Assembly (NCBI GenBank): GCA_004377185.1
Contig: SOIM01000047.1
Coordinates: forward strand, 1-64,000
Reading direction: 5' to 3'
Length of the DNA: 64,000 nucleotides
From: Methanomassiliicoccales archaeon
GTDB lineage: Archaea > Thermoplasmatota > Thermoplasmata > RBG-16-68-12 > SOIM01
The notes beneath the pieces were generated by a model. That model did not search any database and had not been told where the DNA came from. It worked only from the letters and a program-made list of their open reading frames with translations. Each line of letters begins with the position of its first letter. Positions within the stretch are counted from its first letter, which is position 1. The position numbers were made by a program, and so were the translations under genes. This document shows positions 1 to 64,000 of the stretch, piece by piece.

Positions 1-2207
1 CCATTGGCATCATCGTAGTCCAGGGTGACCACATTATGGAGCAGGGTCTGGTCAATCGTGCCCGGATTCACCTTGACAACCAGTGTTATCGTCCCGCTAC
101 CAGCTGCAACAACTGTGCCAATGTTCCAGGTGTAAGTCTTTCCAGACACCGAATCGTAGGTTGGATTGGAGCTAACATAGGTTGTGTCAGCAGGAATCGT
201 ATCCTGGATCACAACATCATATGCATCCGCACCCCCGCTGTTCTCGTAGGTTATTGTGTACGCGATCTCATCGCCAGGATTCGCGGTCGCCACACTAGCG
301 CTCTTCGTTACCGTCATCACTGGGGTGTATACTGTGACCTCAGCACTGTCACTCTCCTGCGGGTATGGATTTCCGTCGATGTCGGTATAGTCCAAGGTGA
401 CATAGTTAGTGAGCACTGTTCCGTCAGGCGTGCCCACATTCACCTTCATCTTCAGTGTGACCGACGCAGTAGTGCCTTTTGCGACCGTACCTATGTCCCA
501 TCTGTAGGTGCTGCCAGATTCCAGATAGCAACTGTTGCTGCAGCTCACAAAGGTTGTCTCAGCGGGGATCGTGTCTCTGATCACCACATCGTAGGCATCT
601 GCCGATCCCACATTCTCATAGGTTATGGTATGGGTGATTATGTCTCCGGGGATGACTGTCAACTTGTCAGCTGTCTTGTAGACATTCATGTCGGGCTCAC
701 CGACGACAGGCTCCGTATCCAATGGTGGAGTCGGGCCATCATCAATAGGCTCTTCACTCTCCTTGCTTGTGCCTGTGACGTAGGCGCCTGAGTTGAGCAG
801 AATCCTGTTGCCAACATCCTCCTCAGCCGGAGTCACAGAAACCTGGAACGAGAGTGTTGCACTCGCATTCACCACCAATGAACCCACAATCCATTCGAGG
901 TCGCCCGTGCTGTCAAAGGTCACCGTTCCTTGGGAAGCTGTGTAGACATTCTCCCACGTAACCTTTTCAATGGGGATTGTGTCTGTAACAACTACGTCGA
1001 CAGCCTCGTCACCGCCGATGTTTGTCACGGTGATGTTGAGCTCATAGACTGTCTTCTTGCCAACCTGCGGTGGGTTGGGACCACTGACGACTCCATCAGG
1101 ATAGCTCTCGGAGAAGTACTTCTCGATAGTGAGGTTGGCAGGGTTCACACCGCCAGGGACTTCGGCCTCGAATCCCCTGTATCCTGTGTCGACCTTCCAC
1201 GTATTCCCCTTCTTTATTGTCTGAGTGTATGGTATCAGATCCGAGTATTGCTTGGATATGACCTCGAAGGTATATTCCATGACCCAGTGATCTCTGTTGT
1301 TCGTGTCAGAAAGCTCAGTGGGAGTCAACTCCATTGTGTCATAGTACGCAGTCGTCCATCCTGACGGGACGCCATCCTCTATGCTGCCAGGATATACATC
1401 GTCGTAATAGTATATGTCCTCCTTGATAAGCCTGACACACACACCATTGTAGTATATTTGTGAAATCAAGTGCTGGAGTCCTTGGGCACTGTTTTGATGA
1501 TAGAGGGTTCTGACTGTGAAGGTTTCGCCGACAGCAGCTTCCACTGATTCCGGTGCAGTATCCAGCCAATCCAGGTCGTTCTGTCTGATGGAGGCAGAGT
1601 TCTGCATGGTGATTGTGAAAACTGAGGAGGACACACTTCCACCATCATATGCAACCTGTATCGTGTACTCCTCTATGTCACCTACAACTGATATCGACGC
1701 AGAGTTGGATCCGTTGTAGGGAGCACCATGAGGCGTATCCACCGGAACATAGCCTGTCTTGTTGAGGTTCCAATAGACGTAGTATGTTCCTGGTGCAAGC
1801 GCGTTGTCATCCAATCCATCCAATAAATCCAAATCTCTTGGATTGTCATCATCTATGGTAAGGTCGTCCACGCTGTCTGCAATGTCATCCAATAGCATCG
1901 CCGTCGGGTTGGAGATCGTGCTTGTAACAACGATCTTGCCTTGTACTATAGCCTCCTCGACATCAGCTTCTGAGGTCTGCGGTGGGTAGCCGTCCTTATC
2001 ATTAGGTTTGTTCTTGGATGAAGGCTCTAGGATCTCGTAAGGCGACAAGATCTCCACCGCTACAGGCGTTCCATTCGTTGCGCTTGCAATTGGCATCATC
2101 ACAGCGAAGACGCTCAGTAGCAGAGCACAGGTCGAAAACAGAGCTACACTCTTCACACGCACAAATCGGTTCTCTATCCTACTATCAATCGTTGACAAAT
2201 TCGTCAA
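1..2207 (-). CDS. DUF11-repeat surface protein (C-terminus beyond window)
   Basis: The reverse strand is open from about 2207 to the window edge, so the C-terminus is missing and about 735 residues are visible. The N-terminus has a basic stretch followed by a hydrophobic segment ending in ASA (signal peptide, about residues 15-40). Three DUF11-type domains follow, recognisable by TYENVGSADAYDVVIRDTIP and two variants, at about nt 1140-850, 690-380 and 330-1. DUF11 domains form extracellular beta-sandwich stalks in archaeal and bacterial surface proteins. No ATG is available near the signal peptide; I take a TTG at 2207, just after a G-rich stretch, with TTG 2213 and TTG 2198 as alternatives. 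A C-terminal membrane anchor is likely but cannot be seen. Confidence 0.8.
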   Translation of the reverse strand, partial: MTNLSTIDSRIENRFVRVKSVALFSTCALLLSVFAVMMPIASATNGTPVAVEILSPYEILEPSSKNKPNDKDGYPPQTSEADVEEAIVQGKIVVTSTISNPTAMLLDDIADSVDDLTIDDDNPRDLDLLDGLDDNALAPGTYYVYWNLNKTGYVPVDTPHGAPYNGSNSASISVVGDIEEYTIQVAYDGGSVSSSVFTITMQNSASIRQNDLDWLDTAPESVEAAVGETFTVRTLYHQNSAQGLQHLISQIYYNGVCVRLIKEDIYYYDDVYPGSIEDGVPSGWTTAYYDTMELTPTELSDTNNRDHWVMEYTFEVISKQYSDLIPYTQTIKKGNTWKVDTGYRGFEAEVPGGVNPANLTIEKYFSESYPDGVVSGPNPPQVGKKTVYELNITVTNIGGDEAVDVVVTDTIPIEKVTWENVYTASQGTVTFDSTGDLEWIVGSLVVNASATLSFQVSVTPAEEDVGNRILLNSGAYVTGTSKESEEPIDDGPTPPLDTEPVVGEPDMNVYKTADKLTVIPGDIITHTITYENVGSADAYDVVIRDTIPAETTFVSCSNSCYLESGSTYRWDIGTVAKGTTASVTLKMKVNVGTPDGTVLTNYVTLDYTDIDGNPYPQESDSAEVTVYTPVMTVTKSASVATANPGDEIAYTITYENSGGADAYDVVIQDTIPADTTYVSSNPTYDSVSGKTYTWNIGTVVAAGSGTITLVVKVNPGTIDQTLLHNVVTLDYDDAN

Positions 2208-2249
2208 TTCCAACCCCCCAGGAGTTAATAGTGTAATGGCTGGGAACCC

Positions 2250-2262
2250 CCTTAAGTTTTTC
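2250..2262 (-). promoter_or_regulatory. TATA-like promoter of the DUF11 gene
   Basis: On the reverse strand AAAAACTTAAG lies about 50 bases before the TTG start. A start of transcription about 25 bases downstream would fall near 2225 and give a leader of about 18 bases. Assignment is by motif and spacing only. Confidence 0.4.
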
Positions 2263-2459
2263 GGGTGAATGTTGTTCGACCCTTTGGCTAGGTTTGAACA
2301 GGTTTCGCCCATCCAAAGGTCTGTCGAAGACATATCAAGTGGAATGCCCCAGGAGCGCGTGTAGGGGGCTCTCTGAAGACAGGACGACTGCGAGAAGAGC
2401 TGATGACAGAGAAATGTGGCAAACACTGAAGACTCGCACCGGAATGGCTCCTCCACGTC

Positions 2460-2603
2460 TCACCTATCCCTTCTGACCCAATAGACATGATTCGTCCACC
2501 GAAGAATGTCGTCCTTCAATGAGAACAACGACATTCCTATCTGAATGTCACGTAGATCAACACACACCCGTTCCTTTGCCTTGATCAGTAAATCCTTTGT
2601 CAT
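2460..2603 (-). CDS. Possible small protein, 47 aa
   Basis: An ATG at 2603 preceded by GGAAGGG opens a 47-codon frame starting MTKDLLIKAKERVCVDLRD and ending VRRDR. The composition (alternating hydrophobic and charged residues, one Cys, two Trp) looks protein-like, but I recognise no family. It sits alone between the DUF11 gene and the satellite and could be a chance frame. Confidence 0.3.
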   Translation of the reverse strand: MTKDLLIKAKERVCVDLRDIQIGMSLFSLKDDILRWTNHVYWVRRDR

Positions 2604-2706
2604 GACCCTTCCTGCTTGCGTTTCTTGCTATAATCCTCCTGTTTACGGTATTGGGTTTTGCAAAACTAATAGATTCCTATTAGATTCCTATTGAAAAGGT
2701 GCAATC

Positions 2707-3006
2707 ATGCTTGTCTATGCTCGGCGATGCTCGAATCGAACGAGCATTTTTTTGGCATTTTTGAGGTGTCATTGATGCTCCGACAGGGAATGCTCGTCTC
2801 CATGCTCGATTATGCTCGTTTTCTCGTGGATTTCAATGAGATTTCATGACAGTCTGGATGCATGAATCTCAGTGAGATCACCGAATTCAACCACATTCAC
2901 GTGATTATGCTCGTTTATGCTCGCCGATGCTCGAATCGAACGAGCATTTTTTAGCATTCCGCGGCATGCTCAACACAACTCCTGTGATTATGCTCGGGGA
3001 TGCTAG
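2707..3006. repeat. Satellite pair A, word ATGCTCG
   Basis: ATGCTCG or a close variant occurs forward at 2707, 2717, 2727, 2775, 2790, 2802, 2812, 2907, 2917, 2927, 2966, 2990 and 3000. The complement CGAGCAT occurs at 2741 and 2941. The block 2717-2747 recurs almost exactly 200 bp later at 2917-2947, including the inverted pair ATGCTCG ... CGAGCAT. The core between the two clusters is about 2823-2905. Confidence 0.85.
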
Positions 3007-3127
3007 GTGAGAAGGTGTGTCGAAGAGCGTCTGCGACCCCGATTTGACAGTCGACCCGACTGTTCACCACAATCACAGTTCTCGTTGTCCCCTCCGGCAT
3101 TCGCTTTTCTGCTAGTTCTCGAATTCA

Positions 3128-3410
3128 ACCCTCTATGTACCCTTCTAAACCCTCCAAAAAAGGGAAGGGTCTTGGAGGGTTTTCCTAGGGTTTCTGATAC
3201 CCTTCTACCGAAACCCTTCCTGTTGTACCCTTTTTTCAAGGGTCTTGCATTAGAATCATTGATTCTTCTTCATGGACTGGATACAGAAATATGATAATCA
3301 TTGCAGGATTCAATGCATCTCATGCACTAGACCCTTCAAACCCTTGCCGAAATAGGAGGGTACGGAAGGGTCTCGTAAGGGTCTCTGATAATACCCTATC
3401 AAGACCCTTC
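3128..3410. repeat. Satellite pair B, word ACCCTTC
   Basis: ACCCTTC-like words occur at 3128, 3139, 3149, 3199, 3213, 3227, 3331, 3340, 3393 and 3404. Complements (GAAGGGT, GGAGGGT, AAGGGT) occur at 3164, 3174, 3238, 3355, 3365 and 3377. The core between the clusters is 3243-3328, with ATGGACTGGATACA near 3272. A further core follows at about 3431-3516. Confidence 0.8.
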
Positions 3411-3518
3411 CTATTACGCCTCCCTTTCCGAGATTTCGCATAGAAATCATTCATGTTCTTCATTGAACTAGATGCGGAAAGATAGTAGACATGATAGGCT
3501 TCGACGACTTACACGTGA

Positions 3519-3815
3519 TTATGCCCCTATGATGCCCACCCGATGCCTCCCAGGAAGTAGGCATCTTAAGGCGTTTTCTTCGTGGTTCGAAATGCCTCCT
3601 TGTTGAATGCCCCCCCGATGCCCCCTTTTGTGCAAGACCTTGGATAGAAATCATGAGATTCATTGATGGACTGGATGCATAGATTTCGTTGATTGCACAA
3701 TAACTCAATGAATGCAACGGATCATGCCATTGAAATGCCCCCTAAATCGAATGCATACGAAGGCATTTTCGTCGTGCCTCCCGATGCCTTGCACAAAAGC
3801 CTGTTATCATGCCCT
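3519..3815. repeat. Satellite pair C, word ATGCCCC/ATGCCTC
   Basis: ATGCC words occur at 3521, 3532, 3543, 3592, 3607, 3618, 3724, 3735, 3784 and 3809. Reverse GGCAT occurs at 3560 and 3762. The arms GATGCC and GGCATC at 3542-3565 could form a hairpin. The core at about 3636-3722 has the best GGACTGGATGCATAG match, at 3668. Confidence 0.8.
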
Positions 3816-3918
3816 TTCCCACCCGTGTTTTTCAGTAATCTTGCCTTCCACCGGACTATCTAGATTCGAAGACTTGCGTGATGTGCGGAGAGTGCGCGGA
3901 TTTCCCGGTTCATAGTGG

Positions 3919-4202
3919 TATTATAGGGTCATTATAGGGTCAATATTCTCATGATTCGACCCTATTCGACCCTATAATTGACTATGCAGCGCATGGGGTC
4001 TTGAGGATGGGGTCCTTCGATGGGGTCTGATGGGGTCTTTTGCATAGATTTCAATACTATTGCTCGATGGACTGGATGCAATAATATCGATGATAATGCA
4101 TAGTTCAAGAAATGCAAGGCACGAATGGGGTAGTTATGGGGTATTAATGACCCCATTTCCGGGCATTCTGCGACCCCATTATCGACCCCCATCACGACCC
4201 TA
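3919..4202. repeat. Satellite pair D, words ATAGGGTC and ATGGGGTC
   Basis: ATAGGGTC at 3923 and 3934 is answered by GACCCTAT at 3958 and 3968. The word then changes to ATGGGGTC at 3993, 4007, 4020 and 4030. After the core (about 4038-4120) come ATGGGGT at 4125 and 4136, and GACCCCAT-like words at 4149, 4172, 4184 and 4196. One base of the word changed, and copies on both strands changed with it. Confidence 0.8.
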
Positions 4203-4274
4203 GGAATATCATCAAGGTTTTTTGTATTCGCACAATAGAAATCTGCTAGCAGCGTAATGGGATTATCTCCTTAG

Positions 4275-4622
4275 ATGCACATCGAAGTCCCTCTCAAGGT
4301 CAAGGCAAACAAGAACGGTCAAGTTGTGATTTCCCGCATAGTTCGAGAGGCGATGAAGGGTTCTCCGGGAGATCGCATCGAATAGTGCGACATAGATATC
4401 AGCAGAGATGAAGGTGAGATGACGTGCGTGGTAAGAAGGATTCCAAGAGACCCGCAGTGGAGGATTCAGATGTATGATCATGTGTTCCTTCTCGGTGAGA
4501 TGCACTTCATCAGCAAGGGCAGAGGGCTCTGCGGGAGTCTATCGACCCACTCTACGGTGCTGGAGGATTGGCGTATTGAGCCAGTGTGCATTCTTGTCGT
4601 AATCCAATATGACGACCTGTAG
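4275..4622 (+). pseudogene. AbrB-fold antitoxin/regulator gene interrupted by TAG
   Basis: From ATG 4275 the frame encodes a typical AbrB/SpoVT (MazE-like) swapped-hairpin domain, with GQVVISRIVREA and GDRIE. It meets TAG at 4383. The same frame stays open after the TAG to 4620 (CDIDISRDEGEM..., then a less convincing stretch). Known AbrB-type DNA-binding proteins of archaea usually carry a C-terminal extension, so this looks like one gene broken by a nonsense mutation. A 36-residue domain on its own is possible. The gene follows directly after the satellite. Confidence 0.5.
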
Positions 4623-4673
4623 GACTCCTGTTCTTACTGGCTCGTCTTGTTGGGGGGTGACTACACAACGAAG

Positions 4674-4686
4674 ATTTATTATATAC
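4674..4686 (+). promoter_or_regulatory. TATA-like promoter of the 4752 gene
   Basis: ATTTATTATATAC is a strong TATA-like match. Transcription would begin near 4706. The leader then holds GGAGAG about 8 bases before ATG 4752. Confidence 0.5.
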
Positions 4687-4751
4687 CTCAATACACATAA
4701 TGGCTGCCATGAAGGCCGGCGCCTTGGAGGGAATATCAGGAGAGTCGATCA

Positions 4752-5306
4752 ATGACGGAACATGATGACATTCCTTGGGCAACATTCCGTCCGAAACAAG
4801 AGATCACGTTCTTCAGAAGACCGCGGACGTCTAGAAGGATATCCCTTAGACCTAGCTCACCGAATGTCAAGTTATCTCCCAATGCGGCTGCTAAGCTTCT
4901 GCAATTGTATTTTAGAGAGGTATCGGAGAGGCAGACGTCTTCCCCTATTGCCGATGAAAGGAGACCTAGAAAAGCACTCAAGCGTGTGCCAAAAAGACCT
5001 CTCGTGGACGAGGGAAACCTAACAGAGGAATATCCGAGGGTCCAAGAAAGAATTCAAAAGAGACAGGACATCTCGACAGTGAAGGAAACCGAAGGCAGTG
5101 TCAGCATTGCCGGGGACATTGCAGCCAGGTCTGAACATGGGAGGATCAGTACGACACGTCTCCGCAGGCTCGTTATGGCGCGGCTTCCCCCGTCATCCGT
5201 TCTGAGGGAGGTTCTTCTGGCAGAGAGCGAGAAACTCTCGGTGGAAGAGTTCCTGGCCAAGTTGGATATCTGGCTGCTCCTTTTCAGGAAGGATGCCGAA
5301 GGATGA
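4752..5306 (+). CDS. Unknown small protein paired with an integrase (VLREV family)
   Basis: 184 residues with no family I can name. Near residues 35-50 there is KLSPNAAAKLLQLYF. The middle is charged, low in complexity and probably disordered. The C-terminal ~45 residues form a helical block, SSVLREVLLAESEKLSVEEF followed by an AKLDIWLLLF-like end. The same two blocks occur in the 170-residue protein at 18363, and the end of the C-terminal block is preserved as a fragment at 23172. The gene converges on the integrase with a 23 bp overlap. Its repeated association with the integrase suggests it belongs to the same mobile module, as an excision, partner or cargo protein. That role is inference. 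Confidence 0.7.
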   Translation: MTEHDDIPWATFRPKQEITFFRRPRTSRRISLRPSSPNVKLSPNAAAKLLQLYFREVSERQTSSPIADERRPRKALKRVPKRPLVDEGNLTEEYPRVQERIQKRQDISTVKETEGSVSIAGDIAARSEHGRISTTRLRRLVMARLPPSSVLREVLLAESEKLSVEEFLAKLDIWLLLFRKDAEG

Positions 5307-6576
5307 CCTTGTTATTGGGCAAGGCTGTCACGAATTCCCATCCTTCGGCCACATACCTTTCAATATTGTCCATCCCTATGACCCTCTGATGGCAGTTGTT
5401 GTTTGCCTTCGTACCCAGCAAATGCTCCCGGATGATTTCTCTCAGCTTTTCCTCTGACATCTCCCATAGCGAGTCCTTCTCTATTTCCTCGTCAGTGAAG
5501 CCAGCCATTCGGAGAAGTTCCGAGCGGAACATTCGCTTCAGGTCTTCTTCCTTGGGACCTTCTGGCACCTTCGTCTGGAGAAACTCCTGGCCCTTGCCGT
5601 ACGCCTCTCTCATATCCTCAATTACCTGGGCTGGCAATCTGCCTTTGTTCGTGGTGTACCTGTGCTCAATGTCACCTACGTGCCCCATCCAGAACGTCCG
5701 GTAGTCGCGCAGGACGTACCCTTTTGATTCTGCGAGCATCAGCTGCGTGTCGAAATAGGAACGCAGCACATAGGGCCGCCATTGGAATCCGGCACTCCTC
5801 ATGGCTCCTCTTATTGCATGAGAAACCTTGGTGGTTGATATGAAAGGCTTTCTGGCGGTCTTTGGTGTAAGAATGGGAGAATCCTTGCTCAGCTTCTCTC
5901 CGTCGCGCAGTCTCTCCTCAAGGTAGTCCTTCAGATACTCGCAGCCCTCTTCAGAGAGGAACGAGAAATATTTGTGGCCAGCCTTGCTCAGCTCATGCCT
6001 GACCACGACCATGGCGGGGACACTCTCAAAAATGACAGATCCGTCCTCTATCTTCATCTCTGGAATGTCTCCAACAACAAGTCCATCGTCTCCTGTGTAG
6101 CTCCCAAGTGTCTGTATTCTCAGTCCTGTATGTGCCAGGAGAGTGCACGCCACCCTGGCCTTCTTGTCACCAGAAAGGAAGATCCTCTTGAGCTCCTGTG
6201 GAGTCGGGACTCTCTCGTCCTTCAGTGTCGGATGAATCCCAGAGTCTCTGACCTTGATCTTCTTCTTTATCATCTTGTCGTTGTGGCTCAGCCACGACCT
6301 GAGAGCCTTGAGTATCGATGTGATGTACGAGCCCGTCAATCCCCTGTTCTCGAGCTCGGTTACGTAATCCAAAAGAATCCCGTAGATCTCTTTCTCCGAC
6401 TTCGCGGCAAACTTGCTTGGGTTCGTGCCCAAACTCTGACAGAAGTTCCCCAATCGACGTAGATAAACATCAGCAGTTACAACTGAACCTCTCGCCACGT
6501 TGTTGTACCAACGTTTGACCTCTTTGTCTTTGAGAAGGGTCTTGTAGGCACTCCCTCTTCCCTTTTGATTCGTCAT
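5284..6576 (-). CDS. Tyrosine recombinase (integrase) next to tRNA-Arg
   Basis: About 430 residues. An N-terminal SAM-like helical domain (about 20-110) precedes the catalytic domain. Visible active-site elements are Arg153 in HTGLRIQTLGS, Arg272 in YVLRSYFDT (the usual His of HxxR is Tyr), His299 in MGHVGDIEHRYT and the nucleophile Tyr307. A C-terminal extension ends NIERYVAEGWEFV...VILRHP, and this tail recurs as a relic at 23200-23295. A TATA-like AATATAAG at 6598-6606 puts transcription near 6577, so I take ATG 6576 as a leaderless start rather than ATG 6621. The gene begins about 50 bases from the 3' end of tRNA-Arg(TCG), as in elements that integrate into tRNA genes. Confidence 0.9.
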   Translation of the reverse strand: MTNQKGRGSAYKTLLKDKEVKRWYNNVARGSVVTADVYLRRLGNFCQSLGTNPSKFAAKSEKEIYGILLDYVTELENRGLTGSYITSILKALRSWLSHNDKMIKKKIKVRDSGIHPTLKDERVPTPQELKRIFLSGDKKARVACTLLAHTGLRIQTLGSYTGDDGLVVGDIPEMKIEDGSVIFESVPAMVVVRHELSKAGHKYFSFLSEEGCEYLKDYLEERLRDGEKLSKDSPILTPKTARKPFISTTKVSHAIRGAMRSAGFQWRPYVLRSYFDTQLMLAESKGYVLRDYRTFWMGHVGDIEHRYTTNKGRLPAQVIEDMREAYGKGQEFLQTKVPEGPKEEDLKRMFRSELLRMAGFTDEEIEKDSLWEMSEEKLREIIREHLLGTKANNNCHQRVIGMDNIERYVAEGWEFVTALPNNKVILRHPS

Positions 6577-6627
6577 AATGGGGTAATCTACACGCTTCAA
6601 TATAAGGGTTTCGTACCCCATTTAGTA

Positions 6628-6702
6628 CGGGCCCAGTGGGATTCGAACCCACGATCTCTTGGTCCGAAGCCAAGCGCCCTATCCTGGCTAGGCAATGGGC
6701 CC
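6628..6702 (-). tRNA. tRNA-Arg (anticodon TCG)
   Basis: The cloverleaf is complete: acceptor GGGCCCA with TGGGCCC, anticodon loop CTTCGGA with TCG at 34-36 (reads CGA), T-loop TTCGAAT, discriminator G, no encoded CCA. It lies downstream of argS on the same strand and next to the integrase. Confidence 0.95.
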
Positions 6703-6759
6703 ACTCTGACAAAATCCCAAAAGACATGAAAGAATTTAATATCGACTGCGTTTCCGAAA

Positions 6760-8601
6760 CTACATCCTCTCCGGCGATTCTATTCCCAGCAGCGCCAGGC
6801 AATTCCTCAACGTTTGCTTTGTGGCTTTCACCATGGCAATTCTAGAGTTCTTGATGTCCTCACTCTCCGCTGTCAATACCGGCGAGGAATGATAGAACTC
6901 TGTGAACAGCGTTGCAAGTCTGTACGCATATTCGGGAAGCATGTGAGGTCTTCGGGTCTCTGCTACGGTCAGCACTATCGATGGGAAGTGAGAGATCAAC
7001 CTGGTCAGATTCTTCTCAGATTCGTTCGTGAACACGATCCTCTCCGGTATCGGTCCGTCTTCAGGAATACCTCCCTTTCTGAGGATACTGCACGCCCTTG
7101 CATGGGCATACTGCACGTACGGGGCGGCATCCCCTTCGAAATCCAACGCCTCATCCCAAGAGAAGGTGAACGGTTTCATTGCCTGCACTTTCAACATGTG
7201 GTACTTGATCGCGCCAATGGCAACCTGTCTGGCGATCTCTGCAACCTTCTCGTCATCCAGTTCTTCGTTCCTTTTCCTTACCTCTTCCTCGGCCTTCTCG
7301 ATTCCTTCGTCCATAAGTTCGTCAACAGATACGATTACTCCCTTTCTGGTGGACAGACTGCGCCCCTCTACCCCCACAAATGCATAGTGAGCCACTTCCA
7401 GAAGTTCATCGCTCTTCAGATCGCCAAGCAACTTCAGGAGAGTCTTGAGTTCCTTGAACTCCACCTTGTGGTCCTCGCCCAGCACGATCACGTTCCTATC
7501 CGCCTGCCCCAGCTTCCACCTGTGGTAAGCGGTGTCTCTGACGATGTAGACCGAAGTGCCGTTCGGCCTTTGGAATACCGTGCCCCCCCCTCTTCTTGCC
7601 AGGCCAAATTCGGACAGATCAACAGCGTGAGCGCCGCTATCCAGCGTCAAGGATTGAGGAAGCTTCTTCAAGTCACTAATTGCCTTCTGGGCCGAACCAT
7701 CCAGGACGAAGTCACTCTCAAGGTCGAAGCTGTCGAAATTGATGCCCAGTCTCTCTAGAGTTTCCTTTTGACCTGTCAGAACGTCATCCACGACCTTCTT
7801 CAGTTTCTCAATGGACTCCTTGTCCCCTTCCTCACATCTCTCTGCCAGTTCATCGATTTCTGCGTCCAGGCCCTGCTCCTCGATCAGTTTTGTAGTTGGA
7901 ACATATGTGAAGAACACTTTGAAGTCCGTTTTCTCAGCGTATTTCTGGTACCTGCTCACCAATTCGTTCTTTGGAGGCCCTTCTGCCTTCTCCAGCTTCG
8001 GCTCTCCACGCTCGTCAAAGCTCAGCGAGTAGTTCTCCGCAACTTTGTTCTCAATCCCCCAAGCTATCGTCGCGACCTGTCTCCCCATGTCGTCCACGTA
8101 GAAATGAGTCTCAACGCCCCATCCCACTGCCTTGCTGAGTCTGGCCAATGCATCTCCGATAAGTGAATTTCTTACACGGCCCACATTGATAGGCCCTGTC
8201 GGGTTGATGGATGAATGCTCCAAGAGCAACTTCTCTCCTTTGTAACGGTCCGATTTCCCGTAATTGTCTTTCGACGAGAGAACGTCCTTTATCACACTGG
8301 TCCCGAATACCGGGAAGTCCAGGAAGAAATCGAGATAGTGCATTCCCCTTGCTTCCAGGATTTCGACCTTCTCCACGATCTCGGGCTTCTCGAATTTTAG
8401 GAGAAGAGCGTCCGCAACCTCTTTCTGCGACTTGCCAGTTGCCCTTGCCAGTTCAAAGCATATGCTGCTGGAGAACTCTCCGAACTTGGGGTTAGTCTGA
8501 ATCTCAACAGGAATATCTTCTTCTTCCTTCGAGATCTGGAACGCGGTCTGCACCGCCTTGGCAAGCGCTCTTCTGATTTCTCGTCTGATGTCCTCTATCA
8601 T
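6760..8601 (-). CDS. argS: Arginyl-tRNA synthetase
   Basis: 613 residues, class Ia; charges tRNA-Arg with arginine using ATP in the cytoplasm. An Arg-tRNA-synthetase N-terminal domain (about 1-90) precedes the HIGH-type signature NPTGPINVGRVRNS (about 133-147). The KMSKS-type signature is LSTRKG at about residue 420. The C-terminal DALR anticodon-binding domain ends CLALLGIESPERM. The ATG at 8601 is only 15 bases from tRNA-Arg(TCT), and tRNA-Arg(TCG) lies 57 bases past the stop. All three are on one strand, so the enzyme and two of its substrates may share a transcript. Confidence 0.97.
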   Translation of the reverse strand: MIEDIRREIRRALAKAVQTAFQISKEEEDIPVEIQTNPKFGEFSSSICFELARATGKSQKEVADALLLKFEKPEIVEKVEILEARGMHYLDFFLDFPVFGTSVIKDVLSSKDNYGKSDRYKGEKLLLEHSSINPTGPINVGRVRNSLIGDALARLSKAVGWGVETHFYVDDMGRQVATIAWGIENKVAENYSLSFDERGEPKLEKAEGPPKNELVSRYQKYAEKTDFKVFFTYVPTTKLIEEQGLDAEIDELAERCEEGDKESIEKLKKVVDDVLTGQKETLERLGINFDSFDLESDFVLDGSAQKAISDLKKLPQSLTLDSGAHAVDLSEFGLARRGGGTVFQRPNGTSVYIVRDTAYHRWKLGQADRNVIVLGEDHKVEFKELKTLLKLLGDLKSDELLEVAHYAFVGVEGRSLSTRKGVIVSVDELMDEGIEKAEEEVRKRNEELDDEKVAEIARQVAIGAIKYHMLKVQAMKPFTFSWDEALDFEGDAAPYVQYAHARACSILRKGGIPEDGPIPERIVFTNESEKNLTRLISHFPSIVLTVAETRRPHMLPEYAYRLATLFTEFYHSSPVLTAESEDIKNSRIAMVKATKQTLRNCLALLGIESPERM

Positions 8602-8616
8602 TTACCCCACTGTCAG

Positions 8617-8691
8617 CGGACTCGCGGGGATTCGAACCCCGGATCACCAGCTTAGAAGGCTGGCGCCATATCCAGACTAGGCCACGAGCCC
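8617..8691 (-). tRNA. tRNA-Arg (anticodon TCT)
   Basis: Acceptor GGGCTCG pairs with CGAGTCC. The anticodon arm CCAGC-CTTCTAA-GCTGG gives TCT (reads AGA). T-loop TTCGAAT, discriminator G. It starts about 26 bases from a TATA-like element (8712-8725), where an archaeal tRNA promoter is expected, and is followed closely by argS. Confidence 0.95.
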
Positions 8692-8709
8692 AGAACCAAG
8701 TTATGTTCA

Positions 8710-8726
8710 GAAGATATAATAATCTT
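8710..8726. promoter_or_regulatory. Shared bidirectional TATA region (tRNA-Arg/argS and speA)
   Basis: AGATATAATAATCT reads as a TATA-like element on both strands. Reverse, 26 bases downstream is the first base of tRNA-Arg(TCT). Forward, the start would be near 8744, with speA ATG at 8761. Based on motif and spacing. Confidence 0.5.
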
Positions 8727-8760
8727 ATCTTTGCGGGGGTTGAGGTCTGATGTTTGAGCG

Positions 8761-10710
8761 ATGACAACAGCCAAACAAAGCTTTAAGTCTGGAAAAAACC
8801 TTTTTCTTCACGTGATTCAAGGATGGAAAGCGGAGGACTCCTTGGAATTGTATGGAGTTCAGAGGTGGGGATCAGGCTATTTTGACGTGGATGGAGAGGG
8901 TAACCTCTTGGTCCGCCCTTACAAGAAGGATTCACAGGCAGCAAGTCTTAAAGCCATTGTGGATGAACTGGTGAAGAAGAAGATTGGATTTCCAGTGCTG
9001 CTGAGATTCCCCCAGATACTTGAGGACAGGGTCGGTGAGCTTCATTCCTTCTTCAACAAGGCGATCACCGAGTTCGAGTACGGGGGGAAGTACCAGGCTG
9101 TGTTTCCCATCAAGGTCAACCAAAGGAAGGAAGTGGTTCAGGAATTGCTTAGGGCGGGAGAAGAACACGACTACGGGCTGGAGATCGGGAGCAAATCCGA
9201 GTTGTTGGCCGCCCTGGCCCTGGATCCCAAACTCTCCTCTCTGCTGGTCTGCAACGGGTTCAAGGACGAGAGCTTCATGCAGCTGGCCTTCGACGCTTCT
9301 CATGTGAAAGAAAAGCTGTTTGTGATTTTGGATGAGGTGGAGGAGCTTCCTCTACTGATCGAACAGGCCAAAGCGAAGGGTCACATGCCCCTTCTCGGCA
9401 TTAGGATTAAGCTGTACATGCGCGGTGCTGGAAGATGGATCTCCTCGGGCGGGGAACTGGCCAAGTTCGGTTTGTCTGGTTCAGATACTCTTCAGATCAT
9501 GGAGACCTTGGAGAGAGAAGGCTATCTGGACAGGCTGAAGATGCTGCACTTCCACATAGGTTCCCAGATCACCCACATAAAGAGGATCCAAGATGCGATC
9601 AGAGAAGCGGCCAGGATGTATGCCGAGCTCGCCCATTTGGGACTGAGGACGGACTACCTGAATGTCGGTGGAGGCTTGGGAATCGACTATGACGGAAGCA
9701 AGAGCGTGAGCGACTCCAGCATGAACTACACCCTGGAAGAGTACGCCAACAATGTCGTTTACGGGATCAAGCTGGTCTGTGAAGAGGAGGATGTGCCGCC
9801 ACCCACCATCGTATCAGAAAGCGGAAGGGCGGTCACAGCTCACCATTCCGTACTGGTCTTCAACGTGAAAGGGGAAATGCATGCGGACTATGACCCTGAG
9901 AGCATCCAGATCACGGAGGACGACCCGAACTTATTGTTCGAGCTGAGGGATGGGTATGTAGGTGTCAACAAGAAGAACTACGTGGAATACTATCATGACG
10001 CCCTCACTCTGAAGGAAGACCTTGTCAACATGTTCAACCTCGGACAACTGGACCTGAAGGAGAAGGCAAGGGGAGAGGTACTTTTCAAAGGAATCTGCGA
10101 GAAGGTTGCCAAGTTCGCCAAGAACACTGGAAACAGGTCGGATGAGTTCGAGGAACTGAAGAAGACGGTTGCACGGAGGTACATCTGCAACTTCTCCGTT
10201 TTCCAATCTCTGCCAGATTACTGGGGGGTCGGCCAGCTCTTCCCGGTCTTGCCCATTCACAGACTGAACGAATCACCTGACCAGTACGGAACCTTGTTGG
10301 ATGCCACTTGTGACTCGGACGGAGAGATTAACACGTTCATCGACCTCAGGGACATGAAGGAGGTTCTGGAACTTCATCCTCTCACTGGGGATCCGTACTA
10401 CATCGGTATCTTCCTTTTGGGCGCCTACCAAGACACGCTGGGCGACTTCCACAATCTCTTCGGCTCGGTGAACGAAGCGCACATTTATCTGGAAGAGAAC
10501 GGGGACTGGAACATTAGGCATGTGATTAAGGGTTCAACAGTCGGTGAGGTCCTCAAGCTGTTCAAGTATGACCGCGAGTGGATGACGGACGCTTTCAAGA
10601 AACTGGTGGAGAAGGTCACCAAAACGGGAAAAGTCGAGGAGAAGGAAGCCAAGAAGATCCTTCAGGACTACGAGAAGGAAGTGGAGGAGTACACTTATCT
10701 GAAGTTGTAG
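8761..10710 (+). CDS. speA: Biosynthetic arginine decarboxylase (SpeA type)
   Basis: 649 residues, the usual length for SpeA. It is a PLP fold-type III enzyme that converts arginine to agmatine, the first step to polyamines. The PLP lysine is in VFPIKVNQRKE (about Lys118). Other markers are HFHIGSQ (about 262), SESGRA (about 360) and the CDSDG active-site motif near 516. The N-terminus has the SpeA extension with YGVQRWGSGYFDV. Archaea more often use pyruvoyl or AdoMetDC-derived arginine decarboxylases, so transfer from bacteria is plausible. It is divergent from the tRNA-Arg/argS unit. The next 20 bases hold a decayed tRNA 3' end. Confidence 0.95.
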   Translation: MTTAKQSFKSGKNLFLHVIQGWKAEDSLELYGVQRWGSGYFDVDGEGNLLVRPYKKDSQAASLKAIVDELVKKKIGFPVLLRFPQILEDRVGELHSFFNKAITEFEYGGKYQAVFPIKVNQRKEVVQELLRAGEEHDYGLEIGSKSELLAALALDPKLSSLLVCNGFKDESFMQLAFDASHVKEKLFVILDEVEELPLLIEQAKAKGHMPLLGIRIKLYMRGAGRWISSGGELAKFGLSGSDTLQIMETLEREGYLDRLKMLHFHIGSQITHIKRIQDAIREAARMYAELAHLGLRTDYLNVGGGLGIDYDGSKSVSDSSMNYTLEEYANNVVYGIKLVCEEEDVPPPTIVSESGRAVTAHHSVLVFNVKGEMHADYDPESIQITEDDPNLLFELRDGYVGVNKKNYVEYYHDALTLKEDLVNMFNLGQLDLKEKARGEVLFKGICEKVAKFAKNTGNRSDEFEELKKTVARRYICNFSVFQSLPDYWGVGQLFPVLPIHRLNESPDQYGTLLDATCDSDGEINTFIDLRDMKEVLELHPLTGDPYYIGIFLLGAYQDTLGDFHNLFGSVNEAHIYLEENGDWNIRHVIKGSTVGEVLKLFKYDREWMTDAFKKLVEKVTKTGKVEEKEAKKILQDYEKEVEEYTYLKL

Positions 10711-10714
10711 TACA

Positions 10715-10733
10715 GGCCCGGCAAGGTTCGAAC
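10715..10733 (-). repeat. Decayed tRNA 3' end, copy 1
   Basis: GGCCCGGCAAGGTTCGAAC on the + strand matches the 3' end of tRNA-Arg(CCT) at 23307-23326 (GGGCCCGGCGAGATTCGAAC) apart from a few bases. It lies immediately after speA. I read it as an old attachment-site copy. Nothing else tRNA-like surrounds it. Confidence 0.5.
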
Positions 10734-10752
10734 GAAATTGGGTTCGGGACCA

Positions 10753-10839
10753 TGAGACAAGCCCTTCTGGGTAGCTGGGACGCACCTCCTCGTAGAGTCT
10801 TGCCACTTCATCGAAAGTGGTTTTTCCAACTTCATTCAA
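10753..10839 (-). pseudogene. N-terminal fragment of a class I SAM methyltransferase
   Basis: About 29 codons from TTG 10839 encode TTFDEVARLYEEVRPSYPEG, the typical first helix of class I SAM-dependent methyltransferases. Resemblance stops at 10753, about 20 bases before the tRNA-like fragment. The SAM-binding motifs are absent, so the rest of the gene was lost or replaced at this junction. Confidence 0.45.
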
Positions 10840-10958
10840 GTCTCAGCCTCAAATAGCAATCAATGGATTATGGCTTCCAATAGACGAGCTACATTGTATT
10901 GTTGCTGAGGTCGTGAGTTGAACCGGCTGCTCTAGATACGAGCCCACTTTGTCCAGAT

Positions 10959-13871
10959 CTACGTACGTTCCTTTCCTGCCTCGATCTCATTCTCCACTGA
11001 TTTGGTCTCCTTGCCCCCAATCCTTCGATAGAGCAGGACTCCAAGTATGGCCATCAAGGCAATGAAAATCACGATAAGCGTCCCGAACAAGGTCCAATCA
11101 AACGCGTGTTTGTCCGGGGTAGTTTCTCCGGCATTCTTGATCGTGACAGTCAGTGTAGCGAGAGCCGAGTAGTCAGTCCCATCGAATGAACGTGCATAGA
11201 TTGTGTGTCTCCCGTCTGAGAGAAGGGTGGTGTCCAGTTCGTAGCTCCATGATGTCGTTCCGATGGCCCGTGCCCAACCGCTACTGTCAACCCTGACCTC
11301 GACGAACTCAACGGTTCCATCTGGGTCTGATGCAATGCCCAGCATCACTGACCTATCTGAGATGGTCTCGTCTGGCGAAGGACTGGAGAAAGCGCACGAG
11401 GGTGCCTGATTTGGCTGGGGAGCCAAAGGTGTGGCACTCACCTCGGATGATGATTCTCCCTCACCCATGGCGTTCGAAGCCGTCACCTTGTAGTAGTAAG
11501 TCACGCCGTTCGTCAATCCGCCGTTTACATAGGTGAGGACATTCCCAGGTGTCGTGAGATATGCCTCGCCACCAGGTGACAGTCCTCTATATACGCTGTA
11601 GTGCGTCACAGGAGAGCCGCCATTGTCGATGGGCGGCAGCCAAGTGAGCGTGAGTCGCCCGTCCCCCTCAGTAACGGCAAGACCGATTGGCGGACCAGGC
11701 ACAGTCATTGGAACAGCGCTCACCGAGTCTGACTTCTGTCCCTCTCCGATGGCGTTCCTGGCTGAGACCCTGTATGAGTAGATCTGGCCGTTCGTAACAT
11801 TGGTGTCGATGAAGCTGAGTGTGTTCCCAATCTCGACAAGAAATGCCTCGCCACCAGAGAATGATCCTCTGTATATTGCGTAGTTCGTGATGGGAGATCC
11901 CCCGTTGTCGGCAGGCGCGGCCCATGTCAGTGTTATCTGGTGGTCGCCTGCAGAAGAAGAGAACCGTGTTGGCGGACTTGGAACCGTCAAGATCGCTGCC
12001 GGGGTTGCAGCGACCTCCTCGGACATCGCACCCTCACCGACTTCGTTCTTGGCGGAAATCCTGTAGTAGTATGTCACCCCGTTGGTCAACCCTATGTCGA
12101 GGAATTGCTGGACGTTCCCAACCTCGGCAAGGAGCGATTCACCACCTGGCGTCATACCTCTATAGATTCTGAAGTTAGTGACTGGAGAGCCTCCTGAGTC
12201 GGAGGGCGGCATCCAGGTGAGCGTGACCAGTCTGCTTTCCGCGACAGCAGCGAGACCTAGAGGCGGACCTGGTACGGTGGCCGGAGTCGTCCTGACTTCT
12301 TCAGACTTCAACCCTTCACCTACTTGGTTCCTCGCAGAGACCTTATAGCGGTACTCCTCACCGTTCGCCAGGCCAGTGTCCGTGTACGTGAGCACATTCC
12401 CGATCTGGATGAGGAATTCCTCTGAGGCCCCGGATTCCCGCCGGTAAATGCGATAGTTTAGAACTGGGGAGCCGCCATCATATGTGGGGGCATTCCAGGT
12501 AAGGGTGACAAGGCTGTCTCCTGGTGTTGCATCAAGATTCTGCGGTTGGGACGGTGGGGATTTGGGAACCACATTGGGATCCACCTTTGGGTAGTAATCG
12601 ACACTGGTCCCAGGGTAGATGTAGTAAAGAGAGTCGCCTATCCCGTCACTGCCGGGTAAATCCTGGTTCAATCCACTGAACTGATCGATACCCACATAAT
12701 CGCTCCAGTAATTCCCGCCAGAAGGGTATCCGTCGTCCCACTGATTCGCTCCATCATCGTACGCCTGCTTTTTGTTGCCCACTATGTTGTTGTGATAGAT
12801 CCTGTTGCTGTCAGAGAGGGATAGAGAGAGCCCGTAGTAGCTGTTCGAGGAAACGCTGTTGCGGAATATCGTGTTGTTCCCTGAAGAAGAAAGGCGTATG
12901 CCATCATCATTGGAAGATATGCTGTTCAAAGAGATGGTGTTGCTACTGGAGGAATCAAAGTATATGCCATCGTTACCATTCAGTGATACGCGGTTGTCAC
13001 TTATGACATTGTCGCTCGATGATTCAAGATAGATGCCATAATAATTGCTGGACATCACATTGCCAGTTATGACATTGCTGGCCGAGCCCTCCAAACGGAT
13101 GCCGTCTCTATAGTTGGATGAGGCGTTGTTCCCCTCGATTTGATTACTACTTGAGGATTTGAGCCAGATCCCGGCGCCATAGGGGTCACGAGTGTAGTCG
13201 TTGCTCCAGGCCGTATTCCCGATTATGTCATTGCTGCTGGACTTATAGAGGAAGACGCCGTACTCGTTACTAGAAACGTGATTGTTCATGATTGTGTTAC
13301 CGACAGACGAGGATACGTAAATGCCATAGCGACCGTTTGAGGAGACTACGTTGTTTGCAATGAAGGCACTCCCCGATTTGGATAATTCAATACCGTTTTG
13401 GCTGTTCGAGGATATGATATTGTCTCTGATGATGTTTCCAACTGAGTCGGAGATGGTAATCCCTCCCCCGTTGTTGGAGATGACGTTCGAATAGATCTCG
13501 CAATTGTTCACGGACATCAAGCTGATACCAGGACCACCATTTGTGACAGTGAATCCAGATACTTTCACGGAGTCGGAACTGATAGTGATTGCTCTCTGCA
13601 CATTCTGGGCGTCGATTATGGTCGAGTCCTTGCTCTCTCCCACAAGGCTAACTACGTTGGTAATGAATACATTCTCCCGGTAAATCCCACTATAGACGTA
13701 TACAGTGTCGCCCAGGCCAGCAGTGTTCAAAGCTGCCTGTATCGTCGTATAGTTCCCGGGACCTGCCCCGCCCACAAAGTATGTAGTGGCCCTTGCTGTT
13801 TCAGGAAGTATCGCCACAGTGGCGAAGAAGGAGGTAAGCAATACAAGTGCCACTAGGATTGTCTTTTTCAT
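10959..13871 (-). CDS. Secreted beta-helix/FN3 surface protein with C-terminal anchor
   Basis: 970 residues from ATG 13871, which follows a clear GGAGGAAT site; the longer frame to 14015 would run through the promoter side. Signal peptide at 1-28. Residues about 35-400 form a right-handed parallel beta-helix of the NosD/PbH1 kind, with repeats such as SSSNTISLNSISSNDDGI. Four fibronectin type III domains follow, each with LTWxxPxxxGGSPVxxYxIYR and NGxxYxYxVSAxNxxGEG. Then comes an Ig-like domain and a membrane helix (FGTLIVIFIALMAILGVLLY) with a short basic tail. This looks like a cell-surface adhesin or polysaccharide-binding protein. It lies between tRNA-like fragments 1 and 2. Confidence 0.85.
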   Translation of the reverse strand: MKKTILVALVLLTSFFATVAILPETARATTYFVGGAGPGNYTTIQAALNTAGLGDTVYVYSGIYRENVFITNVVSLVGESKDSTIIDAQNVQRAITISSDSVKVSGFTVTNGGPGISLMSVNNCEIYSNVISNNGGGITISDSVGNIIRDNIISSNSQNGIELSKSGSAFIANNVVSSNGRYGIYVSSSVGNTIMNNHVSSNEYGVFLYKSSSNDIIGNTAWSNDYTRDPYGAGIWLKSSSSNQIEGNNASSNYRDGIRLEGSASNVITGNVMSSNYYGIYLESSSDNVISDNRVSLNGNDGIYFDSSSSNTISLNSISSNDDGIRLSSSGNNTIFRNSVSSNSYYGLSLSLSDSNRIYHNNIVGNKKQAYDDGANQWDDGYPSGGNYWSDYVGIDQFSGLNQDLPGSDGIGDSLYYIYPGTSVDYYPKVDPNVVPKSPPSQPQNLDATPGDSLVTLTWNAPTYDGGSPVLNYRIYRRESGASEEFLIQIGNVLTYTDTGLANGEEYRYKVSARNQVGEGLKSEEVRTTPATVPGPPLGLAAVAESRLVTLTWMPPSDSGGSPVTNFRIYRGMTPGGESLLAEVGNVQQFLDIGLTNGVTYYYRISAKNEVGEGAMSEEVAATPAAILTVPSPPTRFSSSAGDHQITLTWAAPADNGGSPITNYAIYRGSFSGGEAFLVEIGNTLSFIDTNVTNGQIYSYRVSARNAIGEGQKSDSVSAVPMTVPGPPIGLAVTEGDGRLTLTWLPPIDNGGSPVTHYSVYRGLSPGGEAYLTTPGNVLTYVNGGLTNGVTYYYKVTASNAMGEGESSSEVSATPLAPQPNQAPSCAFSSPSPDETISDRSVMLGIASDPDGTVEFVEVRVDSSGWARAIGTTSWSYELDTTLLSDGRHTIYARSFDGTDYSALATLTVTIKNAGETTPDKHAFDWTLFGTLIVIFIALMAILGVLLYRRIGGKETKSVENEIEAGKERT

Positions 13872-14348
13872 ATTCCTCCCCAACTCGGATAAGTTAGTTA
13901 AATCCCGGTTAATAAGTCTTGTGGATGCGCCCCAGTGTTGGACTGTCAAGCTGAATGGCCTGACTGGAGCGGATATTCGTTCTGATGCACCAATAACAAA
14001 GGAACATCCAACCACCTCGGTGCAGAAGTTGCGAATGGGGTTTCAGCCAGTGGAGATTGGACGGGCCTGGCGATATTCGAACCGGTTTGGGCTAGGAACC
14101 ACCATCGAAACAGCCTCCTCGGTTCCAACACCTTCTCGAATTGGGCCTAACGAGGCTCAGTGCATGCAACACTCTTGCTCACTCTATCGCCAGGGAACAT
14201 CGTCTGCAAGAGTGCCCAGACTCTGTTTGTCCTTCTGAAAATGGTCGGGTGGCCGCTGCAGTTCTCGTCCTTGTTCCGAACCAATCGACACGTCCGCAGG
14301 ATTCTATTGGTGAACTCTCAAAACCCTGATTCCTCTTCCCTCTCCTCT
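13872..14348. other. Gene-free stretch holding tRNA-like fragment 2
   Basis: No credible frame on either strand. The only structure I see is the promoter side of the beta-helix gene (AT-rich around 13890-13915) and the tRNA 3'-end fragment at 14061. Confidence 0.5.
14061..14083 (-). repeat. Decayed tRNA 3' end, copy 2
   Basis: ACGGGCCTGGCGATATTCGA followed by ACC matches 23306-23328 of tRNA-Arg(CCT) in nearly every position and has the same orientation. The rest of the cloverleaf is not recognisable. Confidence 0.55.
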
Positions 14349-15443
14349 CTACTCTTCCAAACCTCTCGACATTTCACCCATGAGACTCATTAATCTCTCC
14401 ATAAGTTCGCCCAGTTCTTCTCCATACGGTTCGAAACGACTATCCATTAACGATCTGAGTTCTCCCACGTACCCGCTGTCCCCCGGCAGCTTGGCTATCC
14501 TATCCAATTCGTCCTCAAAGACTTCGGTCAACAGCTCTTGGGATTTCTCTATTCTGGCTATTCTTTCTTGTATTTGTTCCGGAGGTGGTGGGTTATTGAC
14601 TACCCTTTTCAATGATTCCACAGTGGATATCAGGAGATGTTCGACAAATTCGAATATTTTCTCTCTCTTCTCTTTGAAATCATCCATTGATTGTATGCCT
14701 TTCATCAGTTCCGCGAATTCATTGATTGCCTCTTCACCCATCTCTTTCTGCTCAGCATATCGTTTGATGACACTGTAGTGAAGCCAGATGAGTTTGCGAC
14801 CTAGCTCATCATGATCCTTCAGTCTGAGTCCAATCGCATCTTCGGGTGTGGTCAAATCCTCTGCATAGAAGAATGCTCTTTGTTGTTCACCGCCCACTAG
14901 TGTGGGATATACAATCAGACTGACCTCATCAACTAATCCTTCACGTATCATTTTGCTGTTAAGGTCCCCCTCCGAATCGAGTATGACCACTTTCACGCCG
15001 CAATGTTCATTAAGATCACTCAGGGCAGCCTTGATGTCAATTTGCTCGTCACCTGTGGTGATATGCTCAATATTGTTTTCTTTTAGATAGTCGTGGTATT
15101 CCTGTGGAGTAGATTTGCAGCCTAACGCCAAATGACGCCTATACATCGGGAGCTTGCGTATTTTGTCCCAGTTGCGCACTTTTCCTTCACTGTCATGAAC
15201 CACCAGAATTGGGCGGGGATCATCTGAATCCTCCATCTGTTGTGGTGGCGTGTCCTGCTCCCACTCCTCCCACGCCTCTGGCGGAATCAAATCCACAAAA
15301 CGCGTGATTGCGTCAGCATCCGCAAGAACCGCATTGATACCAAACTTCTGAGGTATACTGAGTTCCGTTAGGATCTCACGTTCGAAGTTATCGGTCCGAC
15401 CGTCCAGGCTGACAGCTTTATGAAGAACTACTTTTGGTAACAT
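14349..15443 (-). CDS. RibD-C/dihydrofolate reductase-like domain fused to a helical domain
   Basis: 364 residues. Residues about 1-235 match the RibD C-terminal (DHFR-like, NADPH-dependent reductase) fold: PKVVLHKAVSLDGRTDN at the start, RPILVVHDSEGKVRN, and the late signature LNSKMIREGLVDEVSLIVYP with LVGG. Known relatives reduce the ribosylamino-pyrimidine in riboflavin synthesis, but many family members have other substrates. Residues about 240-364 are highly charged and predicted helical, possibly coiled coil (EIQERIARIEKSQELL-like), and are not part of the usual enzyme. It stands alone between tRNA-like fragments 2 and 3, so a cargo gene rather than a riboflavin operon member is likely. 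Confidence 0.7.
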   Translation of the reverse strand: MLPKVVLHKAVSLDGRTDNFEREILTELSIPQKFGINAVLADADAITRFVDLIPPEAWEEWEQDTPPQQMEDSDDPRPILVVHDSEGKVRNWDKIRKLPMYRRHLALGCKSTPQEYHDYLKENNIEHITTGDEQIDIKAALSDLNEHCGVKVVILDSEGDLNSKMIREGLVDEVSLIVYPTLVGGEQQRAFFYAEDLTTPEDAIGLRLKDHDELGRKLIWLHYSVIKRYAEQKEMGEEAINEFAELMKGIQSMDDFKEKREKIFEFVEHLLISTVESLKRVVNNPPPPEQIQERIARIEKSQELLTEVFEDELDRIAKLPGDSGYVGELRSLMDSRFEPYGEELGELMERLMSLMGEMSRGLEE

Positions 15444-15761
15444 ATTCTTGTCTCCCCATATATCGAACTATTGTATCATGCCGAGTTGTTGCATAGATTC
15501 GGTTCCATGAATATCATTGCGAGACATTCCATTCCCATACTCTCAGGCGGGATGGGATGTGCTCCCGGAGAGGGAAAAGACGTGCAAAGAGAAAAACCTG
15601 TCGCAAGGATGGACCATGGAATGATCCTAGGATTGGCATGCCCACTGTGACAGCTTTCGCCTCCAGTCACGCAGTCTTCCATCAACTCCACCTTTACCGC
15701 TTTCTGAGTTGGCAGACGGGCCTGGCGAGATCCGCATCACTCATCACTGCAGAGGAGTCAC
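15444..15761. other. Gene-free stretch holding tRNA-like fragment 3
   Basis: No credible gene. It contains the fragment at 15716 and otherwise unremarkable sequence. Confidence 0.5.
15716..15738 (-). repeat. Decayed tRNA 3' end, copy 3
   Basis: ACGGGCCTGGCGAGATCCGC aligns with 23306-23325, with changes in the T-loop part. Same orientation as the other copies. Confidence 0.45.
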
Positions 15762-16097
15762 TCATGTTGCCATCTTGGAGCGGACCTCCACGCCAGTCCT
15801 GACCGCCTCTCCGACTATCGACAACTCATTCGACCTTCTCCTGAGTTCCTCCGGCGTGAGGCAGATGGCTTCGAGGTCAAGCGGGATGTCCCAGATTCGG
15901 ATAACCATCGGAGCTCTCTTGATCCAGGGGATGCCACGGAATTTCCTGGAGACAATGATCAAGTCGAAGTCGCTTGTCTCCTTGTGCTCACCGCGGGCTC
16001 TGCTCCCGAAAAGGATGACGCGCCTAGGCTGAAGCTCATGCTCCATCCGCGCAAGGAAGCGATTGAAAGCTCTCTTCAGCGAAGTCGGTTTCGACAT
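15762..16097 (-). CDS. Minimal nucleotidyltransferase (MNT), orphan
   Basis: 111 residues from ATG 16097 (a GTG at 16121 is also possible). The MNT/polymerase-beta signature is clear: VILFGSRARGEHKETSDFDL, with the paired DxD metal ligands and a further Asp in IPLDLEAIC. In known HEPN-MNT systems such proteins AMPylate and silence a HEPN toxin. No HEPN gene adjoins this one, so its partner was lost or is the HEPN gene at 16980. It sits between tRNA-like fragments 3 and 4. Confidence 0.8.
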   Translation of the reverse strand: MSKPTSLKRAFNRFLARMEHELQPRRVILFGSRARGEHKETSDFDLIIVSRKFRGIPWIKRAPMVIRIWDIPLDLEAICLTPEELRRRSNELSIVGEAVRTGVEVRSKMAT

Positions 16098-16260
16098 TGT
16101 GTGAGTACCTTCTTTGTCCACCGAAGGAATCGGAGCAACCGCGGGTTGTGACAGACTGACCTTTTTGTGCCCTGTGAACGAAAGGACCTCCCTGCTATTT
16201 CAAGGTTGCTGGCTGCCAGGGTTTATGGATCTGAGGCAATGACATTATCTGTGTATCTGA

Positions 16261-16283
16261 ACGGGCCCGGCGATAATCGAACG
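16261..16283 (-). repeat. Decayed tRNA 3' end, copy 4
   Basis: ACGGGCCCGGCGATAATCGA followed by AC is the closest of the four relics to tRNA-Arg(CCT) 23306-23327, with about two mismatches. Confidence 0.6.
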
Positions 16284-16416
16284 GGGTCACATTCGCTATC
16301 GGGGATGTTGAAACATCGTAGAGGCCGCTTCTATCCTCGCTCCCATGATACCTCGTTAGAATCGGACCAATGTGGGATTGAGATTCCTTTACAAACAGGC
16401 CTACATGTAACCGATA

Positions 16417-16437
16417 AAGTAATATATCACCTGATAT
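16417..16437 (+). promoter_or_regulatory. TATA box and palindromic operator of the HTH-NT/HEPN pair
   Basis: AAGTAATATATCACC places transcription near 16450, just before ATG 16462. Overlapping it is the perfect inverted repeat ATATCA-CC-TGATAT (16424-16437). The first product has an N-terminal winged helix, so autoregulation at this site is plausible. Confidence 0.45.
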
Positions 16438-16461
16438 AATATCTTATCAATTGGTATAGTC

Positions 16462-16983
16462 ATGTATCAGGAATGGAACAGATACAAGATTCTGATGGCT
16501 TTCTTTGATGAGCCGAACAGGAAGTGGCAACTTAGGCAGTTGGAAAGGAAGGTGGGCATAGGTTTACCATCGGTAAAGAACCATGTGGAGGCGCTACTCA
16601 AGGAAGGTCTTCTCAAAGTTGAGGAGGGAGGTTCCTACAGAGGTTACAGAGCATCAATGAGCGAGATGTTCAGAACATATAAGTCGAGCAATCTGCTCGC
16701 GAGGTTGAGGTCCGGTGGTCTTGTCAAGGAGTTGGAGGAGAGATGCACGCCTAATTGTATCGTTCTCTATGGCAGTGGGGCTGATGGAAGGGACGACGAA
16801 AGAGGTGACATCGACATCTTCGTGGAGAGCAAAGAGAAGAAGATAGACTTGGGGCGGTACGAGAGGGAGTTGCACAGAACCATAAGCCTGCTGTTTGAGC
16901 CTGACGCAAGGAAACTCAACCATGAGTTGAGGAACACAATTGCCAACGGCATCGTGCTCAGTGGGTTCCTGAGGGTCGTATGA
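16462..16983 (+). CDS. Winged-HTH fused to nucleotidyltransferase (antitoxin)
   Basis: 173 residues. Residues about 8-65 are a winged helix (WQLRQLERKVGIGLPSVKNH, recognition helix and wing). Residues about 90-165 are an MNT domain with IVLYGSGADGRDDERGDIDI, including the DxD pair. The stop overlaps the HEPN gene start by 4 bases, so the two are translationally coupled. By family knowledge the pair is a toxin-antitoxin or stress module, with the MNT protein neutralising the HEPN RNase, possibly by AMPylation. The HTH would let it repress its own promoter. Confidence 0.8.
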   Translation: MYQEWNRYKILMAFFDEPNRKWQLRQLERKVGIGLPSVKNHVEALLKEGLLKVEEGGSYRGYRASMSEMFRTYKSSNLLARLRSGGLVKELEERCTPNCIVLYGSGADGRDDERGDIDIFVESKEKKIDLGRYERELHRTISLLFEPDARKLNHELRNTIANGIVLSGFLRVV

Positions 16984-17414
16984 TGGATTGGACAGAATGC
17001 ATAGATCACGGCAAAGTGAAAGAGGTCAAGAAGAACCCAGAACAGGCCAGATCCTTGGTCGAACTTGCCAAGAGGAGACTTGAATCCGTAGAAAAGAGGA
17101 AGGACTATGAGTATCCCCAGCTGTTGATTGAAGACTATTACGAGACCATAAAGGAACTCGTGAGCGCTCTGACAGCCATTCACGGATACAAGAGCTACAG
17201 TCATGAGTGCCTCATATCTTTCATCAGACAGTTCCACCCCAATACCCTGGCCTCGTCCCAACTGCGCTTCTTGGATGATTTGAGGAAACTGCGGAGTGAT
17301 ATCCTGTATAGAGGTAGAGAGATCGCTGAGGATTACCTCAATCGAAACTCATCGGAGATTGAACGAATCCTAGAGCTCTTGTTCGAGAAGGTTGATGAAG
17401 TGATTGGAGGGTAA
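16980..17414 (+). CDS. HEPN-domain protein (putative toxin)
   Basis: 144 residues, all-helical, of the HEPN type that accompanies HTH-nucleotidyltransferases. The family motif RX4-6H lies in the last third. Here the stretch is LRKLRSDILYRGREI, with Tyr where His is usual, so RNase activity may be altered or the motif may be read differently. It is coupled to 16462 by a 4 bp overlap. No other gene follows in the same direction until 18157. Confidence 0.75.
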   Translation: MMDWTECIDHGKVKEVKKNPEQARSLVELAKRRLESVEKRKDYEYPQLLIEDYYETIKELVSALTAIHGYKSYSHECLISFIRQFHPNTLASSQLRFLDDLRKLRSDILYRGREIAEDYLNRNSSEIERILELLFEKVDEVIGG

Positions 17415-17631
17415 TCTGGAATGCGACATTCCTCAGATAAGCGAAGAAAACATGTGAGGGGATGCATCCGAAATCGTACGCTACACGCCCAAATAATGCT
17501 TCATCTGCAAGACGAAACACGACCCTTCCCGCGTCGTAACCAGAAGGGTTACTTCTCAGCGAGGCATGTAGGTGAATGTGGTCAAAATGAAGGGATTCAC
17601 AGAAGAGGAGCTGGGAAACGTCTGTGCGGTC

Positions 17632-17955
17632 CTAAGGCTCGTCGATGACTCCCCATTCTTCCTTGAGTATGCGTTTGCAGGTGGCAATCGTCTCCCTAAT
17701 GGGGCGTTCCATTCCTTCGATGTTATCAAACATCAAGTTGATTTGGATCAGTTCGTCCAGTGTAGGCGTTCTCTTGGTCTTCACATCGCCCATCATGGAA
17801 GGCAGGCATCTCGAATCACATAATCTTTTCTGTCTACGCTCATGACCGTTTCGCAGAGCAACAACACTGCATGTTATCTTTTCCTTCCACTTCAGGTCCT
17901 TCAGCGCTTTGAGCCTTCGTATTCCGGCAACGAGAACGTCGTGGAAGTATGAAGA
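17632..17955 (-). pseudogene. ParB-like domain gene fragment
   Basis: An open stretch of 107 codons on the reverse strand begins after an in-frame TAG at 17956, without a good start codon. It encodes DVLVAGIRRLKALKDLKWKE, which resembles the ParB/Spo0J N-terminal pattern (VAGxRRLxALKxLGWKxI). A helical tail follows, ending CKRILKEEWGVIDEP. The upstream reading frames give pieces such as HSRNVDGKAVKRESP that may be the missing N-terminus out of frame. An ATG at 17793 could still yield the last 53 residues. Confidence 0.4.
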
Positions 17956-18156
17956 CTACGGAGATTCTCTTTTGACCGCTTTGCCATCAACGTTGCGAGA
18001 ATGGGTGAGCGATCTTTGGAGGAGAAAGGAATCCTTGAAGGGGGGAAGTGGCGTGAGGAAAACAGTCAATGGTGGTACAACGATATCAATTACAAGCATA
18101 TTTGTACTAGGAATTGGCTTTATAGATGGCTGAGAGAATAGAGGAGGAATTTGGAT

Positions 18157-18315
18157 ATGAGTGGGAAAGAAAAGAAAGAAGAAATCGTTTGCGAGAGGTG
18201 TGGGAAAAAGATAGATACGAGTAAGTCGTACTATCAAGTCAATTACGATAAGGGAGAAAATGTCGTGGACAAGTTTGAGTGTTCTCCGTGCTATCTTAAA
18301 CACGTGAGTACCTGA
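18157..18315 (+). CDS. Small CxxC/CxxC zinc-ribbon-like protein, 52 aa
   Basis: ATG 18157 follows GGAGGA by 8 bases. The product is very charged, with two Cys pairs, IVCERCGKKID and FECSPCYLKH, about 35 residues apart, as in small zinc ribbons. No further family is recognisable. It lies 47 bases before the VLREV-family gene and may be co-transcribed with it. Confidence 0.6.
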   Translation: MSGKEKKEEIVCERCGKKIDTSKSYYQVNYDKGENVVDKFECSPCYLKHVST

Positions 18316-18362
18316 CCAACAGAGGAATTACTGTTGTCGTTGCGGGAAGTACGTTCAGAGCC

Positions 18363-18875
18363 TTGGCTCATGCCTCATACGCTCTCTTCCCACCGTTCTC
18401 CGCTTTGTGTTCAAAAACTCTCTTGCTCACTAGTGTCAAAGTCTTGGTGAGCCCTGATGCCGCAGCTAGGCTTCTCAGTTTGAGTTCTGGAACGACTTCT
18501 CGTGCAGAGACATCCTTGCTTGCTGTCAGGAGGAACATCGTCAGAAAACCACGCAGGGGCGTTCCTATTGTTTTTGCTCAGAAGGAAGCGTATCAGACTG
18601 AGGAATCTCATGAGATGGAAGTGAGAAGGCAAGCAAGACCCATGCTGCGAGAGAAGACCGAGGTGCGGGACACGTCCGACTTCGTGGATGCCGCGCCCAT
18701 CAAGCAAGAGGACACAAAGGTAAGCACAGAAGGTCTGCGCCGTTTCGTTCTGGAGAAGCTGCCTGAGAAATCAGTTCTGAGAGAGGTCATCCTCTCGGAA
18801 AAGGAGGAGCTGACGGCTGAGGAGTTCATAGCGAAGATGGAGGTTTGGCTGTTTCTTTTCAACCGCGAGAATTGA
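18363..18875 (+). CDS. VLREV-family protein, second copy (no integrase partner)
   Basis: 170 residues, paralogous to 4752. The shared blocks are VSPDAAARLLSL near residues 30-42 and the C-terminal block KSVLREVILSEKEELTAEEF followed by AKMEVWLFLFN. The central ~80 residues are poorly conserved and probably disordered. At 4752 an integrase converges on the gene; here that position holds a PKD surface protein, so the module is incomplete. The start is uncertain: the first ~20 residues are hydrophobic and unlike the paralog, so a later start is possible. Confidence 0.65.
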   Translation: MAHASYALFPPFSALCSKTLLLTSVKVLVSPDAAARLLSLSSGTTSRAETSLLAVRRNIVRKPRRGVPIVFAQKEAYQTEESHEMEVRRQARPMLREKTEVRDTSDFVDAAPIKQEDTKVSTEGLRRFVLEKLPEKSVLREVILSEKEELTAEEFIAKMEVWLFLFNREN

Positions 18876-18912
18876 GGAATGATCCGCTGGGATAGTTTTC
18901 GATGCTTATGGT

Positions 18913-20694
18913 TCAAATAGTCAGTATGTAAGAAACCTGCGCCATTCCGCCGTCATCATCCTTGACAGTGACAGTAATCGTGAAGGTCCCGCTACCCGGG
19001 AAGGCGTGGGTGACCGTATCGACGATTGTCACTGGGTAGCTGCCGTTTGGATTGGGGTAGATGTTGGTGACGTTCGTACCGTCCCCGAAGTCCCAGTGGA
19101 ACGTCAGGTCGTCCGCGCCAGGGTCATGGGCAGTGGCTTCGAATGTCAATCCGTGGGAGAGTATGGTTGCAGTCAGGTCCACTTCCCAGATGTGTGTCTC
19201 CGGATGCTGTACGTTGAAGGTGTGGTGGATCCAAACCTCTTCTTGGTCATCGAACTTGAGTACTATCCAGCATGGGTTCGCTCCGTTGGGTTGTCCGTTG
19301 ACCGGGTCGTCCTCGGGAGTGTAGCGGACGATTGCCGAGTATCTTCTTGAGATGTTCACGCTGAGGTGTGTGAGGTCGAGCATTTGATCATTTGGACTTC
19401 CTGGATATCTTGTGAGGGAGCCTTCTGCTATGAGTACGTCATCTTCATGGAGTTCTATCGAGACGTCATGCCATTTCTCGCCGGCTGTTCTTAAAAGCAC
19501 TGTTCCTTCCACTGGGAGGACGTTGATGCTTACCGATGGCGGAACATTCAATACCAGAATCTCCAAGGTCTTATTGGCAACCCCTCCATCGTCATCTATG
19601 ATCGTGAGTGTCAGTTCGTATAGTCCATCGTCTTTGAAAATGTGGGTTACGTCTTCCACAACTTCGAACGGAAAGGTTCCCCAAGGGCTCTCTGGAGGAT
19701 CGGGGTCATTCTCATCGTTGAAATGAGTGGTTTGTCTCTGGAAACCATCACTGAACTGCCATATTAACGTCAGGTCGTCGCTTCCCGGGTCGGTGACCAT
19801 TGCTGAACAATAAACGGGATTCCCTTCGTCGATTTCAGCATCGCAATCAACTTCCAAACTCGGAGACACATTCTCGATTTCTATCGGAATCTCATAGGTC
19901 TGGATCTCATCCTCACAGGCATAGAGGGCGAATCTCAAATCTCCGTCCACCTCCTCAACCCACGGTTTCTGTTTGTACTGCCACCAATTGGTCCCGTTGT
20001 TGTAGGAATCTTCGGATATGTGGATCTCGTAGTTCCCTCCAGCATTCATCATACTTGTCACGACCAGATAGTAGGTTTCCCCTTGAACTAAGGAGACATC
20101 AGGGAAATCGAAGACGGGCCATTTATCAAACGGGATAAACCTCGGCTCTGGAATGTTTTCGACTGGAACACTTGCATTGGTCAGGTCTGGACCTTCGAGT
20201 TCCTTTCGAATGTGAACATCGACACCCGCATTTGGTCGACCCCAATTTATCGAGATGTCAACTTTTACCTTGCATATCTGTGAGTGAACGGGAGTGAAGG
20301 ACTGAGCATTGCTATGGTTCATGTTCACAATCGCGAACCACTTTCCATCTCCATCAGCTTTGATATCAACAATCTCTTCTTTATGAGACGTTTGCAGGGA
20401 AAGTTTCCCTTTGTGGTCGTCGCCCCATACGTGACTTTCTATCGGATCAGCAGTCCAAGCTGTGTCCCAATTGCCATCTCCGTCGAAATCCCATCGATAG
20501 CCTTCAGCTGGTGTATGAGGGTCTCTAAGGCTTTCAGCGTCCAACACTACAGGGCTTCCTTCTGTTCCTATTATGATATCTCCATCGGGAGAGTTCTCGC
20601 CACCATGCAAAGCAAAGAAAGCAGTGGATAACATTAAGAATAAGATTCCCCACGATGTGCACTTCATGGTGAAGATAGATTGAGGTTTCATCAT
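18913..20694 (-). CDS. Secreted PKD-domain protein
   Basis: About 593 residues from ATG 20694, which has GGGAGGGG upstream. Signal peptide at about 10-35. PKD-like beta-sandwich domains are recognisable by YRWDFDGDGNWDTAW (residues ~60-80), LTLIWQFSDGFQRQTTHF, the middle IDDDGGVANKTLEI and the final DLTFHWDFGDGTNVTN with VTVKDDDGGMAQVS. Between the first two lies a jelly-roll-like part (VHIRKELEGPDL, QGETYYLVVTS) like carbohydrate-binding folds. No C-terminal anchor is present, so it is released or held by other means. Confidence 0.75.
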   Translation of the reverse strand: MMKPQSIFTMKCTSWGILFLMLSTAFFALHGGENSPDGDIIIGTEGSPVVLDAESLRDPHTPAEGYRWDFDGDGNWDTAWTADPIESHVWGDDHKGKLSLQTSHKEEIVDIKADGDGKWFAIVNMNHSNAQSFTPVHSQICKVKVDISINWGRPNAGVDVHIRKELEGPDLTNASVPVENIPEPRFIPFDKWPVFDFPDVSLVQGETYYLVVTSMMNAGGNYEIHISEDSYNNGTNWWQYKQKPWVEEVDGDLRFALYACEDEIQTYEIPIEIENVSPSLEVDCDAEIDEGNPVYCSAMVTDPGSDDLTLIWQFSDGFQRQTTHFNDENDPDPPESPWGTFPFEVVEDVTHIFKDDGLYELTLTIIDDDGGVANKTLEILVLNVPPSVSINVLPVEGTVLLRTAGEKWHDVSIELHEDDVLIAEGSLTRYPGSPNDQMLDLTHLSVNISRRYSAIVRYTPEDDPVNGQPNGANPCWIVLKFDDQEEVWIHHTFNVQHPETHIWEVDLTATILSHGLTFEATAHDPGADDLTFHWDFGDGTNVTNIYPNPNGSYPVTIVDTVTHAFPGSGTFTITVTVKDDDGGMAQVSYILTI

Positions 20695-20774
20695 TCTCCA
20701 GCTCCCCTCCCTTTCCAATCCTCCATTTGCTGTATCGAACTAGAACACTATAAAACTTCTCAATGGCCTAGCTA

Positions 20775-21059
20775 CTACCCACTCTCCTTCCTCAAAACCT
20801 CTCTGATGTTCGCGGTAGCCACCTCTATACCCTCGGTAAGCTTGTCCACGCCCTGCGTGCTCATCGCCACCAGCATGGCCTTCTTTCCTAATCCAACTGC
20901 AACCAGGTTACCAGCATCCGACTCCTCCACCACCCTCCTCGGGGGCTCCTTGTTCAGGCCGGTGTACACGACCTCGGACGCACCCAGAAGCGTGGCGGAC
21001 AGTGTCGCGAAGGTCTCTACATGTACGTCCCTGGGAAGGTAGCAACTACAGGAGCTCAA
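20775..21059 (-). pseudogene. Roadblock/LC7 domain protein, N-terminally truncated
   Basis: Reading from 21059 the frame encodes LPRDVHVETFATLSATLLGA, EVVYTGLNKEPPRRVVEESD and VAVGLGKKAMLVAM. This is the second half and more of a Roadblock/LC7 domain, a family that regulates small GTPases. The first ~40 residues of the domain are missing; hicA ends in their place (overlap 14 bases). Alternatively it is a functional short form using TTG 21059. Confidence 0.6.
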
Positions 21060-21273
21060 GGAATTCTTCTATGGTCAGCTCAGCATCCTTGATGATGTGC
21101 GAAAGCGTACCCTTTTTCAATGTCGAATGTAATGGTATGGTCAACTTGATGGTGCCCTCCTTCGTCCTTTTCTTCAAACGAACGTGGGAACCTCTCTGGC
21201 GGACAACCAGAAAGCCCGCCTTCCTGAGTGCTTTTATCGCCTCCCTTCCAGATATGGAGGGAAGCTTGGTCAT
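21046..21273 (-). CDS. hicA: HicA mRNA interferase toxin
   Basis: 75 residues, the normal HicA size, with a dsRBD-like fold. The signature GREAIKALRKAGFLVVRQRG precedes SHVRLKK, and the His in GSH is the catalytic residue known in the family. It starts at 21273, overlapping the 3' end of hicB by 4 bases. The order antitoxin-then-toxin is one of the two known for HicAB. It degrades translated mRNA unless bound by HicB. Confidence 0.9.
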   Translation of the reverse strand: MTKLPSISGREAIKALRKAGFLVVRQRGSHVRLKKRTKEGTIKLTIPLHSTLKKGTLSHIIKDAELTIEEFLELL

Positions 21274-21473
21274 ACGACTATCTCCACAATCTTCCCTTCA
21301 GAATACTCGATGAGATCGTCCTCGTCCGGTTCCAGGTACAGTTCTATCGCTTCCTTGATGTTGTCCAGAGCCTCCTCATGCGTCTCGCCCTGGGAGATGC
21401 AACCGGGGAGGGAAGGAACGTACACGGTATAGCCACCTTCTTCCTGGGGCTCCAGAACTACCTTTATCTTCAT
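21270..21473 (-). CDS. hicB: HicB antitoxin
   Basis: 67 residues from ATG 21473, with GGGAGAA upstream. A TATA-like element at about 21497-21512 fits this start. HicB RNase H-like fold: VVLEPQEEGGYTVYVPSLPG, CISQGETHEEALDNIKEAIE. It is a short form without an added HTH or RHH domain. Coupled to hicA. Confidence 0.9.
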   Translation of the reverse strand: MKIKVVLEPQEEGGYTVYVPSLPGCISQGETHEEALDNIKEAIELYLEPDEDDLIEYSEGKIVEIVV

Positions 21474-21552
21474 GATTCTCCCCTTTTTGTATGGGTATTC
21501 ATCCATATATATCTATGTCGCTGTGATTGTAAGTTTGGCCACACTCAACATT

Positions 21553-21622
21553 ATACCAGCATCCGACTCTACCACGACCCTCCTCGGGGGATCCTTGTTC
21601 AGGCTGGTGTGAATGACTTTGT
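21553..21622 (-). pseudogene. Second roadblock gene fragment, upstream of hicB
   Basis: The reverse strand encodes VIHTSLNKDPPRRVVVESDAG, nearly identical in DNA and protein to the middle of the roadblock fragment at 20775-21059. The two fragments flank hicBA. Confidence 0.65.
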
Positions 21623-21689
21623 CTTTGGTTCACAGAAAAATATATGGAAGGGTCGCTTATCAGGAATCGAAGATTCCGTGAGTGATGCC

Positions 21690-22109
21690 ATGAAATGGAC
21701 TCCCAAAAGAAAGGTCTTATTCCGCGAACTCTCTCAAAATGTTGACGGCGAGGTCGATGTTGCAGGCAGTTCGGAAGGTGGAATTTCCTTCTTCATGGAT
21801 GCTGGTGGTGATTGTCACCTTGAGTTTGATAGTGAGAAAGCTGCAGAACTAGTGAGTCTCTTGACCGAGGCTGTGAGAATAGCTGAGGATTCCCAAGAGA
21901 AATGGAAGATGGTTGGGTCTGTCAGGTATACTAAGTGTGACTGGGATGACCCTACTTTCGATGACAATCGTGGATTTGTAGTTGTTGAGGCCCGTCAAGG
22001 AGAGATCAAATTCACCATTCGAGCTGACCCACGAAGCGACGAGCCGGACTGGCCCGTTGTTATAGGCTTGGGGCCTGCTCGGGATTTTGTCGCACTACTA
22101 CAGGCGTAG
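21690..22109 (+). CDS. Unknown protein, first of a tandem pair
   Basis: 139 residues from ATG 21690 (GTG 21678 is also in frame). A TATA-like AAATATATGG near 21637-21646 suggests transcription near 21668. Conserved with the next gene: FFMDAGGDCHLEFDSEKAAELV (next: MKVGGRTESSWMYFDYQRTVELV), WKMVGSVRY, DDNRGFVVVEARQGEIKFTI and PDWPVVI. The pattern reads as one mixed alpha/beta domain. I recognise no family and no catalytic residues. Confidence 0.6.
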   Translation: MKWTPKRKVLFRELSQNVDGEVDVAGSSEGGISFFMDAGGDCHLEFDSEKAAELVSLLTEAVRIAEDSQEKWKMVGSVRYTKCDWDDPTFDDNRGFVVVEARQGEIKFTIRADPRSDEPDWPVVIGLGPARDFVALLQA

Positions 22110-22204
22110 ACCAACAGGCGAACCTCTCTTGGTCCAGGATTCCAACACCTTCTTTGCCACACCACTGGCAAACACTCTTTATATCCGTGGTATCATTTTC
22201 TTCC

Positions 22205-23170
22205 GTGTATCCGGGGGCAAATCAACTGAAGCTTGAAGAAAAAGCTGGGAAATCAATATGTCGGTACTTCGGGACTATATGGTTCGATGAAGAAGCCGAA
22301 TTCGGTGACGTCATCTTCATCTCGGTGACCCACAAAGGCAAGCTTCTGATTAACATGAAAGTTGGAGGCAGAACAGAATCGTCTTGGATGTACTTCGATT
22401 ATCAAAGGACCGTTGAACTCGTCAACATCCTCTCGGAGGGCCTCCCAGTTTTGGAGAATGTCGGCAGAGAGTGGAGGTTTCTCGGGTCCCTGATGTACGA
22501 CATGAGCGACTGGATCGGGGGACCTTTTGACGACCACCGGGGAGAGCTGTTGGTTGGTGCTCGAGATGGAGCCATGAGACTAGTTGTTCGAGGTCACCCA
22601 AAGAACGATGGAGAAGATTGGACAGTGTCGATAGACTCGCGAGTCGCTCTGCAGATGCACTTGTCATTGAAGAAGGCAGAACCCTACCTGAAGGAAGTCC
22701 AGGGGCAGTCAGACACCGAGTTCGAACCGAAAGGTATGTTGGGACGTTACGTCCAGTATGAAGTGGATGCTCTGGAGACGCCGCAATGTCCTCGTTTTCC
22801 GCCCGCCAGGATTACGAAAATCATCCAGGGTCAATACCCTCAGCCCAATTATGTCATTGAGTTTGCGGAGCCAGTAACGTGGAAAAGAAAGAAAGGCTAT
22901 GATGTGAGGTTCCTGGGTATGAAGTGTGCGGTTCTCATGAGTCGCTATGGTCGCGGCTTCGAGTTGTTGCTTGAAAAGGATAGGAGGCGGAAATCGACTG
23001 ACGCGTACCTTCACAAACTCAAGGCAGGAGTCAATCCCTATGAGATTAGGATTGCTAGGGTAGGAATAGAGTTGGAATCAACGCCCTGTTGGGGGGGTGT
23101 GCGTCTTGTCAAACCAGGGAAAAAGCTCTTCAAGAAGCTAGAGAAGAATCGTGTCGGTGAAGATGGCTGA
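22205..23170 (+). CDS. Unknown protein, longer member of the tandem pair
   Basis: 321 residues from GTG 22205. CTTTATATCC at 22171-22180 puts transcription near 22203, so this start is probably leaderless. Residues about 10-160 are homologous to the 21690 product (YFDYQRTVELVNIL, EWRFLGSLMYDMSDW, DDHRGELLVGARDGAMRLVV). Residues about 170-321 are an extra basic part (PPARITKIIQGQYPQPNYVIE, YEIRIARVGIELESTPCWGG) that I cannot assign. Stop and relic of the integrase module adjoin. Confidence 0.6.
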   Translation: MYPGANQLKLEEKAGKSICRYFGTIWFDEEAEFGDVIFISVTHKGKLLINMKVGGRTESSWMYFDYQRTVELVNILSEGLPVLENVGREWRFLGSLMYDMSDWIGGPFDDHRGELLVGARDGAMRLVVRGHPKNDGEDWTVSIDSRVALQMHLSLKKAEPYLKEVQGQSDTEFEPKGMLGRYVQYEVDALETPQCPRFPPARITKIIQGQYPQPNYVIEFAEPVTWKRKKGYDVRFLGMKCAVLMSRYGRGFELLLEKDRRRKSTDAYLHKLKAGVNPYEIRIARVGIELESTPCWGGVRLVKPGKKLFKKLEKNRVGEDG

Positions 23171-23171
23171 T

Positions 23172-23295
23172 TTGTTCAAGAAGGATGTCGGAGAATGACC
23201 TTGTTGTTTCGCAAAGCGGTGACGAATTCCCATCCTTCGGCCACGTACCTCTCTATCCCTCCATCTCCACCACTCTCTGGTGAGAGTTGTCATTT
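23172..23295. pseudogene. Relic of the VLREV-protein/integrase module beside tRNA-Arg
   Basis: At 23172-23198 the + strand encodes LFKKDVGE-stop, matching the LFRKDAEG end of the 4752 protein. On the reverse strand 23291-23200 encodes HQRVVEMEGIERYVAEGWEF, then VTALRNNKVILRHP, matching the last ~34 residues of the integrase at 5284. The convergent overlap is the same as at 5284-5306. The rest of both genes is gone. The relic ends about 10 bases from the tRNA-Arg(CCT) 3' end. Confidence 0.85.
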
Positions 23296-23305
23296 GAATA
23301 ATATA

Positions 23306-23380
23306 CGGGCCCGGCGAGATTCGAACTCGCGATCCACGGCTTAGGAAGCCGTTGCCTTATCCAGACTAGGCCACGAGCCC
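23306..23380 (-). tRNA. tRNA-Arg (anticodon CCT)
   Basis: Acceptor GGGCTCG pairs with CGGGCCC (two G-U-type pairs). The anticodon arm ACGGC-TTCCTAA-GCCGT gives CCT (reads AGG). T-loop TTCGAAT, discriminator G. Its 3' end is the template of the four relics at 10715-16283. Confidence 0.95.
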
Positions 23381-23485
23381 ATGTTTTGGACGCAGACCAG
23401 TCTAAGGAAATCTTTCTATTAATACCCTTTCTTGAAAGAGATTATATATCAGGCAAGCCAATTCCCACCTGTCCAACAGGAGTGC

Positions 23486-24295
23486 GTGGGAACATTGTCG
23501 TCTATAAGGAAGGTCTGCTGTGTTCTAGCAATTCTGCTAGCCGCTCTTCTTGCAAACACCTGTTTCTCAGGCCCAGCCCAGGGAGCTAATTTTGCCACAC
23601 ACGGAGGACTAGCTGAGAACACTCTGGACAACGATTTCTTCGTAGCTGGAGCTATGCTTGCCGATCTCGATAAGTTCCTTCCGCCTGGAGCTCCCCAGAC
23701 CGATTCACACAGCTTTGCGAACGGTTTAATTGATAGGGCTAGACCAGGCTCAAACGATGTGAAGTACTTCGCAATGGGGTGGTACGAGCATTTGGATCAA
23801 GACAGCGAGTTCCTCAATTCCGTTCTTGCCATACAGTCCGTTCATCCAGAATATTCAACGAATGACATTAGGCTAGGCTTTGATTACCTTACGATGCAAT
23901 CGCATCCCACAGATGTCAACGTGACCTTCATCATGGACCACACCGAGATTCTGGATGCGATTCGAGGAGGGTTGACCAACATCACCAATGAGCAGATCCG
24001 ACAAGCCATCTGGGACTACGTGTTCAGCGAATCGTTCGAGGCCCCTGGCTTGCTGCTTCAGATTAAAGGTGCGGAGATTTACGCCACTCTCTATCCAGAA
24101 AGGGTTGCTGAGATGGTGGACGAATACAATTCCTATTTCGATAGGGTCACCGCGGACTACTACAATCCGTTCTTTTGGTTATTCACTGTGGACATCGTGG
24201 ACCGGGCCATCCTAGATCTTGACATACACATTGCACCATTTCTAGGGATGAGTATAAAGCAACTAGACCCGGTAACATTGGAAAAAGCACCCTAG
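23486..24295 (+). CDS. Secreted protein resembling zinc-dependent phospholipase C
   Basis: 269 residues from GTG 23486, with AGGAG just upstream. Signal peptide: CCVLAILLAALLANTCF and cleavage near AQGA. The mature start has THGGLAENTLDNDFFVAGAM, then DSHSFANGLIDRA and FAMGWYEHLDQDSEF. This spacing of His/Asp with a GWxxHxxD motif resembles the zinc-dependent phospholipase C/S1-P1 family, whose tri-zinc site uses such residues. The match is by eye and partial, so substrate is unknown. It would act outside the cell. Confidence 0.45.
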   Translation: MGTLSSIRKVCCVLAILLAALLANTCFSGPAQGANFATHGGLAENTLDNDFFVAGAMLADLDKFLPPGAPQTDSHSFANGLIDRARPGSNDVKYFAMGWYEHLDQDSEFLNSVLAIQSVHPEYSTNDIRLGFDYLTMQSHPTDVNVTFIMDHTEILDAIRGGLTNITNEQIRQAIWDYVFSESFEAPGLLLQIKGAEIYATLYPERVAEMVDEYNSYFDRVTADYYNPFFWLFTVDIVDRAILDLDIHIAPFLGMSIKQLDPVTLEKAP

Positions 24296-24305
24296 TGAGA
24301 CCGAT

Positions 24306-25637
24306 TTAGACCTCGAATCCCTTGCCCAAGATCGGGAGAATCACTTTTTTCGCCATGGACTTGAACAGCTCTGGCTCTTCGCAGTGGATTGGGATGAGAA
24401 CCTTGGGGTCGATATCCTTCACTATCGTCTTGATTTCCTCCATGCTGCAATGTCCACTTGCGTGCAATTGATGCTGCTTCAGGCCAAATCTGTCCAGCCA
24501 GTTGTTCTTCACTTCCTCTTCTATGTCGTCCTCTACGAACGGCTCACTCTTAGAATGTATGAAATGGCTCCCTTTCTTGGGCTGAATGTCCACCAGCTCA
24601 TTGAAGTGAAAGAAGTCCAACTGCAGTATCAGCTTGTCCTGGTTCTTGTGCACGTATTCAGCATTCACCGCCTTCTTCTCGAAGTCCTTCTCCCAGGAAG
24701 GGTATCTTTTCAACTCTCTGACATACACGAGTAAGTGCTTGTTCCTGATGACATCGGGGAGTTTGATCCCCGGATCCTTTCCCAGCGCGGTCAGAAGGTG
24801 GGCTGTCTTGGCTGACACAACGAACTTCCTTCCGGTCGCTTTGGCAACTTCATAGAACGTTCTCATCCTGTCCACGTCTCTGGGGTAGAAGGTGGTCACC
24901 ACCAGTTTCTTTCCGGCCTTTCTCACAACTGCTTTGCTGTGGCTCTTGACCTCCGCCTCGGTGTAGTTCTTTCTCTTTTCCTCGCTTGCCACTCTTGTTC
25001 CTTCGCAAATGAGGGCTATGGGCCTCTCTTCCTTGACCCTGGCCAGGAAATCCTCTGTAAGCTCACTGTGCGAACCGTGCTTTCTGAAATCGCCGGTGTA
25101 GACGATCGTCCCTTTCTTTGTGTGTATGATGTATCCGTATGCTGCCGGTACGCTGTGGTCCACGTGTATTGGTTCCACCTCAATTCCGTCCAGCTTTATC
25201 CTGTCACCCGTTCGGAACGTTTGGAAATCATGTTCTCCGAAGAAATCCTTGGAAGTGGTCACCCATGAGTCCATGATTATCTTCGTCCCCTCACCGAGAC
25301 ACACTGGGATATCGGGATGAACGAACCTCAAGTGCCAGGTGTGGTCAAAATGGATGTGGCTGAGGAATATTCCATCGAACATGGGCTTTCTGTAGCGGTA
25401 GCCGGTCCCCTCCAACGTTTCTTTGGAGTACAAACCGGGAATCTTGGGGACTAGATTCAACTCGAAATAGTCTCTGAGACCAAACCTATCCCTGGCACCC
25501 AGGAAACCTGTGAAGTATTCCTCTCCGAAACCAAAGCTCTGACCCATGTCCAGGAAGATCCTGGTCTTCCCTTCTTCCAGCAGAACCTTGTTCCCTCCGA
25601 TCTCTCCTACTCCTCCATACATCGTGATGTTCGCCAT
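24306..25637 (-). CDS. Metallo-beta-lactamase RNase J-like nuclease
   Basis: 443 residues. MBL signature SHIHFDHTWHLRF (HxHxDH, about residues 94-106), then VDHSVPAAYGY and VYTGDFRKHGS. The beta-CASP part has ICEGTR and the late HASGHCSMEE and PIHCEEPE motifs. This is the RNase J arrangement without the long C-terminal domain, so an mRNA- or rRNA-processing ribonuclease is likely. It converges on the 23486 gene with a 10-base gap. Start ATG 25637 follows a GGGAGGGC site. Confidence 0.85.
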   Translation of the reverse strand: MANITMYGGVGEIGGNKVLLEEGKTRIFLDMGQSFGFGEEYFTGFLGARDRFGLRDYFELNLVPKIPGLYSKETLEGTGYRYRKPMFDGIFLSHIHFDHTWHLRFVHPDIPVCLGEGTKIIMDSWVTTSKDFFGEHDFQTFRTGDRIKLDGIEVEPIHVDHSVPAAYGYIIHTKKGTIVYTGDFRKHGSHSELTEDFLARVKEERPIALICEGTRVASEEKRKNYTEAEVKSHSKAVVRKAGKKLVVTTFYPRDVDRMRTFYEVAKATGRKFVVSAKTAHLLTALGKDPGIKLPDVIRNKHLLVYVRELKRYPSWEKDFEKKAVNAEYVHKNQDKLILQLDFFHFNELVDIQPKKGSHFIHSKSEPFVEDDIEEEVKNNWLDRFGLKQHQLHASGHCSMEEIKTIVKDIDPKVLIPIHCEEPELFKSMAKKVILPILGKGFEV

Positions 25638-25788
25638 TCAATGCCCTCCCCTGTTCGGAGAACACAAAATATGCCAAGGAGTACTTGTTCGTTTCTGAAG
25701 ACTATCCTACAAAGCCAGGACAATTGCGGAAGATTAATGAGTGCGTCATTCGATATATCTTCACAAGGGAGGTTCGGACCTGAGAGGT

Positions 25789-28314
25789 TTGCGTGGGCCA
25801 GTAAGCAGGATTTCTATCTTTGTTGTGCTGGCTAGCCTCCTTCTCTCAAGTGGAATCGTCGAAAGTTTCCCCTCAGACCAGAACTCTATGCCCGTAGAGT
25901 CGTTTTCGGTGGATGAACCTCGACCTTCAGATGCCCCATTGGAAAGACCTAGAGAAGCTGTCCCGCCACTCTTGCTGGCCAAGTACAATTCTCTCTTCAA
26001 CTACTCGGACGTTCTGGTCGTCCGGAACATGGACTCACCCATTTCAATGGAGATCGCGGACTACTTCATTCAACAGAGGAACATCCCACCTGAGAACATC
26101 TGCAACGTGTCCACCTCCACTGCCGAAGTGATTGACAGAGCAACTTTCAACAACCTGCGGGCCCAGATCGAGAGTAATATGACCACACACGGACTGGTTG
26201 ACAAGACAAACATCATCGTCACCACAAAAGGAGTTCCCCTGAAGGTATCCGATCTCTTCGACGGGATGAGGGCATCAGTGGACTCCGAGTTGGCTCTGAT
26301 AAACGATATCAATTCCGGGGCAATTGGCAACATGTGGTGGTTTCTCAATCCCTATTTCAACGCCACTGAAGAGTTCTCCCACACATCCTATCACATGTAT
26401 ATCGTCACCAGGTTGACCGGATATGATTCAGAAGATGCCAAGGGACTGGTGGACAAGGCCACAAGAAGCATTGGGAGAAGAGGAAGGTTCGTCCTGGACA
26501 TTGATCCGCGAAGGGATGCCTCTCCTGGATACAAGGTGGGTAACGACTGGATGAGGATAGCGTATGACACACTCGTCTCAAGGGGATTCCAGGTCTTCAT
26601 TGACCAGAACAACACATTCGTGAACAATCAAACAGGTCTCGCAGGATACTCCAGCTGGGGGAGCAACGATGGAAATTGGTACATAGCCGAAAACACGAAC
26701 ACTGGATTCGAAACGGATTCTGATGGTGACCTGATTCCTGACGATTGGTTCAAGACGGATAACCCTGGTCTGAGCGAGGTGATAATGAGTGGTGTGGACC
26801 CACAATCGGACATCTTTGCCGTCAAGATGAACCGTTCCCAACCGAACGAGAACTACACCGCAATCTCACAGAACTTCAGTCTCACCCCTGAAAGAAGGTA
26901 TTATCTGACAGCTGCTGCAAATCTCACGAACGTCAGCGGGGAGAAAGGGGTCCACCTGCAGATCAAGTCCTATGCCTCTAACGGAACACTGTTGGGCACA
27001 TTCAACGGGAGCGTCAGATCTGGTACAACCGCGAACTATGTCGGCCTTGGGCAGGTCGTCTATGAACCCCAGCTAGGAGCTGCGAAACTGGTAATCTCTG
27101 CCGTTATGTCAAAGTCAAAGGGGTTGGTCTATGTGGACAACGTCATTCTGAGAGAGATCAAACCCCACAATACATGGATAGACGGAGCGGTGGGTGAGAC
27201 CTATGTCTCAACCGGCGGAAGAAGCTTCAGATATCTGACCCGCTACGGCCAGTCCCTCGTAGCAGACCTGATAAAAGACGGAATAAGCGGAATCAAAGGG
27301 TACGTGTACGAACCCTACTTGACTGCAGTTGCTCATCCGAATATCTTGTTTGAGAGATATACGAGCGGCTACAGCCTGGGCGAGAGCTTTGCCATGGCAT
27401 CTGAGATCTCTCTCAGCTGGATGGATGTGATTATCGGCGACCCCAAGGTCGCACCTTACAACATGAGCTACGTACCGGACCTGGCTATTGAGGGGTCCAA
27501 TTACACGGTTTCCAATAACGAGATAATACTTGGTTCGAACGTTTCCTTCTCAGTCATTATGGAGAACAGGGGCAGTTTCCCAGCCGTGAACGCCACAGTC
27601 TCCTTTTACATGGGTCAACCTGGCTCCGGAGGTATTCCCTTCAAGAACTTCACGTTGACGGTTGATGACAAGAACTGGACGGAGGTCAATTTCAGCTGGC
27701 AAGCAAGAGGATTCCTCGGAGAGTATGACCTTTGTGTCCTTTTAGATCCAGAAGACGAGTTCTTTGAATTGGACGAGGGGAACAACATGGCCTGCCAACA
27801 CGTACGTATCTCGGATGGGATATATCTCAGAGCGGGATGGAACCTGATATCGCTACCTCTCCTACCATATGACACCAACCTGACCGAGGCTCTTCAGAGC
27901 ATAGATGGCCAGTACGACATGGTTCGGTATTTCGACTCCTGGGACTCGTCCGATCCCTGGAAGATGTATTCCTCATTCAAGCCGCTTGGGCTGAGCGATT
28001 TGAGAACGATTGACAGCAAGATGGGAATCTGGATACATATGTTGAGTTCCACCGTCCTACCGGTCAATGGCTCCGTTCCCCTGGTAACGGAAATAGACTT
28101 GCATTCAGGATGGAATCTCATTGGATATCCCAGTCTTACTGACAGAAGGATTGAGGATGTCTTTGCCGGGCTTCCCTTGGAGAGGATCGAGAGCTTTGAT
28201 GAGAATGCGGGACCCTACTTCCTCCAGCGTCTTGATATCACTGGTTATCTCGCACCCGGCAAGGGCTATTGGGTAAGGGTTTCCGGAGACTGCAACATCA
28301 CCATATCTGGGTAG
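25789..28314 (+). CDS. TIGR03790-type secreted protein with CARDB-like domain
   Basis: About 841 residues. GATATATCT at 25752-25760 places transcription near 25782, so I take TTG 25789; the frame itself opens at 25741. Signal peptide: SIFVVLASLLLSSGIVES. Residues about 75-560 fit the TIGR03790 family (DVLVVRNMDSPISMEIADYF, NIPPENICNVSTS, IIVTTKGVPLKV), known mainly from bacteria and of unknown function. A CARDB-like beta-sandwich follows (VSFSVIMENRGSFPAVNATV). The end has two GWNLISLP/GWNLIGYP repeats typical of euryarchaeal secreted proteins. Asn-rich glycosylation sequons are frequent. Confidence 0.75.
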   Translation: MRGPVSRISIFVVLASLLLSSGIVESFPSDQNSMPVESFSVDEPRPSDAPLERPREAVPPLLLAKYNSLFNYSDVLVVRNMDSPISMEIADYFIQQRNIPPENICNVSTSTAEVIDRATFNNLRAQIESNMTTHGLVDKTNIIVTTKGVPLKVSDLFDGMRASVDSELALINDINSGAIGNMWWFLNPYFNATEEFSHTSYHMYIVTRLTGYDSEDAKGLVDKATRSIGRRGRFVLDIDPRRDASPGYKVGNDWMRIAYDTLVSRGFQVFIDQNNTFVNNQTGLAGYSSWGSNDGNWYIAENTNTGFETDSDGDLIPDDWFKTDNPGLSEVIMSGVDPQSDIFAVKMNRSQPNENYTAISQNFSLTPERRYYLTAAANLTNVSGEKGVHLQIKSYASNGTLLGTFNGSVRSGTTANYVGLGQVVYEPQLGAAKLVISAVMSKSKGLVYVDNVILREIKPHNTWIDGAVGETYVSTGGRSFRYLTRYGQSLVADLIKDGISGIKGYVYEPYLTAVAHPNILFERYTSGYSLGESFAMASEISLSWMDVIIGDPKVAPYNMSYVPDLAIEGSNYTVSNNEIILGSNVSFSVIMENRGSFPAVNATVSFYMGQPGSGGIPFKNFTLTVDDKNWTEVNFSWQARGFLGEYDLCVLLDPEDEFFELDEGNNMACQHVRISDGIYLRAGWNLISLPLLPYDTNLTEALQSIDGQYDMVRYFDSWDSSDPWKMYSSFKPLGLSDLRTIDSKMGIWIHMLSSTVLPVNGSVPLVTEIDLHSGWNLIGYPSLTDRRIEDVFAGLPLERIESFDENAGPYFLQRLDITGYLAPGKGYWVRVSGDCNITISG

Positions 28315-28334
28315 TTCGAGAACCCACTCCTCCT

Positions 28335-29345
28335 CTACCGCGGCCTCATATCGATTTCAACGAATTGGTCCTCTTCTATGTCCTGAACAGTCATCCCGTA
28401 GTAGTCCTGGGTGAAACTTATCTTCCAAGTCATTCCGTTGAAGAGAAGGAACGAGAACTCGTGCTCGACCGTCTTCCAAGCCTCGAACGTAAAGGGATTG
28501 TGGTTGAACACATGGGCACGTTGCATGTCGACCATCGCACTCTTTGACAGCCACCAGGAGCGGTAGTAGCCATCGTTGTCTGTTTCACCAACATCTATCC
28601 GGAACCCGTACATATCCGTGATTGACAGATTTGCCTTGGGAAGGGTAGTGTGCACCCGGATGTATTCATAGAAATAGACAAAGCCAAAACCTCTGACTGA
28701 TCCAACACCCGAGTAAGTGCTATTCCACATGTTGACTTCACTCACACCCTCTCGGAAGGACAAGTGGCCCACGGACGAGTTTCTGATGTTCACCCACGAA
28801 TTCAGAACCATAACCCCTTGGACATCGCTTTCAAATATGTAGTCAAACTCCACATTCAACGAGATGTAGAAGGTTATTGCATGGTCTTGGTAAGAGCTGA
28901 CGGTCGAGTGGCTGAGCCGGAAGTACATTGTCGCGATTATTCCCTCTCCTATTGGGTCTCTGCTCCTGACGCCTTCTATGGTCGAATTATTGATGATTGC
29001 AGCTCCGTAGATTTCAAGGTAGTAGCCAGTCTCGTCACAGCTTTTAATGGTCGAGTCTTCCATTTCCAGCAAGCCCATCACTCTTATCCCGATCATTCTG
29101 TCCTTCGAGTGCATCTCAACGGTGGCGTTCCGAATCTTGAAGACTTGATGATGCTGTATCAAGATGTCTATTCCCACCACAAATGTCCCGTTCTCCCACA
29201 CCCAATCCCAAACAGGAAGAGGGGAGGGGCTGGAAGTTCCCGCCTTCCACGAGGCCTCTGCTAGTGGGGCTGCCACAAACAAGGCTGCCACAACAACCGC
29301 GATAGTGATTATCACGGTTGATTTTGTCACGTCACGATTTATCAT
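28335..29345 (-). CDS. Secreted parallel beta-helix-like protein
   Basis: 336 residues from ATG 29345. A TATA-like TTATTATAA at about 29367-29376 makes this start leaderless or nearly so. Signal peptide: VIITIAVVVAALFVAAPLAEA. The middle consists of short beta-strand turns (MEDSTIKSCDETGYYLEIYG, INNSTIEGV, LSHSTVSSYQDHAITFY, LNSWVNIRNSSVGHL), like a right-handed beta-helix. The last ~100 residues are a separate domain. No anchor is seen. It converges on the 25789 gene. Confidence 0.6.
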   Translation of the reverse strand: MINRDVTKSTVIITIAVVVAALFVAAPLAEASWKAGTSSPSPLPVWDWVWENGTFVVGIDILIQHHQVFKIRNATVEMHSKDRMIGIRVMGLLEMEDSTIKSCDETGYYLEIYGAAIINNSTIEGVRSRDPIGEGIIATMYFRLSHSTVSSYQDHAITFYISLNVEFDYIFESDVQGVMVLNSWVNIRNSSVGHLSFREGVSEVNMWNSTYSGVGSVRGFGFVYFYEYIRVHTTLPKANLSITDMYGFRIDVGETDNDGYYRSWWLSKSAMVDMQRAHVFNHNPFTFEAWKTVEHEFSFLLFNGMTWKISFTQDYYGMTVQDIEEDQFVEIDMRPR

Positions 29346-29504
29346 GTATAATATTGTGCTGCGCATATTATAATAACTTTATGGTGAGATAGTCGTCACT
29401 TGTTCTCACAAGAGGTTCTCGCTATCGGGAATCAAACTGAGAATTACCCAGCCAGTGGTCAGTTCGCACAGGAAGAGTACCCTAAATTGGGTCCTAAATG
29501 GTTC

Positions 29505-30290
29505 TCAGTTCTCAAATTCGGGTTTACGTTTCTCTAGAAAAGCCTTCATTCCTTCCTTCTGATCGTGTGTCCCGAAGAGGGATGCCCATTCCTTGGTCTC
29601 GTAACCCAAACCATCTTCATAGCCCATCTCCAGGCTCATCCGAATGGACCGCTTCGCCGCCATCAGTGCCTGCCTGCTCTTGCTGGACAACTCCTCTGCG
29701 TAGGTTTGGACAACCGAGTCCAGTTCCTCCTTTGGAACCACTTGATTGACGAGTCCGATCTCCAGTGCTTGGTGTGCGTCCAACTTTACGCCCATGAAAA
29801 TCATCTCTCGGGCCTTTGCTATCCCCACAATCCTTGCGAGCCTTTGCGTCCCTCCCCAACCTGGTATGACTCCGATATTTATCTCTGGCTGAGAGAAAAC
29901 GCAGTCTTCAGAAGCAATCCTGATGTCGCAGGCGCAGGCGAACTCCACTCCACCGCCCAAGACATATCCCTTCAGTGCGACCACCACGGGCGGAAGGTCC
30001 TTCTCAAGCCTCCGTGCAATTCGATGACCCATCTCGGAGAACTTCCTGGCCTCTTCCGAGTCATAGGTGGCCATTTCGGTTATGTCTGCCCCGGCCGTGA
30101 AACCCTTCGATGAATTGCTCTTCAATAGAACAACCTTGACAGTCTCGTTCTCGACCAGGCCATCGATTACCGAGTCGAACTCTTTCAAAACGGAAGAATC
30201 GAAAATGTTCATTCTCTCAGGGTTGTCAAGAACCACGGTCGCGATGCCGTCGTTCGTTTCTGCCTTTATCCTTCTTCTCTTTTTCTTCAA
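29505..30290 (-). CDS. Enoyl-CoA hydratase (crotonase family)
   Basis: 261 residues. The oxyanion-hole segments GFTAGADITEM and LGGGVEFACACDI and the two acidic residues of true hydratases (Glu in GGGVEF and in QPEINIG) are all present. It interconverts trans-enoyl-CoA and 3-hydroxyacyl-CoA. It is the last gene of the PHA operon, 53 bases after phaC, so it may link fatty-acid oxidation to the hydroxyacyl-CoA pool. The start is TTG 30290 preceded by GGTGGGG. Confidence 0.85.
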   Translation of the reverse strand: MKKKRRRIKAETNDGIATVVLDNPERMNIFDSSVLKEFDSVIDGLVENETVKVVLLKSNSSKGFTAGADITEMATYDSEEARKFSEMGHRIARRLEKDLPPVVVALKGYVLGGGVEFACACDIRIASEDCVFSQPEINIGVIPGWGGTQRLARIVGIAKAREMIFMGVKLDAHQALEIGLVNQVVPKEELDSVVQTYAEELSSKSRQALMAAKRSIRMSLEMGYEDGLGYETKEWASLFGTHDQKEGMKAFLEKRKPEFEN

Positions 30291-30343
30291 TGAACCGCCC
30301 CACCATGTGAAGATGGAGTTTGTTCAGGAATCGTACTTGAAAG

Positions 30344-31468
30344 CTATCTGCGAGATCGGGTCTTACCTTTCCCTTTTCCTCTTCCGTCGCACCTTTTTGC
30401 CAGCCATTCTGTGACCTTTGGCCAGACCTTTCTATGGGAGCGGCTGCCCACCGAGAGCCCGATGTGGCCACAGCTGCATTCTATCGACATCTTGTCCTTG
30501 CTTGATACGTAATCAAGAAGAGCTGTCGTGGAGGCCAGAGGAACGATGTGGTCCCGCTCGCCTGATATGGTGATGACGGGCATTCCGATGTTCTTCAGAT
30601 CCACCTTGTTGCCATTGATGCGAAGCTTGTTCTGGACAATGTAGTTGCCCTGATACCATTTCTCAATCAGTTCTTGGTAAAATGCACCTGTGACGGGGAT
30701 GCCATCGTGTATCCATTTCTCCATCTTGAAGAACATGTCCACGAACTTCTCGTTCTGAGCGTTCTCAAACAGGGTCAGGTATTTCGTGTGGAGATTCTGG
30801 ACCGGGTCTAGGAACTTGAAGGTCCAGGTGAACATGTAGTCGGGGATGTTTCCGAAAGCTTTCACCATCTTCTCTGCATTGAAATATCGTTCATCAGTCC
30901 ACCATTCAAAGGCTCCGTACTTCTCACCAAAATCGATGGGACCAGCCATTATCATCAGGTTCCTTATCTTATCCGGATGTAATGCGGCATAGATTGCTGC
31001 CAGCGTTCCTCCCAGGCAATAGCCAAAGAGATTGACCTTCTCGGTGCCGTGAACTTCCCTTATCCAGTCCGCGGCCTGATCGATGTACCTCTCCACGTAG
31101 TCTTCCGTTGATATGTACTTGTCCGAGTTCCCCGGCTTTCCCCAGTCAATCAGATACACATCAAAACCCTTCTTCAGAAAGGTACGGATTACGCTTCGGT
31201 CCGGTAGCAGGTCAAGAATGTAGGGCTTGTTGATCACCGCATAAACCATCAGAACTGGGGGGCTTCTGGATTTCTTGGTTTCCTTCTCATAGTGGAGAAG
31301 TCTCATCTTGTCCTTCTGATAGACGACCTCATGTGGCGTAGAGCCAACCTCGGCATCAGGAGGCCTGATTATCAATTCGGAATACTTCACCGCATTCTCC
31401 CAAAACTGGACTGCGTTCTCCTGTATGGTTTCCAGGCGTGAATCTTCATTATGTCTTGTTCCCGACAT
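30344..31468 (-). CDS. phaC: Class III polyhydroxyalkanoate synthase catalytic subunit
   Basis: 374 residues from ATG 31468. Alpha/beta-hydrolase fold with lipase-like box GYCLGG (catalytic Cys151), Asp in SGERDHIVP and His in CGHIGLSVG, the triad of PHA synthases. The length of ~370 fits class III, which needs PhaE; a PhaE-like gene is directly upstream. It polymerises 3-hydroxyacyl-CoA on granule surfaces. The C-terminal tail is strongly basic (GRGKGKGKTRSRR), unusual and possibly for nucleic-acid or granule contacts. Confidence 0.92.
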   Translation of the reverse strand: MSGTRHNEDSRLETIQENAVQFWENAVKYSELIIRPPDAEVGSTPHEVVYQKDKMRLLHYEKETKKSRSPPVLMVYAVINKPYILDLLPDRSVIRTFLKKGFDVYLIDWGKPGNSDKYISTEDYVERYIDQAADWIREVHGTEKVNLFGYCLGGTLAAIYAALHPDKIRNLMIMAGPIDFGEKYGAFEWWTDERYFNAEKMVKAFGNIPDYMFTWTFKFLDPVQNLHTKYLTLFENAQNEKFVDMFFKMEKWIHDGIPVTGAFYQELIEKWYQGNYIVQNKLRINGNKVDLKNIGMPVITISGERDHIVPLASTTALLDYVSSKDKMSIECSCGHIGLSVGSRSHRKVWPKVTEWLAKRCDGRGKGKGKTRSRR

Positions 31469-31503
31469 GGTATCACATCCATCTCTGAATCGAATCGGCA
31501 AAA

Positions 31504-32058
31504 CTAGCGTTTGTCAGTTCCTTCGGATTTCGAGACGAGCTGGTTCAGATCCCTGCTTATACCGTCCATCTTCCTGTCGAGATGGTACAGCTTCTCTGCA
31601 ATCTCATCCATGTCATCTCTTGTGGGAAGGCCCAGACCGCTCAGCGTTCCTCGGTTCACATTATCCGTTTCTATCTTCCAATCTAGAAAAGCATCTAGCA
31701 CTTTCGCGTTCTGCTTGAGGACCGAGGGCGTCACCATAGCTTCCTTGAACATCTCCGAGTAGGACCTGGCGCATATCTGATAGATCTCCTTTGATTTCTC
31801 AAGGCCTTCTTCCGTCGACCAGGTTCTGGGAAGGGCCTCTCCTATCTTCCTGAACATGTTCGCCATGTGTCTGCTCGAGATCTGCGCGAAATCCAGGCCA
31901 GCCTGGGCAGCGTCCGTCCCTTCCTCGGATTCAATGAGTTCATTCCACATCTCCATTTGCCTTTCCATCTGTTCGAAGAAGAAGGGAATGGTCGAGCTCT
32001 GTGACTCCTCTTTCTCATCTGGCTTCTTTCCTTTCTTGTTGCTTCTCACCGCAATCAC
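31504..32058 (-). CDS. phaE: PHA synthase subunit PhaE-like
   Basis: 184 residues from GTG 32058 (GTG 32049 possible, with GGTGAT before it). Helical, no signal peptide. The end GLGLPTRDDMDEIAEKLYHL is the recognised PhaE C-terminal signature. It is shorter than many bacterial PhaE proteins. It should form the heteromeric synthase with PhaC, 35 bases downstream. Confidence 0.8.
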   Translation of the reverse strand: MIAVRSNKKGKKPDEKEESQSSTIPFFFEQMERQMEMWNELIESEEGTDAAQAGLDFAQISSRHMANMFRKIGEALPRTWSTEEGLEKSKEIYQICARSYSEMFKEAMVTPSVLKQNAKVLDAFLDWKIETDNVNRGTLSGLGLPTRDDMDEIAEKLYHLDRKMDGISRDLNQLVSKSEGTDKR

Positions 32059-32092
32059 CGAATGTCGTCAGTACATCTGTCTTCCATTTCGT

Positions 32093-33055
32093 CTAATTGT
32101 GTTGCTTCTTCTCGAGGGTTCCCACTCTTCGCTGCAGTTGTTCGATTTCCTTCTTCAGGTCGTTGTTGTCACTTCTCAAGGACCGGCTGTACCAATTATA
32201 CCAGGTCTTCTGGTTGTCGAAGTACCATTTCCAGAGGTCCTCGTAGTCCCCTCCGATCTTGTGGGAGGTGGATATTATCTCCTTCTCCAGCTTGGAGCAG
32301 TAGTCAAACCACATGTTCTGCAGTCTTTCCACGTCAACATTGGTCTCCTTCACCATGTTCTGCAGGCCATTGCCTATCTCTTTTGAGAAGTCCGTCCAGA
32401 GGTCGGCGAATTCATCATAGGTGTTGCCATCCTCGGTGAGGGTCGTCACTACATCCTGCATCTTCTTTGAGAAGTCATACCAGACCTGGTGGATTTCTTC
32501 CATCTCCTCGGTGCTCAGGTCCGTGGTCGAGCGGATGTATTCCTGCATTTCTCCCGCGAACCCGGTCCAGGTCTCATGTACGTCCTTGAACTCCCAGGGC
32601 TTCACATCTCCTGTGGCTGCCTTGGTGATCTCTTCACCAATCGACCCTGAATAGTTCTGCCAGTACTTGTCGAGCTTCTCATACGTTCTCTGACCCTTGG
32701 ACATGACCTTTGACAGCCTGTGGTTCATCCTGTTCGAGTAGTTCTTCCAGATGTCGTAGGCCTCTCGGTATTTGTGTCCCGGGGCGGTCTTGGTCATCCT
32801 GTTCCCCATCTTCTCGGTGAACTTCATCCATTTGTTGTAGAAATCGTGGTATGTCTTCTGCTGCTTCTCCATGTTTTCCGAGATCCTGGTTTCCATGCGT
32901 TTTGTCATGTTGGTCCAGGTGTTGTACAGCATCTCGTAGGATTCACCTGTATCAGGGATGGTTCCCGTTAGGGAGGTTGCAGGATATCCAGTCGTCTTCT
33001 TCGGGTGTGGGGTTTTCCCACTTTTCTTCCTTCCATGCGTCTTTCTTTTTGTCAT
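32093..33055 (-). CDS. Phasin-like protein of tryptophan-marked helical repeats
   Basis: 320 residues from ATG 33055, which has GGAGG 8 bases before it (ATG 33070 lies upstream in frame). After a basic, Thr/Lys-rich start come nine repeats of ~27-33 residues with the pattern W-x-(D/N/K)-(F/Y/M)-x4-M, for example YNTWTNMTKRMETRI, YDIWKNYSNRMNHRL, HETWTGFAGEMQEYI and ADLWTDFSKEIGNGL. The end is a leucine-zipper-like coiled coil (LKKEIEQLQRRVGTLEKKQ). Position between reductase and PhaE genes suggests a granule-coating protein. The repeat is not one I know from described phasins. Confidence 0.65.
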   Translation of the reverse strand: MTKRKTHGRKKSGKTPHPKKTTGYPATSLTGTIPDTGESYEMLYNTWTNMTKRMETRISENMEKQQKTYHDFYNKWMKFTEKMGNRMTKTAPGHKYREAYDIWKNYSNRMNHRLSKVMSKGQRTYEKLDKYWQNYSGSIGEEITKAATGDVKPWEFKDVHETWTGFAGEMQEYIRSTTDLSTEEMEEIHQVWYDFSKKMQDVVTTLTEDGNTYDEFADLWTDFSKEIGNGLQNMVKETNVDVERLQNMWFDYCSKLEKEIISTSHKIGGDYEDLWKWYFDNQKTWYNWYSRSLRSDNNDLKKEIEQLQRRVGTLEKKQHN

Positions 33056-33096
33056 TTCAGTTGCCTCCATTTATGATTCTGTTATTTTGGCGACCT

Positions 33097-33897
33097 TTAG
33101 AGATACATTCCTCCGTTTACGTTAAGGACATGACCGGTGACGTAGTCCGCATCGTCCGATGCGAGGAAAACAACGGCTCTGGCCACCTCTTCAGGTTTTC
33201 CGAACCGTCTCATCGGGATTTGGGAGATTATTCTCTCTCGGATTTTGTCTGGGACTCCGGACAACATATCGGTCTCGATGAAGCCAGGTGCTATTGCGTT
33301 GACGTTGATTCCCTTCCTTGCCAGTTCCTTTGCAAGTGATTTCGTGAACCCGATTATGCCAGCCTTTGAGGCCGCATAGTTGGCCTGGCCCACGTTCCCC
33401 ATCTGTCCCACAATGGACGTGATGTTGATGATTCTCGGGTATGAGGATTGTTCCAGGTGTTCGAGAAATACTCTCGTACAGTTGAAGACCCCGTTCATGT
33501 TTACGGAGAAGACCTCTTTCCAGGCGCTCTCTTCCATCTTGGAAAACAGCGTGTCCCTGTTGATGCCAGCGTTGTTCACCAGGATGTCAACATTTCCCAT
33601 GTGCTTCTCCACGCTTCTCTTCATCTCCTTTACCTGTTCCATTTCACTCACGTCCGCGGAATAGACCCAGGCTTGTTCCCCTAGGTCATCCACGATCCTC
33701 GCAAGCTCGTCCGCGTCCTCATCGCTGGAACGGTAGTTTATCACAACATCAGCACCATCTCTTGCAAGAGCAAGGGCGATCTCTCTCCCGATGCCTCTGG
33801 AAGCGCCAGTTACAACGGCCCTCCGTCCTTCGAGCCTTCTCCTTGTGCCAACTGAATCATTCTCATTTCGGAGCTCTTTGATGGTTTGCTCTTGCAT
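33097..33897 (-). CDS. Acetoacetyl-CoA/3-oxoacyl reductase (FabG/PhaB-like SDR)
   Basis: 266 residues from ATG 33897 after AAAGGTG. Short-chain dehydrogenase: cofactor motif VVTGASRGIGREIAL, NNAG, catalytic Ser in ITSIVGQ and YAASK (YxxxK). The end VTGHVLNVNGGMYL is typical of FabG/PhaB. NADPH-dependent reduction of acetoacetyl-CoA to (R)-3-hydroxybutyryl-CoA would supply PhaC. It is first in the operon. A thiolase (PhaA) is not in the window. Confidence 0.9.
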   Translation of the reverse strand: MQEQTIKELRNENDSVGTRRRLEGRRAVVTGASRGIGREIALALARDGADVVINYRSSDEDADELARIVDDLGEQAWVYSADVSEMEQVKEMKRSVEKHMGNVDILVNNAGINRDTLFSKMEESAWKEVFSVNMNGVFNCTRVFLEHLEQSSYPRIINITSIVGQMGNVGQANYAASKAGIIGFTKSLAKELARKGINVNAIAPGFIETDMLSGVPDKIRERIISQIPMRRFGKPEEVARAVVFLASDDADYVTGHVLNVNGGMYL

Positions 33898-34022
33898 TTT
33901 CAGCACCTTTAGCCTATTCAGAGGTAACCACAGGAAGGCCCTCCCTCCACCTGAGGACATTTTCGGCCCTCAGCCTATGGTGGTCCGGTTCCTTCCCACC
34001 TCCGAGTTTATCACGAATATTG

Positions 34023-34032
34023 GGTATTTAAG
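34023..34032 (-). promoter_or_regulatory. TATA box of the PHA operon
   Basis: On the reverse strand CTTAAATACC lies about 125 bases before the first ATG. Transcription would begin near 34001 and leave a leader of about 100 bases. Confidence 0.5.
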
Positions 34033-34190
34033 GGTGGGATACGTGGTTATCAAAGCTGATAATGAAAAAAGGCGTTGGTTCCGCGTGAATTCCATGTGAG
34101 ATTTTCTTGATCAACTCACTCATTTCTGTCTCCGAGTGCGATTCGACGGACATCGTCCCAAAAGGAGCCAGTGTCGAAGAATTATCAAAG

Positions 34191-34231
34191 GTGAGAATCA
34201 CCGGTGAGAATCATGAACGAGATTTTAATAG
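34191..34231 (+). promoter_or_regulatory. Direct repeat plus TATA before the PQQ-propeller gene
   Basis: GGTGAGAATCA occurs at 34191 and 34204, two bases apart, just before ATTTTAATAG (34222-34231). Transcription would start near 34252. The paired repeat beside the TATA box looks like a regulator site. The rest of 33898-34285 shows nothing but this and the PHA promoter. Confidence 0.4.
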
Positions 34232-34285
34232 TCTATAGTGACAAAAATACAGTTCAAATATTGGAACATCTCCTCTCTCCCCGGG

Positions 34286-35920
34286 ATGCACATGAAGAAG
34301 ATCGGCCTCCTCCTAGTACTGTTCGTCCTACTCACTGCTTCTTTAGCTGTTGCAGAGACTTCTGAGAAGAATTCCAAATCGGTCCGGAGGGCAGGGAATG
34401 GGAACCTGAAGATGTGGGAGATGCATGGCCACGATCCTGCCCACACTGGTTCTTCAACATCCCCCGTACCGGATTACTCCAAGTACGATCCTCACGCGAA
34501 CGATTTGATAACGGAGGTCCAGCTCCAAGGAGAAGGCTACGAGTTCGTCGAATCGTCAGTCATCGTCAGCGATGACGAGATTTTCGTCCAGTCCAACAAA
34601 TACCTTTACGCTTTCGACAGTCAAGCGAACCTTCTATGGTATGTCCCCACCAAGCAGGGGGCCTTCCGCTCGCCAGCCTATTCTGATGCAAGGGTCATCC
34701 ACATCGACCACGATTACGTGTACTGCCGGGATGCCACATCTGGAAACCTTCTGTGGAAGTTCAACGACGAGGGAAAGGCAAGGTTCGGAGGCACCTCTTC
34801 GGTCATGATATCTGGATGGAAGGTCTGGGTATCCTCCGAGACCGCGTACCACAAGGCTACCATATATGCCCTGGACCTGTACACTGGGGTTGTCCATTCC
34901 TATCTGGAACTCCCCGATTTCCTGGATCCGAGAGGCTACTCACAAAGGGTGAAATTCGCCCAGACACCTACGATATCGGCTGAAATGGTCTACTGGACCT
35001 TGGAGATGGAAGGTGGCGATTTCGGTGCCTTGATCGCGATTGATGAACAAACCGGGAGTCAGGTCGAGTGGTCTTACAGTACCGAGCTATCTGAGTCCTT
35101 CTTCTTCAACACTCCCACAGTGATTGGAAACCAGCTGTTCGTAACGGTCATGGGGTCGCCAAGCTACCTGCTTGAGCTTGACAGGAACACTGGTGAAGAG
35201 CTCTGGAGAGCCTATCTCTCGGGGGAGAGAGAGCAGTTCTACAATTCCAATCCTGTCATCTATGACGGAAAAGTCATTGTACCCTCTACGGACTGGACCG
35301 ACTCCCACATCTACGGTTTCGACAGGACGGACGGCAGCCTGGAGTGGAGGATTGACCTGCCCGGGGAAGCCATCTGGTCATCTGCCTCGGTAGGCGATGG
35401 TGTAGCAATCATTGGCACGGGTTCTTCGGACATGCTGGCCTTTTCCCCTGAGGACGGTTCCATACTCTGGAAGCACACAATAGCTTGCTGGAACGGAATC
35501 TTCTCCACACCTTCCCTGGCCGAGGGTAGGGTGTACGTGGGCGGGGAGGACGACAACATATACATCCTGGATCCCATGGACAAGACCATCCTTGAGGCCG
35601 ATGTCGACATCACCCCCAGAACCTTGAACGTGAAGGGAAAGGGCAAGTTCGTGACCGTCACCGTAGAGATCCCAGGGTATAATCCTGAAGAGATTATGGT
35701 CGAGACCCTCCTCCTGCAAGGTAACATCAGGGCAGAAGAGGGAACCGAGAAGATAGGAGACCGGGATGGGGATGGGATACCAGACCTGACCGTCAAGTTC
35801 GATAGGAGGGAGCTGGCAGAGATACTCACTCCCGGGTACATAATGCAACTCAAGGTAACTGGTTACCTCACGAACGGGATGAGGTTCGAAGGTGTGGACA
35901 CGGTAAGGGTGATTGGCTAG
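34286..35920 (+). CDS. Secreted PQQ-type beta-propeller protein
   Basis: 544 residues from ATG 34286. Signal peptide: MKKIGLLLVLFVLLTASLAVA. Propeller blades carry the PQQ-repeat marks: IFVQSNKYLYAFDSQANLLW, VYCRDATSGNLLWKF, LLELDRNTGEELWRA, IYGFDRTDGSLEWRI, MLAFSPEDGSILWKH, VYVGGEDDNIYILD, so about seven blades. The last ~130 residues form a separate beta domain (TVTVEIPGYNPEEI, DRDGDGIPDLTVKFDRRELA) with a Ca-binding-like loop. No quinone-enzyme partner is nearby; a scaffold or binding role is as likely as dehydrogenase activity. Confidence 0.8.
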   Translation: MHMKKIGLLLVLFVLLTASLAVAETSEKNSKSVRRAGNGNLKMWEMHGHDPAHTGSSTSPVPDYSKYDPHANDLITEVQLQGEGYEFVESSVIVSDDEIFVQSNKYLYAFDSQANLLWYVPTKQGAFRSPAYSDARVIHIDHDYVYCRDATSGNLLWKFNDEGKARFGGTSSVMISGWKVWVSSETAYHKATIYALDLYTGVVHSYLELPDFLDPRGYSQRVKFAQTPTISAEMVYWTLEMEGGDFGALIAIDEQTGSQVEWSYSTELSESFFFNTPTVIGNQLFVTVMGSPSYLLELDRNTGEELWRAYLSGEREQFYNSNPVIYDGKVIVPSTDWTDSHIYGFDRTDGSLEWRIDLPGEAIWSSASVGDGVAIIGTGSSDMLAFSPEDGSILWKHTIACWNGIFSTPSLAEGRVYVGGEDDNIYILDPMDKTILEADVDITPRTLNVKGKGKFVTVTVEIPGYNPEEIMVETLLLQGNIRAEEGTEKIGDRDGDGIPDLTVKFDRRELAEILTPGYIMQLKVTGYLTNGMRFEGVDTVRVIG

Positions 35921-36076
35921 ACACACTCCTTCATACTAGCACTGTTGGTAATCCTTGGAAAGACTTATAATATACCTTGACAATATATTAGTGAAGGGCG
36001 AGGAAACAGGTAGACGACCACTGATTTTCCATTCCCGCATGGACAGGGAAGGACCTCCGACTTCAGAGCTGAGGAA

Positions 36077-36190
36077 ATGGTGACCAAAAGAGAACACCAC
36101 AAGAATGATTGGGACTCTTCGATGTTCCTTGGGTTTAGACCGGGCTCTGGCTTTGTGAGGTTCTCCAATACGGAGGTGAGTATCCGATGA
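36077..36190 (+). CDS. Possible 37-aa leader peptide coupled to the next gene
   Basis: ATG 36077 follows GAGGAA. The frame encodes MVTKREHHKNDWDSSMFLGF and ends SNTEVSIR with TGA overlapping the next ATG as ATGA. A TATA-like CTTATAATATA at 35962-35972 precedes it. Short length limits confidence. Confidence 0.35.
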   Translation: MVTKREHHKNDWDSSMFLGFRPGSGFVRFSNTEVSIR

Positions 36191-36444
36191 GGGCCGAGGC
36201 AGTGGTCGTACTGGGGGCCGCTGGGGCACTGTTCGTTCTCGGCATCCTGGGATTCATGATAACTGAGGTCCATACCGAGGATCAGCTGATCCCGGGGGGA
36301 GATCCCGAGAATCCCGATGATTATATCCATGTCCAGACACAAATAACGCCCTTCAAGGGCGTTGGGATATCCTCCATCTTGTTTGGTGCTGTAGTCTTTT
36401 TGCTATTCTTGGGTGTAGCTGCGGTCGCGCGCAAGTCCAGGTAG
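36187..36444 (+). CDS. Small membrane protein, two transmembrane helices
   Basis: 85 residues with an ideal GGAGGTGA site before ATG 36187. TM1: VVVLGAAGALFVLGILGFMI. A polar loop (residues ~27-58) rich in Asp/Glu/Pro follows. TM2: ILFGAVVFLLFLGVAAVA, ending in KSR. No family recognised. Confidence 0.65.
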   Translation: MRAEAVVVLGAAGALFVLGILGFMITEVHTEDQLIPGGDPENPDDYIHVQTQITPFKGVGISSILFGAVVFLLFLGVAAVARKSR

Positions 36445-36664
36445 TATGCCTGGTTATCGTGATTACACTCTATTAGACCGATGTTTATCCACTCAAATCC
36501 TTATCCGTTAGTATTTCTGGAACATATCTGATCGACAGAATGCGAGCACCCTCCGAGACCCATTGGATGATTCTGCGACCAAAAAGACCATCTAATCAAA
36601 GATACTGCGGTATCTGAGACAGAGCGAGCATGCATGGTGAGCGCTCTGGAAAACAGGTGCCATA

Positions 36665-37492
36665 ATGTTCAGGAGGATACTCGTCCTGGCGGACAATTAC
36701 GAACTCACTGACTCACTCCTAAGGTACATTCCGAATGTTTTCCCTTCGTCAGAATATCACGTTCTCAGCATAATCGACTTCGGGTACGACATCCTCTCGG
36801 TGACCCACTATGTGAAAGACACCTTGCAAGAAAGTGCGATTCGCGCCATGCTCCATTGTGTCTCCCTTCTGGAAGAGGCTGGAATAGACTGCCGAAAGAC
36901 CATACTGAAGGGCAATTTCCAGGCCGTGGTAGAGAAATACGTGAGGGAGAACGGAATCGACCTGATAGCGACCGAGACCTATATTGACGAAGTGAAGAAG
37001 AAATCGCACTTCAGCTGGCACCTGGAGGGGCTGTTCAAGGCCATCAGGATACCCATCCTCTTCATGGACCGGCCCGTCGAAGAGAAGAAACCTGAGTCTG
37101 TGTGCATTCTCTACAGTGGTACGGGATATTCGGAAGGTGCAGCCAACCTTGGAATGAGACTTGCCGAGTGGCTGGGAGCTTCTTGCCTGGTCCTCCATGT
37201 TGGGAAGCTCGGGAGAGATCAAGTATACCCCTATCTGGAAGGAAAGGCAGAAAAGATTGGGGTTCGTGTGGAAATCGATTCCCACACGTATTCTTCGGCC
37301 AGAGAACTGGTCGAAATAATAGCGAACTATGACCTGTTCGTAACGAGTCGGGGCGGTCGGAGCTGGAAGGACAGAGCAATAATGGCCATTAAGAGACTTC
37401 CCTTGAGAAAGATCGAGATTGAGGCAATAATGTACGCTCCAATTCCGACGATTCTTGTCGGGGAGACTTCGGGGGTGAGCTATGGCTACTGA
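36665..37492 (+). CDS. Tandem universal-stress-protein (UspA) domain protein
   Basis: 275 residues with two Rossmann-like Usp domains. The first (1-140) starts RRILVLADNYELTDSLLRYI, with VEKYVRENGIDLIATETYID. The second (145-270) starts SVCILYSGTGYSEGAANLGM, with ELVEIIANYDLFVTSR and IPTILVGE. The stop overlaps the permease gene by 11 bases. Usp domains often bind nucleotides and tune transporters, so regulation of the coupled permease is likely but inferred. Confidence 0.75.
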   Translation: MFRRILVLADNYELTDSLLRYIPNVFPSSEYHVLSIIDFGYDILSVTHYVKDTLQESAIRAMLHCVSLLEEAGIDCRKTILKGNFQAVVEKYVRENGIDLIATETYIDEVKKKSHFSWHLEGLFKAIRIPILFMDRPVEEKKPESVCILYSGTGYSEGAANLGMRLAEWLGASCLVLHVGKLGRDQVYPYLEGKAEKIGVRVEIDSHTYSSARELVEIIANYDLFVTSRGGRSWKDRAIMAIKRLPLRKIEIEAIMYAPIPTILVGETSGVSYGY

Positions 37493-38804
37493 TATACAGA
37501 TAGTCACTGGGGTTATCTTCGTATTCACCTTCGTACTGATAGCATCCGAGAGGCTGCACAGAACAACTGCGGCCCTCTTCGGAGCGGCGCTCATGATAAT
37601 TGCCGGGACGGTAATGCATTTCTACGATACATCGAAGGGCTTCGATTATATCGATTTCAACACCATTGGTCTTCTTTTGGGGATGATGATCATTGTTGGC
37701 GTAATCATGGAAACTGGCTTCTTTGAGTATGTTGCCATAAAGATGGCAAAAATGGCCAGAGGGGACCTTTGGAAGATAACGATGATGTTTGTTTTGGTTA
37801 CTGCAATGGCATCAGCCTTTCTAGACAATGTTACCACAGTCCTCCTAATGATCCCCGTCACGATTGTGATTGCCAATACACTGGAAGTAAGGCCTACGCC
37901 CTTCATAATGGCAGAGATCTTGGCATCGAACATAGGTGGCGCATCGACAGTGATTGGAGATCCTCCCAATATTATGATTGCAAGCTCTGCAGAGATACCA
38001 TTTGTGACCTTCCTCGTGAACATAGGCCCAATAATAATCGTAACAATGCTGGTTTCAATATTCCTTCTGAAGTGGATGTACAGGGAGGATTTCAAGCAGA
38101 GGCCCAAGCACATAGAGGTTTTGATGAGAAGAGATGAGCGGAAGGAAATCAAGAACATGCCAGTATTGAGAAAGTCGATGATAGTCTTCGGGACTGTAAT
38201 TGTCCTGTTTCTGTTTCATCACTCCCTCCACATTCCGATATCGGTCGTTGCCTTAATGGGGGCTGTTTTTCTCTTGGTGTGGTCAGGTTTTCATCCCCAG
38301 GATGCACTTCAGCATGTTCATTGGTCCACCCTCCTCTTCTTTGTAGGACTCTTCATATTGGTCGGAGGCGTAGTGGAAGTAGGAATCATGGATGTACTCG
38401 CGGGAGGATTGGAAGCTGTTACGGGGGGCAACCTCTTTGTCGCACTTCTTTTCATAGTATGGGTTTCAGCTTTCGCAACCGTCATAATGAACAACATTCC
38501 TGCCACTGCCACTATGATACCGTTGATAGCAGCTTTGGCCGCAAGCCCTACATTTGCTACCCAGTTGGCTTCATTCCACGTCAATCCAATGTGGTGGGCC
38601 CTTTCCATCGGGGCTTGTCTCGGAGGAAACGGCTCACTCGTAGGTGCTTCTGCAAATCTGGTAGCCGTTGGTATAGCGGAGAAATCTGGCTTCCCCATTA
38701 CCTTCCGTGAGTTCTTTGTCAAGGCATTCCCCTTCATGATCATCACACTCCTGGTGGCGACCGGTCTGTTGCTGGCATCAGTCTTCATTCAGATGTCTTT
38801 CTGA
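37482..38804 (+). CDS. ArsB/NhaD-type ion permease
   Basis: 440 residues, about 11-12 membrane helices. Two inverted repeats carry the ion-transporter superfamily marks: ASAFLDNVTTVLLMIPVTI with NIGGASTVIGDPPNIMI in the first half, and VIMNNIPATATMIPLIA with GACLGGNGSLVGASANLVAV in the second. This places it in the ArsB/NhaD (citrate/arsenite/Na+-H+) group. The exact substrate cannot be told; no arsenite genes are near. It is transcribed with the Usp gene. Confidence 0.85.
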   Translation: MATDIQIVTGVIFVFTFVLIASERLHRTTAALFGAALMIIAGTVMHFYDTSKGFDYIDFNTIGLLLGMMIIVGVIMETGFFEYVAIKMAKMARGDLWKITMMFVLVTAMASAFLDNVTTVLLMIPVTIVIANTLEVRPTPFIMAEILASNIGGASTVIGDPPNIMIASSAEIPFVTFLVNIGPIIIVTMLVSIFLLKWMYREDFKQRPKHIEVLMRRDERKEIKNMPVLRKSMIVFGTVIVLFLFHHSLHIPISVVALMGAVFLLVWSGFHPQDALQHVHWSTLLFFVGLFILVGGVVEVGIMDVLAGGLEAVTGGNLFVALLFIVWVSAFATVIMNNIPATATMIPLIAALAASPTFATQLASFHVNPMWWALSIGACLGGNGSLVGASANLVAVGIAEKSGFPITFREFFVKAFPFMIITLLVATGLLLASVFIQMSF

Positions 38805-38895
38805 CATCCAATGGCTGGATGCAATAACATTTGAGGTCGGAGAACACCTATCTGGCAGAAGGAAGTCTTTTCTATCACTGTCACAATGGTCGTAC

Positions 38896-39723
38896 GTGCC
38901 CTTCAGCTACTCCGAGGACATTGGGGAAATCAAGAAGGCCAGCTCTACCGGAAAGAAATACATTGTAGTGTTCACGGTCGATGAGAACGACAAGATAACG
39001 AGATTGGGGGAATATGCCAACAATCTGAAGATCTTCTCAGCGTTCGAGGGAAAGAGCTGCTTCGTCAAGCCGAACATAGTGTCTTCCGAAGGATACCCAA
39101 CCACAACTGATCCAGATGTCATGAGATTCGTTCTTGAAAGACTGAAAGGGATCTGCCCGAGACTGGAGTCCGGGGACTGCTCTGCACAAGGTTCGCCCAC
39201 AGATCACCAATTGGCTGACGTGGCCTCAGAAATGGGAGTTCCTTTCCACGACCTCAAGGTAAGTGAGACAGAGAAGATGGGGAGGGTGCCAGTTTACACT
39301 CATCCCAAGCAATTCGATTCCATTGTATCCCTACCCATATTAAAGGAGCATTTTGTTACTGGAATCACTTTCGCCGTCAAGAACAATTTTGGGTTTGTAG
39401 GGTCCAAGGTCAGGATGCGTCTTCATATCAGGGCGTCCAAGCTTCATGATACCATTGCAAAGCTTCATGGGGAATACCCGGTCGACCTTGTGATAGGGGA
39501 CGCTTGCAGTACGATGAGGAGGGCCCAGGAAAAGAGATGGGGAGGAGTGCAGGAGCCATTGGGGCTTTTCTTCCTGAGCAATGCGCCTTTGGAACTGGAT
39601 CTATTCGCCTGGAGATTGATGCCCAAGAGAAAAGTGAAACATCTGGAGATTGCCAGAAAGATGTACGGTGAGGGTGAGGTCCTGGTTTGGATGGACCCAG
39701 AAGCCAGAGGTTATTTCGGGTAG
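38896..39723 (+). CDS. DUF362 family protein
   Basis: 275 residues from GTG 38896. DUF362 marks: CFVKPNIVSSEGYPTTTDPD, FVLERLKGI, DHQLADVASEMGVPFHDLKV, VSLPILKEHFVTGITFAVKN with GFVGSKVRM, and VDLVIGD. The usual added 4Fe-4S domain is absent. The family is of unknown biochemistry, sometimes thought to be redox-linked. Stands alone after the permease. Confidence 0.75.
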   Translation: MPFSYSEDIGEIKKASSTGKKYIVVFTVDENDKITRLGEYANNLKIFSAFEGKSCFVKPNIVSSEGYPTTTDPDVMRFVLERLKGICPRLESGDCSAQGSPTDHQLADVASEMGVPFHDLKVSETEKMGRVPVYTHPKQFDSIVSLPILKEHFVTGITFAVKNNFGFVGSKVRMRLHIRASKLHDTIAKLHGEYPVDLVIGDACSTMRRAQEKRWGGVQEPLGLFFLSNAPLELDLFAWRLMPKRKVKHLEIARKMYGEGEVLVWMDPEARGYFG

Positions 39724-39841
39724 GATTCCCCTAGATAGAAAAGTCCGTTCTCGACAAAATTGGAGAATGGAGGAAAGCCTTGGTGGCAATCCTCCGGTTA
39801 AGTCCCGGTTTTGGGTATTGAATCGATTTGGGTTTTTCCGG

Positions 39842-40330
39842 CTACTCTACTGGCGGCTCGGCTGGTGGTTCTTCAGCCGGGGGCTCTTCCATTGGGGGGG
39901 CCTCTTCTATCATCGGTGCTGGAGGAGGCGGAACCTCTGCCACAGCTGCCGCACCCGCTTCCTTTATGGCGATACCACCGCCGACCATCAGGAGAATCGA
40001 GCCGACGAGGCAAATATACATGCCCAATCCGGTCGACGCTATGCCAGTAGCACCCACGAGGGCTATCAATATCGACATCAAGGCTAGGGGGATAAGCACA
40101 AACACCAACGCGAGAATACCAAAGATCATGCCCAATATGGCAGTGACCTTCTTCCCGATGGCGACCATTACCATGCCTATTAAGCCGAACACGAGGACCA
40201 GTATTCCCCAAATGCCGAATGCTATTCCATTCCAGCTTATTAGTGAGGTCTCCAGCCAGGGCAGGAAAACTCCCACAAGCGCCAATATCCCACCAATTAT
40301 CCCTAATATCCTACCAGGACCAACTCCCAT
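39842..40330 (-). CDS. Four-helix membrane protein with proline-rich tail
   Basis: 162 residues. Helices at about 7-27, 32-58, 62-88 and 92-122 (for example GIIGGILALVGVFLPWL, ILGMIFGILALVFVLIPLAL). The C-terminal ~35 residues are Pro/Glu-rich (VPPPPAPMIEEAPPMEEP). Similar tails occur in archaeal surface or scaffold proteins. The promoter TTTTTATAAG is near 40391-40400, and a 10 bp hairpin lies between it and the ATG. Confidence 0.65.
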   Translation of the reverse strand: MGVGPGRILGIIGGILALVGVFLPWLETSLISWNGIAFGIWGILVLVFGLIGMVMVAIGKKVTAILGMIFGILALVFVLIPLALMSILIALVGATGIASTGLGMYICLVGSILLMVGGGIAIKEAGAAAVAEVPPPPAPMIEEAPPMEEPPAEEPPAEPPVE

Positions 40331-40343
40331 CTTACATGCCTCC

Positions 40344-40368
40344 GACCCCCCAAACCTCTTGGGGGGTC
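40344..40368 (-). promoter_or_regulatory. Hairpin in the leader of the 40330 gene
   Basis: GACCCCCCAA at 40344 and its complement TTGGGGGGTC at 40359 form a 10 bp stem with a five-base loop. It begins about where transcription should start and ends 13 bases before the ATG, so it could control translation or be an operator. Confidence 0.5.
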
Positions 40369-40614
40369 AGCTTAACATCATTTTCTCTTATAAAAAGATT
40401 ATGCTCATTAGCTTCACGGGTTGTCGCAGATGTTGAGAGTATGGCCAAGGCCGTTTGAAGTCTCGCCGTAAGACCGACAGTCAGATTCTCGCTCTTTTTC
40501 CGTTTGAGATGCTCTGCGCCTCAAATGGCCCGTGCTAGTATACTTCGAAGGATTTCAGAATCTTTATAATACTGATTGGGTATTACCACGTTAGTTTTAC
40601 GAGGTGAATGTACA

Positions 40615-41634
40615 ATGGAAGAAGGACAAGGATATAGTGAGCCAAGCAGTGCGCCTCCTCCGGCACCAGCGGCAGCACCAGCTCCCGCACCGAAGGCGAA
40701 GGGTGCAATCCCCGCTTTGGTTGTCGCGGTTATCGCGCTGGCCATCGCTCTGATTGGGATGGTGATGTTCCCTGGACCTACTGGATCGACAGGACCAGAT
40801 GGGGCGCCGGGAGCAGAAGGACAAGATGGGGATGACGGAGATAGAGGACCAACAGGACTTGCAGGTACAGCTGGCGCCGATGGTGCAGCTGGCGCCGATG
40901 GTGCAGCTGGCGCCGATGGTGCGGACGGTGCGGACGGCACCGCTTGTTGGGATCTGAATGAGAACGGTGTGAAGGATCTTGCAACCGAAGACATCAACGG
41001 CGATCTGGTTGTTGACGTGTTGGATTGTACAGGTGCGACAGGACCGGCAGGACCGGCAGGACCAGTAGGACCAGCAGGTGCTGACGGTGCAGACGGCATC
41101 GCCTGTTGGGACCTGAATGGGAACGGCGTAGGGGATGTTCCAGCCGAAGACATCAATGGTGATCTGGTCGTAGACGTGCTGGATTGTACAGGTGCGACGG
41201 GACCACCAGGACCACCAGGACCACCAGGACCGGGGGGGATTATGTCCTCGAATTATACCGACACTGACGTGGCATTCAACGGTTGCACGAACTTCCATAG
41301 CGTCACCATCACTGTACCATCAGCGGGTTCGGTGGTCGTCAGCGCGCTCGCGAAACTGACCCTCAACCACGTGAATGGCCAGCAATCTGGATGGGCAATC
41401 TTCGTTGAAGATGCTCCTGATGCCTGCGATTGGAGCCAAGCTTGGATAGACGAAAAAGGCGCTCTCGACCCAGACAACGGACTCTTGGAAAAGAGCGGTT
41501 TCTTGGTGAAGGATTTCCCCGTTGCTGCAGCTGGAACCTACACTTTCTATGTGAACGGGTACATGTGGTTTGGCGAGGACGCGGCGGACGAATTTGACCA
41601 TTCTTGGATGATTGCAACCTTCTACCCATCCTGA
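40615..41634 (+). CDS. Collagen-like surface protein, copy 1
   Basis: 339 residues from ATG 40615 with GAGGTGA upstream; TATA TCTTTATAAT at 40561. A short Pro/Ala-rich cytoplasmic start precedes one membrane helix (AIPALVVAVIALAIALIGMVMF, about residues 29-50). Then Gly-X-Y tracts (GPTGSTGPDGAPGAEGQDGD and others) alternate with two Cys-bounded DxNxNGxxD segments (CWDLNENGVKDL, DINGDLVVDVLDC), resembling EF-hand/dockerin loops. The C-terminal ~125 residues are a globular beta-rich head (HSVTITVPSAGSVVVSALAK), TNF/C1q-like in its tail-fibre-like arrangement. Confidence 0.8.
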   Translation: MEEGQGYSEPSSAPPPAPAAAPAPAPKAKGAIPALVVAVIALAIALIGMVMFPGPTGSTGPDGAPGAEGQDGDDGDRGPTGLAGTAGADGAAGADGAAGADGADGADGTACWDLNENGVKDLATEDINGDLVVDVLDCTGATGPAGPAGPVGPAGADGADGIACWDLNGNGVGDVPAEDINGDLVVDVLDCTGATGPPGPPGPPGPGGIMSSNYTDTDVAFNGCTNFHSVTITVPSAGSVVVSALAKLTLNHVNGQQSGWAIFVEDAPDACDWSQAWIDEKGALDPDNGLLEKSGFLVKDFPVAAAGTYTFYVNGYMWFGEDAADEFDHSWMIATFYPS

Positions 41635-41848
41635 TTGATCTGGTACGAGCTGAGCTGCTCGCTCGAATCCTAATCTCCGCCACAAAAGCAAGCAGAATCA
41701 TCTGACTCCATGGAGATCTAGCCTCAATAGGCCGTTCGAATTACCCTATCTAGCAGAAGCAAGAGACCTCTAGAAGCCGTAGTGTGCGTGCCAATAAGAC
41801 TTCGGAATCATTATAATAATGGACAGTCATTATCGCTGCAGTTTTGAG

Positions 41849-42640
41849 GTGAATGTACAATGGAAGAAGGACAAGGATAATAGTGAGCCAAGCAGTGCGC
41901 CTCCTCCGGCACCAGCGGCAGCACCAGCTCCCGCACCGAAGGCGAAGGGTGCAATCCCCGCTTTGGTTGTCGCGGTTATCGCGCTGGCCATCGCTCTGAT
42001 TGGGATGGTGATGTTCCCTGGACCTACTGGATCGACAGGACCAGAGGGCGCACCGGGAGTAGACGGACAGGATGGAGATGACGGAGATAGAGGACCAACA
42101 GGACCTGCAGGTACAGCTGGCGCCGATGGTGCGGACGGTACAGACGGCACGAACGGTACGGACGGCACGAACGGTACGGACGGTACGGACGGCACCGCCT
42201 GTTGGGATCTGAATGAGAACGGTGTGAAGGATCTTGCAACCGAAGACATCAACGGCGATTTGGTTGTTGACGTGCTGGATTGTACAGGTGCGACGGGACC
42301 AGCAGGACCAGCAGGACCACAGGGAATACAGGGACCGCCTGGGACCCCGGCCACGGTGTTGTGGGCGGTCGTCGAATCGGACGGAACGCTCGCCCGCGGG
42401 AGCAACGTGGCGAGTACCAACCAGATGGCCACGGGCCAATACACTGTCCGTTTCAACCAGGACGTGCGCGGTTGCGCCTACGTCGCGACGCTCGGTTTGA
42501 CCAGTTTCGTAGGGGTAGCACTGCCGGGGAGTATTACCGTCGTTGGTGAGTTTATGGACCCGAGCGGCGTCTGGGTCTCGACCTACGACATATCTGGAGC
42601 GGACGATGACCGATCGTTCCACCTTACCGTATTCTGCTAG
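41849..42640 (+). CDS. Collagen-like surface protein, copy 2 (start shifted)
   Basis: The first ~140 codons are almost identical to 40615, membrane helix included, then there is one Cys-bounded EF-like segment and a different head (VLWAVVESDGTLARGSNVAS...VSTYDISGADDDRSFHLTVF). At the start, copy 1 has GGATATAGTG where copy 2 has GGATAATAGTG. The extra A puts the original ATG (41860) out of frame, ending after six codons. The large frame can start at GTG 41849 or ATG 41819. The TATA near 41808-41818 makes GTG 41849 more plausible. It may be expressed poorly. Confidence 0.6.
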   Translation: MNVQWKKDKDNSEPSSAPPPAPAAAPAPAPKAKGAIPALVVAVIALAIALIGMVMFPGPTGSTGPEGAPGVDGQDGDDGDRGPTGPAGTAGADGADGTDGTNGTDGTNGTDGTDGTACWDLNENGVKDLATEDINGDLVVDVLDCTGATGPAGPAGPQGIQGPPGTPATVLWAVVESDGTLARGSNVASTNQMATGQYTVRFNQDVRGCAYVATLGLTSFVGVALPGSITVVGEFMDPSGVWVSTYDISGADDDRSFHLTVFC

Positions 42641-42802
42641 ACGTCACGAACTCGATTCGGCTCAGGATCCACCGTCTGGCAGCCAGAGGTGCTTGTGACG
42701 GGGGCGGAGTCCGAGAACGATCCATGTTAGAGTACGGTATAGTATCTGCAATAGCCGTGCTGATGTGGAGGTTATCGGTATAGGTCAACATTCCAACGGG
42801 TC

Positions 42803-42994
42803 TTACTCATCCTCTCTGCTCTTGGAACGTACAAATGAATTCAAATCCTTGAAATACAGCCCTGTGCGGATGCACCATCTGACATACGTGGATAGGTCTG
42901 TGTTCAGTCTTCTGGTCTCATCCTTGACCTGCTCAAGAAGCTCTGGATTGATTCTCACCTTGAGTGTCTTTGTGTACTTCCCTCCGGTTGCCAT
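42803..42994 (-). CDS. Ribbon-helix-helix regulator, 63 aa
   Basis: From ATG 42994 with GGAGGTCACC upstream. YTKTLKVRINPELLEQVKDE is an RHH beta-strand plus helix 1. LSTYVRWCIRTGLYF is helix 2. It probably binds DNA as a dimer, perhaps as an antitoxin, but no toxin adjoins. Confidence 0.7.
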   Translation of the reverse strand: MATGGKYTKTLKVRINPELLEQVKDETRRLNTDLSTYVRWCIRTGLYFKDLNSFVRSKSREDE

Positions 42995-43033
42995 CTGGTG
43001 ACCTCCGTCTGCTTGCCATAATTGGCTGAGGAT

Positions 43034-43058
43034 AGAAAAAGTTCCGGGAGAAAAGGGG
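43034..43058 (-). terminator. Possible rnpB terminator
   Basis: Just after the RNase P RNA end, the reverse strand reads CCCCTTTTCTCCCGG then CTTTTTCT. The T-runs fit archaeal intrinsic termination. Confidence 0.4.
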
Positions 43059-43331
43059 TGCCAGGTCACCGCCGTAAGCCCCCTTCTGTTTTAAGCGGCA
43101 TTCGACTTAGCGTCCTACCACAATTTGGACTTGCTCCAGTGGGGTGTCGCCGTCTCACCAGATCCCGCAACAACGTCCTCGGCAACCGATTCATCCTAAT
43201 TGCGGGCTGTGTCGTTTCTGCGCCCTTGCCGACCCTCTCGAGCCACCGACTTGCGTCGATCCACACTTGAAGTGGAGGGGGGACTTTCCTCAGCGCATAA
43301 GCACCGTCAGCCGCCCACGGTCTCCTGGCAG
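43059..43331 (-). ncRNA. rnpB: RNase P RNA
   Basis: About 273 nt. P1 is formed by TGCCAGG at the 5' end (43330-43324) and CCTGGCA at the 3' end (43065-43059). The universal GAGGAAAGTCC lies near the 5' end and ACAGAAGGGGGCTTA near the 3' end, the counterpart of the bacterial ACAGAA...CTTA. It processes 5' ends of pre-tRNAs. A TATA-like CTATTTACCC lies ~25 bases upstream. Confidence 0.92.
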
Positions 43332-43385
43332 GGAAAGATAGGAAATAGCTAGGGTAAATAGTTTTCCTTAATATCGTTGTGAGGG

Positions 43386-44096
43386 CTACTCTAATCTAAT
43401 GGCTCTGAGGATTGGGATACTGTCCAGCATCTGTTGACCGAGGATACTCCATAGTATTCCCTTAGCTTTTGGAAGATTGGTATCTGTTCTTACAACTTCT
43501 GATTCTGTAATGACATGAGACAGGGGAACGTCGTGTTCCTTCATGTCTATCTCGAAGTCAACGATTTGGACGGGATGAACTGTTGTGACAACAGGTGTTT
43601 CTTCCGAAACCAGCTCAAACTGTCTAGCGATGGCAAACTCAAGATCTGAATACCCTCCACCCTTCCCAACTCTTCCGCCTTTCTCGTTGACAGCTACTGA
43701 TCCAGCTATGACCAGGTCCACCTTTTTCATATCTTTCGGATGGACCTTTCTTCCATACTTGAACGCCCCCTTGATTGTCGAAGCCTTTGATACATTGCTC
43801 CCCAGAAACCTGGGATCCAGTTCAATGAAGCATTCCAATTCTCTTAGCCTCGGGACTGCCATATAGACAATCTTCCCATCTTGTAGTGCCAATTCTCTCA
43901 CAAACTTCTGAGGACTGTCCGGATTTGACTTGATAACCCTAGCATCTACCCATTCTTCCAGTTCGGTCAGTTTCTTCGCAGCTTCCTCAGCACCTACGAA
44001 ATTCGGAATCCTACCGTACACAGGTCTTGGAAATCGAGCTATGTTCCTCTCTTCCATTATTTTCCAAATCTCTTCACGAATCTCTTGCTTGTCCAT
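43386..44096 (-). CDS. 5-formyltetrahydrofolate cyclo-ligase family protein
   Basis: 236 residues from ATG 44096. MTHFS fold: N-terminal EIREEIWKIMEERNIARFP, then DLVIAGSVAVNEKGGRVGKG and GGYSDLEFAI (substrate/ATP loop), and TTVHPVQIVD. The family converts 5-formyl-THF to methenyl-THF; archaeal members of this longer type may act in other C1 carriers. Begins 4 bases after the tyrS stop, so the two are co-transcribed. It could feed the folate steps coded at 54825. Confidence 0.8.
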   Translation of the reverse strand: MDKQEIREEIWKIMEERNIARFPRPVYGRIPNFVGAEEAAKKLTELEEWVDARVIKSNPDSPQKFVRELALQDGKIVYMAVPRLRELECFIELDPRFLGSNVSKASTIKGAFKYGRKVHPKDMKKVDLVIAGSVAVNEKGGRVGKGGGYSDLEFAIARQFELVSEETPVVTTVHPVQIVDFEIDMKEHDVPLSHVITESEVVRTDTNLPKAKGILWSILGQQMLDSIPILRAIRLE

Positions 44097-44100
44097 TGCC

Positions 44101-45153
44101 CTACCCGAATCCAAGAATTCCAGCTATCTTCTCTCTATTCTCTGGATGGGCCTCAAAATACTTCCTGGATGGCTCCAGAATCTCCGCGAGACACTTGGAC
44201 GTAGCAGATTTCAGATCAGCTGGATGCAGTTCCCCGCTTGAGTAGGCACTTCTCAATTCACCATAACTTGAGTAGACCACATCCCCACCGTACTTCTCCG
44301 GCCTCTCCACCTTGAACTCATCCCTCTTTCGGAAGACTATGATCCTCACTGTTTCCAGAACTGGATTGCCCACCACATCTTTCTCAGGACAGAAAGCCTT
44401 GTTGATTTTGTTCTCTATCTCATCTGGAGTATCGTGAAGGAAAACGCACGTCTCCGGTTTGGACTTGCTCATCTTCAGTTCGGCCGCATCCATTCTCCCT
44501 CCGCCCTGCAAACTCGGAAGCAACGGAGTGTGTATCGCGACTATCTTATTCCACCCCAATTTCGGTGCGATATCTCTTAGCAACATATGCGCATGACGCT
44601 GGTCCATTCCTCCATATGCAACATCCAGGTCCATTTGCACTATGTCGGCCACCTGCATGGCCGGATAGATCATCTTGGACGCGTCCAGATCCGCCTCCTC
44701 TTCGGACCTGCCCATGATGGACATTGCCCTCTTGATCCGCGCGACCGTGGCCGCCTTGGATATTCTCAGCACCTTCTCCCAGTAGGATTTGTCATTCACC
44801 AATTCACTGGCAAAAATGAACTTCACTTTTGACTCATCCACTCCCAGAGAAACCAGAGCATCCTTAACATACAGCCCGCATGTGTAGATGTTCTCCAAAT
44901 CCCCCTCGAGCTTGTCGTTTATGAACGCGTGCCAGTCCGCCAAGAGCACCCTCACGTCAAAACACACGTTCGTGAAATCTATCAATTTCTCAGCAATCGG
45001 AATTCCCTGCCCAATGTGCATCAGACCCGAAGGTTCCAAGCCTATGTAAGCTCGCGGACAGTCCTTCGTTTCCAGCAGGGTCCTCAATTCATCCGGGGTT
45101 ACGATCTCCTCAGTACCGTTCTCCAACGTGGCAATCTTCTCTTCTAGATCCAT
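44101..45153 (-). CDS. tyrS: Tyrosyl-tRNA synthetase
   Basis: 350 residues, the archaeal/eukaryotic class Ic type. HIGH-like SGLMHIGQG (about 44-52) and KMSKS in AAELKMSKSKPE (about 222). Lacks the bacterial C-terminal S4-like domain. ATG 45153 is about 26 bases from the TATA-like AGTCTTAAAAC (45176-45186), so it is near-leaderless; ATG 45174 would lie upstream of the transcript start. Confidence 0.95.
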   Translation of the reverse strand: MDLEEKIATLENGTEEIVTPDELRTLLETKDCPRAYIGLEPSGLMHIGQGIPIAEKLIDFTNVCFDVRVLLADWHAFINDKLEGDLENIYTCGLYVKDALVSLGVDESKVKFIFASELVNDKSYWEKVLRISKAATVARIKRAMSIMGRSEEEADLDASKMIYPAMQVADIVQMDLDVAYGGMDQRHAHMLLRDIAPKLGWNKIVAIHTPLLPSLQGGGRMDAAELKMSKSKPETCVFLHDTPDEIENKINKAFCPEKDVVGNPVLETVRIIVFRKRDEFKVERPEKYGGDVVYSSYGELRSAYSSGELHPADLKSATSKCLAEILEPSRKYFEAHPENREKIAGILGFG

Positions 45154-45223
45154 CGAAGCGGTAAGAGTGTGCATTCGTTTTAAGACTTTTTGTGGAGTTC
45201 TCTTTGAACAAAAGGATCGCGGG

Positions 45224-45763
45224 CTATTCTTCCTGCGACCGCAGAGCTTCCTTGGCCTCGGCCGCCCTCTTGTCCCCGCGCTTTATGTCCTCGTACGCAA
45301 AGCGGAGTATTTCCATCCCGCTGAGCTCACCAACAAGCTTGTAGTCATCATCCACGATCGGCATGTCGTTCATCTTGAGCTCTTCCATCTTTTGGAGAGC
45401 TTCCACCAGATTGGTGTATGGATTGACCACTATCGGGTCACGCATGAGATCATCAACATCCTCACGAAATATGTCGCGGAGATACTGGATGAGGCCCACA
45501 ACCCCCTTCCGCCTGGCACCCAGTCTTGCATTTGTGATCCTGATCATGTCGCGGAAAGAAATCGTCCCTATCAGCTTTTCCTCGGTGTCCAGCACATATA
45601 CGTTCCGACCGCGGGGACGCACAATGAGGGCAGCCACCATTTTCCATATCGGGTCGCCCGTACGAACAGTCGAAGGTTCTATGTCGTACAAGCTGGAGAT
45701 ATCTTCAACACGGAGATCCTCAGCATTCCGATGGAACAACACTTCAAGCTTATCTTCTGCCAT
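45224..45763 (-). CDS. CBS-domain pair protein
   Basis: 179 residues from ATG 45763 with GGAGGTG upstream. Two CBS motifs: the first at VEDISSLYDIEPSTVRTGDP with LDTEEKLIGTISFRDMIRI, the second at DLMRDPIVVNPYTNLVEALQ with VDDDYKLVGELSGMEILRF. Such pairs sense adenine nucleotides or AdoMet. The target is unknown. Confidence 0.85.
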   Translation of the reverse strand: MAEDKLEVLFHRNAEDLRVEDISSLYDIEPSTVRTGDPIWKMVAALIVRPRGRNVYVLDTEEKLIGTISFRDMIRITNARLGARRKGVVGLIQYLRDIFREDVDDLMRDPIVVNPYTNLVEALQKMEELKMNDMPIVDDDYKLVGELSGMEILRFAYEDIKRGDKRAAEAKEALRSQEE

Positions 45764-45868
45764 TCTCGCACCTCCACGGAGTAGGAAATCAACTGATATT
45801 ATTGTTTCCCTACACATTTGAAGATAACAAGCAAAGGCTTAATTATCGCAAGGACATTTTTGAGATGG

Positions 45869-47407
45869 ATGAAAAGGAGAATGAAGCGAAAGGGTCGGCC
45901 GCGAATAGCCACAAAGGTCCTGGAAGGGGCACTGGTGGAAAGAGCGAAGGAACTGAGGGACGACCCGGAACTGCTTTTCCCAAGATGCGAGGACCACGAG
46001 GACCATTACTACAAGTACAAGGTCAGGTTCGAACGGATCGCGAGATACTCGGAGAACGAGAGGAAGCTGAAGGCGCTGTCAAAATGGGGTGACCAGTTGT
46101 CGAGAGCGTTCGCAACCTCTCTATCTATCGCCCTGAAGGGGGAAGTACCTTACCTGGCAACACTCAACGTCAGGGGGCGGGACGTATCATTCGTGTTCAA
46201 CACCAAGGTCAGGAAGGAGATCCTCTTGGGTGTTCAGCATTACTCGGACCCCGACCTGCGGATACTGGCATTTGCACACATTGCAAAATCCAAGCGGCTT
46301 TTCCTCTACGCCATGAGAGAGGATTTCGTGTGCACAGGAAGGGAGGACAACCCTCCACGGAAATATGTGAGCGAAGCACTGGGGCTTACCAAATATCCGT
46401 TGAAAAGGGAGGAGGACACCTATCTCTGTGCTCATTGTGGAAAGAAAGGGGTGCCCCATCTTGTCATCTCCTGGATTGAGCCCGGGATCGAGATAGGGAT
46501 ATGCGAGTCATGTGCAAAGGGTGGGAACACCTATCATACGCTCACCAGAAGGTTCATCTCCTACGATCCAAGGCGGAGTTTCAGCTTCGAGGTCCGGCCC
46601 AACTTCATCTGTGACGAAGGGGAGGAGTGCGTTCTGAACGAGAAGACCTCATTGTCTCAGACCCTCATTGCCCAATATATCGCGGGCGGGATCTCGGACT
46701 CGGAGCTCATTGAAGAGCACATGGATTCCATCCGAACGCACATTCCACCGTCCGCGGAGAGGGTTCTCGCTCTGGGAAACAGGTGCTACGGGTCCGACAC
46801 GGAAGCCTTCATAGACGCTCTGAGCCCCTCCAAGATCGAGAGGAAAGCGCTGGAGCTTCTCCTGGAGGAGATGGACGACAGCTTGGTTGTGGAGAGCGCC
46901 ACCCCGAACAAGATACTGATGACCTATTGGGATTTGTATGGCGTGGATGTTCTGGATTCGATAGTCGGGGACAGGGATCTAGCACAGAAGGTGTTTGACA
47001 GGGGTTTGAGGAAGAAAGACACGCCCGCAAAGGTCCTGAAGGTCGCCCTATCAAAAGCTAAGAAGGAAGCCATTGAATCCAGTTTGCCCAAGTACAAAAG
47101 ACTACCTCCTCTGGCCGCTTTCGCTGACAGGGTCTCAAGGGCTTTTAAGATGGAAGGAAAGGCATCCGCGATCAGGGAAGTGGAGAGGGAATCCAGCCAG
47201 GACACCAAGATCAGGTCAGTGAGATACGCGTTCATGCAAGCCCTGGGGTCGGCAGAGGGCAAGGATTGGCAGTTCACCAAGGAGCAGTTGGATTTTGGGA
47301 TATTCCTCAAGGACCACGCGCAGAAGCTGATGGAATCGGAAGGGGACGACTATCATGATTCTCTGCAGGATCTTCTGAGGGCGAGCGGGTCCACGCAGGA
47401 GATTTAG
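45869..47407 (+). CDS. Unknown zinc-binding protein with AT-hook-like start
   Basis: 512 residues from ATG 45869. The TATA GGCTTAATTATC (45835-45846) places transcription at about 45868, so it is leaderless. The N-terminus MKRRMKRKGRPRIATK holds an AT-hook-like GRP core. Residues ~165-225 carry CAHCGKKGVPH with CESC 23 residues on, a zinc ribbon. The C-terminal ~250 residues are helical. I recognise no family. Context gives no clear job; nucleic-acid binding is a guess from the basic start and zinc ribbon. Confidence 0.65.
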   Translation: MKRRMKRKGRPRIATKVLEGALVERAKELRDDPELLFPRCEDHEDHYYKYKVRFERIARYSENERKLKALSKWGDQLSRAFATSLSIALKGEVPYLATLNVRGRDVSFVFNTKVRKEILLGVQHYSDPDLRILAFAHIAKSKRLFLYAMREDFVCTGREDNPPRKYVSEALGLTKYPLKREEDTYLCAHCGKKGVPHLVISWIEPGIEIGICESCAKGGNTYHTLTRRFISYDPRRSFSFEVRPNFICDEGEECVLNEKTSLSQTLIAQYIAGGISDSELIEEHMDSIRTHIPPSAERVLALGNRCYGSDTEAFIDALSPSKIERKALELLLEEMDDSLVVESATPNKILMTYWDLYGVDVLDSIVGDRDLAQKVFDRGLRKKDTPAKVLKVALSKAKKEAIESSLPKYKRLPPLAAFADRVSRAFKMEGKASAIREVERESSQDTKIRSVRYAFMQALGSAEGKDWQFTKEQLDFGIFLKDHAQKLMESEGDDYHDSLQDLLRASGSTQEI

Positions 47408-47483
47408 TTGAAAGGGAAGTCCGATTCTTGGTCTGCGAAAGACTTAAGATTTGGACAGTCATTTGTCGTAGTGGAGGGTCCGA

Positions 47484-47651
47484 ATGGTCAGGCACGAGAT
47501 TCCCCCTTTGCCGTCTACCGAACCTTGTTCAATGCCGCCCCGGGAGGCTGAGCCCCTCAAGAAAGGCTTCGGTCGATGGGCAGTCATTGGGATTATCATC
47601 CTGTTAGTCGTCCTGGCTTCGCTGTTTTTTGGCTGGGTGTTCCTTTCATAG
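47484..47651 (+). CDS. Small single-pass membrane protein, 55 aa
   Basis: ATG 47484 follows GGAGGG; TATA GACTTAAGAT lies at ~47440-47449. The product has a Pro-rich start (EIPPLPSTEPCSMPP), then a basic spot and one membrane helix (WAVIGIIILLVVLASLFFGW). No family recognised. Confidence 0.6.
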   Translation: MVRHEIPPLPSTEPCSMPPREAEPLKKGFGRWAVIGIIILLVVLASLFFGWVFLS

Positions 47652-47753
47652 AGGCCCAAGTCCCGAAGTGCGAAGTGGGGTCAATTTCCGTTATACAGTC
47701 AACGCCCAAACGGTCCTTGAAATAAAATCAGTGTTTCAGATTCTAGCTGGCTT

Positions 47754-48779
47754 TCAGCTGACGCGAACATCCAGAACAATGTGAGAAACGCCAGGCGCGT
47801 AGGATTTTATTCTTCTTTGCCTCAGTATCTCCACCTTTCTTCCTTCGCCTTCTGCCGCTTTCTGGACCGTGGATATTGGCCTGTCTGGCAGCAGCTCGTT
47901 CGGACAACTCTCATGATAATGAACGATCCCCTCGTCCCCAATGACACTCATCGCTTTCGGCAGGTAGACATCCCCCCCGCTCAGGTAGCCCATGACAACT
48001 CTCGTGGCCAATCCTTCGGGTGCAACTTCCAGGCAGTCCCCCAGGATGGGACAGATGGTCTCTTCCACCTCGTTCAACCTGACGTTCTCACAAAGATACT
48101 CGAACGCCACGGGGTTGATCTCGATCGAATATATCTCAGCCGGATTGGTGTGAACAGCCATGGGAAGGGAGAAGTAACCGATGCCAGCGAACATATCCAC
48201 CACTATGTCCCCCTCCTCGCACACCTTCGCCATCCTGACCCTCTCATCTATGTTCCCCGAGGAGAACATGAGCTCTTTAGTGTCCAGTTTGAACAGAACT
48301 CCGTTTTCCTTGTGGATGGTGACCGTTTCCGTTCCCCAGACCGTGCTCACCTTCGGCCTTCGGATGTTCTCTTCCACTCCTCCAACATCCTCGAGCACCG
48401 TCTTGGCACCCAACACTTCAGCGTACACCTTCGCAATCTCTTCCTCGTACTGTCGCAGTCTGTCATCAAGTTTGAAGATGAGGACATCTCCCAGTTGCTC
48501 CCATTTGGATGGAAGGTATTCAACCAGTTCGTGGGGGATGCGGACTCTCTTTGCCATTTCGACATGCGGATCATAAACAGGGGCTCTCTCCACCGGGCTT
48601 TCTTGCTCAATGGATACGGCACCCCATTCTTTCAGATCAATACCTTCCAGTCCTGTTATGGGGATTTCCACGAACTCCCCTTCCACCATGAACTTCCTTC
48701 CTGCGTCCAGCAGCCCGAGTTCCGACAGTTCGGTACGCAGTTCTTCTGCTTTCTTCCTCTCTACCCTAAGGGCGAGCAT
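47754..48779 (-). CDS. taw2: Taw2-type tRNA(Phe) wyosine aminocarboxypropyltransferase
   Basis: 341 residues from ATG 48779. Rossmann SAM-binding motif VVDMFAGIGYFSLPMAV. FSSGNIDERVRMAK, VMGYLSGGDVYLPKAM and GIVHYHESCPNE are marks that separate Taw2/TYW2 from the Trm5 methyltransferases. It transfers the aminocarboxypropyl group of AdoMet to imG-14 at G37 of tRNA-Phe, in archaeal wyosine synthesis. It shares a divergent promoter with 48860. Trm5 is the alternative. Confidence 0.8.
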   Translation of the reverse strand: MLALRVERKKAEELRTELSELGLLDAGRKFMVEGEFVEIPITGLEGIDLKEWGAVSIEQESPVERAPVYDPHVEMAKRVRIPHELVEYLPSKWEQLGDVLIFKLDDRLRQYEEEIAKVYAEVLGAKTVLEDVGGVEENIRRPKVSTVWGTETVTIHKENGVLFKLDTKELMFSSGNIDERVRMAKVCEEGDIVVDMFAGIGYFSLPMAVHTNPAEIYSIEINPVAFEYLCENVRLNEVEETICPILGDCLEVAPEGLATRVVMGYLSGGDVYLPKAMSVIGDEGIVHYHESCPNELLPDRPISTVQKAAEGEGRKVEILRQRRIKSYAPGVSHIVLDVRVS

Positions 48780-48822
48780 CAAATCTCTATCGTCGCAAGG
48801 AATAAAAGAGTTCTGCAAACGC

Positions 48823-48836
48823 CAAACTTATATGGG
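48823..48836. promoter_or_regulatory. Shared divergent TATA (taw2 and 48860 gene)
   Basis: AAACTTATATGGG forward and CCCATATAAGTTT reverse serve as TATA boxes on both strands. Expected starts are ~48855 (+) and ~48803 (-), each just before its gene. Confidence 0.5.
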
Positions 48837-48859
48837 AAGAGAAGTTTTTCCGCAACACG

Positions 48860-49702
48860 ATGAGGAGATTTCTCCCGCTTCTGGTCCTAGCAGTGTTCAT
48901 ATTCCCGAACGTGGGGGGTGTGTCAACTCTGTCCGACCCATCCAAAGTCAACAAGATTCTGAGCGTGGAAGAAACTCCCCAGCTGGCTCCCGGTGGTAAA
49001 GGTCCGATTCTATTGACACTCCGTAACCCGTACGACAACGACATGACCTTCGTGAACCTGACGGCAAGCATCTACCTCTACGTTTCATCCGAAGAGACCA
49101 GACAAGTAGATGCCAATTGGAGCTGGTCCGAGCCCTATTTCGAAGAGGCCGGAACGGGGGTCAAAGAATACACTTGGCGTATCGATGAGCTGCTGCCTGG
49201 AGCCGAAAACGAGACCGATCTGGTGCTGACCGTCATTACTAGTTCGAACGCTCCCCACGGGGGGTTGCTTGACCAGGGATCGTTTTTCGTCAGATTCGAG
49301 CTGGAGTTCGATTACCTTCACGACAACGGGACCCACGAACACCCCGTGATGAAGTCCCGGGGCCACTTCACTGACGAGGACTGGGAGTTCGCCAAGCAAC
49401 CGCCAGTGGACGAGAATGACCCCAACTACCTGGGAAACCTCAATCTGACACATTTGGGCGTGGACGGGTTACTGCCAGACACTTCCTTCGGCGTTCTGGA
49501 ACCCTTCCCTGACTGGATCCTGTACGCGCTGGTCGTTGCTGCTGCCGTCTTCCTCGTTCTTGCCCTTCTTTTCTACCTCGAAGAGAACCCCGAGAAATGG
49601 CCAGGCCTCTCAAGGAGGTGGATCAGGGTCAGAAGCTCCATGAAGCAGTCAAAGAGGCTCTCCGAGAAGAAGAAGGAGAAGATTCCTCGCAAAAAGGTTT
49701 AA
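48860..49702 (+). CDS. Secreted, membrane-anchored protein of unknown function
   Basis: 280 residues. Signal peptide: FLPLLVLAVFIFPNVGG. The outer part (25-215) is beta-rich: LLTLRNPYDNDMTFVNLTAS, WRIDELLPGAENETDLVLTV, GSFFVRFELEFDYLHDNGTH, like an archaeal surface Ig-type domain. A membrane helix follows at ~218-240 (YALVVAAAVFLVLALLFYL). The cytoplasmic tail is very basic. The stop is at the promoter of the next gene. No family recognised. Confidence 0.65.
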   Translation: MRRFLPLLVLAVFIFPNVGGVSTLSDPSKVNKILSVEETPQLAPGGKGPILLTLRNPYDNDMTFVNLTASIYLYVSSEETRQVDANWSWSEPYFEEAGTGVKEYTWRIDELLPGAENETDLVLTVITSSNAPHGGLLDQGSFFVRFELEFDYLHDNGTHEHPVMKSRGHFTDEDWEFAKQPPVDENDPNYLGNLNLTHLGVDGLLPDTSFGVLEPFPDWILYALVVAAAVFLVLALLFYLEENPEKWPGLSRRWIRVRSSMKQSKRLSEKKKEKIPRKKV

Positions 49703-49728
49703 TACCCATTCACACTTTTGACGCCCCG

Positions 49729-49947
49729 ATGGAAGAAGAAGAGGAAACGGCCGAGATATTTCCCAAGAAGGTGGCCGTAACATTCTACGCCTTTCTCATA
49801 GTCCTCGGCATTTTGATGTATGTCGGATGGGGCATATACTACGGCACTTGGAACCTTCTTGAGCCTGAAAGCGTAGGTGTCTATTCCATCGTTGTAATTC
49901 TGTTAGGGTTCGGGATAACCGGCATCCTTCTCTATTCCAGGCGCTAA
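49729..49947 (+). CDS. Small two-helix membrane protein
   Basis: 72 residues from ATG 49729; TATA GGTTTAATACC (49697-49707) lies about 25 bases before, so leaderless. The acidic start (MEEEEETAEIF) is followed by helices AVTFYAFLIVLGILMYVGWG and SIVVILLGFGITGILLY. The 3' end overlaps proS by 4 bases, convergent. Confidence 0.6.
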   Translation: MEEEEETAEIFPKKVAVTFYAFLIVLGILMYVGWGIYYGTWNLLEPESVGVYSIVVILLGFGITGILLYSRR

Positions 49948-51341
49948 TAGGTTTTTGCGGCACATATCGGGGTTTTGGTCTCTTTCCCGCAGACGATGCA
50001 CTTGCCTTCGAACTCTTCGCTACCCACAGGTTCTCCCAGGATTGACAGGTTAGTCTGGTCTTCTATCTCGTGTCCGCATTCCTCCTCTCCGCACCAGCCC
50101 ATCATCATTACCCCGCTCTTGACCTCGTCCAGACTATTTATTAAAACGATGTTCTCTCTCATCTCCTCCTCAGAGCGCGTCCGAAGGTCCCCCTGAATCT
50201 GTTTCAGCATCTCCTTGACCTTTGAGGCCATCCCCTTTCTCTGGATCATGTCCTTGTTCATGTTGTCCCTTCGTACGACCGTCACCACGTTTGCCGTGAG
50301 GTCCTGCTTGCCGATCTCTATCCTAAGGGGCACGCCCTTCGCCTCCCAATCGTAGAACTTGTTGCCAGGGCGCAGGTCTCTTTCGTCCAGGTGAACCCTC
50401 ACGCCGGATTCCTTCAGCTCATGGTAGACCTCGTTGCACTGGTCCGTCACTTCCGTCTTGGAACCTTTTGCCAGTATCGGGACGATCACAACTTGGATTG
50501 GTGCGATCTGGGGCGGGAAAAGAACCCCTTTATCATCCCCGTGGATGGCTATGACAGCGCCCAAAAGCCTCTCCGCCATGCCGAACGTTGTTTGATGTAC
50601 GGGTTTGTGCTCCCCCTTCTCGTCCTCGTATGTGATGTTGTAAGGTTCAGAGAAGTTGGTCCTGTACTGATGTATGGAGCCCAGCTGCAGGGTTCTTCCC
50701 GTGGGCATGAGCGAATCGATGCCGATGGTGTAGTATGCACCCGCGAATTTGTCCCACTCGGGTCTCCTGCACAAGATGTAGGGTAGACAGTACTCCTTAC
50801 CCAGTCGCTCTATTATCTCGATGTTCTCCGCGATCTGTCTCTCGGCATCCTCGAAGGAATCGTGGCAGGTGTGGGATTCAAAGAAGTGTATTTCCCTCAC
50901 GCGCATGAACGCCCTCGTCTGTTTGGTCTCGTACCGGAACACGTTCACAATCTGGTAGATCTTGAGGGGAAGATCGGCATGGGAACGCACCCAAAGGGCA
51001 AAGACGGGGTACATGGCGGTCTCGCTGGTGGGTCTCAGGAGGAGTCGCACATCCAGTTCAGTCGTCCCGGCATGAGTGACCCAGTAGACCCATTCCTCGA
51101 AACCCTTGATGTGATCCGCCTCTTTCTTGAACTGGTCCTCCGGTATCAACAGAGGAAAACACACCTCATCGTGACCGGTGGCGTCAAACTCCCTCCTGAT
51201 GAATCTGTCAATAAGACGCATGGCCTTCCAGCCGTAGGGAGTCCAGACGTTCATGCCTTTTATCGGATATCTCTTATCGGACAGGTTCGCCTTCTCAATG
51301 ACTTCCGGATACCATTCGCTGAAGTTCTCTTTCTTCCTCAT
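49944..51341 (-). CDS. proS: Prolyl-tRNA synthetase
   Basis: 465 residues, class II, of the archaeal/eukaryotic type without the bacterial insertion domain. Motif 2 region FRYETKQTRAFMRVREIHFF, motif 3 RLLGAVIAIHGDDKGVLFPP. The C-terminal zinc-binding-like domain has WCGEEECGHEI and CIVCGKE and ends CAAKTY. Charges tRNA-Pro. TATA ATCTTAAATCG at ~51373-51383 fits ATG 51341. Confidence 0.96.
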   Translation of the reverse strand: MRKKENFSEWYPEVIEKANLSDKRYPIKGMNVWTPYGWKAMRLIDRFIRREFDATGHDEVCFPLLIPEDQFKKEADHIKGFEEWVYWVTHAGTTELDVRLLLRPTSETAMYPVFALWVRSHADLPLKIYQIVNVFRYETKQTRAFMRVREIHFFESHTCHDSFEDAERQIAENIEIIERLGKEYCLPYILCRRPEWDKFAGAYYTIGIDSLMPTGRTLQLGSIHQYRTNFSEPYNITYEDEKGEHKPVHQTTFGMAERLLGAVIAIHGDDKGVLFPPQIAPIQVVIVPILAKGSKTEVTDQCNEVYHELKESGVRVHLDERDLRPGNKFYDWEAKGVPLRIEIGKQDLTANVVTVVRRDNMNKDMIQRKGMASKVKEMLKQIQGDLRTRSEEEMRENIVLINSLDEVKSGVMMMGWCGEEECGHEIEDQTNLSILGEPVGSEEFEGKCIVCGKETKTPICAAKTY

Positions 51342-51411
51342 GCTATCTCAACCTAAGGAAATTCCTTTCGATTTAAGATGGTTTTGGTCTAGATAGAAAA
51401 AATGAAAAGGG

Positions 51412-54400
51412 TTAGAGGGTGGCTCCGCAGAGGAAGCATTCTGTGGCGTCCACGGGGACTTCACTTCCACATGAAGGGCATTCCTTGGTCGCTCCGGCCG
51501 GTTCTTCCTCCGTGGCTGGTGCTTCTTCCGCTGGAGCGGCTGCTGCTACTGGTGCCGCCTTTTCTTCCACGGTCTCCTCTTCCTCCACCAGCTCTTCCTC
51601 CTCTTCGGCTGGAGCTTCTTCCTCTTCGTACACCTCTTCTTCCTCTTCCACCAGTTCCTCTTCTTCCTCTTCTTCAGCTGGTGGCAGCTCTTCCTCGGGC
51701 TCCTTCTTCTTGCGCTTGGCCGCGAGGGCAATGAGCGCAATGATCATCACGATCACGATGATTATGATGATCCACATCCAGAGTTCTATGCCAAATATCC
51801 TGTCATCGGTGGGTGTGACCGGGGCCTCGATCTCAAGAGTGACAGGTGTCACAGTGCCGCTGTTGCCAGCCTCGTCCGTGACTGTCAACCTGACTATGAA
51901 TGTCCCTGCCGTTCCATATTGGAAGGTTGGGTTCTTCAGTGTCGAGTCTTCCACTGTGTCACCATCAAGGTCCCAAGAGTAGGTCAAATTGGTTTCACTC
52001 TCATCGGCTGTATTGAACTGAATCACCTCATTCACGAGGAGATCGCCAGTGTACACGATGTTCGCTGTTGGGATGGTACAGTCAATCATGACTGGGACCG
52101 AGACATTCGAAGTGGTCTGACCTTCGGCGTCCGTCACTTCCACCTGAATCTGGATTGCGGTATCAGCATTCAATTGCGGACAGCTAACAGTCCAAGTGTG
52201 GTTCAATTCACCCTCAAGCTCTATTATCAGTAGGGTGGTTGTGTCGAACACGTACGACACGTCCACCTTGAGATCAGCTGTTGGTGTATCCACGTCACTC
52301 ATGAGCCACTCGATGAATAGTGTATCGTCTGCCTTAAGAGGAGACTCGGAGCCGTCTGGGAACAATACTGCCACAATGGGTGGTGGGCTGTGTTCTGTAA
52401 TGAAGTTGAACGTGTAGTCTGCTGCTAGGAAGTTGCCAGGATCTGAGGGATCCTTCGCAGTTGTGTTTATGGTTACTGTGTAATCCAAAAAGTACGCAAG
52501 ATCGCTATCCGGGTCGAAAGTGACCGTAGTGAAAGTCGGGTCCCATGAGAAGGTTCCTGTAACCACGGTGGTCCCTGTTCTCATCCACCAAGTGGCTGGA
52601 TCTTCAACGGTAACATTGTCCATCGGCTCTGAGAATTCCACCACAACATTTGTGCCGATTGTCACGTTCTCCTGATTATCTATCGGACCTGGAGGCACCT
52701 CAATTGCTGTGGGAGGGGTCGAATCGATTATGAAGGTCGGAGAGGTGTCATTGTCCACAAGATGGTCGTCCAAGTCCTGGATGGTTGCATGGATGACGCA
52801 ATCAGTTGCGTCTATGAGAGGAACAGTCCACACATAGGGCGGCGTAGTCCATCGTGCGTCGTCTCCCCGGGCCCCATCGATAACATAGTCAGGCGGTCCA
52901 CCACAGGAGTAGTTCAGCCAGACATATGTCAGGTCAAGTCCGTCGACATGGGAGAAGCTGAACCAGATGTTCTTCGGCTTATCGCCCGTCCAGATCTGTC
53001 CGCCATCGGGATATGTTACGGAAATTGTGGGTGCTTTAGGTTCGTAGGTAGTGAAACAGGTGCTGTTCATCTGGGCCATCGGATATCCAGGATCGGAATC
53101 GTCCTTTGCTCCTGTCGAAGTATTAACGCAGTATGTTGTATTCTCCAGGAAGTCGGTGTGGTATATACTAAGTACCTCGTTCGTTGGATCCCAACCATAA
53201 CCGGTTATGGTCACTCCCCCCGGCCAGATTGAAATCGCGCCTTCTACCGAGGTTGTATTCATCGGCTCGTCAAAAGTAATCACAACAGTTCTGTCTATGG
53301 GGACATTCTTATCATCGTAGATTGGATCAGTACTGATTACAGTCGGGGGTGTGTCATCCGTTTCAAAAGCCAGAGACACTACGCAAGTGGATTTCCCAGC
53401 AGGATTAATCGCGCAAACCTGGATCCTCATAAAGGGTGTGGTAGTGAATGGCAATGTCCAAACAACCTCCATCGGGGTTAATGCGTCAAACCATCCAGGG
53501 AAGTCCTGCATTGGTGTTGTGTTAAGCACTGCGGGGAACCAAAACCCAGCCATGCCATCTGCCGGATTGTAGCTGACATTAACCGTCAGCAGACTGTTTA
53601 TGAAATTGTCGTCGTACAATGTCCAAGAGATATCATGCACCGATCCGCCTGTCCAGTCCTCTCCTCCGGCAGGAATAAGAATGTTGACCACTGGAGCTCC
53701 GATAACGGGTCTTGGCCATGGCGTATCTACGACAAAATCCGCCAAGTTGTCATTGGTATCAGTGTCAAAGACAGGGAACACACCGTCTCTACGCATGGCA
53801 AAATCAGTGACCGCGCAAGCTGGAGCAGCCGCATCGGTCATTATTGTGTTGTCAGGCTCATGATTCAGACCAACATTGTGAGTTCCGCCGGTCGTGGCAT
53901 TCCACTCAACTCGGTCCACCACGATGTCATAGCCACTGAATGCCGTTGCAGTGTTGCTCCAAACAAGCTTAAGTTCATCTCCGCAGGCATCAAGGTTGTC
54001 CATTGTTGTCAGGTTGGCATAGAAGTATGCCGTGGCGTTCGAGAGACCTGACAGCACAAAGGATGGGCCGTTCAGAACACCATCGTTCTTCTCCAGATAG
54101 AAACCTGTCATATCAAAGAAGGGCCGCTCGGTATATATCAGGACATAGTCAGGCCAACCGTCTGTAGGCTCTGGTACTATCATGCTGATCTTCGGGAACA
54201 TCGGGGGCTGTGTCATAGCTAGGTTGATGTCTGTATTGGTAACATTCGCGGTCATCCAAAGATCCACCTCTTCGAATATCCCGTAGTTGAGTATGCTATC
54301 ATCCTCGGGATCCAGATCGATCATGGTCATGTCGCCCCAAGCAAGCATTATGTGCTCATCGAAATCTCCGCCTTCCTTTACCCATGGAGTGTTGGGGTCT

Positions 54401-54675
54401 AAGGGAGCAGTCATGTGGTTGCCATCGATGTCAACGTCATAATATATGTCAGGACCAACCGGCCAGGTGTCGTTCCTCCCGTATTCAACACCGTCTATCC
54501 ACGCTGTTATCCTCTCGCCAACGTCCATTCTCACGCCAGTTTCGTCATACGGAAATCCGTACATGTTGTGTGGTATCGGTACCGCGGCCACCACATTCAT
54601 GGTGAGAGGTAGCAAACCGCTGAAAACCATAATAGCCACTAACGCACTAGCCCAAATAGGGGTCAATCTTTTCAT
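51412..54675 (-). CDS. Giant Ig-like surface protein with acidic, zinc-ribbon cytoplasmic tail
   Basis: 1087 residues from ATG 54675 with GGAGGAGG upstream. Signal peptide: WASALVAIMVFSGLLPLTMNVVA. The long ectodomain has Ig-like domains with IDRTVVITFDEPMNTTSVEG and TNVVVEFSEPMDNVTVEDP (Big_5-like), and a PKD-like LTYSWDLDGDTVEDSTLK. One membrane helix (MWIIIIIVIVMIIALIALAA) comes at ~950. The cytoplasmic tail has a run of ~55 mostly Glu residues, then Ala/Pro and the ribbon CPSCGSEVPVDATECFLCG. A zinc ribbon inside suggests a signalling or assembly role for an otherwise structural protein. Confidence 0.8.
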   Translation of the reverse strand: MKRLTPIWASALVAIMVFSGLLPLTMNVVAAVPIPHNMYGFPYDETGVRMDVGERITAWIDGVEYGRNDTWPVGPDIYYDVDIDGNHMTAPLDPNTPWVKEGGDFDEHIMLAWGDMTMIDLDPEDDSILNYGIFEEVDLWMTANVTNTDINLAMTQPPMFPKISMIVPEPTDGWPDYVLIYTERPFFDMTGFYLEKNDGVLNGPSFVLSGLSNATAYFYANLTTMDNLDACGDELKLVWSNTATAFSGYDIVVDRVEWNATTGGTHNVGLNHEPDNTIMTDAAAPACAVTDFAMRRDGVFPVFDTDTNDNLADFVVDTPWPRPVIGAPVVNILIPAGGEDWTGGSVHDISWTLYDDNFINSLLTVNVSYNPADGMAGFWFPAVLNTTPMQDFPGWFDALTPMEVVWTLPFTTTPFMRIQVCAINPAGKSTCVVSLAFETDDTPPTVISTDPIYDDKNVPIDRTVVITFDEPMNTTSVEGAISIWPGGVTITGYGWDPTNEVLSIYHTDFLENTTYCVNTSTGAKDDSDPGYPMAQMNSTCFTTYEPKAPTISVTYPDGGQIWTGDKPKNIWFSFSHVDGLDLTYVWLNYSCGGPPDYVIDGARGDDARWTTPPYVWTVPLIDATDCVIHATIQDLDDHLVDNDTSPTFIIDSTPPTAIEVPPGPIDNQENVTIGTNVVVEFSEPMDNVTVEDPATWWMRTGTTVVTGTFSWDPTFTTVTFDPDSDLAYFLDYTVTINTTAKDPSDPGNFLAADYTFNFITEHSPPPIVAVLFPDGSESPLKADDTLFIEWLMSDVDTPTADLKVDVSYVFDTTTLLIIELEGELNHTWTVSCPQLNADTAIQIQVEVTDAEGQTTSNVSVPVMIDCTIPTANIVYTGDLLVNEVIQFNTADESETNLTYSWDLDGDTVEDSTLKNPTFQYGTAGTFIVRLTVTDEAGNSGTVTPVTLEIEAPVTPTDDRIFGIELWMWIIIIIVIVMIIALIALAAKRKKKEPEEELPPAEEEEEEELVEEEEEVYEEEEAPAEEEEELVEEEETVEEKAAPVAAAAPAEEAPATEEEPAGATKECPSCGSEVPVDATECFLCGATL

Positions 54676-54785
54676 ACACTTCCTCCTCCTTCAGTCTGAA
54701 AGAGTCTTTGGGTGAGAAAGCAGTATCCATATTTATACCTTTTTCAAATTGGAATAGCCACATTACTCCTTTGTAATCGAATAGT

Positions 54786-54794
54786 CTTAAATAC
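54786..54794 (+). promoter_or_regulatory. TATA box of the hut/ftcD operon
   Basis: CTTAAATAC centres ~26 bases before an expected transcript start near 54816; ATG 54825 follows. Confidence 0.5.
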
Positions 54795-54824
54795 AAACAG
54801 GACCTATTTTCCGAGGCGAAAGGC

Positions 54825-55724
54825 ATGACGGGAATTGTGGAATGTGTCCCTAACTTCAGCGAAGGCAGAAGGAAAGAAGTGGTTGATGCCATTGCAGATG
54901 CTGCCAGGAACGTTCAGGGAGTAAGAGTGCTCGACGTGGAGATGGACGCTTCGCATAACAGAGCCGTTCTGACGTTTGTGGGTGAACCGGAAAAGGTGAA
55001 AGAGGCTGCATTCGCCTGCGCCTCAAAAGCAGCTGAATTGATTGACCTGAACAATCACACTGGAGAGCATCCAAGAGTTGGTGCAACTGATGTTATTCCT
55101 TTCATACCAATAAGTGATACTAATATGGAGGACTGCGTAGAACTGGCAAAATCGTTGGGGGCTGAGATTGCAGAGAAGTTGGGGATTCCGGTTTATCTGT
55201 ATGAGGAGGCGGCCACACGCCCTGAGAGGAAGAACCTCGCCAAGGTCAGGGAGGGTCAGTTCGAAGGACTGAAGGAGGAAATCAGAACGAATCCAGACAG
55301 GGCCCCAGATTTCGGTCTTTCCGAGCTGCATCCCACAGCCGGGGCTACAGTTGTTGGAGCCAGGGAACCCCTGATTGCGTATAACATAAACCTGGGAACC
55401 AGTGATGTCAAGATAGCAAAGGCAATTGCCAAATCCGTACGATACAGCAGCGGCGGTCTGAAGCACGTGAAGGCCCTTGGGTTCGAAACGGACAGGGAGA
55501 ATGTTGTCCAGGTATCGATGAACCTTGTGAACTACAAGGAAACGCCCATATTCAAGGTCTTCAAGATGGTGATGTCGGAGGCGGAGAAGTGCGGTGTGTC
55601 CGTCATTGGTTCCGAGATCGTGGGCCTGGTCCCGGAGGATGCTCTGATCGATTGTTCCGAACACTATCTGAGGCTTGAGACCTTCCAGAAGAACCAGATA
55701 CTCGAGTACAAGTTGAGGGAATAG
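54825..55724 (+). CDS. ftcD: Glutamate formimidoyltransferase
   Basis: 299 residues, FTCD N and middle domains. Start motif MTGIVECVPNFSEGRRKEVV, then EMDASHNRAVLTFVG, LIDLNNHTGEHPRVGATDVI and LHPTAGATVVGAREPLIAYN. Transfers formimino from formiminoglutamate to tetrahydrofolate in histidine breakdown. First gene of the operon; one base separates it from fchA. Confidence 0.95.
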   Translation: MTGIVECVPNFSEGRRKEVVDAIADAARNVQGVRVLDVEMDASHNRAVLTFVGEPEKVKEAAFACASKAAELIDLNNHTGEHPRVGATDVIPFIPISDTNMEDCVELAKSLGAEIAEKLGIPVYLYEEAATRPERKNLAKVREGQFEGLKEEIRTNPDRAPDFGLSELHPTAGATVVGAREPLIAYNINLGTSDVKIAKAIAKSVRYSSGGLKHVKALGFETDRENVVQVSMNLVNYKETPIFKVFKMVMSEAEKCGVSVIGSEIVGLVPEDALIDCSEHYLRLETFQKNQILEYKLRE

Positions 55725-55725
55725 A

Positions 55726-56349
55726 ATGCTAGCAGACCAGAATCTGAGGGAGTTCCTGAAGTCAGTGTCCGCGTCCTCTGCCACCCCAGGCGGCGGTAGT
55801 GCCGCGGCCCTGTGCGGTGCGCTTAGCGCATCTCTGTCCGCCATGGTCTGCAATCTCACCATCGGGAAGGACAAGTACAAGGATGTCCGGGAGGAGATGG
55901 AAAGGGTCCTGGCCTATTCCTCCAGGCTTGTGGAGAGGTTGACCGAGCTCATCGATGAAGATGCCGAGGCATACAATAGCGTCATTGCCGCCTTGCGCCT
56001 GCCAAAGGAGACGGACGAAGAGAAAGAGAAAAGGATTAAGGCCATGCAGAGCGCCTTTAGAAGGGCGATAGCCGTACCCCACGAAGTGATGGAACTGGCC
56101 TTGGAAGCGATGAGGATGGCCCACACCGTCGCCAGGAAAGGGAACGAGGGAGCGGTGTCCGATTCTGGGTCCGGAGCGATGATGGCTTACGCCGCCCTTC
56201 ACGCGGCTTCAATGAACATCAAGATGAACCTCAAGGAGATAGAGGACACAGAATTCCGAGAGGAAGTGGAGGAGAAGCTGAAGGCAATGGAAGAGGAAGT
56301 GGATCTGCTTCGCGTGGACGTGATGGCGGAAGTGGAGTCCAAATTCTGA
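55726..56349 (+). CDS. fchA: Formimidoyltetrahydrofolate cyclodeaminase
   Basis: 207 residues, all helical, matching the FTCD C-terminal cyclodeaminase fold: SSATPGGGSAAALCGALSAS, DAEAYNSVIAALRLPKE, GNEGAVSDSGSGAMMAYAAL. Makes 5,10-methenyl-THF and ammonia. In animals it is fused with ftcD; here it is separate, as in many prokaryotes. Confidence 0.93.
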   Translation: MLADQNLREFLKSVSASSATPGGGSAAALCGALSASLSAMVCNLTIGKDKYKDVREEMERVLAYSSRLVERLTELIDEDAEAYNSVIAALRLPKETDEEKEKRIKAMQSAFRRAIAVPHEVMELALEAMRMAHTVARKGNEGAVSDSGSGAMMAYAALHAASMNIKMNLKEIEDTEFREEVEEKLKAMEEEVDLLRVDVMAEVESKF

Positions 56350-56397
56350 TTTCCAAAAGGATTAATTCTCCTGAGCTCTTTCTGATTCTGATCTCTC

Positions 56398-58038
56398 ATG
56401 AAGAAGATTGTTGCGAACCGAGGGTCCGGGATTGAATGTAAAGGGTGGAGGCAGGAAGCTCTCTTGAGGATGCTCCAGAACAACTTGGAGAATGCCGAAC
56501 TACCAGAGAAGCTGATCATCTACGGTGGAACGGGAAAAGCCGCCAGAAACTGGGACTGTTACAATGCCATTGTTGATTCTTTGAAGGAACTGGAAGATGA
56601 TGAGACACTCTTAGTTCAGTCTGGAAAGCCTGTGGGGGTCTTCAGAACGAGCGAAAGAGCTCCGAGGGTGCTGATCGCAAATGCCAATCTCGTTCCAAGG
56701 TGGTCGACGTGGGAGAAGTTCTACGAACTGGAGGACCTGGGACTGATGATGTACGGCCAGATGACGGCTGGTAGCTGGTGTTACATCGGGACTCAGGGGA
56801 TCGTCCAGGGCACGTACGAGACCTTTGCCGAGTGTTCCAGGAAGAACTTCGGCGGTTCGTTGAGGGGGAAGCTGGTACTGACCGGAGGTCTCGGTGGCAT
56901 GGGAGGAGCGCAGCCTCTTGCGATAAAGATGAACGAAGGTGTTTCGATCACTGTCGAAGTGGACGAGAGAAGGGCCAAGCGGAGGTTGGAGGCAGGCTTC
57001 TGTGATGAGATCGTCACCGATATGGCTGAGGCCGTGCAGATCGCCAGGAACGCTGTTGAAGAAGGTCCAAAATCCGTTGGGTTGATTGCCAACTGTGCAG
57101 AAACGCATCCCGATTTGCTCGAGCAGGGTCTTTCCCCGGACGCGGTCACCGATCAGACCTCGGCACACGACGCCCTGAATGGATATGTTCCAGCTGGATT
57201 GTCGGTCCAAGAAGCCGAGGATCTGAGAAAGAGCGATCCGGACGGTTATGTGAAAAAGTCATATGCTTCCATGGCGACCCACGTGAAGGCAATGCTCGGG
57301 TTCCAGAAGGCTGGGAGCGTTGTGTTCGATTATGGCAACAACATAAGGGGGCAGGCATATCAGGCAGGAATCCAGAACGCTTTCGATTTCGGAGGTTTCG
57401 TACCCCTCTTCATACGACCTATGTTCTGTGAGGGGAGAGGCCCCTTCCGATGGATCGCGCTCTCTGGTGATGAGAACGACATACTGGAGACGGACAAGGT
57501 CGTGATGAGGGAGTTCTCGGATAACGAGCAATTGGTGAGATGGATAGGGCTCGCGGAGGAGAACCTTCCGTGGGAAGGACTTCCGGCAAGGGTATGCTGG
57601 CTTGGATACGGTGAGAGGGCTAAGTTCGGAAAGATCATCAATAGTATGGTAAAGGAAGGAGAGCTCTCGGGCCCCATTGCAATCACACGCGATCACTTGG
57701 ACTGCGGCTCTGTGGCCTCTCCAAACAGGGAGACCGAGAAGCTGAAGGACGGCAGCGATGCTGTTGCGGACTGGCCATTGCTCAACGCCATGTTGAATGC
57801 CTCTGCCGGGGCGGACCTCGTGGCGATTCACAACGGTGGTGGTGTCGGGATCGGATACTCCACGCACGCGGGAATGATTGTCATAGCGGATGGGACCAAG
57901 GAGGCAGAGAAGAAGATCGAGAGGGTGCTGACCGCGGACCCAGGTATAGGGATCGCAAGACACGCGGATGCTGGGTATCAAGAGGCAATACGATTCGCCA
58001 AGGAAAGATCAATGAAGATTCCAATGATGGTGCGTTAG
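56398..58038 (+). CDS. hutU: Urocanate hydratase
   Basis: 546 residues, the standard urocanase length. Landmarks: [51 protein letters not shown] (NAD site), [33 protein letters not shown] and the end [17 protein letters not shown]. Converts urocanate to imidazolonepropionate with tightly bound NAD+. HutH and HutI are not in the window. Confidence 0.96.
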
Positions 58039-58755
58039 ATGTATTCATTCAAGTCCAAGAACTGGATCGAGAAGGACGGAAGGTATGTGATAGGTGAGGG
58101 TAGAGCGGCGCTTCTGAAACTCATCGTTGAATACGAATCACTTACGCGTGCTGCACAGGAAATGGGAATGTCCTACCGCCATGCTTGGGGGGTACTGCGG
58201 GAAATGAGCCAAGCATTCGGAAAGGAGATCGTTCACTCAGAGAGGGGAGGCGCAGAGGGTGGAAAGACCGTTCTGACTCCTGAAGGGAAGGAACTTCTCG
58301 AGGAATTCGAGAAGAAACACGGAACGGTTCAGACCCTGATTTCCATCGGACTGAAATCCCCAATGCTTGCAGTTGATGGTCTCATTCTGATTGACGACAA
58401 GCTGGTACTGATCCGGCGGAAACACTACCCCTTCGAAGGGAGACTGGCCCTGCCCGGAGGTATGGTCGAATACGGGGAGAAGGTGGAGGGTGCGGTCTGC
58501 CGCGAGATGAAAGAAGAAACAGGATTGGACGTGAAGATATCTGAGATGCTGGGTGTGTATTCGGAACCCGGACGAGATCCCAGGGGGCATACCGTTTCGG
58601 TCGCCTACGTGCTGGAGCGAGTGGGGGGAAAGCTCAGGTCAGGCGATGATGCGAAAGCGATTGAACTTGTGGCTATCGATAAGATCCCTGATCTGGCATT
58701 TGATCATAATGAAATAGTGGAGGATTACATCACCTGGAGGAAAAAGCAGGAATAG
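58039..58755 (+). CDS. ModE-type HTH fused to a Nudix hydrolase
   Basis: 238 residues, starting directly after the hutU stop. Residues ~15-85 are a ModE/LysR-type winged helix (GEGRAALLKLIVEYESLTRA, AQEMGMSYRHAWGVLREM, TPEGKELLEEF). Residues ~105-235 are a Nudix domain with the box GGMVEYGEKVEGAVCREMKE followed by ETGLDV (GX5EX7REUXEEXGU). The ModE molybdate-binding domains are replaced by Nudix. Position suggests a regulator of the hut operon sensing a nucleotide-like ligand or NAD-related compound; this is inference. Confidence 0.8.
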   Translation: MYSFKSKNWIEKDGRYVIGEGRAALLKLIVEYESLTRAAQEMGMSYRHAWGVLREMSQAFGKEIVHSERGGAEGGKTVLTPEGKELLEEFEKKHGTVQTLISIGLKSPMLAVDGLILIDDKLVLIRRKHYPFEGRLALPGGMVEYGEKVEGAVCREMKEETGLDVKISEMLGVYSEPGRDPRGHTVSVAYVLERVGGKLRSGDDAKAIELVAIDKIPDLAFDHNEIVEDYITWRKKQE

Positions 58756-58801
58756 ACCATTGGGAACTCCTCCACATCTACTTCTGGCTTTGCCTCGCGT
58801 A

Positions 58802-58942
58802 GTTAACCATAAACATGGTTAACCTGAATTCGGTTTCCAGTCAACCTAAACAGCTCAAAAGTTAACCATAAACATGGTTAACTCGAATTTGGAATCCAGG
58901 CAACCACAAACAGCTCAAAAGTTAACCATAAACATGGTTAAC
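58802..58942. repeat. Three 22-bp hairpin repeats, ~60 bp period
   Basis: Inverted repeat GTTAACCAT-AAAC-ATGGTTAAC (9 bp arms) occurs at 58802-58823, 58861-58882 and 58921-58942. The two 37-38 bp spacers are themselves similar (both end AACAGCTCAAAA), so it is a 60 bp tandem repeat. The third copy contains the TAA stop of the protease gene. Convergent genes end on both sides, so a role in 3'-end formation or mRNA stability is possible. Confidence 0.8.
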
Positions 58943-61900
58943 TCTTGCTCTCCTCGTCTGGAGCAAGCTCCTCCGCCAATTGCTCCTCCCTTGGCGGCTC
59001 GGTTTCTTTCGCTGGACTAACACTGGCAGGGACTGATTTCCTCGCTCTCAATAGCATATAGAGGAGCAAAACAAGCAGCACTGCGAAGACAATAACGAAT
59101 ACCCACCAGAAGTCCTCAACTCCCAAACCTTTCAGTGGATCGTCGTCCAACCCATCTATGGTGCCATCCCCGTCCGTATCCCGATTCTCCGGATCGGTTC
59201 CCATGTTGAACTCTTCCAGATTGTTGAGGTAGTCACTGTCAGGGTCGTCAATTGCACCGTAGTCCAGATTTCCGAACTGTTCCTCTTCCCAGATGTCAGG
59301 AAGTCCGTCCTGGTCTGTATCATCTTCGGGAACGACGATTATTCGGGTCGTGTCCTCATCTGTGTTCCCAGCTCGGTCGGTTACTCGCAGAACGACTTCG
59401 AACACCCCAACATTGTCGAAATCATAGCTGGGGTCTGCCCCTTCCAACTCGATATTGCTTCCACCATCTGAGAATGTCCACGAGAAGCTGGCTATGTCAT
59501 CATTGTCGGTCGATCCAGATCCATCGAAGCCGAATATTGCTCTTTGGATGATCGTTGCGTCCTGTCCAGCCTGGGCGTCAGGCGGAGTTGTATCAACAAA
59601 CACATTCCTCTGAACGCTGTTGCAATTGCCTGCCTGGTCGCACGCTTTCACGTACACGGCGTTATCTCCTTCTGACAAAGCTATGACAACATCGAAGGAG
59701 CCGTTCGCCTCCACCTCAAATAGCTGACCGTTTATGGTCAGGGTTACGTCAGGTTCCGAACTCCCTTGCACTTGTGTCGATGTCTGTCGCGATATGAGAC
59801 CGTTGACTGGGTTCGTTACTTGCAGCGGAGGAGCCAATGTGTCCAGGACAACAGATCTTTGTACGCTGTTTGTGTTTCCGGCCATGTCCGTTACGTTCAC
59901 GAAGATGTTATTCTGTCCCGAGACCAAGATGAGGCTGGTGGAGAAGCTTCCGTCCGGTTGAACTGTGACTGGATTGCCATTCATCTGTAGGGTTGCGGAG
60001 GGTTCGGTCCAACCGCTTACCGGAGTATTCTGAACGTTTGTGATTAGGCCATCCTCAGGAGAGTCTAGGAAGAGATGGGGTGGGATTGTGTCTACATTTA
60101 CTGTTACCAGCATATTCGCCTTGTTCCCAGCAGCATCTTCAGCACTCACGCTTACAGGGTTCGAACCCTCGAAGAGTGCAACGGGAACCTCGAAGGACCC
60201 GTCCGATTGGACTACCGCCAATTGACCACCCACAGAAACGGTCGCACCCGCCTCAGTGCTACCTCTGAAGACCACGGTCGGGTAGTTGACCCAGGAACCG
60301 TCCAAAGGCTCGCTCACGCTCAGTGGTGGAGGTACGGTGTCCAAGATTACCGTTCTGTCGATTGTCTTGAAGTTGCCAGCCGGATCCCTCGCTTCCACCG
60401 AGATGATGTTCTGCCCTTCATTGAGGCTTCTGAACGTGGAGAATGATCCATTCGGAGATACTGACGTTGGGGCCCCGTTCACTGTGAGCGATGCGTCTGC
60501 CTCTGTTGAACCAGAGACCACCACCAAGGCATTGTTCGTTATCAGGCCGTCAGGTGGCTCCACCACCGCAAGGTAGGGTGGAATGGTATCCACTGTGAAA
60601 CCCCAGGTGGTTGTGTTCTCGTTCCCGAAGTTGTCCTTTGCGGACACGCTTACCCAGTGCAGTCCTTCAGTAAGCAGGAAGGGAGTCGCCCAGAAGATCG
60701 AATCCGAGGTGATGGTCGCCAAATTGGTGATGTTGAACCCATCCACCAGCATCACCAGCGACGATAGGTTCATTCCAGAGCCGGTATCCGAGAAGCTCGC
60801 ACCCATGATTGGTTGGTTGTCGTTTATTATCGACCCTGGTGCGGGAGTTAGATTGGTGAACTCCGGAGGATAGTCACGGACCTCTCCGTAGAACCGTACG
60901 GACAGGACCTCGGAAGCCATGGACGGTCCCGCGAATATTATTCCATGATACATTCCATCTGCGGCGGGGAGGCTGTAGGAGCCGTTGAAGTTCTTAGGTT
61001 GATAGGCCTCCAAGGGTCCCGTTGGGACATTGCTCACCGTTAAATCCCTTCCTTGGATGGCATCTATGTCTATATTGAAAGTGGAAGAGCCACCTCCCAC
61101 CGCCCATCCGTGTACGAAAATCCAGTACTTCCCGTCGGTGGGCTTCTTCATGGAGATGCTCTCCGTATCATCCGGCGATGTGGAGGATGCAACAATCTCG
61201 CTGCCCCAGTTCGGTATGCCGTTCGAGTTAGCATCCCTCAGGACGTACAAGTCGATGTCTATCGAGTAAGCACTGTCTATCAAAACCTCCAGTAAGCCAC
61301 CATCCTGTATGTCCAGCTCGAAGGACCAGCTCGAAGTGGATGCGTCGAATGGATTGTCCTGCAGTATTGTCTCATCTGTGAATTCAATAGGTTGCGATAC
61401 ACCGAAAGCGGTGACGTTCACGTCCGGGAGATTGATGGTCGAATTGATCAAGAACACCTCATCACCGGTCAGCAGGGAGAAATCGCTCACCTCACCAACA
61501 TCCCAAGGATTCGGGTTGAGTTCAATGGTCCCAACATCAACAGACATGTTCTCGGTGGAATCCAGTCCAGCGTTGAGGACGTTGTGTAGCACAATCTCCC
61601 ACAGACCGGGAGTGAGATCAGCAGCGACGATCTCCTGGGGACCTCCGGTCACTGTATTGAACATGAACCTGCCTCCCCCGATCCAGTAGTCCGCACTCCT
61701 TCCTTTGATGTCAAGATAGCCAGGTCCGTATCTCTCGGGATGATTCGTTGAGAAACTGTCGGGCGTTTCGCCCAGCAGGAAGACATCGATATCGGTGGGA
61801 ATATACTCCCAGCTCACATTCGCAACGAGCTGCTGCCCCTGCTTGAAGGAGCCGTCAGGGATGTCCACGAAGTAGTACCGCCAATCTCCAGACTCATATC

Positions 61901-64000
61901 TCCACCCCCAGTTGTACCCTCCGAAGACAGCCCCATTGTCGTACAATTCACCGCTCGACTCATTGATCGCAAAATCGGAAGAGCTGGCTGCGATGTTTGC
62001 GATAACTGGTATCGCAGTCTCGTTCGAATCGTAGTTCAGGAACACAAACGCCTGATACATCCCAACGTCGATGTCCGTCGGGAAGCTGGCAGTCGCTTGA
62101 AATGTCGAGGTACCGCCCGGAGAGATGTTGAGCGATGCAGGCGAGACGGACAGCCAGCCGCAATCCACCAGATCATAGGTGTCCACCCGGACGTTCACGT
62201 TCGTCAAAGGTAGAGATGCCGTAGTCCGGGTGTGGAAGATCCCGATGAGAAGACCGTCATGTATTCTGTCATATGGATTGTGGACCCTTGCCTCGAGTCT
62301 GTTTGCAGCTTGATATGAATCGACGAACCTGGTAATCTCTGAGTAGTTGGGATATCCATCGAGCTCGTCCTGTTGAACGGTGCCATCCCCATCGGCATCA
62401 TTCCAGTAAATGCCGTCCCCGTCCTCGTCCCACCAATCAAACAGGGATAAACTATATCGGTTCTCTATTCCGTAATCCCAGTCCGGGTCGAAATCGAAGT
62501 AGTCGAGGTATACTGAGACTTTGACAAGATCGGTGCCCAACGGAACCTCGTACAGGCTGGATTTTGTATCGATCAAAGGTATGATATGGTCAGGTCTAGC
62601 TCCCTGGTAGCCATCCTCCTTTGTGGTGTCTGACTGGATGGTATAGTGAATGGTCTTGGTCCTCGTGTGGGCCTTGTCTGCTATGTTGACCTGGGTTGCG
62701 TTCAATTGATCTGCATTGCGTATCTGGAATGTGAAATTGTGAGTGTCGCCCGGATAAGCGAGGTTTGCAAAGGCGTCATAGTGCGTTCCCCTGTAATCCC
62801 CCACCGTCCAGAAGGGAGGTGAAACAGCCACTCCGTATTGCTGATTGGCTAATCTTACAGCCCTGGATGCATTCGATATTCCAGCACCCTGCATCAGTGG
62901 ATCGTAGTTTATGTTGTCCGCAGAAGACATGATGATTTCCCGCGCTACGGTCGAACTTGGATACACTCCATGTCCGTCCTTGTAGGATTCGTAAAGAAGG
63001 GACATGATCCCGGCCGTGACCGGGGTGGCCATGCTCGTTCCTCCCCACATCCCCCAGGCTGAGTTGGCGTTCCCCACTTGATTCAAGGTAACATCGCCCG
63101 AACCATATGCACCTACAGAAAGAACATCCGGATCGACCTGTCCCAGGGCGCTCGGGCCTCTGTCTGACCAGGATATTATGTCTCCCCATGTAGTGAAATT
63201 GGTGGGATCTGAAGTCCAGTAGCTGGTGGAAGCACCGACGGTGACAACTCCTGGGCTGGACCCGGGAGAAACGACGGTTCCGTACCCATAACCACCGTTC
63301 CCTGCTGCGACCATGAAGGTTGCATTTGGCGCATGATAGGTGGTGATCTCGTCCACAAGCCTGGCATCATAGCTCCAACCTTGATTGATGACATTGGACG
63401 ACCCAAAGCTCATGCTCAGTATGTTGGCCTCATCCCCCGTGTCTGGAATCCCGTCGTATCCCTCGACCGCGAAGAAGTAGTTGTCGTACCAGTTGCCACC
63501 TTGATAGATGTTCCCGACCGAGATGATCTTCGCTTCTGGGGCCATGCCTTGAACTGCCCCACCGGAGACCACCCCTTGAGCTGCCACGGCAGAAGCGCAA
63601 AGAGTTCCATGAGCACCCCCAGCCTCAGTGGCATCGTTCAACATGAAAGCAACCAGGTCCCCATTAGTCGGAATGATGTTGGACACCCCCATGTCCTGCG
63701 CTATGAACTCTGAATAGGGAACCGGGTTCACGCCGTCCGCGATGAAATACACCAACCCACCCGAACGGTCTGCCAGGCCATCGGCGCCCAGATCGTGTGC
63801 AGAAACCTCGTCCCCTCTGACCGCAGCCCACTCATCCACAAAACTACGATCATCATCAAGGTCCACGTACACAGCATCATAGGTGCCAGCCAGTTGAGTG
63901 TCGACAACCAGGACCGGTACGTAGTGGCCGTATCTTATCCTCAGGTAGTCATCCGGATGCTCTCCCAGATGGTAGGTGCCGCTTTGACTGGTGATGTTCC
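58938..64000 (-). CDS. Very large subtilisin-like (S8) surface protease, N-terminus beyond window
   Basis: Open to the window edge (~1687 residues seen), so start and signal peptide are missing. Catalytic set: Asp in DAVYVDLDDDRSF, His in GGAHGTLCASAVAAQG, oxyanion Asn in VAAGNGGYG, Ser in GGTSMATPVTAG. The long spacing and the beta-rich part behind it resemble pyrolysin/TPP II-like S8 enzymes. Five or so similar Ig-like repeats follow, each ending near DxVPP (NALVVVSGSTEADASLTVNG...). Then a PKD domain, a Ca-binding-like DTDQDGLPDIWEEEQFGN and DTDGDGTIDGLDD, a membrane helix (FVIVFAVLLVLLLYMLL) and a short acidic tail. Confidence 0.88.
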   Translation of the reverse strand, partial: NITSQSGTYHLGEHPDDYLRIRYGHYVPVLVVDTQLAGTYDAVYVDLDDDRSFVDEWAAVRGDEVSAHDLGADGLADRSGGLVYFIADGVNPVPYSEFIAQDMGVSNIIPTNGDLVAFMLNDATEAGGAHGTLCASAVAAQGVVSGGAVQGMAPEAKIISVGNIYQGGNWYDNYFFAVEGYDGIPDTGDEANILSMSFGSSNVINQGWSYDARLVDEITTYHAPNATFMVAAGNGGYGYGTVVSPGSSPGVVTVGASTSYWTSDPTNFTTWGDIISWSDRGPSALGQVDPDVLSVGAYGSGDVTLNQVGNANSAWGMWGGTSMATPVTAGIMSLLYESYKDGHGVYPSSTVAREIIMSSADNINYDPLMQGAGISNASRAVRLANQQYGVAVSPPFWTVGDYRGTHYDAFANLAYPGDTHNFTFQIRNADQLNATQVNIADKAHTRTKTIHYTIQSDTTKEDGYQGARPDHIIPLIDTKSSLYEVPLGTDLVKVSVYLDYFDFDPDWDYGIENRYSLSLFDWWDEDGDGIYWNDADGDGTVQQDELDGYPNYSEITRFVDSYQAANRLEARVHNPYDRIHDGLLIGIFHTRTTASLPLTNVNVRVDTYDLVDCGWLSVSPASLNISPGGTSTFQATASFPTDIDVGMYQAFVFLNYDSNETAIPVIANIAASSSDFAINESSGELYDNGAVFGGYNWGWRYESGDWRYYFVDIPDGSFKQGQQLVANVSWEYIPTDIDVFLLGETPDSFSTNHPERYGPGYLDIKGRSADYWIGGGRFMFNTVTGGPQEIVAADLTPGLWEIVLHNVLNAGLDSTENMSVDVGTIELNPNPWDVGEVSDFSLLTGDEVFLINSTINLPDVNVTAFGVSQPIEFTDETILQDNPFDASTSSWSFELDIQDGGLLEVLIDSAYSIDIDLYVLRDANSNGIPNWGSEIVASSTSPDDTESISMKKPTDGKYWIFVHGWAVGGGSSTFNIDIDAIQGRDLTVSNVPTGPLEAYQPKNFNGSYSLPAADGMYHGIIFAGPSMASEVLSVRFYGEVRDYPPEFTNLTPAPGSIINDNQPIMGASFSDTGSGMNLSSLVMLVDGFNITNLATITSDSIFWATPFLLTEGLHWVSVSAKDNFGNENTTTWGFTVDTIPPYLAVVEPPDGLITNNALVVVSGSTEADASLTVNGAPTSVSPNGSFSTFRSLNEGQNIISVEARDPAGNFKTIDRTVILDTVPPPLSVSEPLDGSWVNYPTVVFRGSTEAGATVSVGGQLAVVQSDGSFEVPVALFEGSNPVSVSAEDAAGNKANMLVTVNVDTIPPHLFLDSPEDGLITNVQNTPVSGWTEPSATLQMNGNPVTVQPDGSFSTSLILVSGQNNIFVNVTDMAGNTNSVQRSVVLDTLAPPLQVTNPVNGLISRQTSTQVQGSSEPDVTLTINGQLFEVEANGSFDVVIALSEGDNAVYVKACDQAGNCNSVQRNVFVDTTPPDAQAGQDATIIQRAIFGFDGSGSTDNDDIASFSWTFSDGGSNIELEGADPSYDFDNVGVFEVVLRVTDRAGNTDEDTTRIIVVPEDDTDQDGLPDIWEEEQFGNLDYGAIDDPDSDYLNNLEEFNMGTDPENRDTDGDGTIDGLDDDPLKGLGVEDFWWVFVIVFAVLLVLLLYMLLRARKSVPASVSPAKETEPPREEQLAEELAPDEESKS

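Follow-up and report, generated by a model that had tools for sequence, protein, structure and literature searches.

Iteron origins carry replicon-specific repeats, usually direct and at one site, which are read by an initiator. The subterminal repeats of CACTA and hAT elements are short family-specific motifs in both orientations, located at the ends of transposons with a DDE transposase. In C. perfringens, ParR-B binds 8-bp repeats lying 3 bp apart, and differences in parC set incompatibility (PMC9426499). The parS of pSM19035 comprises 7-10 heptads in both orientations, with six sites per plasmid (PMC9499535). Cluster A phages possess up to about 30 stoperators of 13 bp per genome, and the stoperator motif varies between these phages with the specificity of the repressor (PMC6550527).

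The stretch of DNA analysed here (the window, 64,000 nucleotides; its RNase P is archaeal) contains four units of about 400 bp each at 2707-4205 (Table 1). By a motif search of both strands, each unit possesses 14-17 copies of a single word of 7-8 bp; because the motif finder fits the words unit by unit, the numbers of sites and the distances between them are somewhat biased in favour of its model. The order within units is nearly constant: FFF-RR(R)-FFF(F), the core, then FF(F)-RR(R)- and often a final FF. The words of units 1 to 4 are ATGCTCG, ACCCT(TC), ATGCC(C/T)C and AT(G/A)GGGT, and the core approximates GATGGACTGGATGCA. Words and coordinates were as described in an initial annotation of the region. 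Its view that each cluster has one word is not perfectly borne out: unit 4 is mixed, with ATAGGGTC in the left sub-cluster and ATGGGGTC in the remainder, and the word of unit 3 (ATGCCNN) is the loosest. The alternation of clusters and cores at about 200 bp, likewise claimed, was found in five of seven segments, and the actual repeat period is about 400 bp. Three segments separate the units, and 3405-3525 alone gives an alignment to the core that exceeds shuffled sequence; the alignments of 3010-3130 and 3790-3910 stay within the shuffled range. The additional core at 3425-3505 has different words on either side (ACCCTTC to the left, ATGCC to the right) and may be what a deletion or a fusion of units left behind.

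Table 1. Features of the word array and of the genes that follow it, in positions of the window (F, forward word; R, reverse word).
Feature	Position	Strand	Details
Unit 1 left cluster, ATGCTCG	2707..2818	+	F 2707, 2717, 2727; R 2741; F 2775, 2790, 2802, 2812
Unit 1 core, GACAGTCTGGATGCA at 2848	2836..2875	+	
Unit 1 right cluster, ATGCTCG	2907..3006	+	F 2907, 2917, 2927; R 2941, 2951; F 2966, 2990, 3000
Unit 2 left cluster, ACCCT(TC)	3126..3245	+	F 3126, 3137, 3147; R 3166, 3176, 3187; F 3197, 3211, 3225; R 3239
Unit 2 core, TCATGGACTGGATACA around 3271	3260..3320	+	
Unit 2 right cluster, ACCCTTC	3329..3408	+	F, R, F
Extra core (diverged), in the segment from unit 2 to unit 3	3425..3505	+	local score 23, shuffle maximum 13
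Unit 3 left cluster, ATGCC(C/T)C	3521..3624	+	
Unit 3 core, GATGGACTGGATGCA at 3665	3653..3692	+	
Unit 3 right cluster, ATGCC(C/T)C	3724..3815	+	
Unit 4 left cluster	3923..4036	+	FF/RR ATAGGGT, then four F ATGGGGT
Unit 4 core, GATGGACTGGATGCA at 4066	4054..4093	+	
Unit 4 right cluster, ATGGGGT	4125..4203	+	FF, then RR and two weak R
AGGAATATCATCA, unit-end motif	4202..4214	+	joint of the deletion distinguishing the window from L011
AbrB-like ORF, candidate reader, now broken	4275..4502	+	TAG after 36 codons
Integrase partner gene, 184 aa	4752..5306	+	shorter counterpart beside the integrase in L146 and L176 (by eye)
Tyrosine integrase of the element, 445 aa	5284..6621	-	
tRNA-Arg(TCG), presumed attachment site	6627..6703	-	

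Among the systems closest to the arrays are centromeres of the ParMRC and ParABS types, such as parC of the pCW3-like plasmids of C. perfringens (PMC9426499) and parS of pSM19035 (PMC9499535), which likewise consist of clusters of short repeats (heptads to 17 bp), some direct and inverted, and in which the sequence of the repeat differs among otherwise similar plasmids and sets incompatibility. For 130 of 203 pairs of neighbouring words in the same orientation the distance is 10-11 bp, which matches the centromeric spacing of about one turn of B-DNA. The arrays differ in being archaeal, in having about 14 sites flanking a conserved core and up to five words per element, in the exchange of the word in place in homologous units, and in that no NTPase was found among the ORFs scanned. 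Like cluster A stoperators, they comprise many short sites whose sequence changes between relatives, there with repressor specificity (PMC6550527); stoperators, however, are scattered over the genome, mostly in one orientation, with no fixed two-cluster unit around a core. Iteron repeats are also specific for their replicon, but the arrays include inverted copies and no initiator gene was recognised among the scanned ORFs. No transposon ends with a DDE transposase, as expected of CACTA or hAT repeats, were seen at the arrays.

The units might be the centromere or replication origin (parC- or iteron-like) of the free form of the element, with words that load a partition or initiator protein around an AT-rich core and a change of word amounting to a change of incompatibility group. 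Two clusters of roughly 8-bp repeats spaced at about one turn around a core do resemble parC, and an AT-rich segment beside the repeats is present (the unit 4 core has 36% G+C, the window 51%). However, the ORFs scanned beside the arrays, a part of those in the L012, L011, L146 and window elements, included no recognisable ParA, ParM or TubZ NTPase and no recognisable initiator of replication, and it would be unusual for the centromere of one element to comprise four or five units whose words differ. In this pure form the explanation is possible, if rather doubtful.

The words are far denser than a Markov null predicts. In the arrays of relatives the best 7-mer occurs 11-16 times per 300 bp (at most one mismatch, both strands), compared with a mean of 5.2 and a maximum of 8 under this null (300 draws). 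Counted as exact matches, ATGCTCG reaches 11, ACCCTTC 7 and ACCCCAT 8 in the window. If the core is excluded, 25-38% of the 6-mers are common to the two halves of a unit in the window, and the true left-right pairing is the best of all 24. Across 19 units from six loci, which are non-independent samples, halves share 0.293 of their 6-mers with their own partner; random pairing gives 0.088 and at most 0.173 in 20,000 draws. The proposal that words are uniform within pairs and differ between them therefore survives, because halves share 6-mers with their own partner and hardly with other units. This test and the counts in homologous pairs, made on well-matching sites, depend less on the motif finder. 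The region had been called a satellite, and this label was wrong: Tandem Repeats Finder reported nothing at 2650-4245, no long near-identical repeat of the CRISPR or tandem satellite kind is present, and the units are part of integrative elements.

Twenty-one further units arranged as in the window, mostly with other words, were found in the same genome (a 2.64-Mb draft) and in four others of its order, likewise drafts. Their words include ATACGGA, TGCGGA, CTCCTAA, CACCTAA, CTACTAA, TTCTACGA and GGCAGA, and the layout is broadly retained across the units that were motif-searched. Unit 4 has a second copy in the same genome, at locus L011 (95% identical), where its neighbours are units with ATGGCTT, ATGCCTT and ATACGG. 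The named relatives with arrays, all metagenome-assembled, are Methanomassiliicoccales archaeon CSMAG_404 (G004), with the words ATGCTC(A) and TGCGG, and Thermoplasmata archaeon RS_14_3 (G014) and Ca. Thermoplasmatota bin211 (G016), with CTCCTAA, CACCTAA, CTACTAA, TTCTACGA, TTCTASCA and GGCAGA; the last two genomes were reached via a neighbouring protein and then by DNA. GCTACA, GTTACA and AATAGC words around a different type of core were found via the recombinase in G005 and G016. Places in G006, G017, G027 and G141 proved to be short chance matches, and arrays are absent there. An exact search of IMG/VR for the core returned 109 stretches, and those inspected had no word array around it; protein-guided IMG/VR searches gave no relative, and blastn against phage and plasmid collections no match. 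At the far right end of the ATGCTCA unit of L012 (3915-3968) lies a sequence resembling ACCCCAT, which unit 4 in the window also has; it is either a conserved flank or a leftover of old words.

Homologous units that differ in their word can be aligned over their whole length. From L147_b to L146_4, whose background identity is 86.7%, the third letter of the word has gone from T to A at every one of the 11 sites, whichever strand they are on, and the other inner letters are almost unchanged. If sites are assumed to be independent, eleven equal changes at the background rate have a chance probability of (0.133/3)^11, about 1e-15. From L149B to L146_4 A is replaced by T at 11 of 12 sites, and from L011d to L012b A by G at all eight informative sites (those with A). 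It had been stated that the word was swapped everywhere at once. As a description of the outcome this is correct, but some units are mixed: L011d (L011 8410-8700) has TACGG-type words at 11/12 sites on the left and TGCGG at 4/6 on the right, and unit 4 of the window has ATAGGGT in the outer left sub-cluster and ATGGGGT in the rest. From these mixed units it looks as if the word is replaced site by site rather than in one copying event. In homologues with the same word, words are slightly more conserved (491/518) than spacers (827/898), in pairs that are not independent, and hence present-day purifying selection on the words is weakly indicated.

A mutational or copying process, such as templated rewriting or conversion among word copies, could change words with no selection by a reader. 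It would explain the concerted change across all sites, and the units do look like duplicated cassettes. On the other hand, sites change in place with their spacers retained, the mixed units show stepwise change and no reverse transcriptase was noticed among the listed ORFs near the arrays. We regard this process as most improbable.

The initial annotation had left two possibilities, a DNA-binding protein of changing specificity or paired arms that co-vary. In the second case the units would form a structured RNA or a cruciform. Facing runs do have words that are 80% complementary, and RNA folding is stronger than in shuffles in many units (z -0.7 to -8.6), although such scores may arise from the inverted word copies alone. 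Spacers within the supposed stems, in contrast, are complementary at chance level (21%, 9/43), and a stem under selection would include its own spacers. There is also no reason why independent stems should use one common word or why words should be spaced by one helical turn, and Rfam gave no match at the arrays. Co-varying arms are thus disfavoured, and a structured nucleic acid seems very unlikely. Because inverted words pair and spacers do not, a protein on double-stranded DNA fits better. We infer that the reader of the words is a protein, as the one-letter switches at all homologous sites, the spacing and the unpaired spacers all suggest.

The leading candidate for this reader is a small AbrB-like protein encoded directly downstream of units. 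Each of the nine AbrB-like ORFs or fragments has a unit 60-161 bp upstream, in the same direction, and among 19 loci none was found away from units. They share with AbrB/MazE regulators the small size, the pattern K.N..Q.VIP..R and a position downstream of a putative operator, but their matches are below the cut-offs: PF14250 in Pfam with E 0.027, the other ORFs being under the cut-off or unmatched, and a weak match to 2glw in the PDB with E 0.22. Several of the ORFs are broken and few are intact, and units L146_1, L146_4, L146_5 and L149B are followed by none. AbrB contacts DNA through its N-terminal loop, and among the few intact pairs this loop differs between most units with different words. 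The proteins of L149C and L146_3, whose words are related (TTCTACGA and TTCTASCA), are 90% identical, and three of their six differing positions fall within the loop. Decoding of the TAG in the window ORF as pyrrolysine was ruled out, since no PylS exceeded the cut-off in the genome. A stretch between two AGGAATATCATCA copies is present in L011 and absent from the window; the AbrB-like ORF of the window therefore probably once followed an ATACGGA-type unit and not unit 4.

With a unit 5' of every AbrB-like ORF, the units could be purely operator or immunity arrays. Each would be the promoter-operator of an adjacent AbrB-like or MEEDEK-type gene, with no role in partition and with word changes of the immunity type. 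L149C and L011d lie between divergent genes of these two types, and the arrays can be likened to the stoperators of cluster A mycobacteriophages (PMC6550527). A fold search with the MEEDEK-type model gave no significant match. On the other side, about 14 sites across 300 bp, placed around a core that is strictly conserved, are more than would be required to repress a single promoter, and some units are not directly followed by a gene. As a complete account this is about as doubtful as a pure centromere.

Other neighbours of the arrays are a winged-helix gene and, in divergent orientation to it, the gene of a small tyrosine recombinase. The pair borders arrays in L012, L146, L147, L176 and L182, in each case with the array on the 3' side of the winged-helix gene, and is absent from the window. 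The winged-helix fold is predicted for the N-terminal domain (pLDDT about 75), and a fold search returned generic winged-helix matches and nothing more. The L146 and L147 proteins are 92% identical and their nearest units have different words. Such near-identity beside different words makes the winged-helix protein a less likely reader of the words; the core may be what it reads. The pair might also mean that each unit is an attP-like recombination site, with the core as crossover and the words as arm sites for the winged-helix partner. The recombinase, of a family almost restricted to this order, is short (235 aa), as though the part that binds DNA lay outside it. However, the word is the same on the two sides of a unit, and no half-swapped unit resembling attL or attR was seen except the degenerate core at about 3463. 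The recombinases of G000 C4, G000 C16 and G002 have no array nearby. Moreover, known arm-type systems have far fewer sites than these units. A recombination site is consequently an unlikely function.

The array of the window is followed by the AbrB-like ORF with its in-frame TAG, the partner gene, the tyrosine integrase and tRNA-Arg(TCG). The region is best explained as the remnant of a mobile element that had inserted at the tRNA gene. To the left of the array, a search for another att copy of this tRNA gave none. The element looks decayed, since the AbrB-like gene is broken and the winged-helix/recombinase module absent. Elsewhere in the window, a decayed second copy of the partner gene (18339-18878) and a C-terminal integrase fragment adjoining tRNA-Arg(CCT) (23179-23297) are remains of another element of this type, there without a word array. 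Proteins encoded next to arrays contain the HExxH motifs HELLH and HEAIH (L146:4500-4640, L011:6045-6737) and possibly have metalloprotease-like domains.

On balance it appears somewhat more likely than not that the units are binding arrays of the operator or centromere type, with a specificity that changes in the manner of plasmid incompatibility or phage immunity, the AbrB-like protein being a candidate reader. Each unit would be a multi-site array for a DNA-binding protein encoded by the element. With about 14 sites turned to the same side of the helix, and with direct and inverted copies in constant order to the left and right of the core, the protein could cooperatively coat the DNA or wrap it around the core, and an AbrB-like reader might regulate itself through its own array. 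Cross-binding among related elements and among unit copies in the same cell would have to be avoided, and for this reason word and reader would change jointly. This pressure would re-set specificity, as in incompatibility of partition or replication or in repressor immunity. Since one element has several different words, several readers or relic units are needed. A partition-like and an operator-like role are about equally likely. That the arrays form an undescribed archaeal family, with up to five orthogonal word/reader pairs per element and a word rewritten repeatedly, site by site, at about 14 fixed positions, is a tentative proposal to which we give slightly less than an even chance.

These arrays bear on the old question of how specificity can change jointly in a DNA-binding protein and at all the sites that it recognises. 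In homologous arrays one letter has changed at every site with the frame kept, and mixed units look intermediate. If the proposal is true, they would be a natural record of specificity switching without loss of nucleoprotein architecture. They would likewise provide orthogonal reader/operator pairs of archaeal origin and an initial view of cross-talk avoidance among these Thermoplasmata elements.

A family of small-RNA-like genes with about 14 copies was also observed, two of them directly left of word arrays. In each, a TATA-like CTTATATAG precedes TTATCTAAGCATCCCTCCACAACGA, after which come a G+C hairpin (GGCCGTTC..GAACGGCC) and a run of T. Copies are located at L011:7003-7085, L011:11302-11386 and L012:3374-3459, in L174 and L180, and at about ten more places in G000 (C54, C42, C30, C34, C17, C56, C4, C47 and C43). 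Rfam gave no match for the copies in L011 and L012. The CCCUCCAC of the family could pair with Shine-Dalgarno sequences. Other repeats of the window are a long duplicated coding region at 40551-42320, collagen-like and rich in repeats with periods of 9, 18 and 159 bp, and a 59-bp tandem repeat at 58801-58944, present in 2.4 copies with the palindrome GTTAACCATAAACATGGTTAAC inside.

Follow-up and report, generated by a model that had tools for sequence, protein, structure and literature searches.

A tRNA-targeting integrase and its convergent partner VLREV as a candidate integration module of archaeal mobile elements

An intact integrase–VLREV pair at tRNA-Arg(TCG)

The DNA considered here, called the window throughout, is a stretch of 64,000 nucleotides from a Methanomassiliicoccales archaeon (GCA_004377185.1, contig SOIM01000047.1, positions 1 to 64,000). 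Near its start, a tRNA-Arg(TCG) gene identified by ARAGORN (6627–6703, minus strand) is followed, after a gap of 6 nt, by an intact open reading frame of 445 codons (5284–6621, minus strand) that encodes a 445-aa tyrosine recombinase with a pNOB8-type signature, recognised through Pfam, PHROG, a XerA model, alignment, and an AF2 model. The likely start codon, as alignment with relatives suggests, is the ATG at 6576. The gene for a 184-aa protein termed VLREV (4752–5306, plus strand) runs towards the integrase gene, and the stop ends of the two overlap by 23 nt (5284–5306). An earlier note, made from the sequence alone, had described an intact convergent pair beside this tRNA, and both reading frames and the tRNA gene were found where it had placed them.

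In the predicted structure of VLREV, a conserved C-terminal domain of ~50 aa, here called the C-block (5145–5303, plus strand), forms two short strands and three helices at a pLDDT of about 97; residues 43–62 form a helix, and the remainder, including a basic middle, is of low confidence. VLREV had no match in Pfam, PHROGs, NCBIfam, or PADLOC and none of note among PDB sequences. The best Foldseek matches for the C-block, EF-hand and MDM2 folds, had E > 1 and were rejected, while Z scores in VIA-align were at most 3.0 and a recognisable DNA-binding or Xis-like match was absent from both searches; we therefore claim no fold for the C-block.

The region from 6627 to 10710 is an arginine-related cluster kept in family f1, the kinship group that includes this genome, and comprises two tRNA-Arg genes, an arginyl-tRNA synthetase gene, and an arginine-decarboxylase-like gene that, on our own reading, we take to be speA; a third tRNA-Arg gene lies at 23305. 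One relative (G002) retains the order tRNA-Arg(TCG), argS, tRNA-Arg(TCT), speA, RibD, tRNA-Arg(CCT) and carries neither integrase nor VLREV at tRNA-Arg(TCG), so the intact module is probably an insertion of more recent date. The 3′ end of tRNA-Arg(TCG) is the attL of this module, and its far att is unseen because the window begins at the contig end, 4.7 kb away; none was found in the available sequence. In G002, the gene that follows tRNA-Arg(TCG) was considered as a marker of the far end and rejected, since its paralogs in the window's own genome reach only 33% identity.

Layered insertions at tRNA-Arg(CCT)

A second, older integration hot spot is tRNA-Arg(CCT) (23305–23381, minus strand), beside which an integrase relic (23176–23298, minus strand) retains residues 406–445 only and is 87% identical over residues 416–445. 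The same kind of element struck two different tRNA-Arg genes, as had been proposed, with the intact module at TCG and the relic and displaced ends at CCT. The relic had been described as a remnant of the whole convergent junction: its integrase tail is real, but the VLREV part is no more than 8 terminal codons, shared with the integrase gene in the overlap, and similarity fades past the integrase stop.

Four stand-alone 22-nt copies of the tRNA-Arg(CCT) 3′ end, overlooked in the earlier note, lie on one strand (minus) and all downstream of the tRNA. The copy at 16261–16282 (2 mismatches of 22) is the distal end of segment 1; that at 15716–15737 (4 mismatches) belongs to segment 2, 545 bp long with one nucleotidyltransferase gene; that at 14061–14082 (2 mismatches) is the distal end of a RibD-like segment; and that at 10712–10733 (3 mismatches), 2 nt after speA, is the outer end of the array. 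When a 23-nt pattern of this 3′ end was searched across the whole 2.64-Mb genome with up to 3 mismatches, matches occurred in this stretch only, a reversed control gave 0, and by our estimate fewer than 0.01 such copies would be expected by chance. Displaced 3′ ends mark the far side of tRNA-integrated elements, so the four copies point to an old and repeatedly used site, and the likeliest reading of the 12.6 kb from tRNA-Arg(CCT) to speA is accretion through at least four insertions.

A VLREV paralog at 18363–18875 (plus strand; 170 aa, 36% identical to VLREV, with a C-block match) had been taken to stand alone. It is indeed a paralog, but its position is inside segment 1, which runs from tRNA-Arg(CCT) to the displaced copy at 16261 and carries the integrase tail at its tRNA end; the gene is therefore best taken as the VLREV of that decayed element. 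Displaced ends also occur beside the RibD-like gene at the syntenic place in two relatives of another genus in the same family, and the window copy at 14061 has a counterpart in G002 with the common flank CCACTGGCTGAA. The hot spot is therefore older than the split of these genera.

Genes of the accretion include a HEPN and nucleotidyltransferase pair (16462–17414; a PDC-M05-like PADLOC candidate), a lone nucleotidyltransferase (15762–16121), and, at 21046–21506, adjacent overlapping small reading frames that resemble a HicA/HicB toxin–antitoxin pair by eye only. PKD-repeat surface proteins that resemble one another in their C-terminal stretches are encoded near an integrase or VLREV copy both in the window (18913–20718, contig C19) and on contig C17 (L011:15421–18393), possibly as shared cargo.

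The integrase family and a paired motif at its target sites

The catalytic residues R168, K213, Y284-x-x-R287, H314, and Y322 are invariant in an alignment of 20 homologs and give the R, K, R, H, and Y of a tyrosine recombinase (Phage_integrase fold) in order; a box RPYVxR, which reads RPYVLR in the window copy, is invariant too. Profile matches were to PF00589 (3e-5), phrog_1 (1.8e-8), and the XerA model (3.4e-9, but with 36.7 bits against a family cut-off of 220), and the integron integrase model TIGR02249 scored 13.8 bits against a cut-off of 265. The AF2 model resembles archaeal XerA (4a8e and 5hxy, the closest solved fold; E 2e-7) and other tyrosine recombinases. In contrast to XerA itself, which it matches weakly and far under the family cut-off, the window integrase lies at tRNA genes and has a long C-terminal extension of roughly 100 residues beyond the catalytic Tyr.

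The signature R...YxxR...Y characterises pNOB8-type archaeal integrases (PMC8371274). The window integrase carries it in place of KxxR, and its gene remains whole after integration beside a tRNA, likewise in relatives, features that rule out an SSV-type integrase and liken it to pNOB8-type (type II) integrases by signature and layout rather than by direct sequence comparison. Unlike pNOB8-type integrases, this family occurs in Thermoplasmata and other archaea rather than in Sulfolobales, and it is further set apart by its C-terminal extension, by a T-arm-like repeat at +32, and by its C-block partner.

Nearly all of the evidence on the family's spread comes from draft genomes, mostly metagenome-assembled genomes (MAGs). 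Integrase homologs were present in 50 of 389 sampled Thermoplasmatota genomes, and they extend beyond Thermoplasmata to MAGs named Bathyarchaeota, Pacearchaeota, Thaumarchaeota, and Archaeoglobaceae. Wherever a tRNA was recognised, it lay directly upstream of the integrase in the same orientation, and these tRNAs were of the Arg, Lys, Pro, Ala, Val, Met, Leu, and Gly types; the 68% paralogue on contig C17 is at tRNA-Pro. The module is thus recurrent beside tRNA genes, as the earlier note had it, but its restriction to tRNA-Arg did not hold, given the seven other types. For the Lys, Pro, and Ala elements, no far att was found in the sequence examined (within ~6–12 kb for Lys and Ala). No relatives of the integrase were found in a phage collection (50,697 records) or a plasmid collection (72,556 records), so the elements are largely undescribed with respect to those searched; viral contigs scanned with the integrase pattern also yielded nothing. 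A 1.87-kb recombinase insertion at tRNA-Thr of Caldiarchaeum (PMC3293823) is comparable in its small size, its displaced tRNA fragment, and its several copies per genome, and differs in that it displaces a 5′ tRNA fragment, has a recombinase reading frame of 813 bp, and is reported without a C-block.

Comparison of genome families shows that the integrase moves horizontally: it is 80% identical between family f1 and a second kinship group, f4, while the ArgRS of the same families is 39% identical, a resemblance that, at the level of sequence, indicates recent transfer. Among f4 species, dS is 0.05–0.07 for the integrase vs 0.10–0.33 for leuS.

Alignment of the DNA downstream of the tRNAs revealed a paired motif. 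In the window, the T-arm motif GGTTCGAATCC within tRNA-Arg(TCG) (6639–6649, minus strand) is followed by a second T-arm-like 11-mer (6607–6617, minus strand) at exactly +32 nt, and most integrase loci have such a second copy exactly 32 nt on in direct orientation, reading GGTACGAAACC in the window, GGTTCAGAACC at tRNA-Pro, and TAATCGAATAC in a third kinship group, f10, which we guess to be Methanomethylophilaceae. At offset 32, identities averaged 6.64 of 11 across 25 de-duplicated loci, against 4.0 for the highest of 500 shuffles; 10 control tRNAs averaged 4.7 at this offset, a set that is not clean because some may hide undetected relics. The +32 motif may be an integrase-binding or crossover-positioning site.

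The C-block family and its possible role

Searched as a profile, the C-terminal ~50 residues of VLREV pick up small proteins of 60–80 aa as well as longer ones of up to 237 aa. By our count, 16 of the 22 confident matches in Thermoplasmatota genomes have an integrase of the window family within 6 kb, which we estimate as an enrichment of ~25-fold or more (16/22 vs roughly 3% of a genome), and C-block genes also lie near integrases in MAGs named Bathyarchaeota (L040) and "archaeon" (L041). This distribution, with many copies beside tRNAs, is the opposite of the one that the earlier note had named as speaking against a module, namely homologs mostly away from integrases and tRNAs. Convergent orientation with overlap of the C-block and integrase genes is seen in the Arg element of the window, the Lys elements of three f4 species, Ala elements (L030, L032, and L044), and L110, while in many f10 elements at tRNA-Ala the C-block gene lies downstream of the integrase and is co-directional. 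The association is not obligatory, since VLREV or a C-block was undetected at most other integrase loci (e.g., that of the tRNA-Pro paralogue on C17) and a few C-block genes have no integrase near them (on contigs C54 and C56 of the window's own genome, and two in G001).

VLREV is modular, with a constant C-terminal part and a variable N-terminal part. Comparison of the three f4 species gives 98% identity for the integrase and 98–100% for the final quarter of VLREV, yet mostly 50–80% for the first 200–300 nt of VLREV, which form the lowest windows of a 13.5-kb syntenic alignment that averages 93%; in the G011/G012 pair, the first ~300 nt are 57–77% identical within such a stretch, and between L062 (8505–8800) and L063 the N-terminal half is the most divergent part of the 13.5 kb. 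In relatives, dN/dS is 0–0.28 in the C-terminal part, indicating purifying selection, and values below 1 mark VLREV as a real and constrained protein. In the divergent N-terminal part, dS reaches 0.62–0.99 (vs 0.05–0.07 for the integrase and 0.10–0.33 for leuS), which makes exchange with divergent alleles more likely than selection alone, and these comparisons suggest that the N-terminal half diverged through allele exchange inside the gene. The f10 genomes show a like pattern across genes, the C-block gene being constant and the winged-helix gene that precedes it being of at least three unrelated-looking kinds.

Several neighbourhoods of C-block genes deserve description in their own right. 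At tRNA-Ala in f10 genomes (L096–L103 and L107), a conserved string of genes encodes an integrase, a variable winged-helix/Zn protein, a C-block protein, a ~120-aa protein whose C-terminus is near-identical between genomes, and a ~135-aa multi-TM protein, the last two without Pfam or PHROG assignment; this string looks like an undescribed small mobile element. A Cys-rich protein of ~500 aa and no known family is encoded beside VLREV in Lys elements and beside a C-block gene in G001 (L061:311–1879, L062:6851–8368, and L105:6605–7987). On contig C56 (L006:1249–1668), an RHH/CopG-like reading frame of 64 aa precedes a C-block frame of 74 aa, the stop of the first adjoining the start of the second. 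On a 3.4-kb contig (L013, G000:C22), which may be a plasmid piece or MAG contamination, the N-terminal part of an f4-like VLREV is accompanied by a fragment of a tyrosine recombinase and by a 409-aa protein.

Our preferred reading, to which we give a probability of roughly 55%, is that the pair is the module by which a family of horizontally spreading archaeal elements integrates, and that VLREV most likely serves the recombinase as an accessory or directionality factor. The pNOB8-type recombinase would join a circular element into the T-arm and 3′ end of a tRNA gene; a tRNA 3′ end supplied by the element would keep the tRNA whole, the integrase gene would land directly downstream, behind the +32 motif, and the original 3′ end would be shifted to the far side of the element. 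At tRNA-Arg(CCT), insertion would have recurred and the elements decayed, so that four displaced 3′ ends remain along with a VLREV gene and the tail of one integrase. VLREV would pair a constant C-block, travelling with and touching the integrase, with a variable basic or DNA-binding part, fused to it or encoded beside it, that touches DNA; it would thereby act on excision or integration, the convergent 3′ overlap would allow opposed expression of the two genes, and the module may be active at present.

The co-localisation of the C-block fits what is looked for in an accessory factor: a small protein that different elements encode alongside the integrase. As reviewed in 2021 (PMC8371274), a directionality factor is not needed by any characterised archaeal integrase, and the only known modulators of such an enzyme are Orf2 and Orf3 of SNJ2, a coiled-coil and a MarR-like protein encoded in the integrase operon that raise recombination (PMC8371274). 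We count the first of these points against the preferred reading, together with the missing fold match of the C-block, the integrase loci at which no C-block was detected, the C-block genes far from integrases, and the failure to find a far att in the sequence examined. The window resembles that operon in joining an integrase with a small helical protein, and the winged-helix gene that precedes the C-block gene in f10 elements offers a further parallel to the SNJ2 helpers. Unlike the window pair with its convergent overlap, the SNJ2 operon is co-directional and belongs to a haloarchaeal virus, and Orf2 is likened to the C-block by description only.

The main rival, which we hold possible at odds well short of even, is that the C-block protein maintains or regulates the element, as a copy-number factor, repressor, or addiction partner, and lies beside the integrase as both belong to the conserved core. 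The RHH/CopG-like frame directly before the C-block gene on C56, the f10 arrangement in which the C-block gene overlaps that of the conserved ~120-aa protein and is followed by the multi-TM protein, and the C-block copies with no integrase nearby all agree with such a role. Yet the partner that recurs across lineages, several times in convergent 3′ overlap, is the integrase, while RHH, winged-helix, and Cys-rich neighbours vary, and no toxin, antitoxin, or replication family was matched with Pfam, PHROGs, NCBIfam, or PADLOC.

We consider it improbable that tRNA-Arg(CCT) is instead an integron-like platform, where an integrase acting in trans gathers single-gene cassettes bounded by tRNA 3′-end sites. 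Such a platform would account for the short segments between displaced ends (545 bp, 1.7 kb, and 3.3 kb), which hold a single gene apiece and lack an integrase, and integron and XerA integrase models do match weakly; but an informal look revealed no attC-like sites, the RibD-like segment is common to other genera and hence marks the array as old rather than as a reassorting cassette set, the other tRNA–integrase loci searched yielded no comparable series of displaced ends, and the successive decay of full elements gives the same pattern. That the overlap is accidental, VLREV being an ordinary element gene that ends at the integrase end and is functionally unrelated, would suit the many integrases of the family with no detectable C-block gene and is very improbable given the estimated enrichment near integrases and the independent arrangements and convergent overlaps in several lineages.

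New here are the C-block family and the T-arm-like 11-mer at +32 nt. We would tentatively go further and propose that C-block proteins may be a class of factors for recombination directionality or targeting, the first to be recognised in archaea. A constant integrase-binding domain would be combined with exchangeable DNA-binding parts, which in VLREV would be the basic tail and in other elements a winged-helix or RHH partner, and would work on a two-motif att with fixed 32-bp spacing, in tRNA-targeting elements that cross archaeal phyla. For such elements, displaced tRNA ends put successive insertions at one tRNA in order, and the +32 motif predicts the recombination site. The C-block, which accompanies one integrase family in several archaeal lineages, is a concrete and testable candidate helper.
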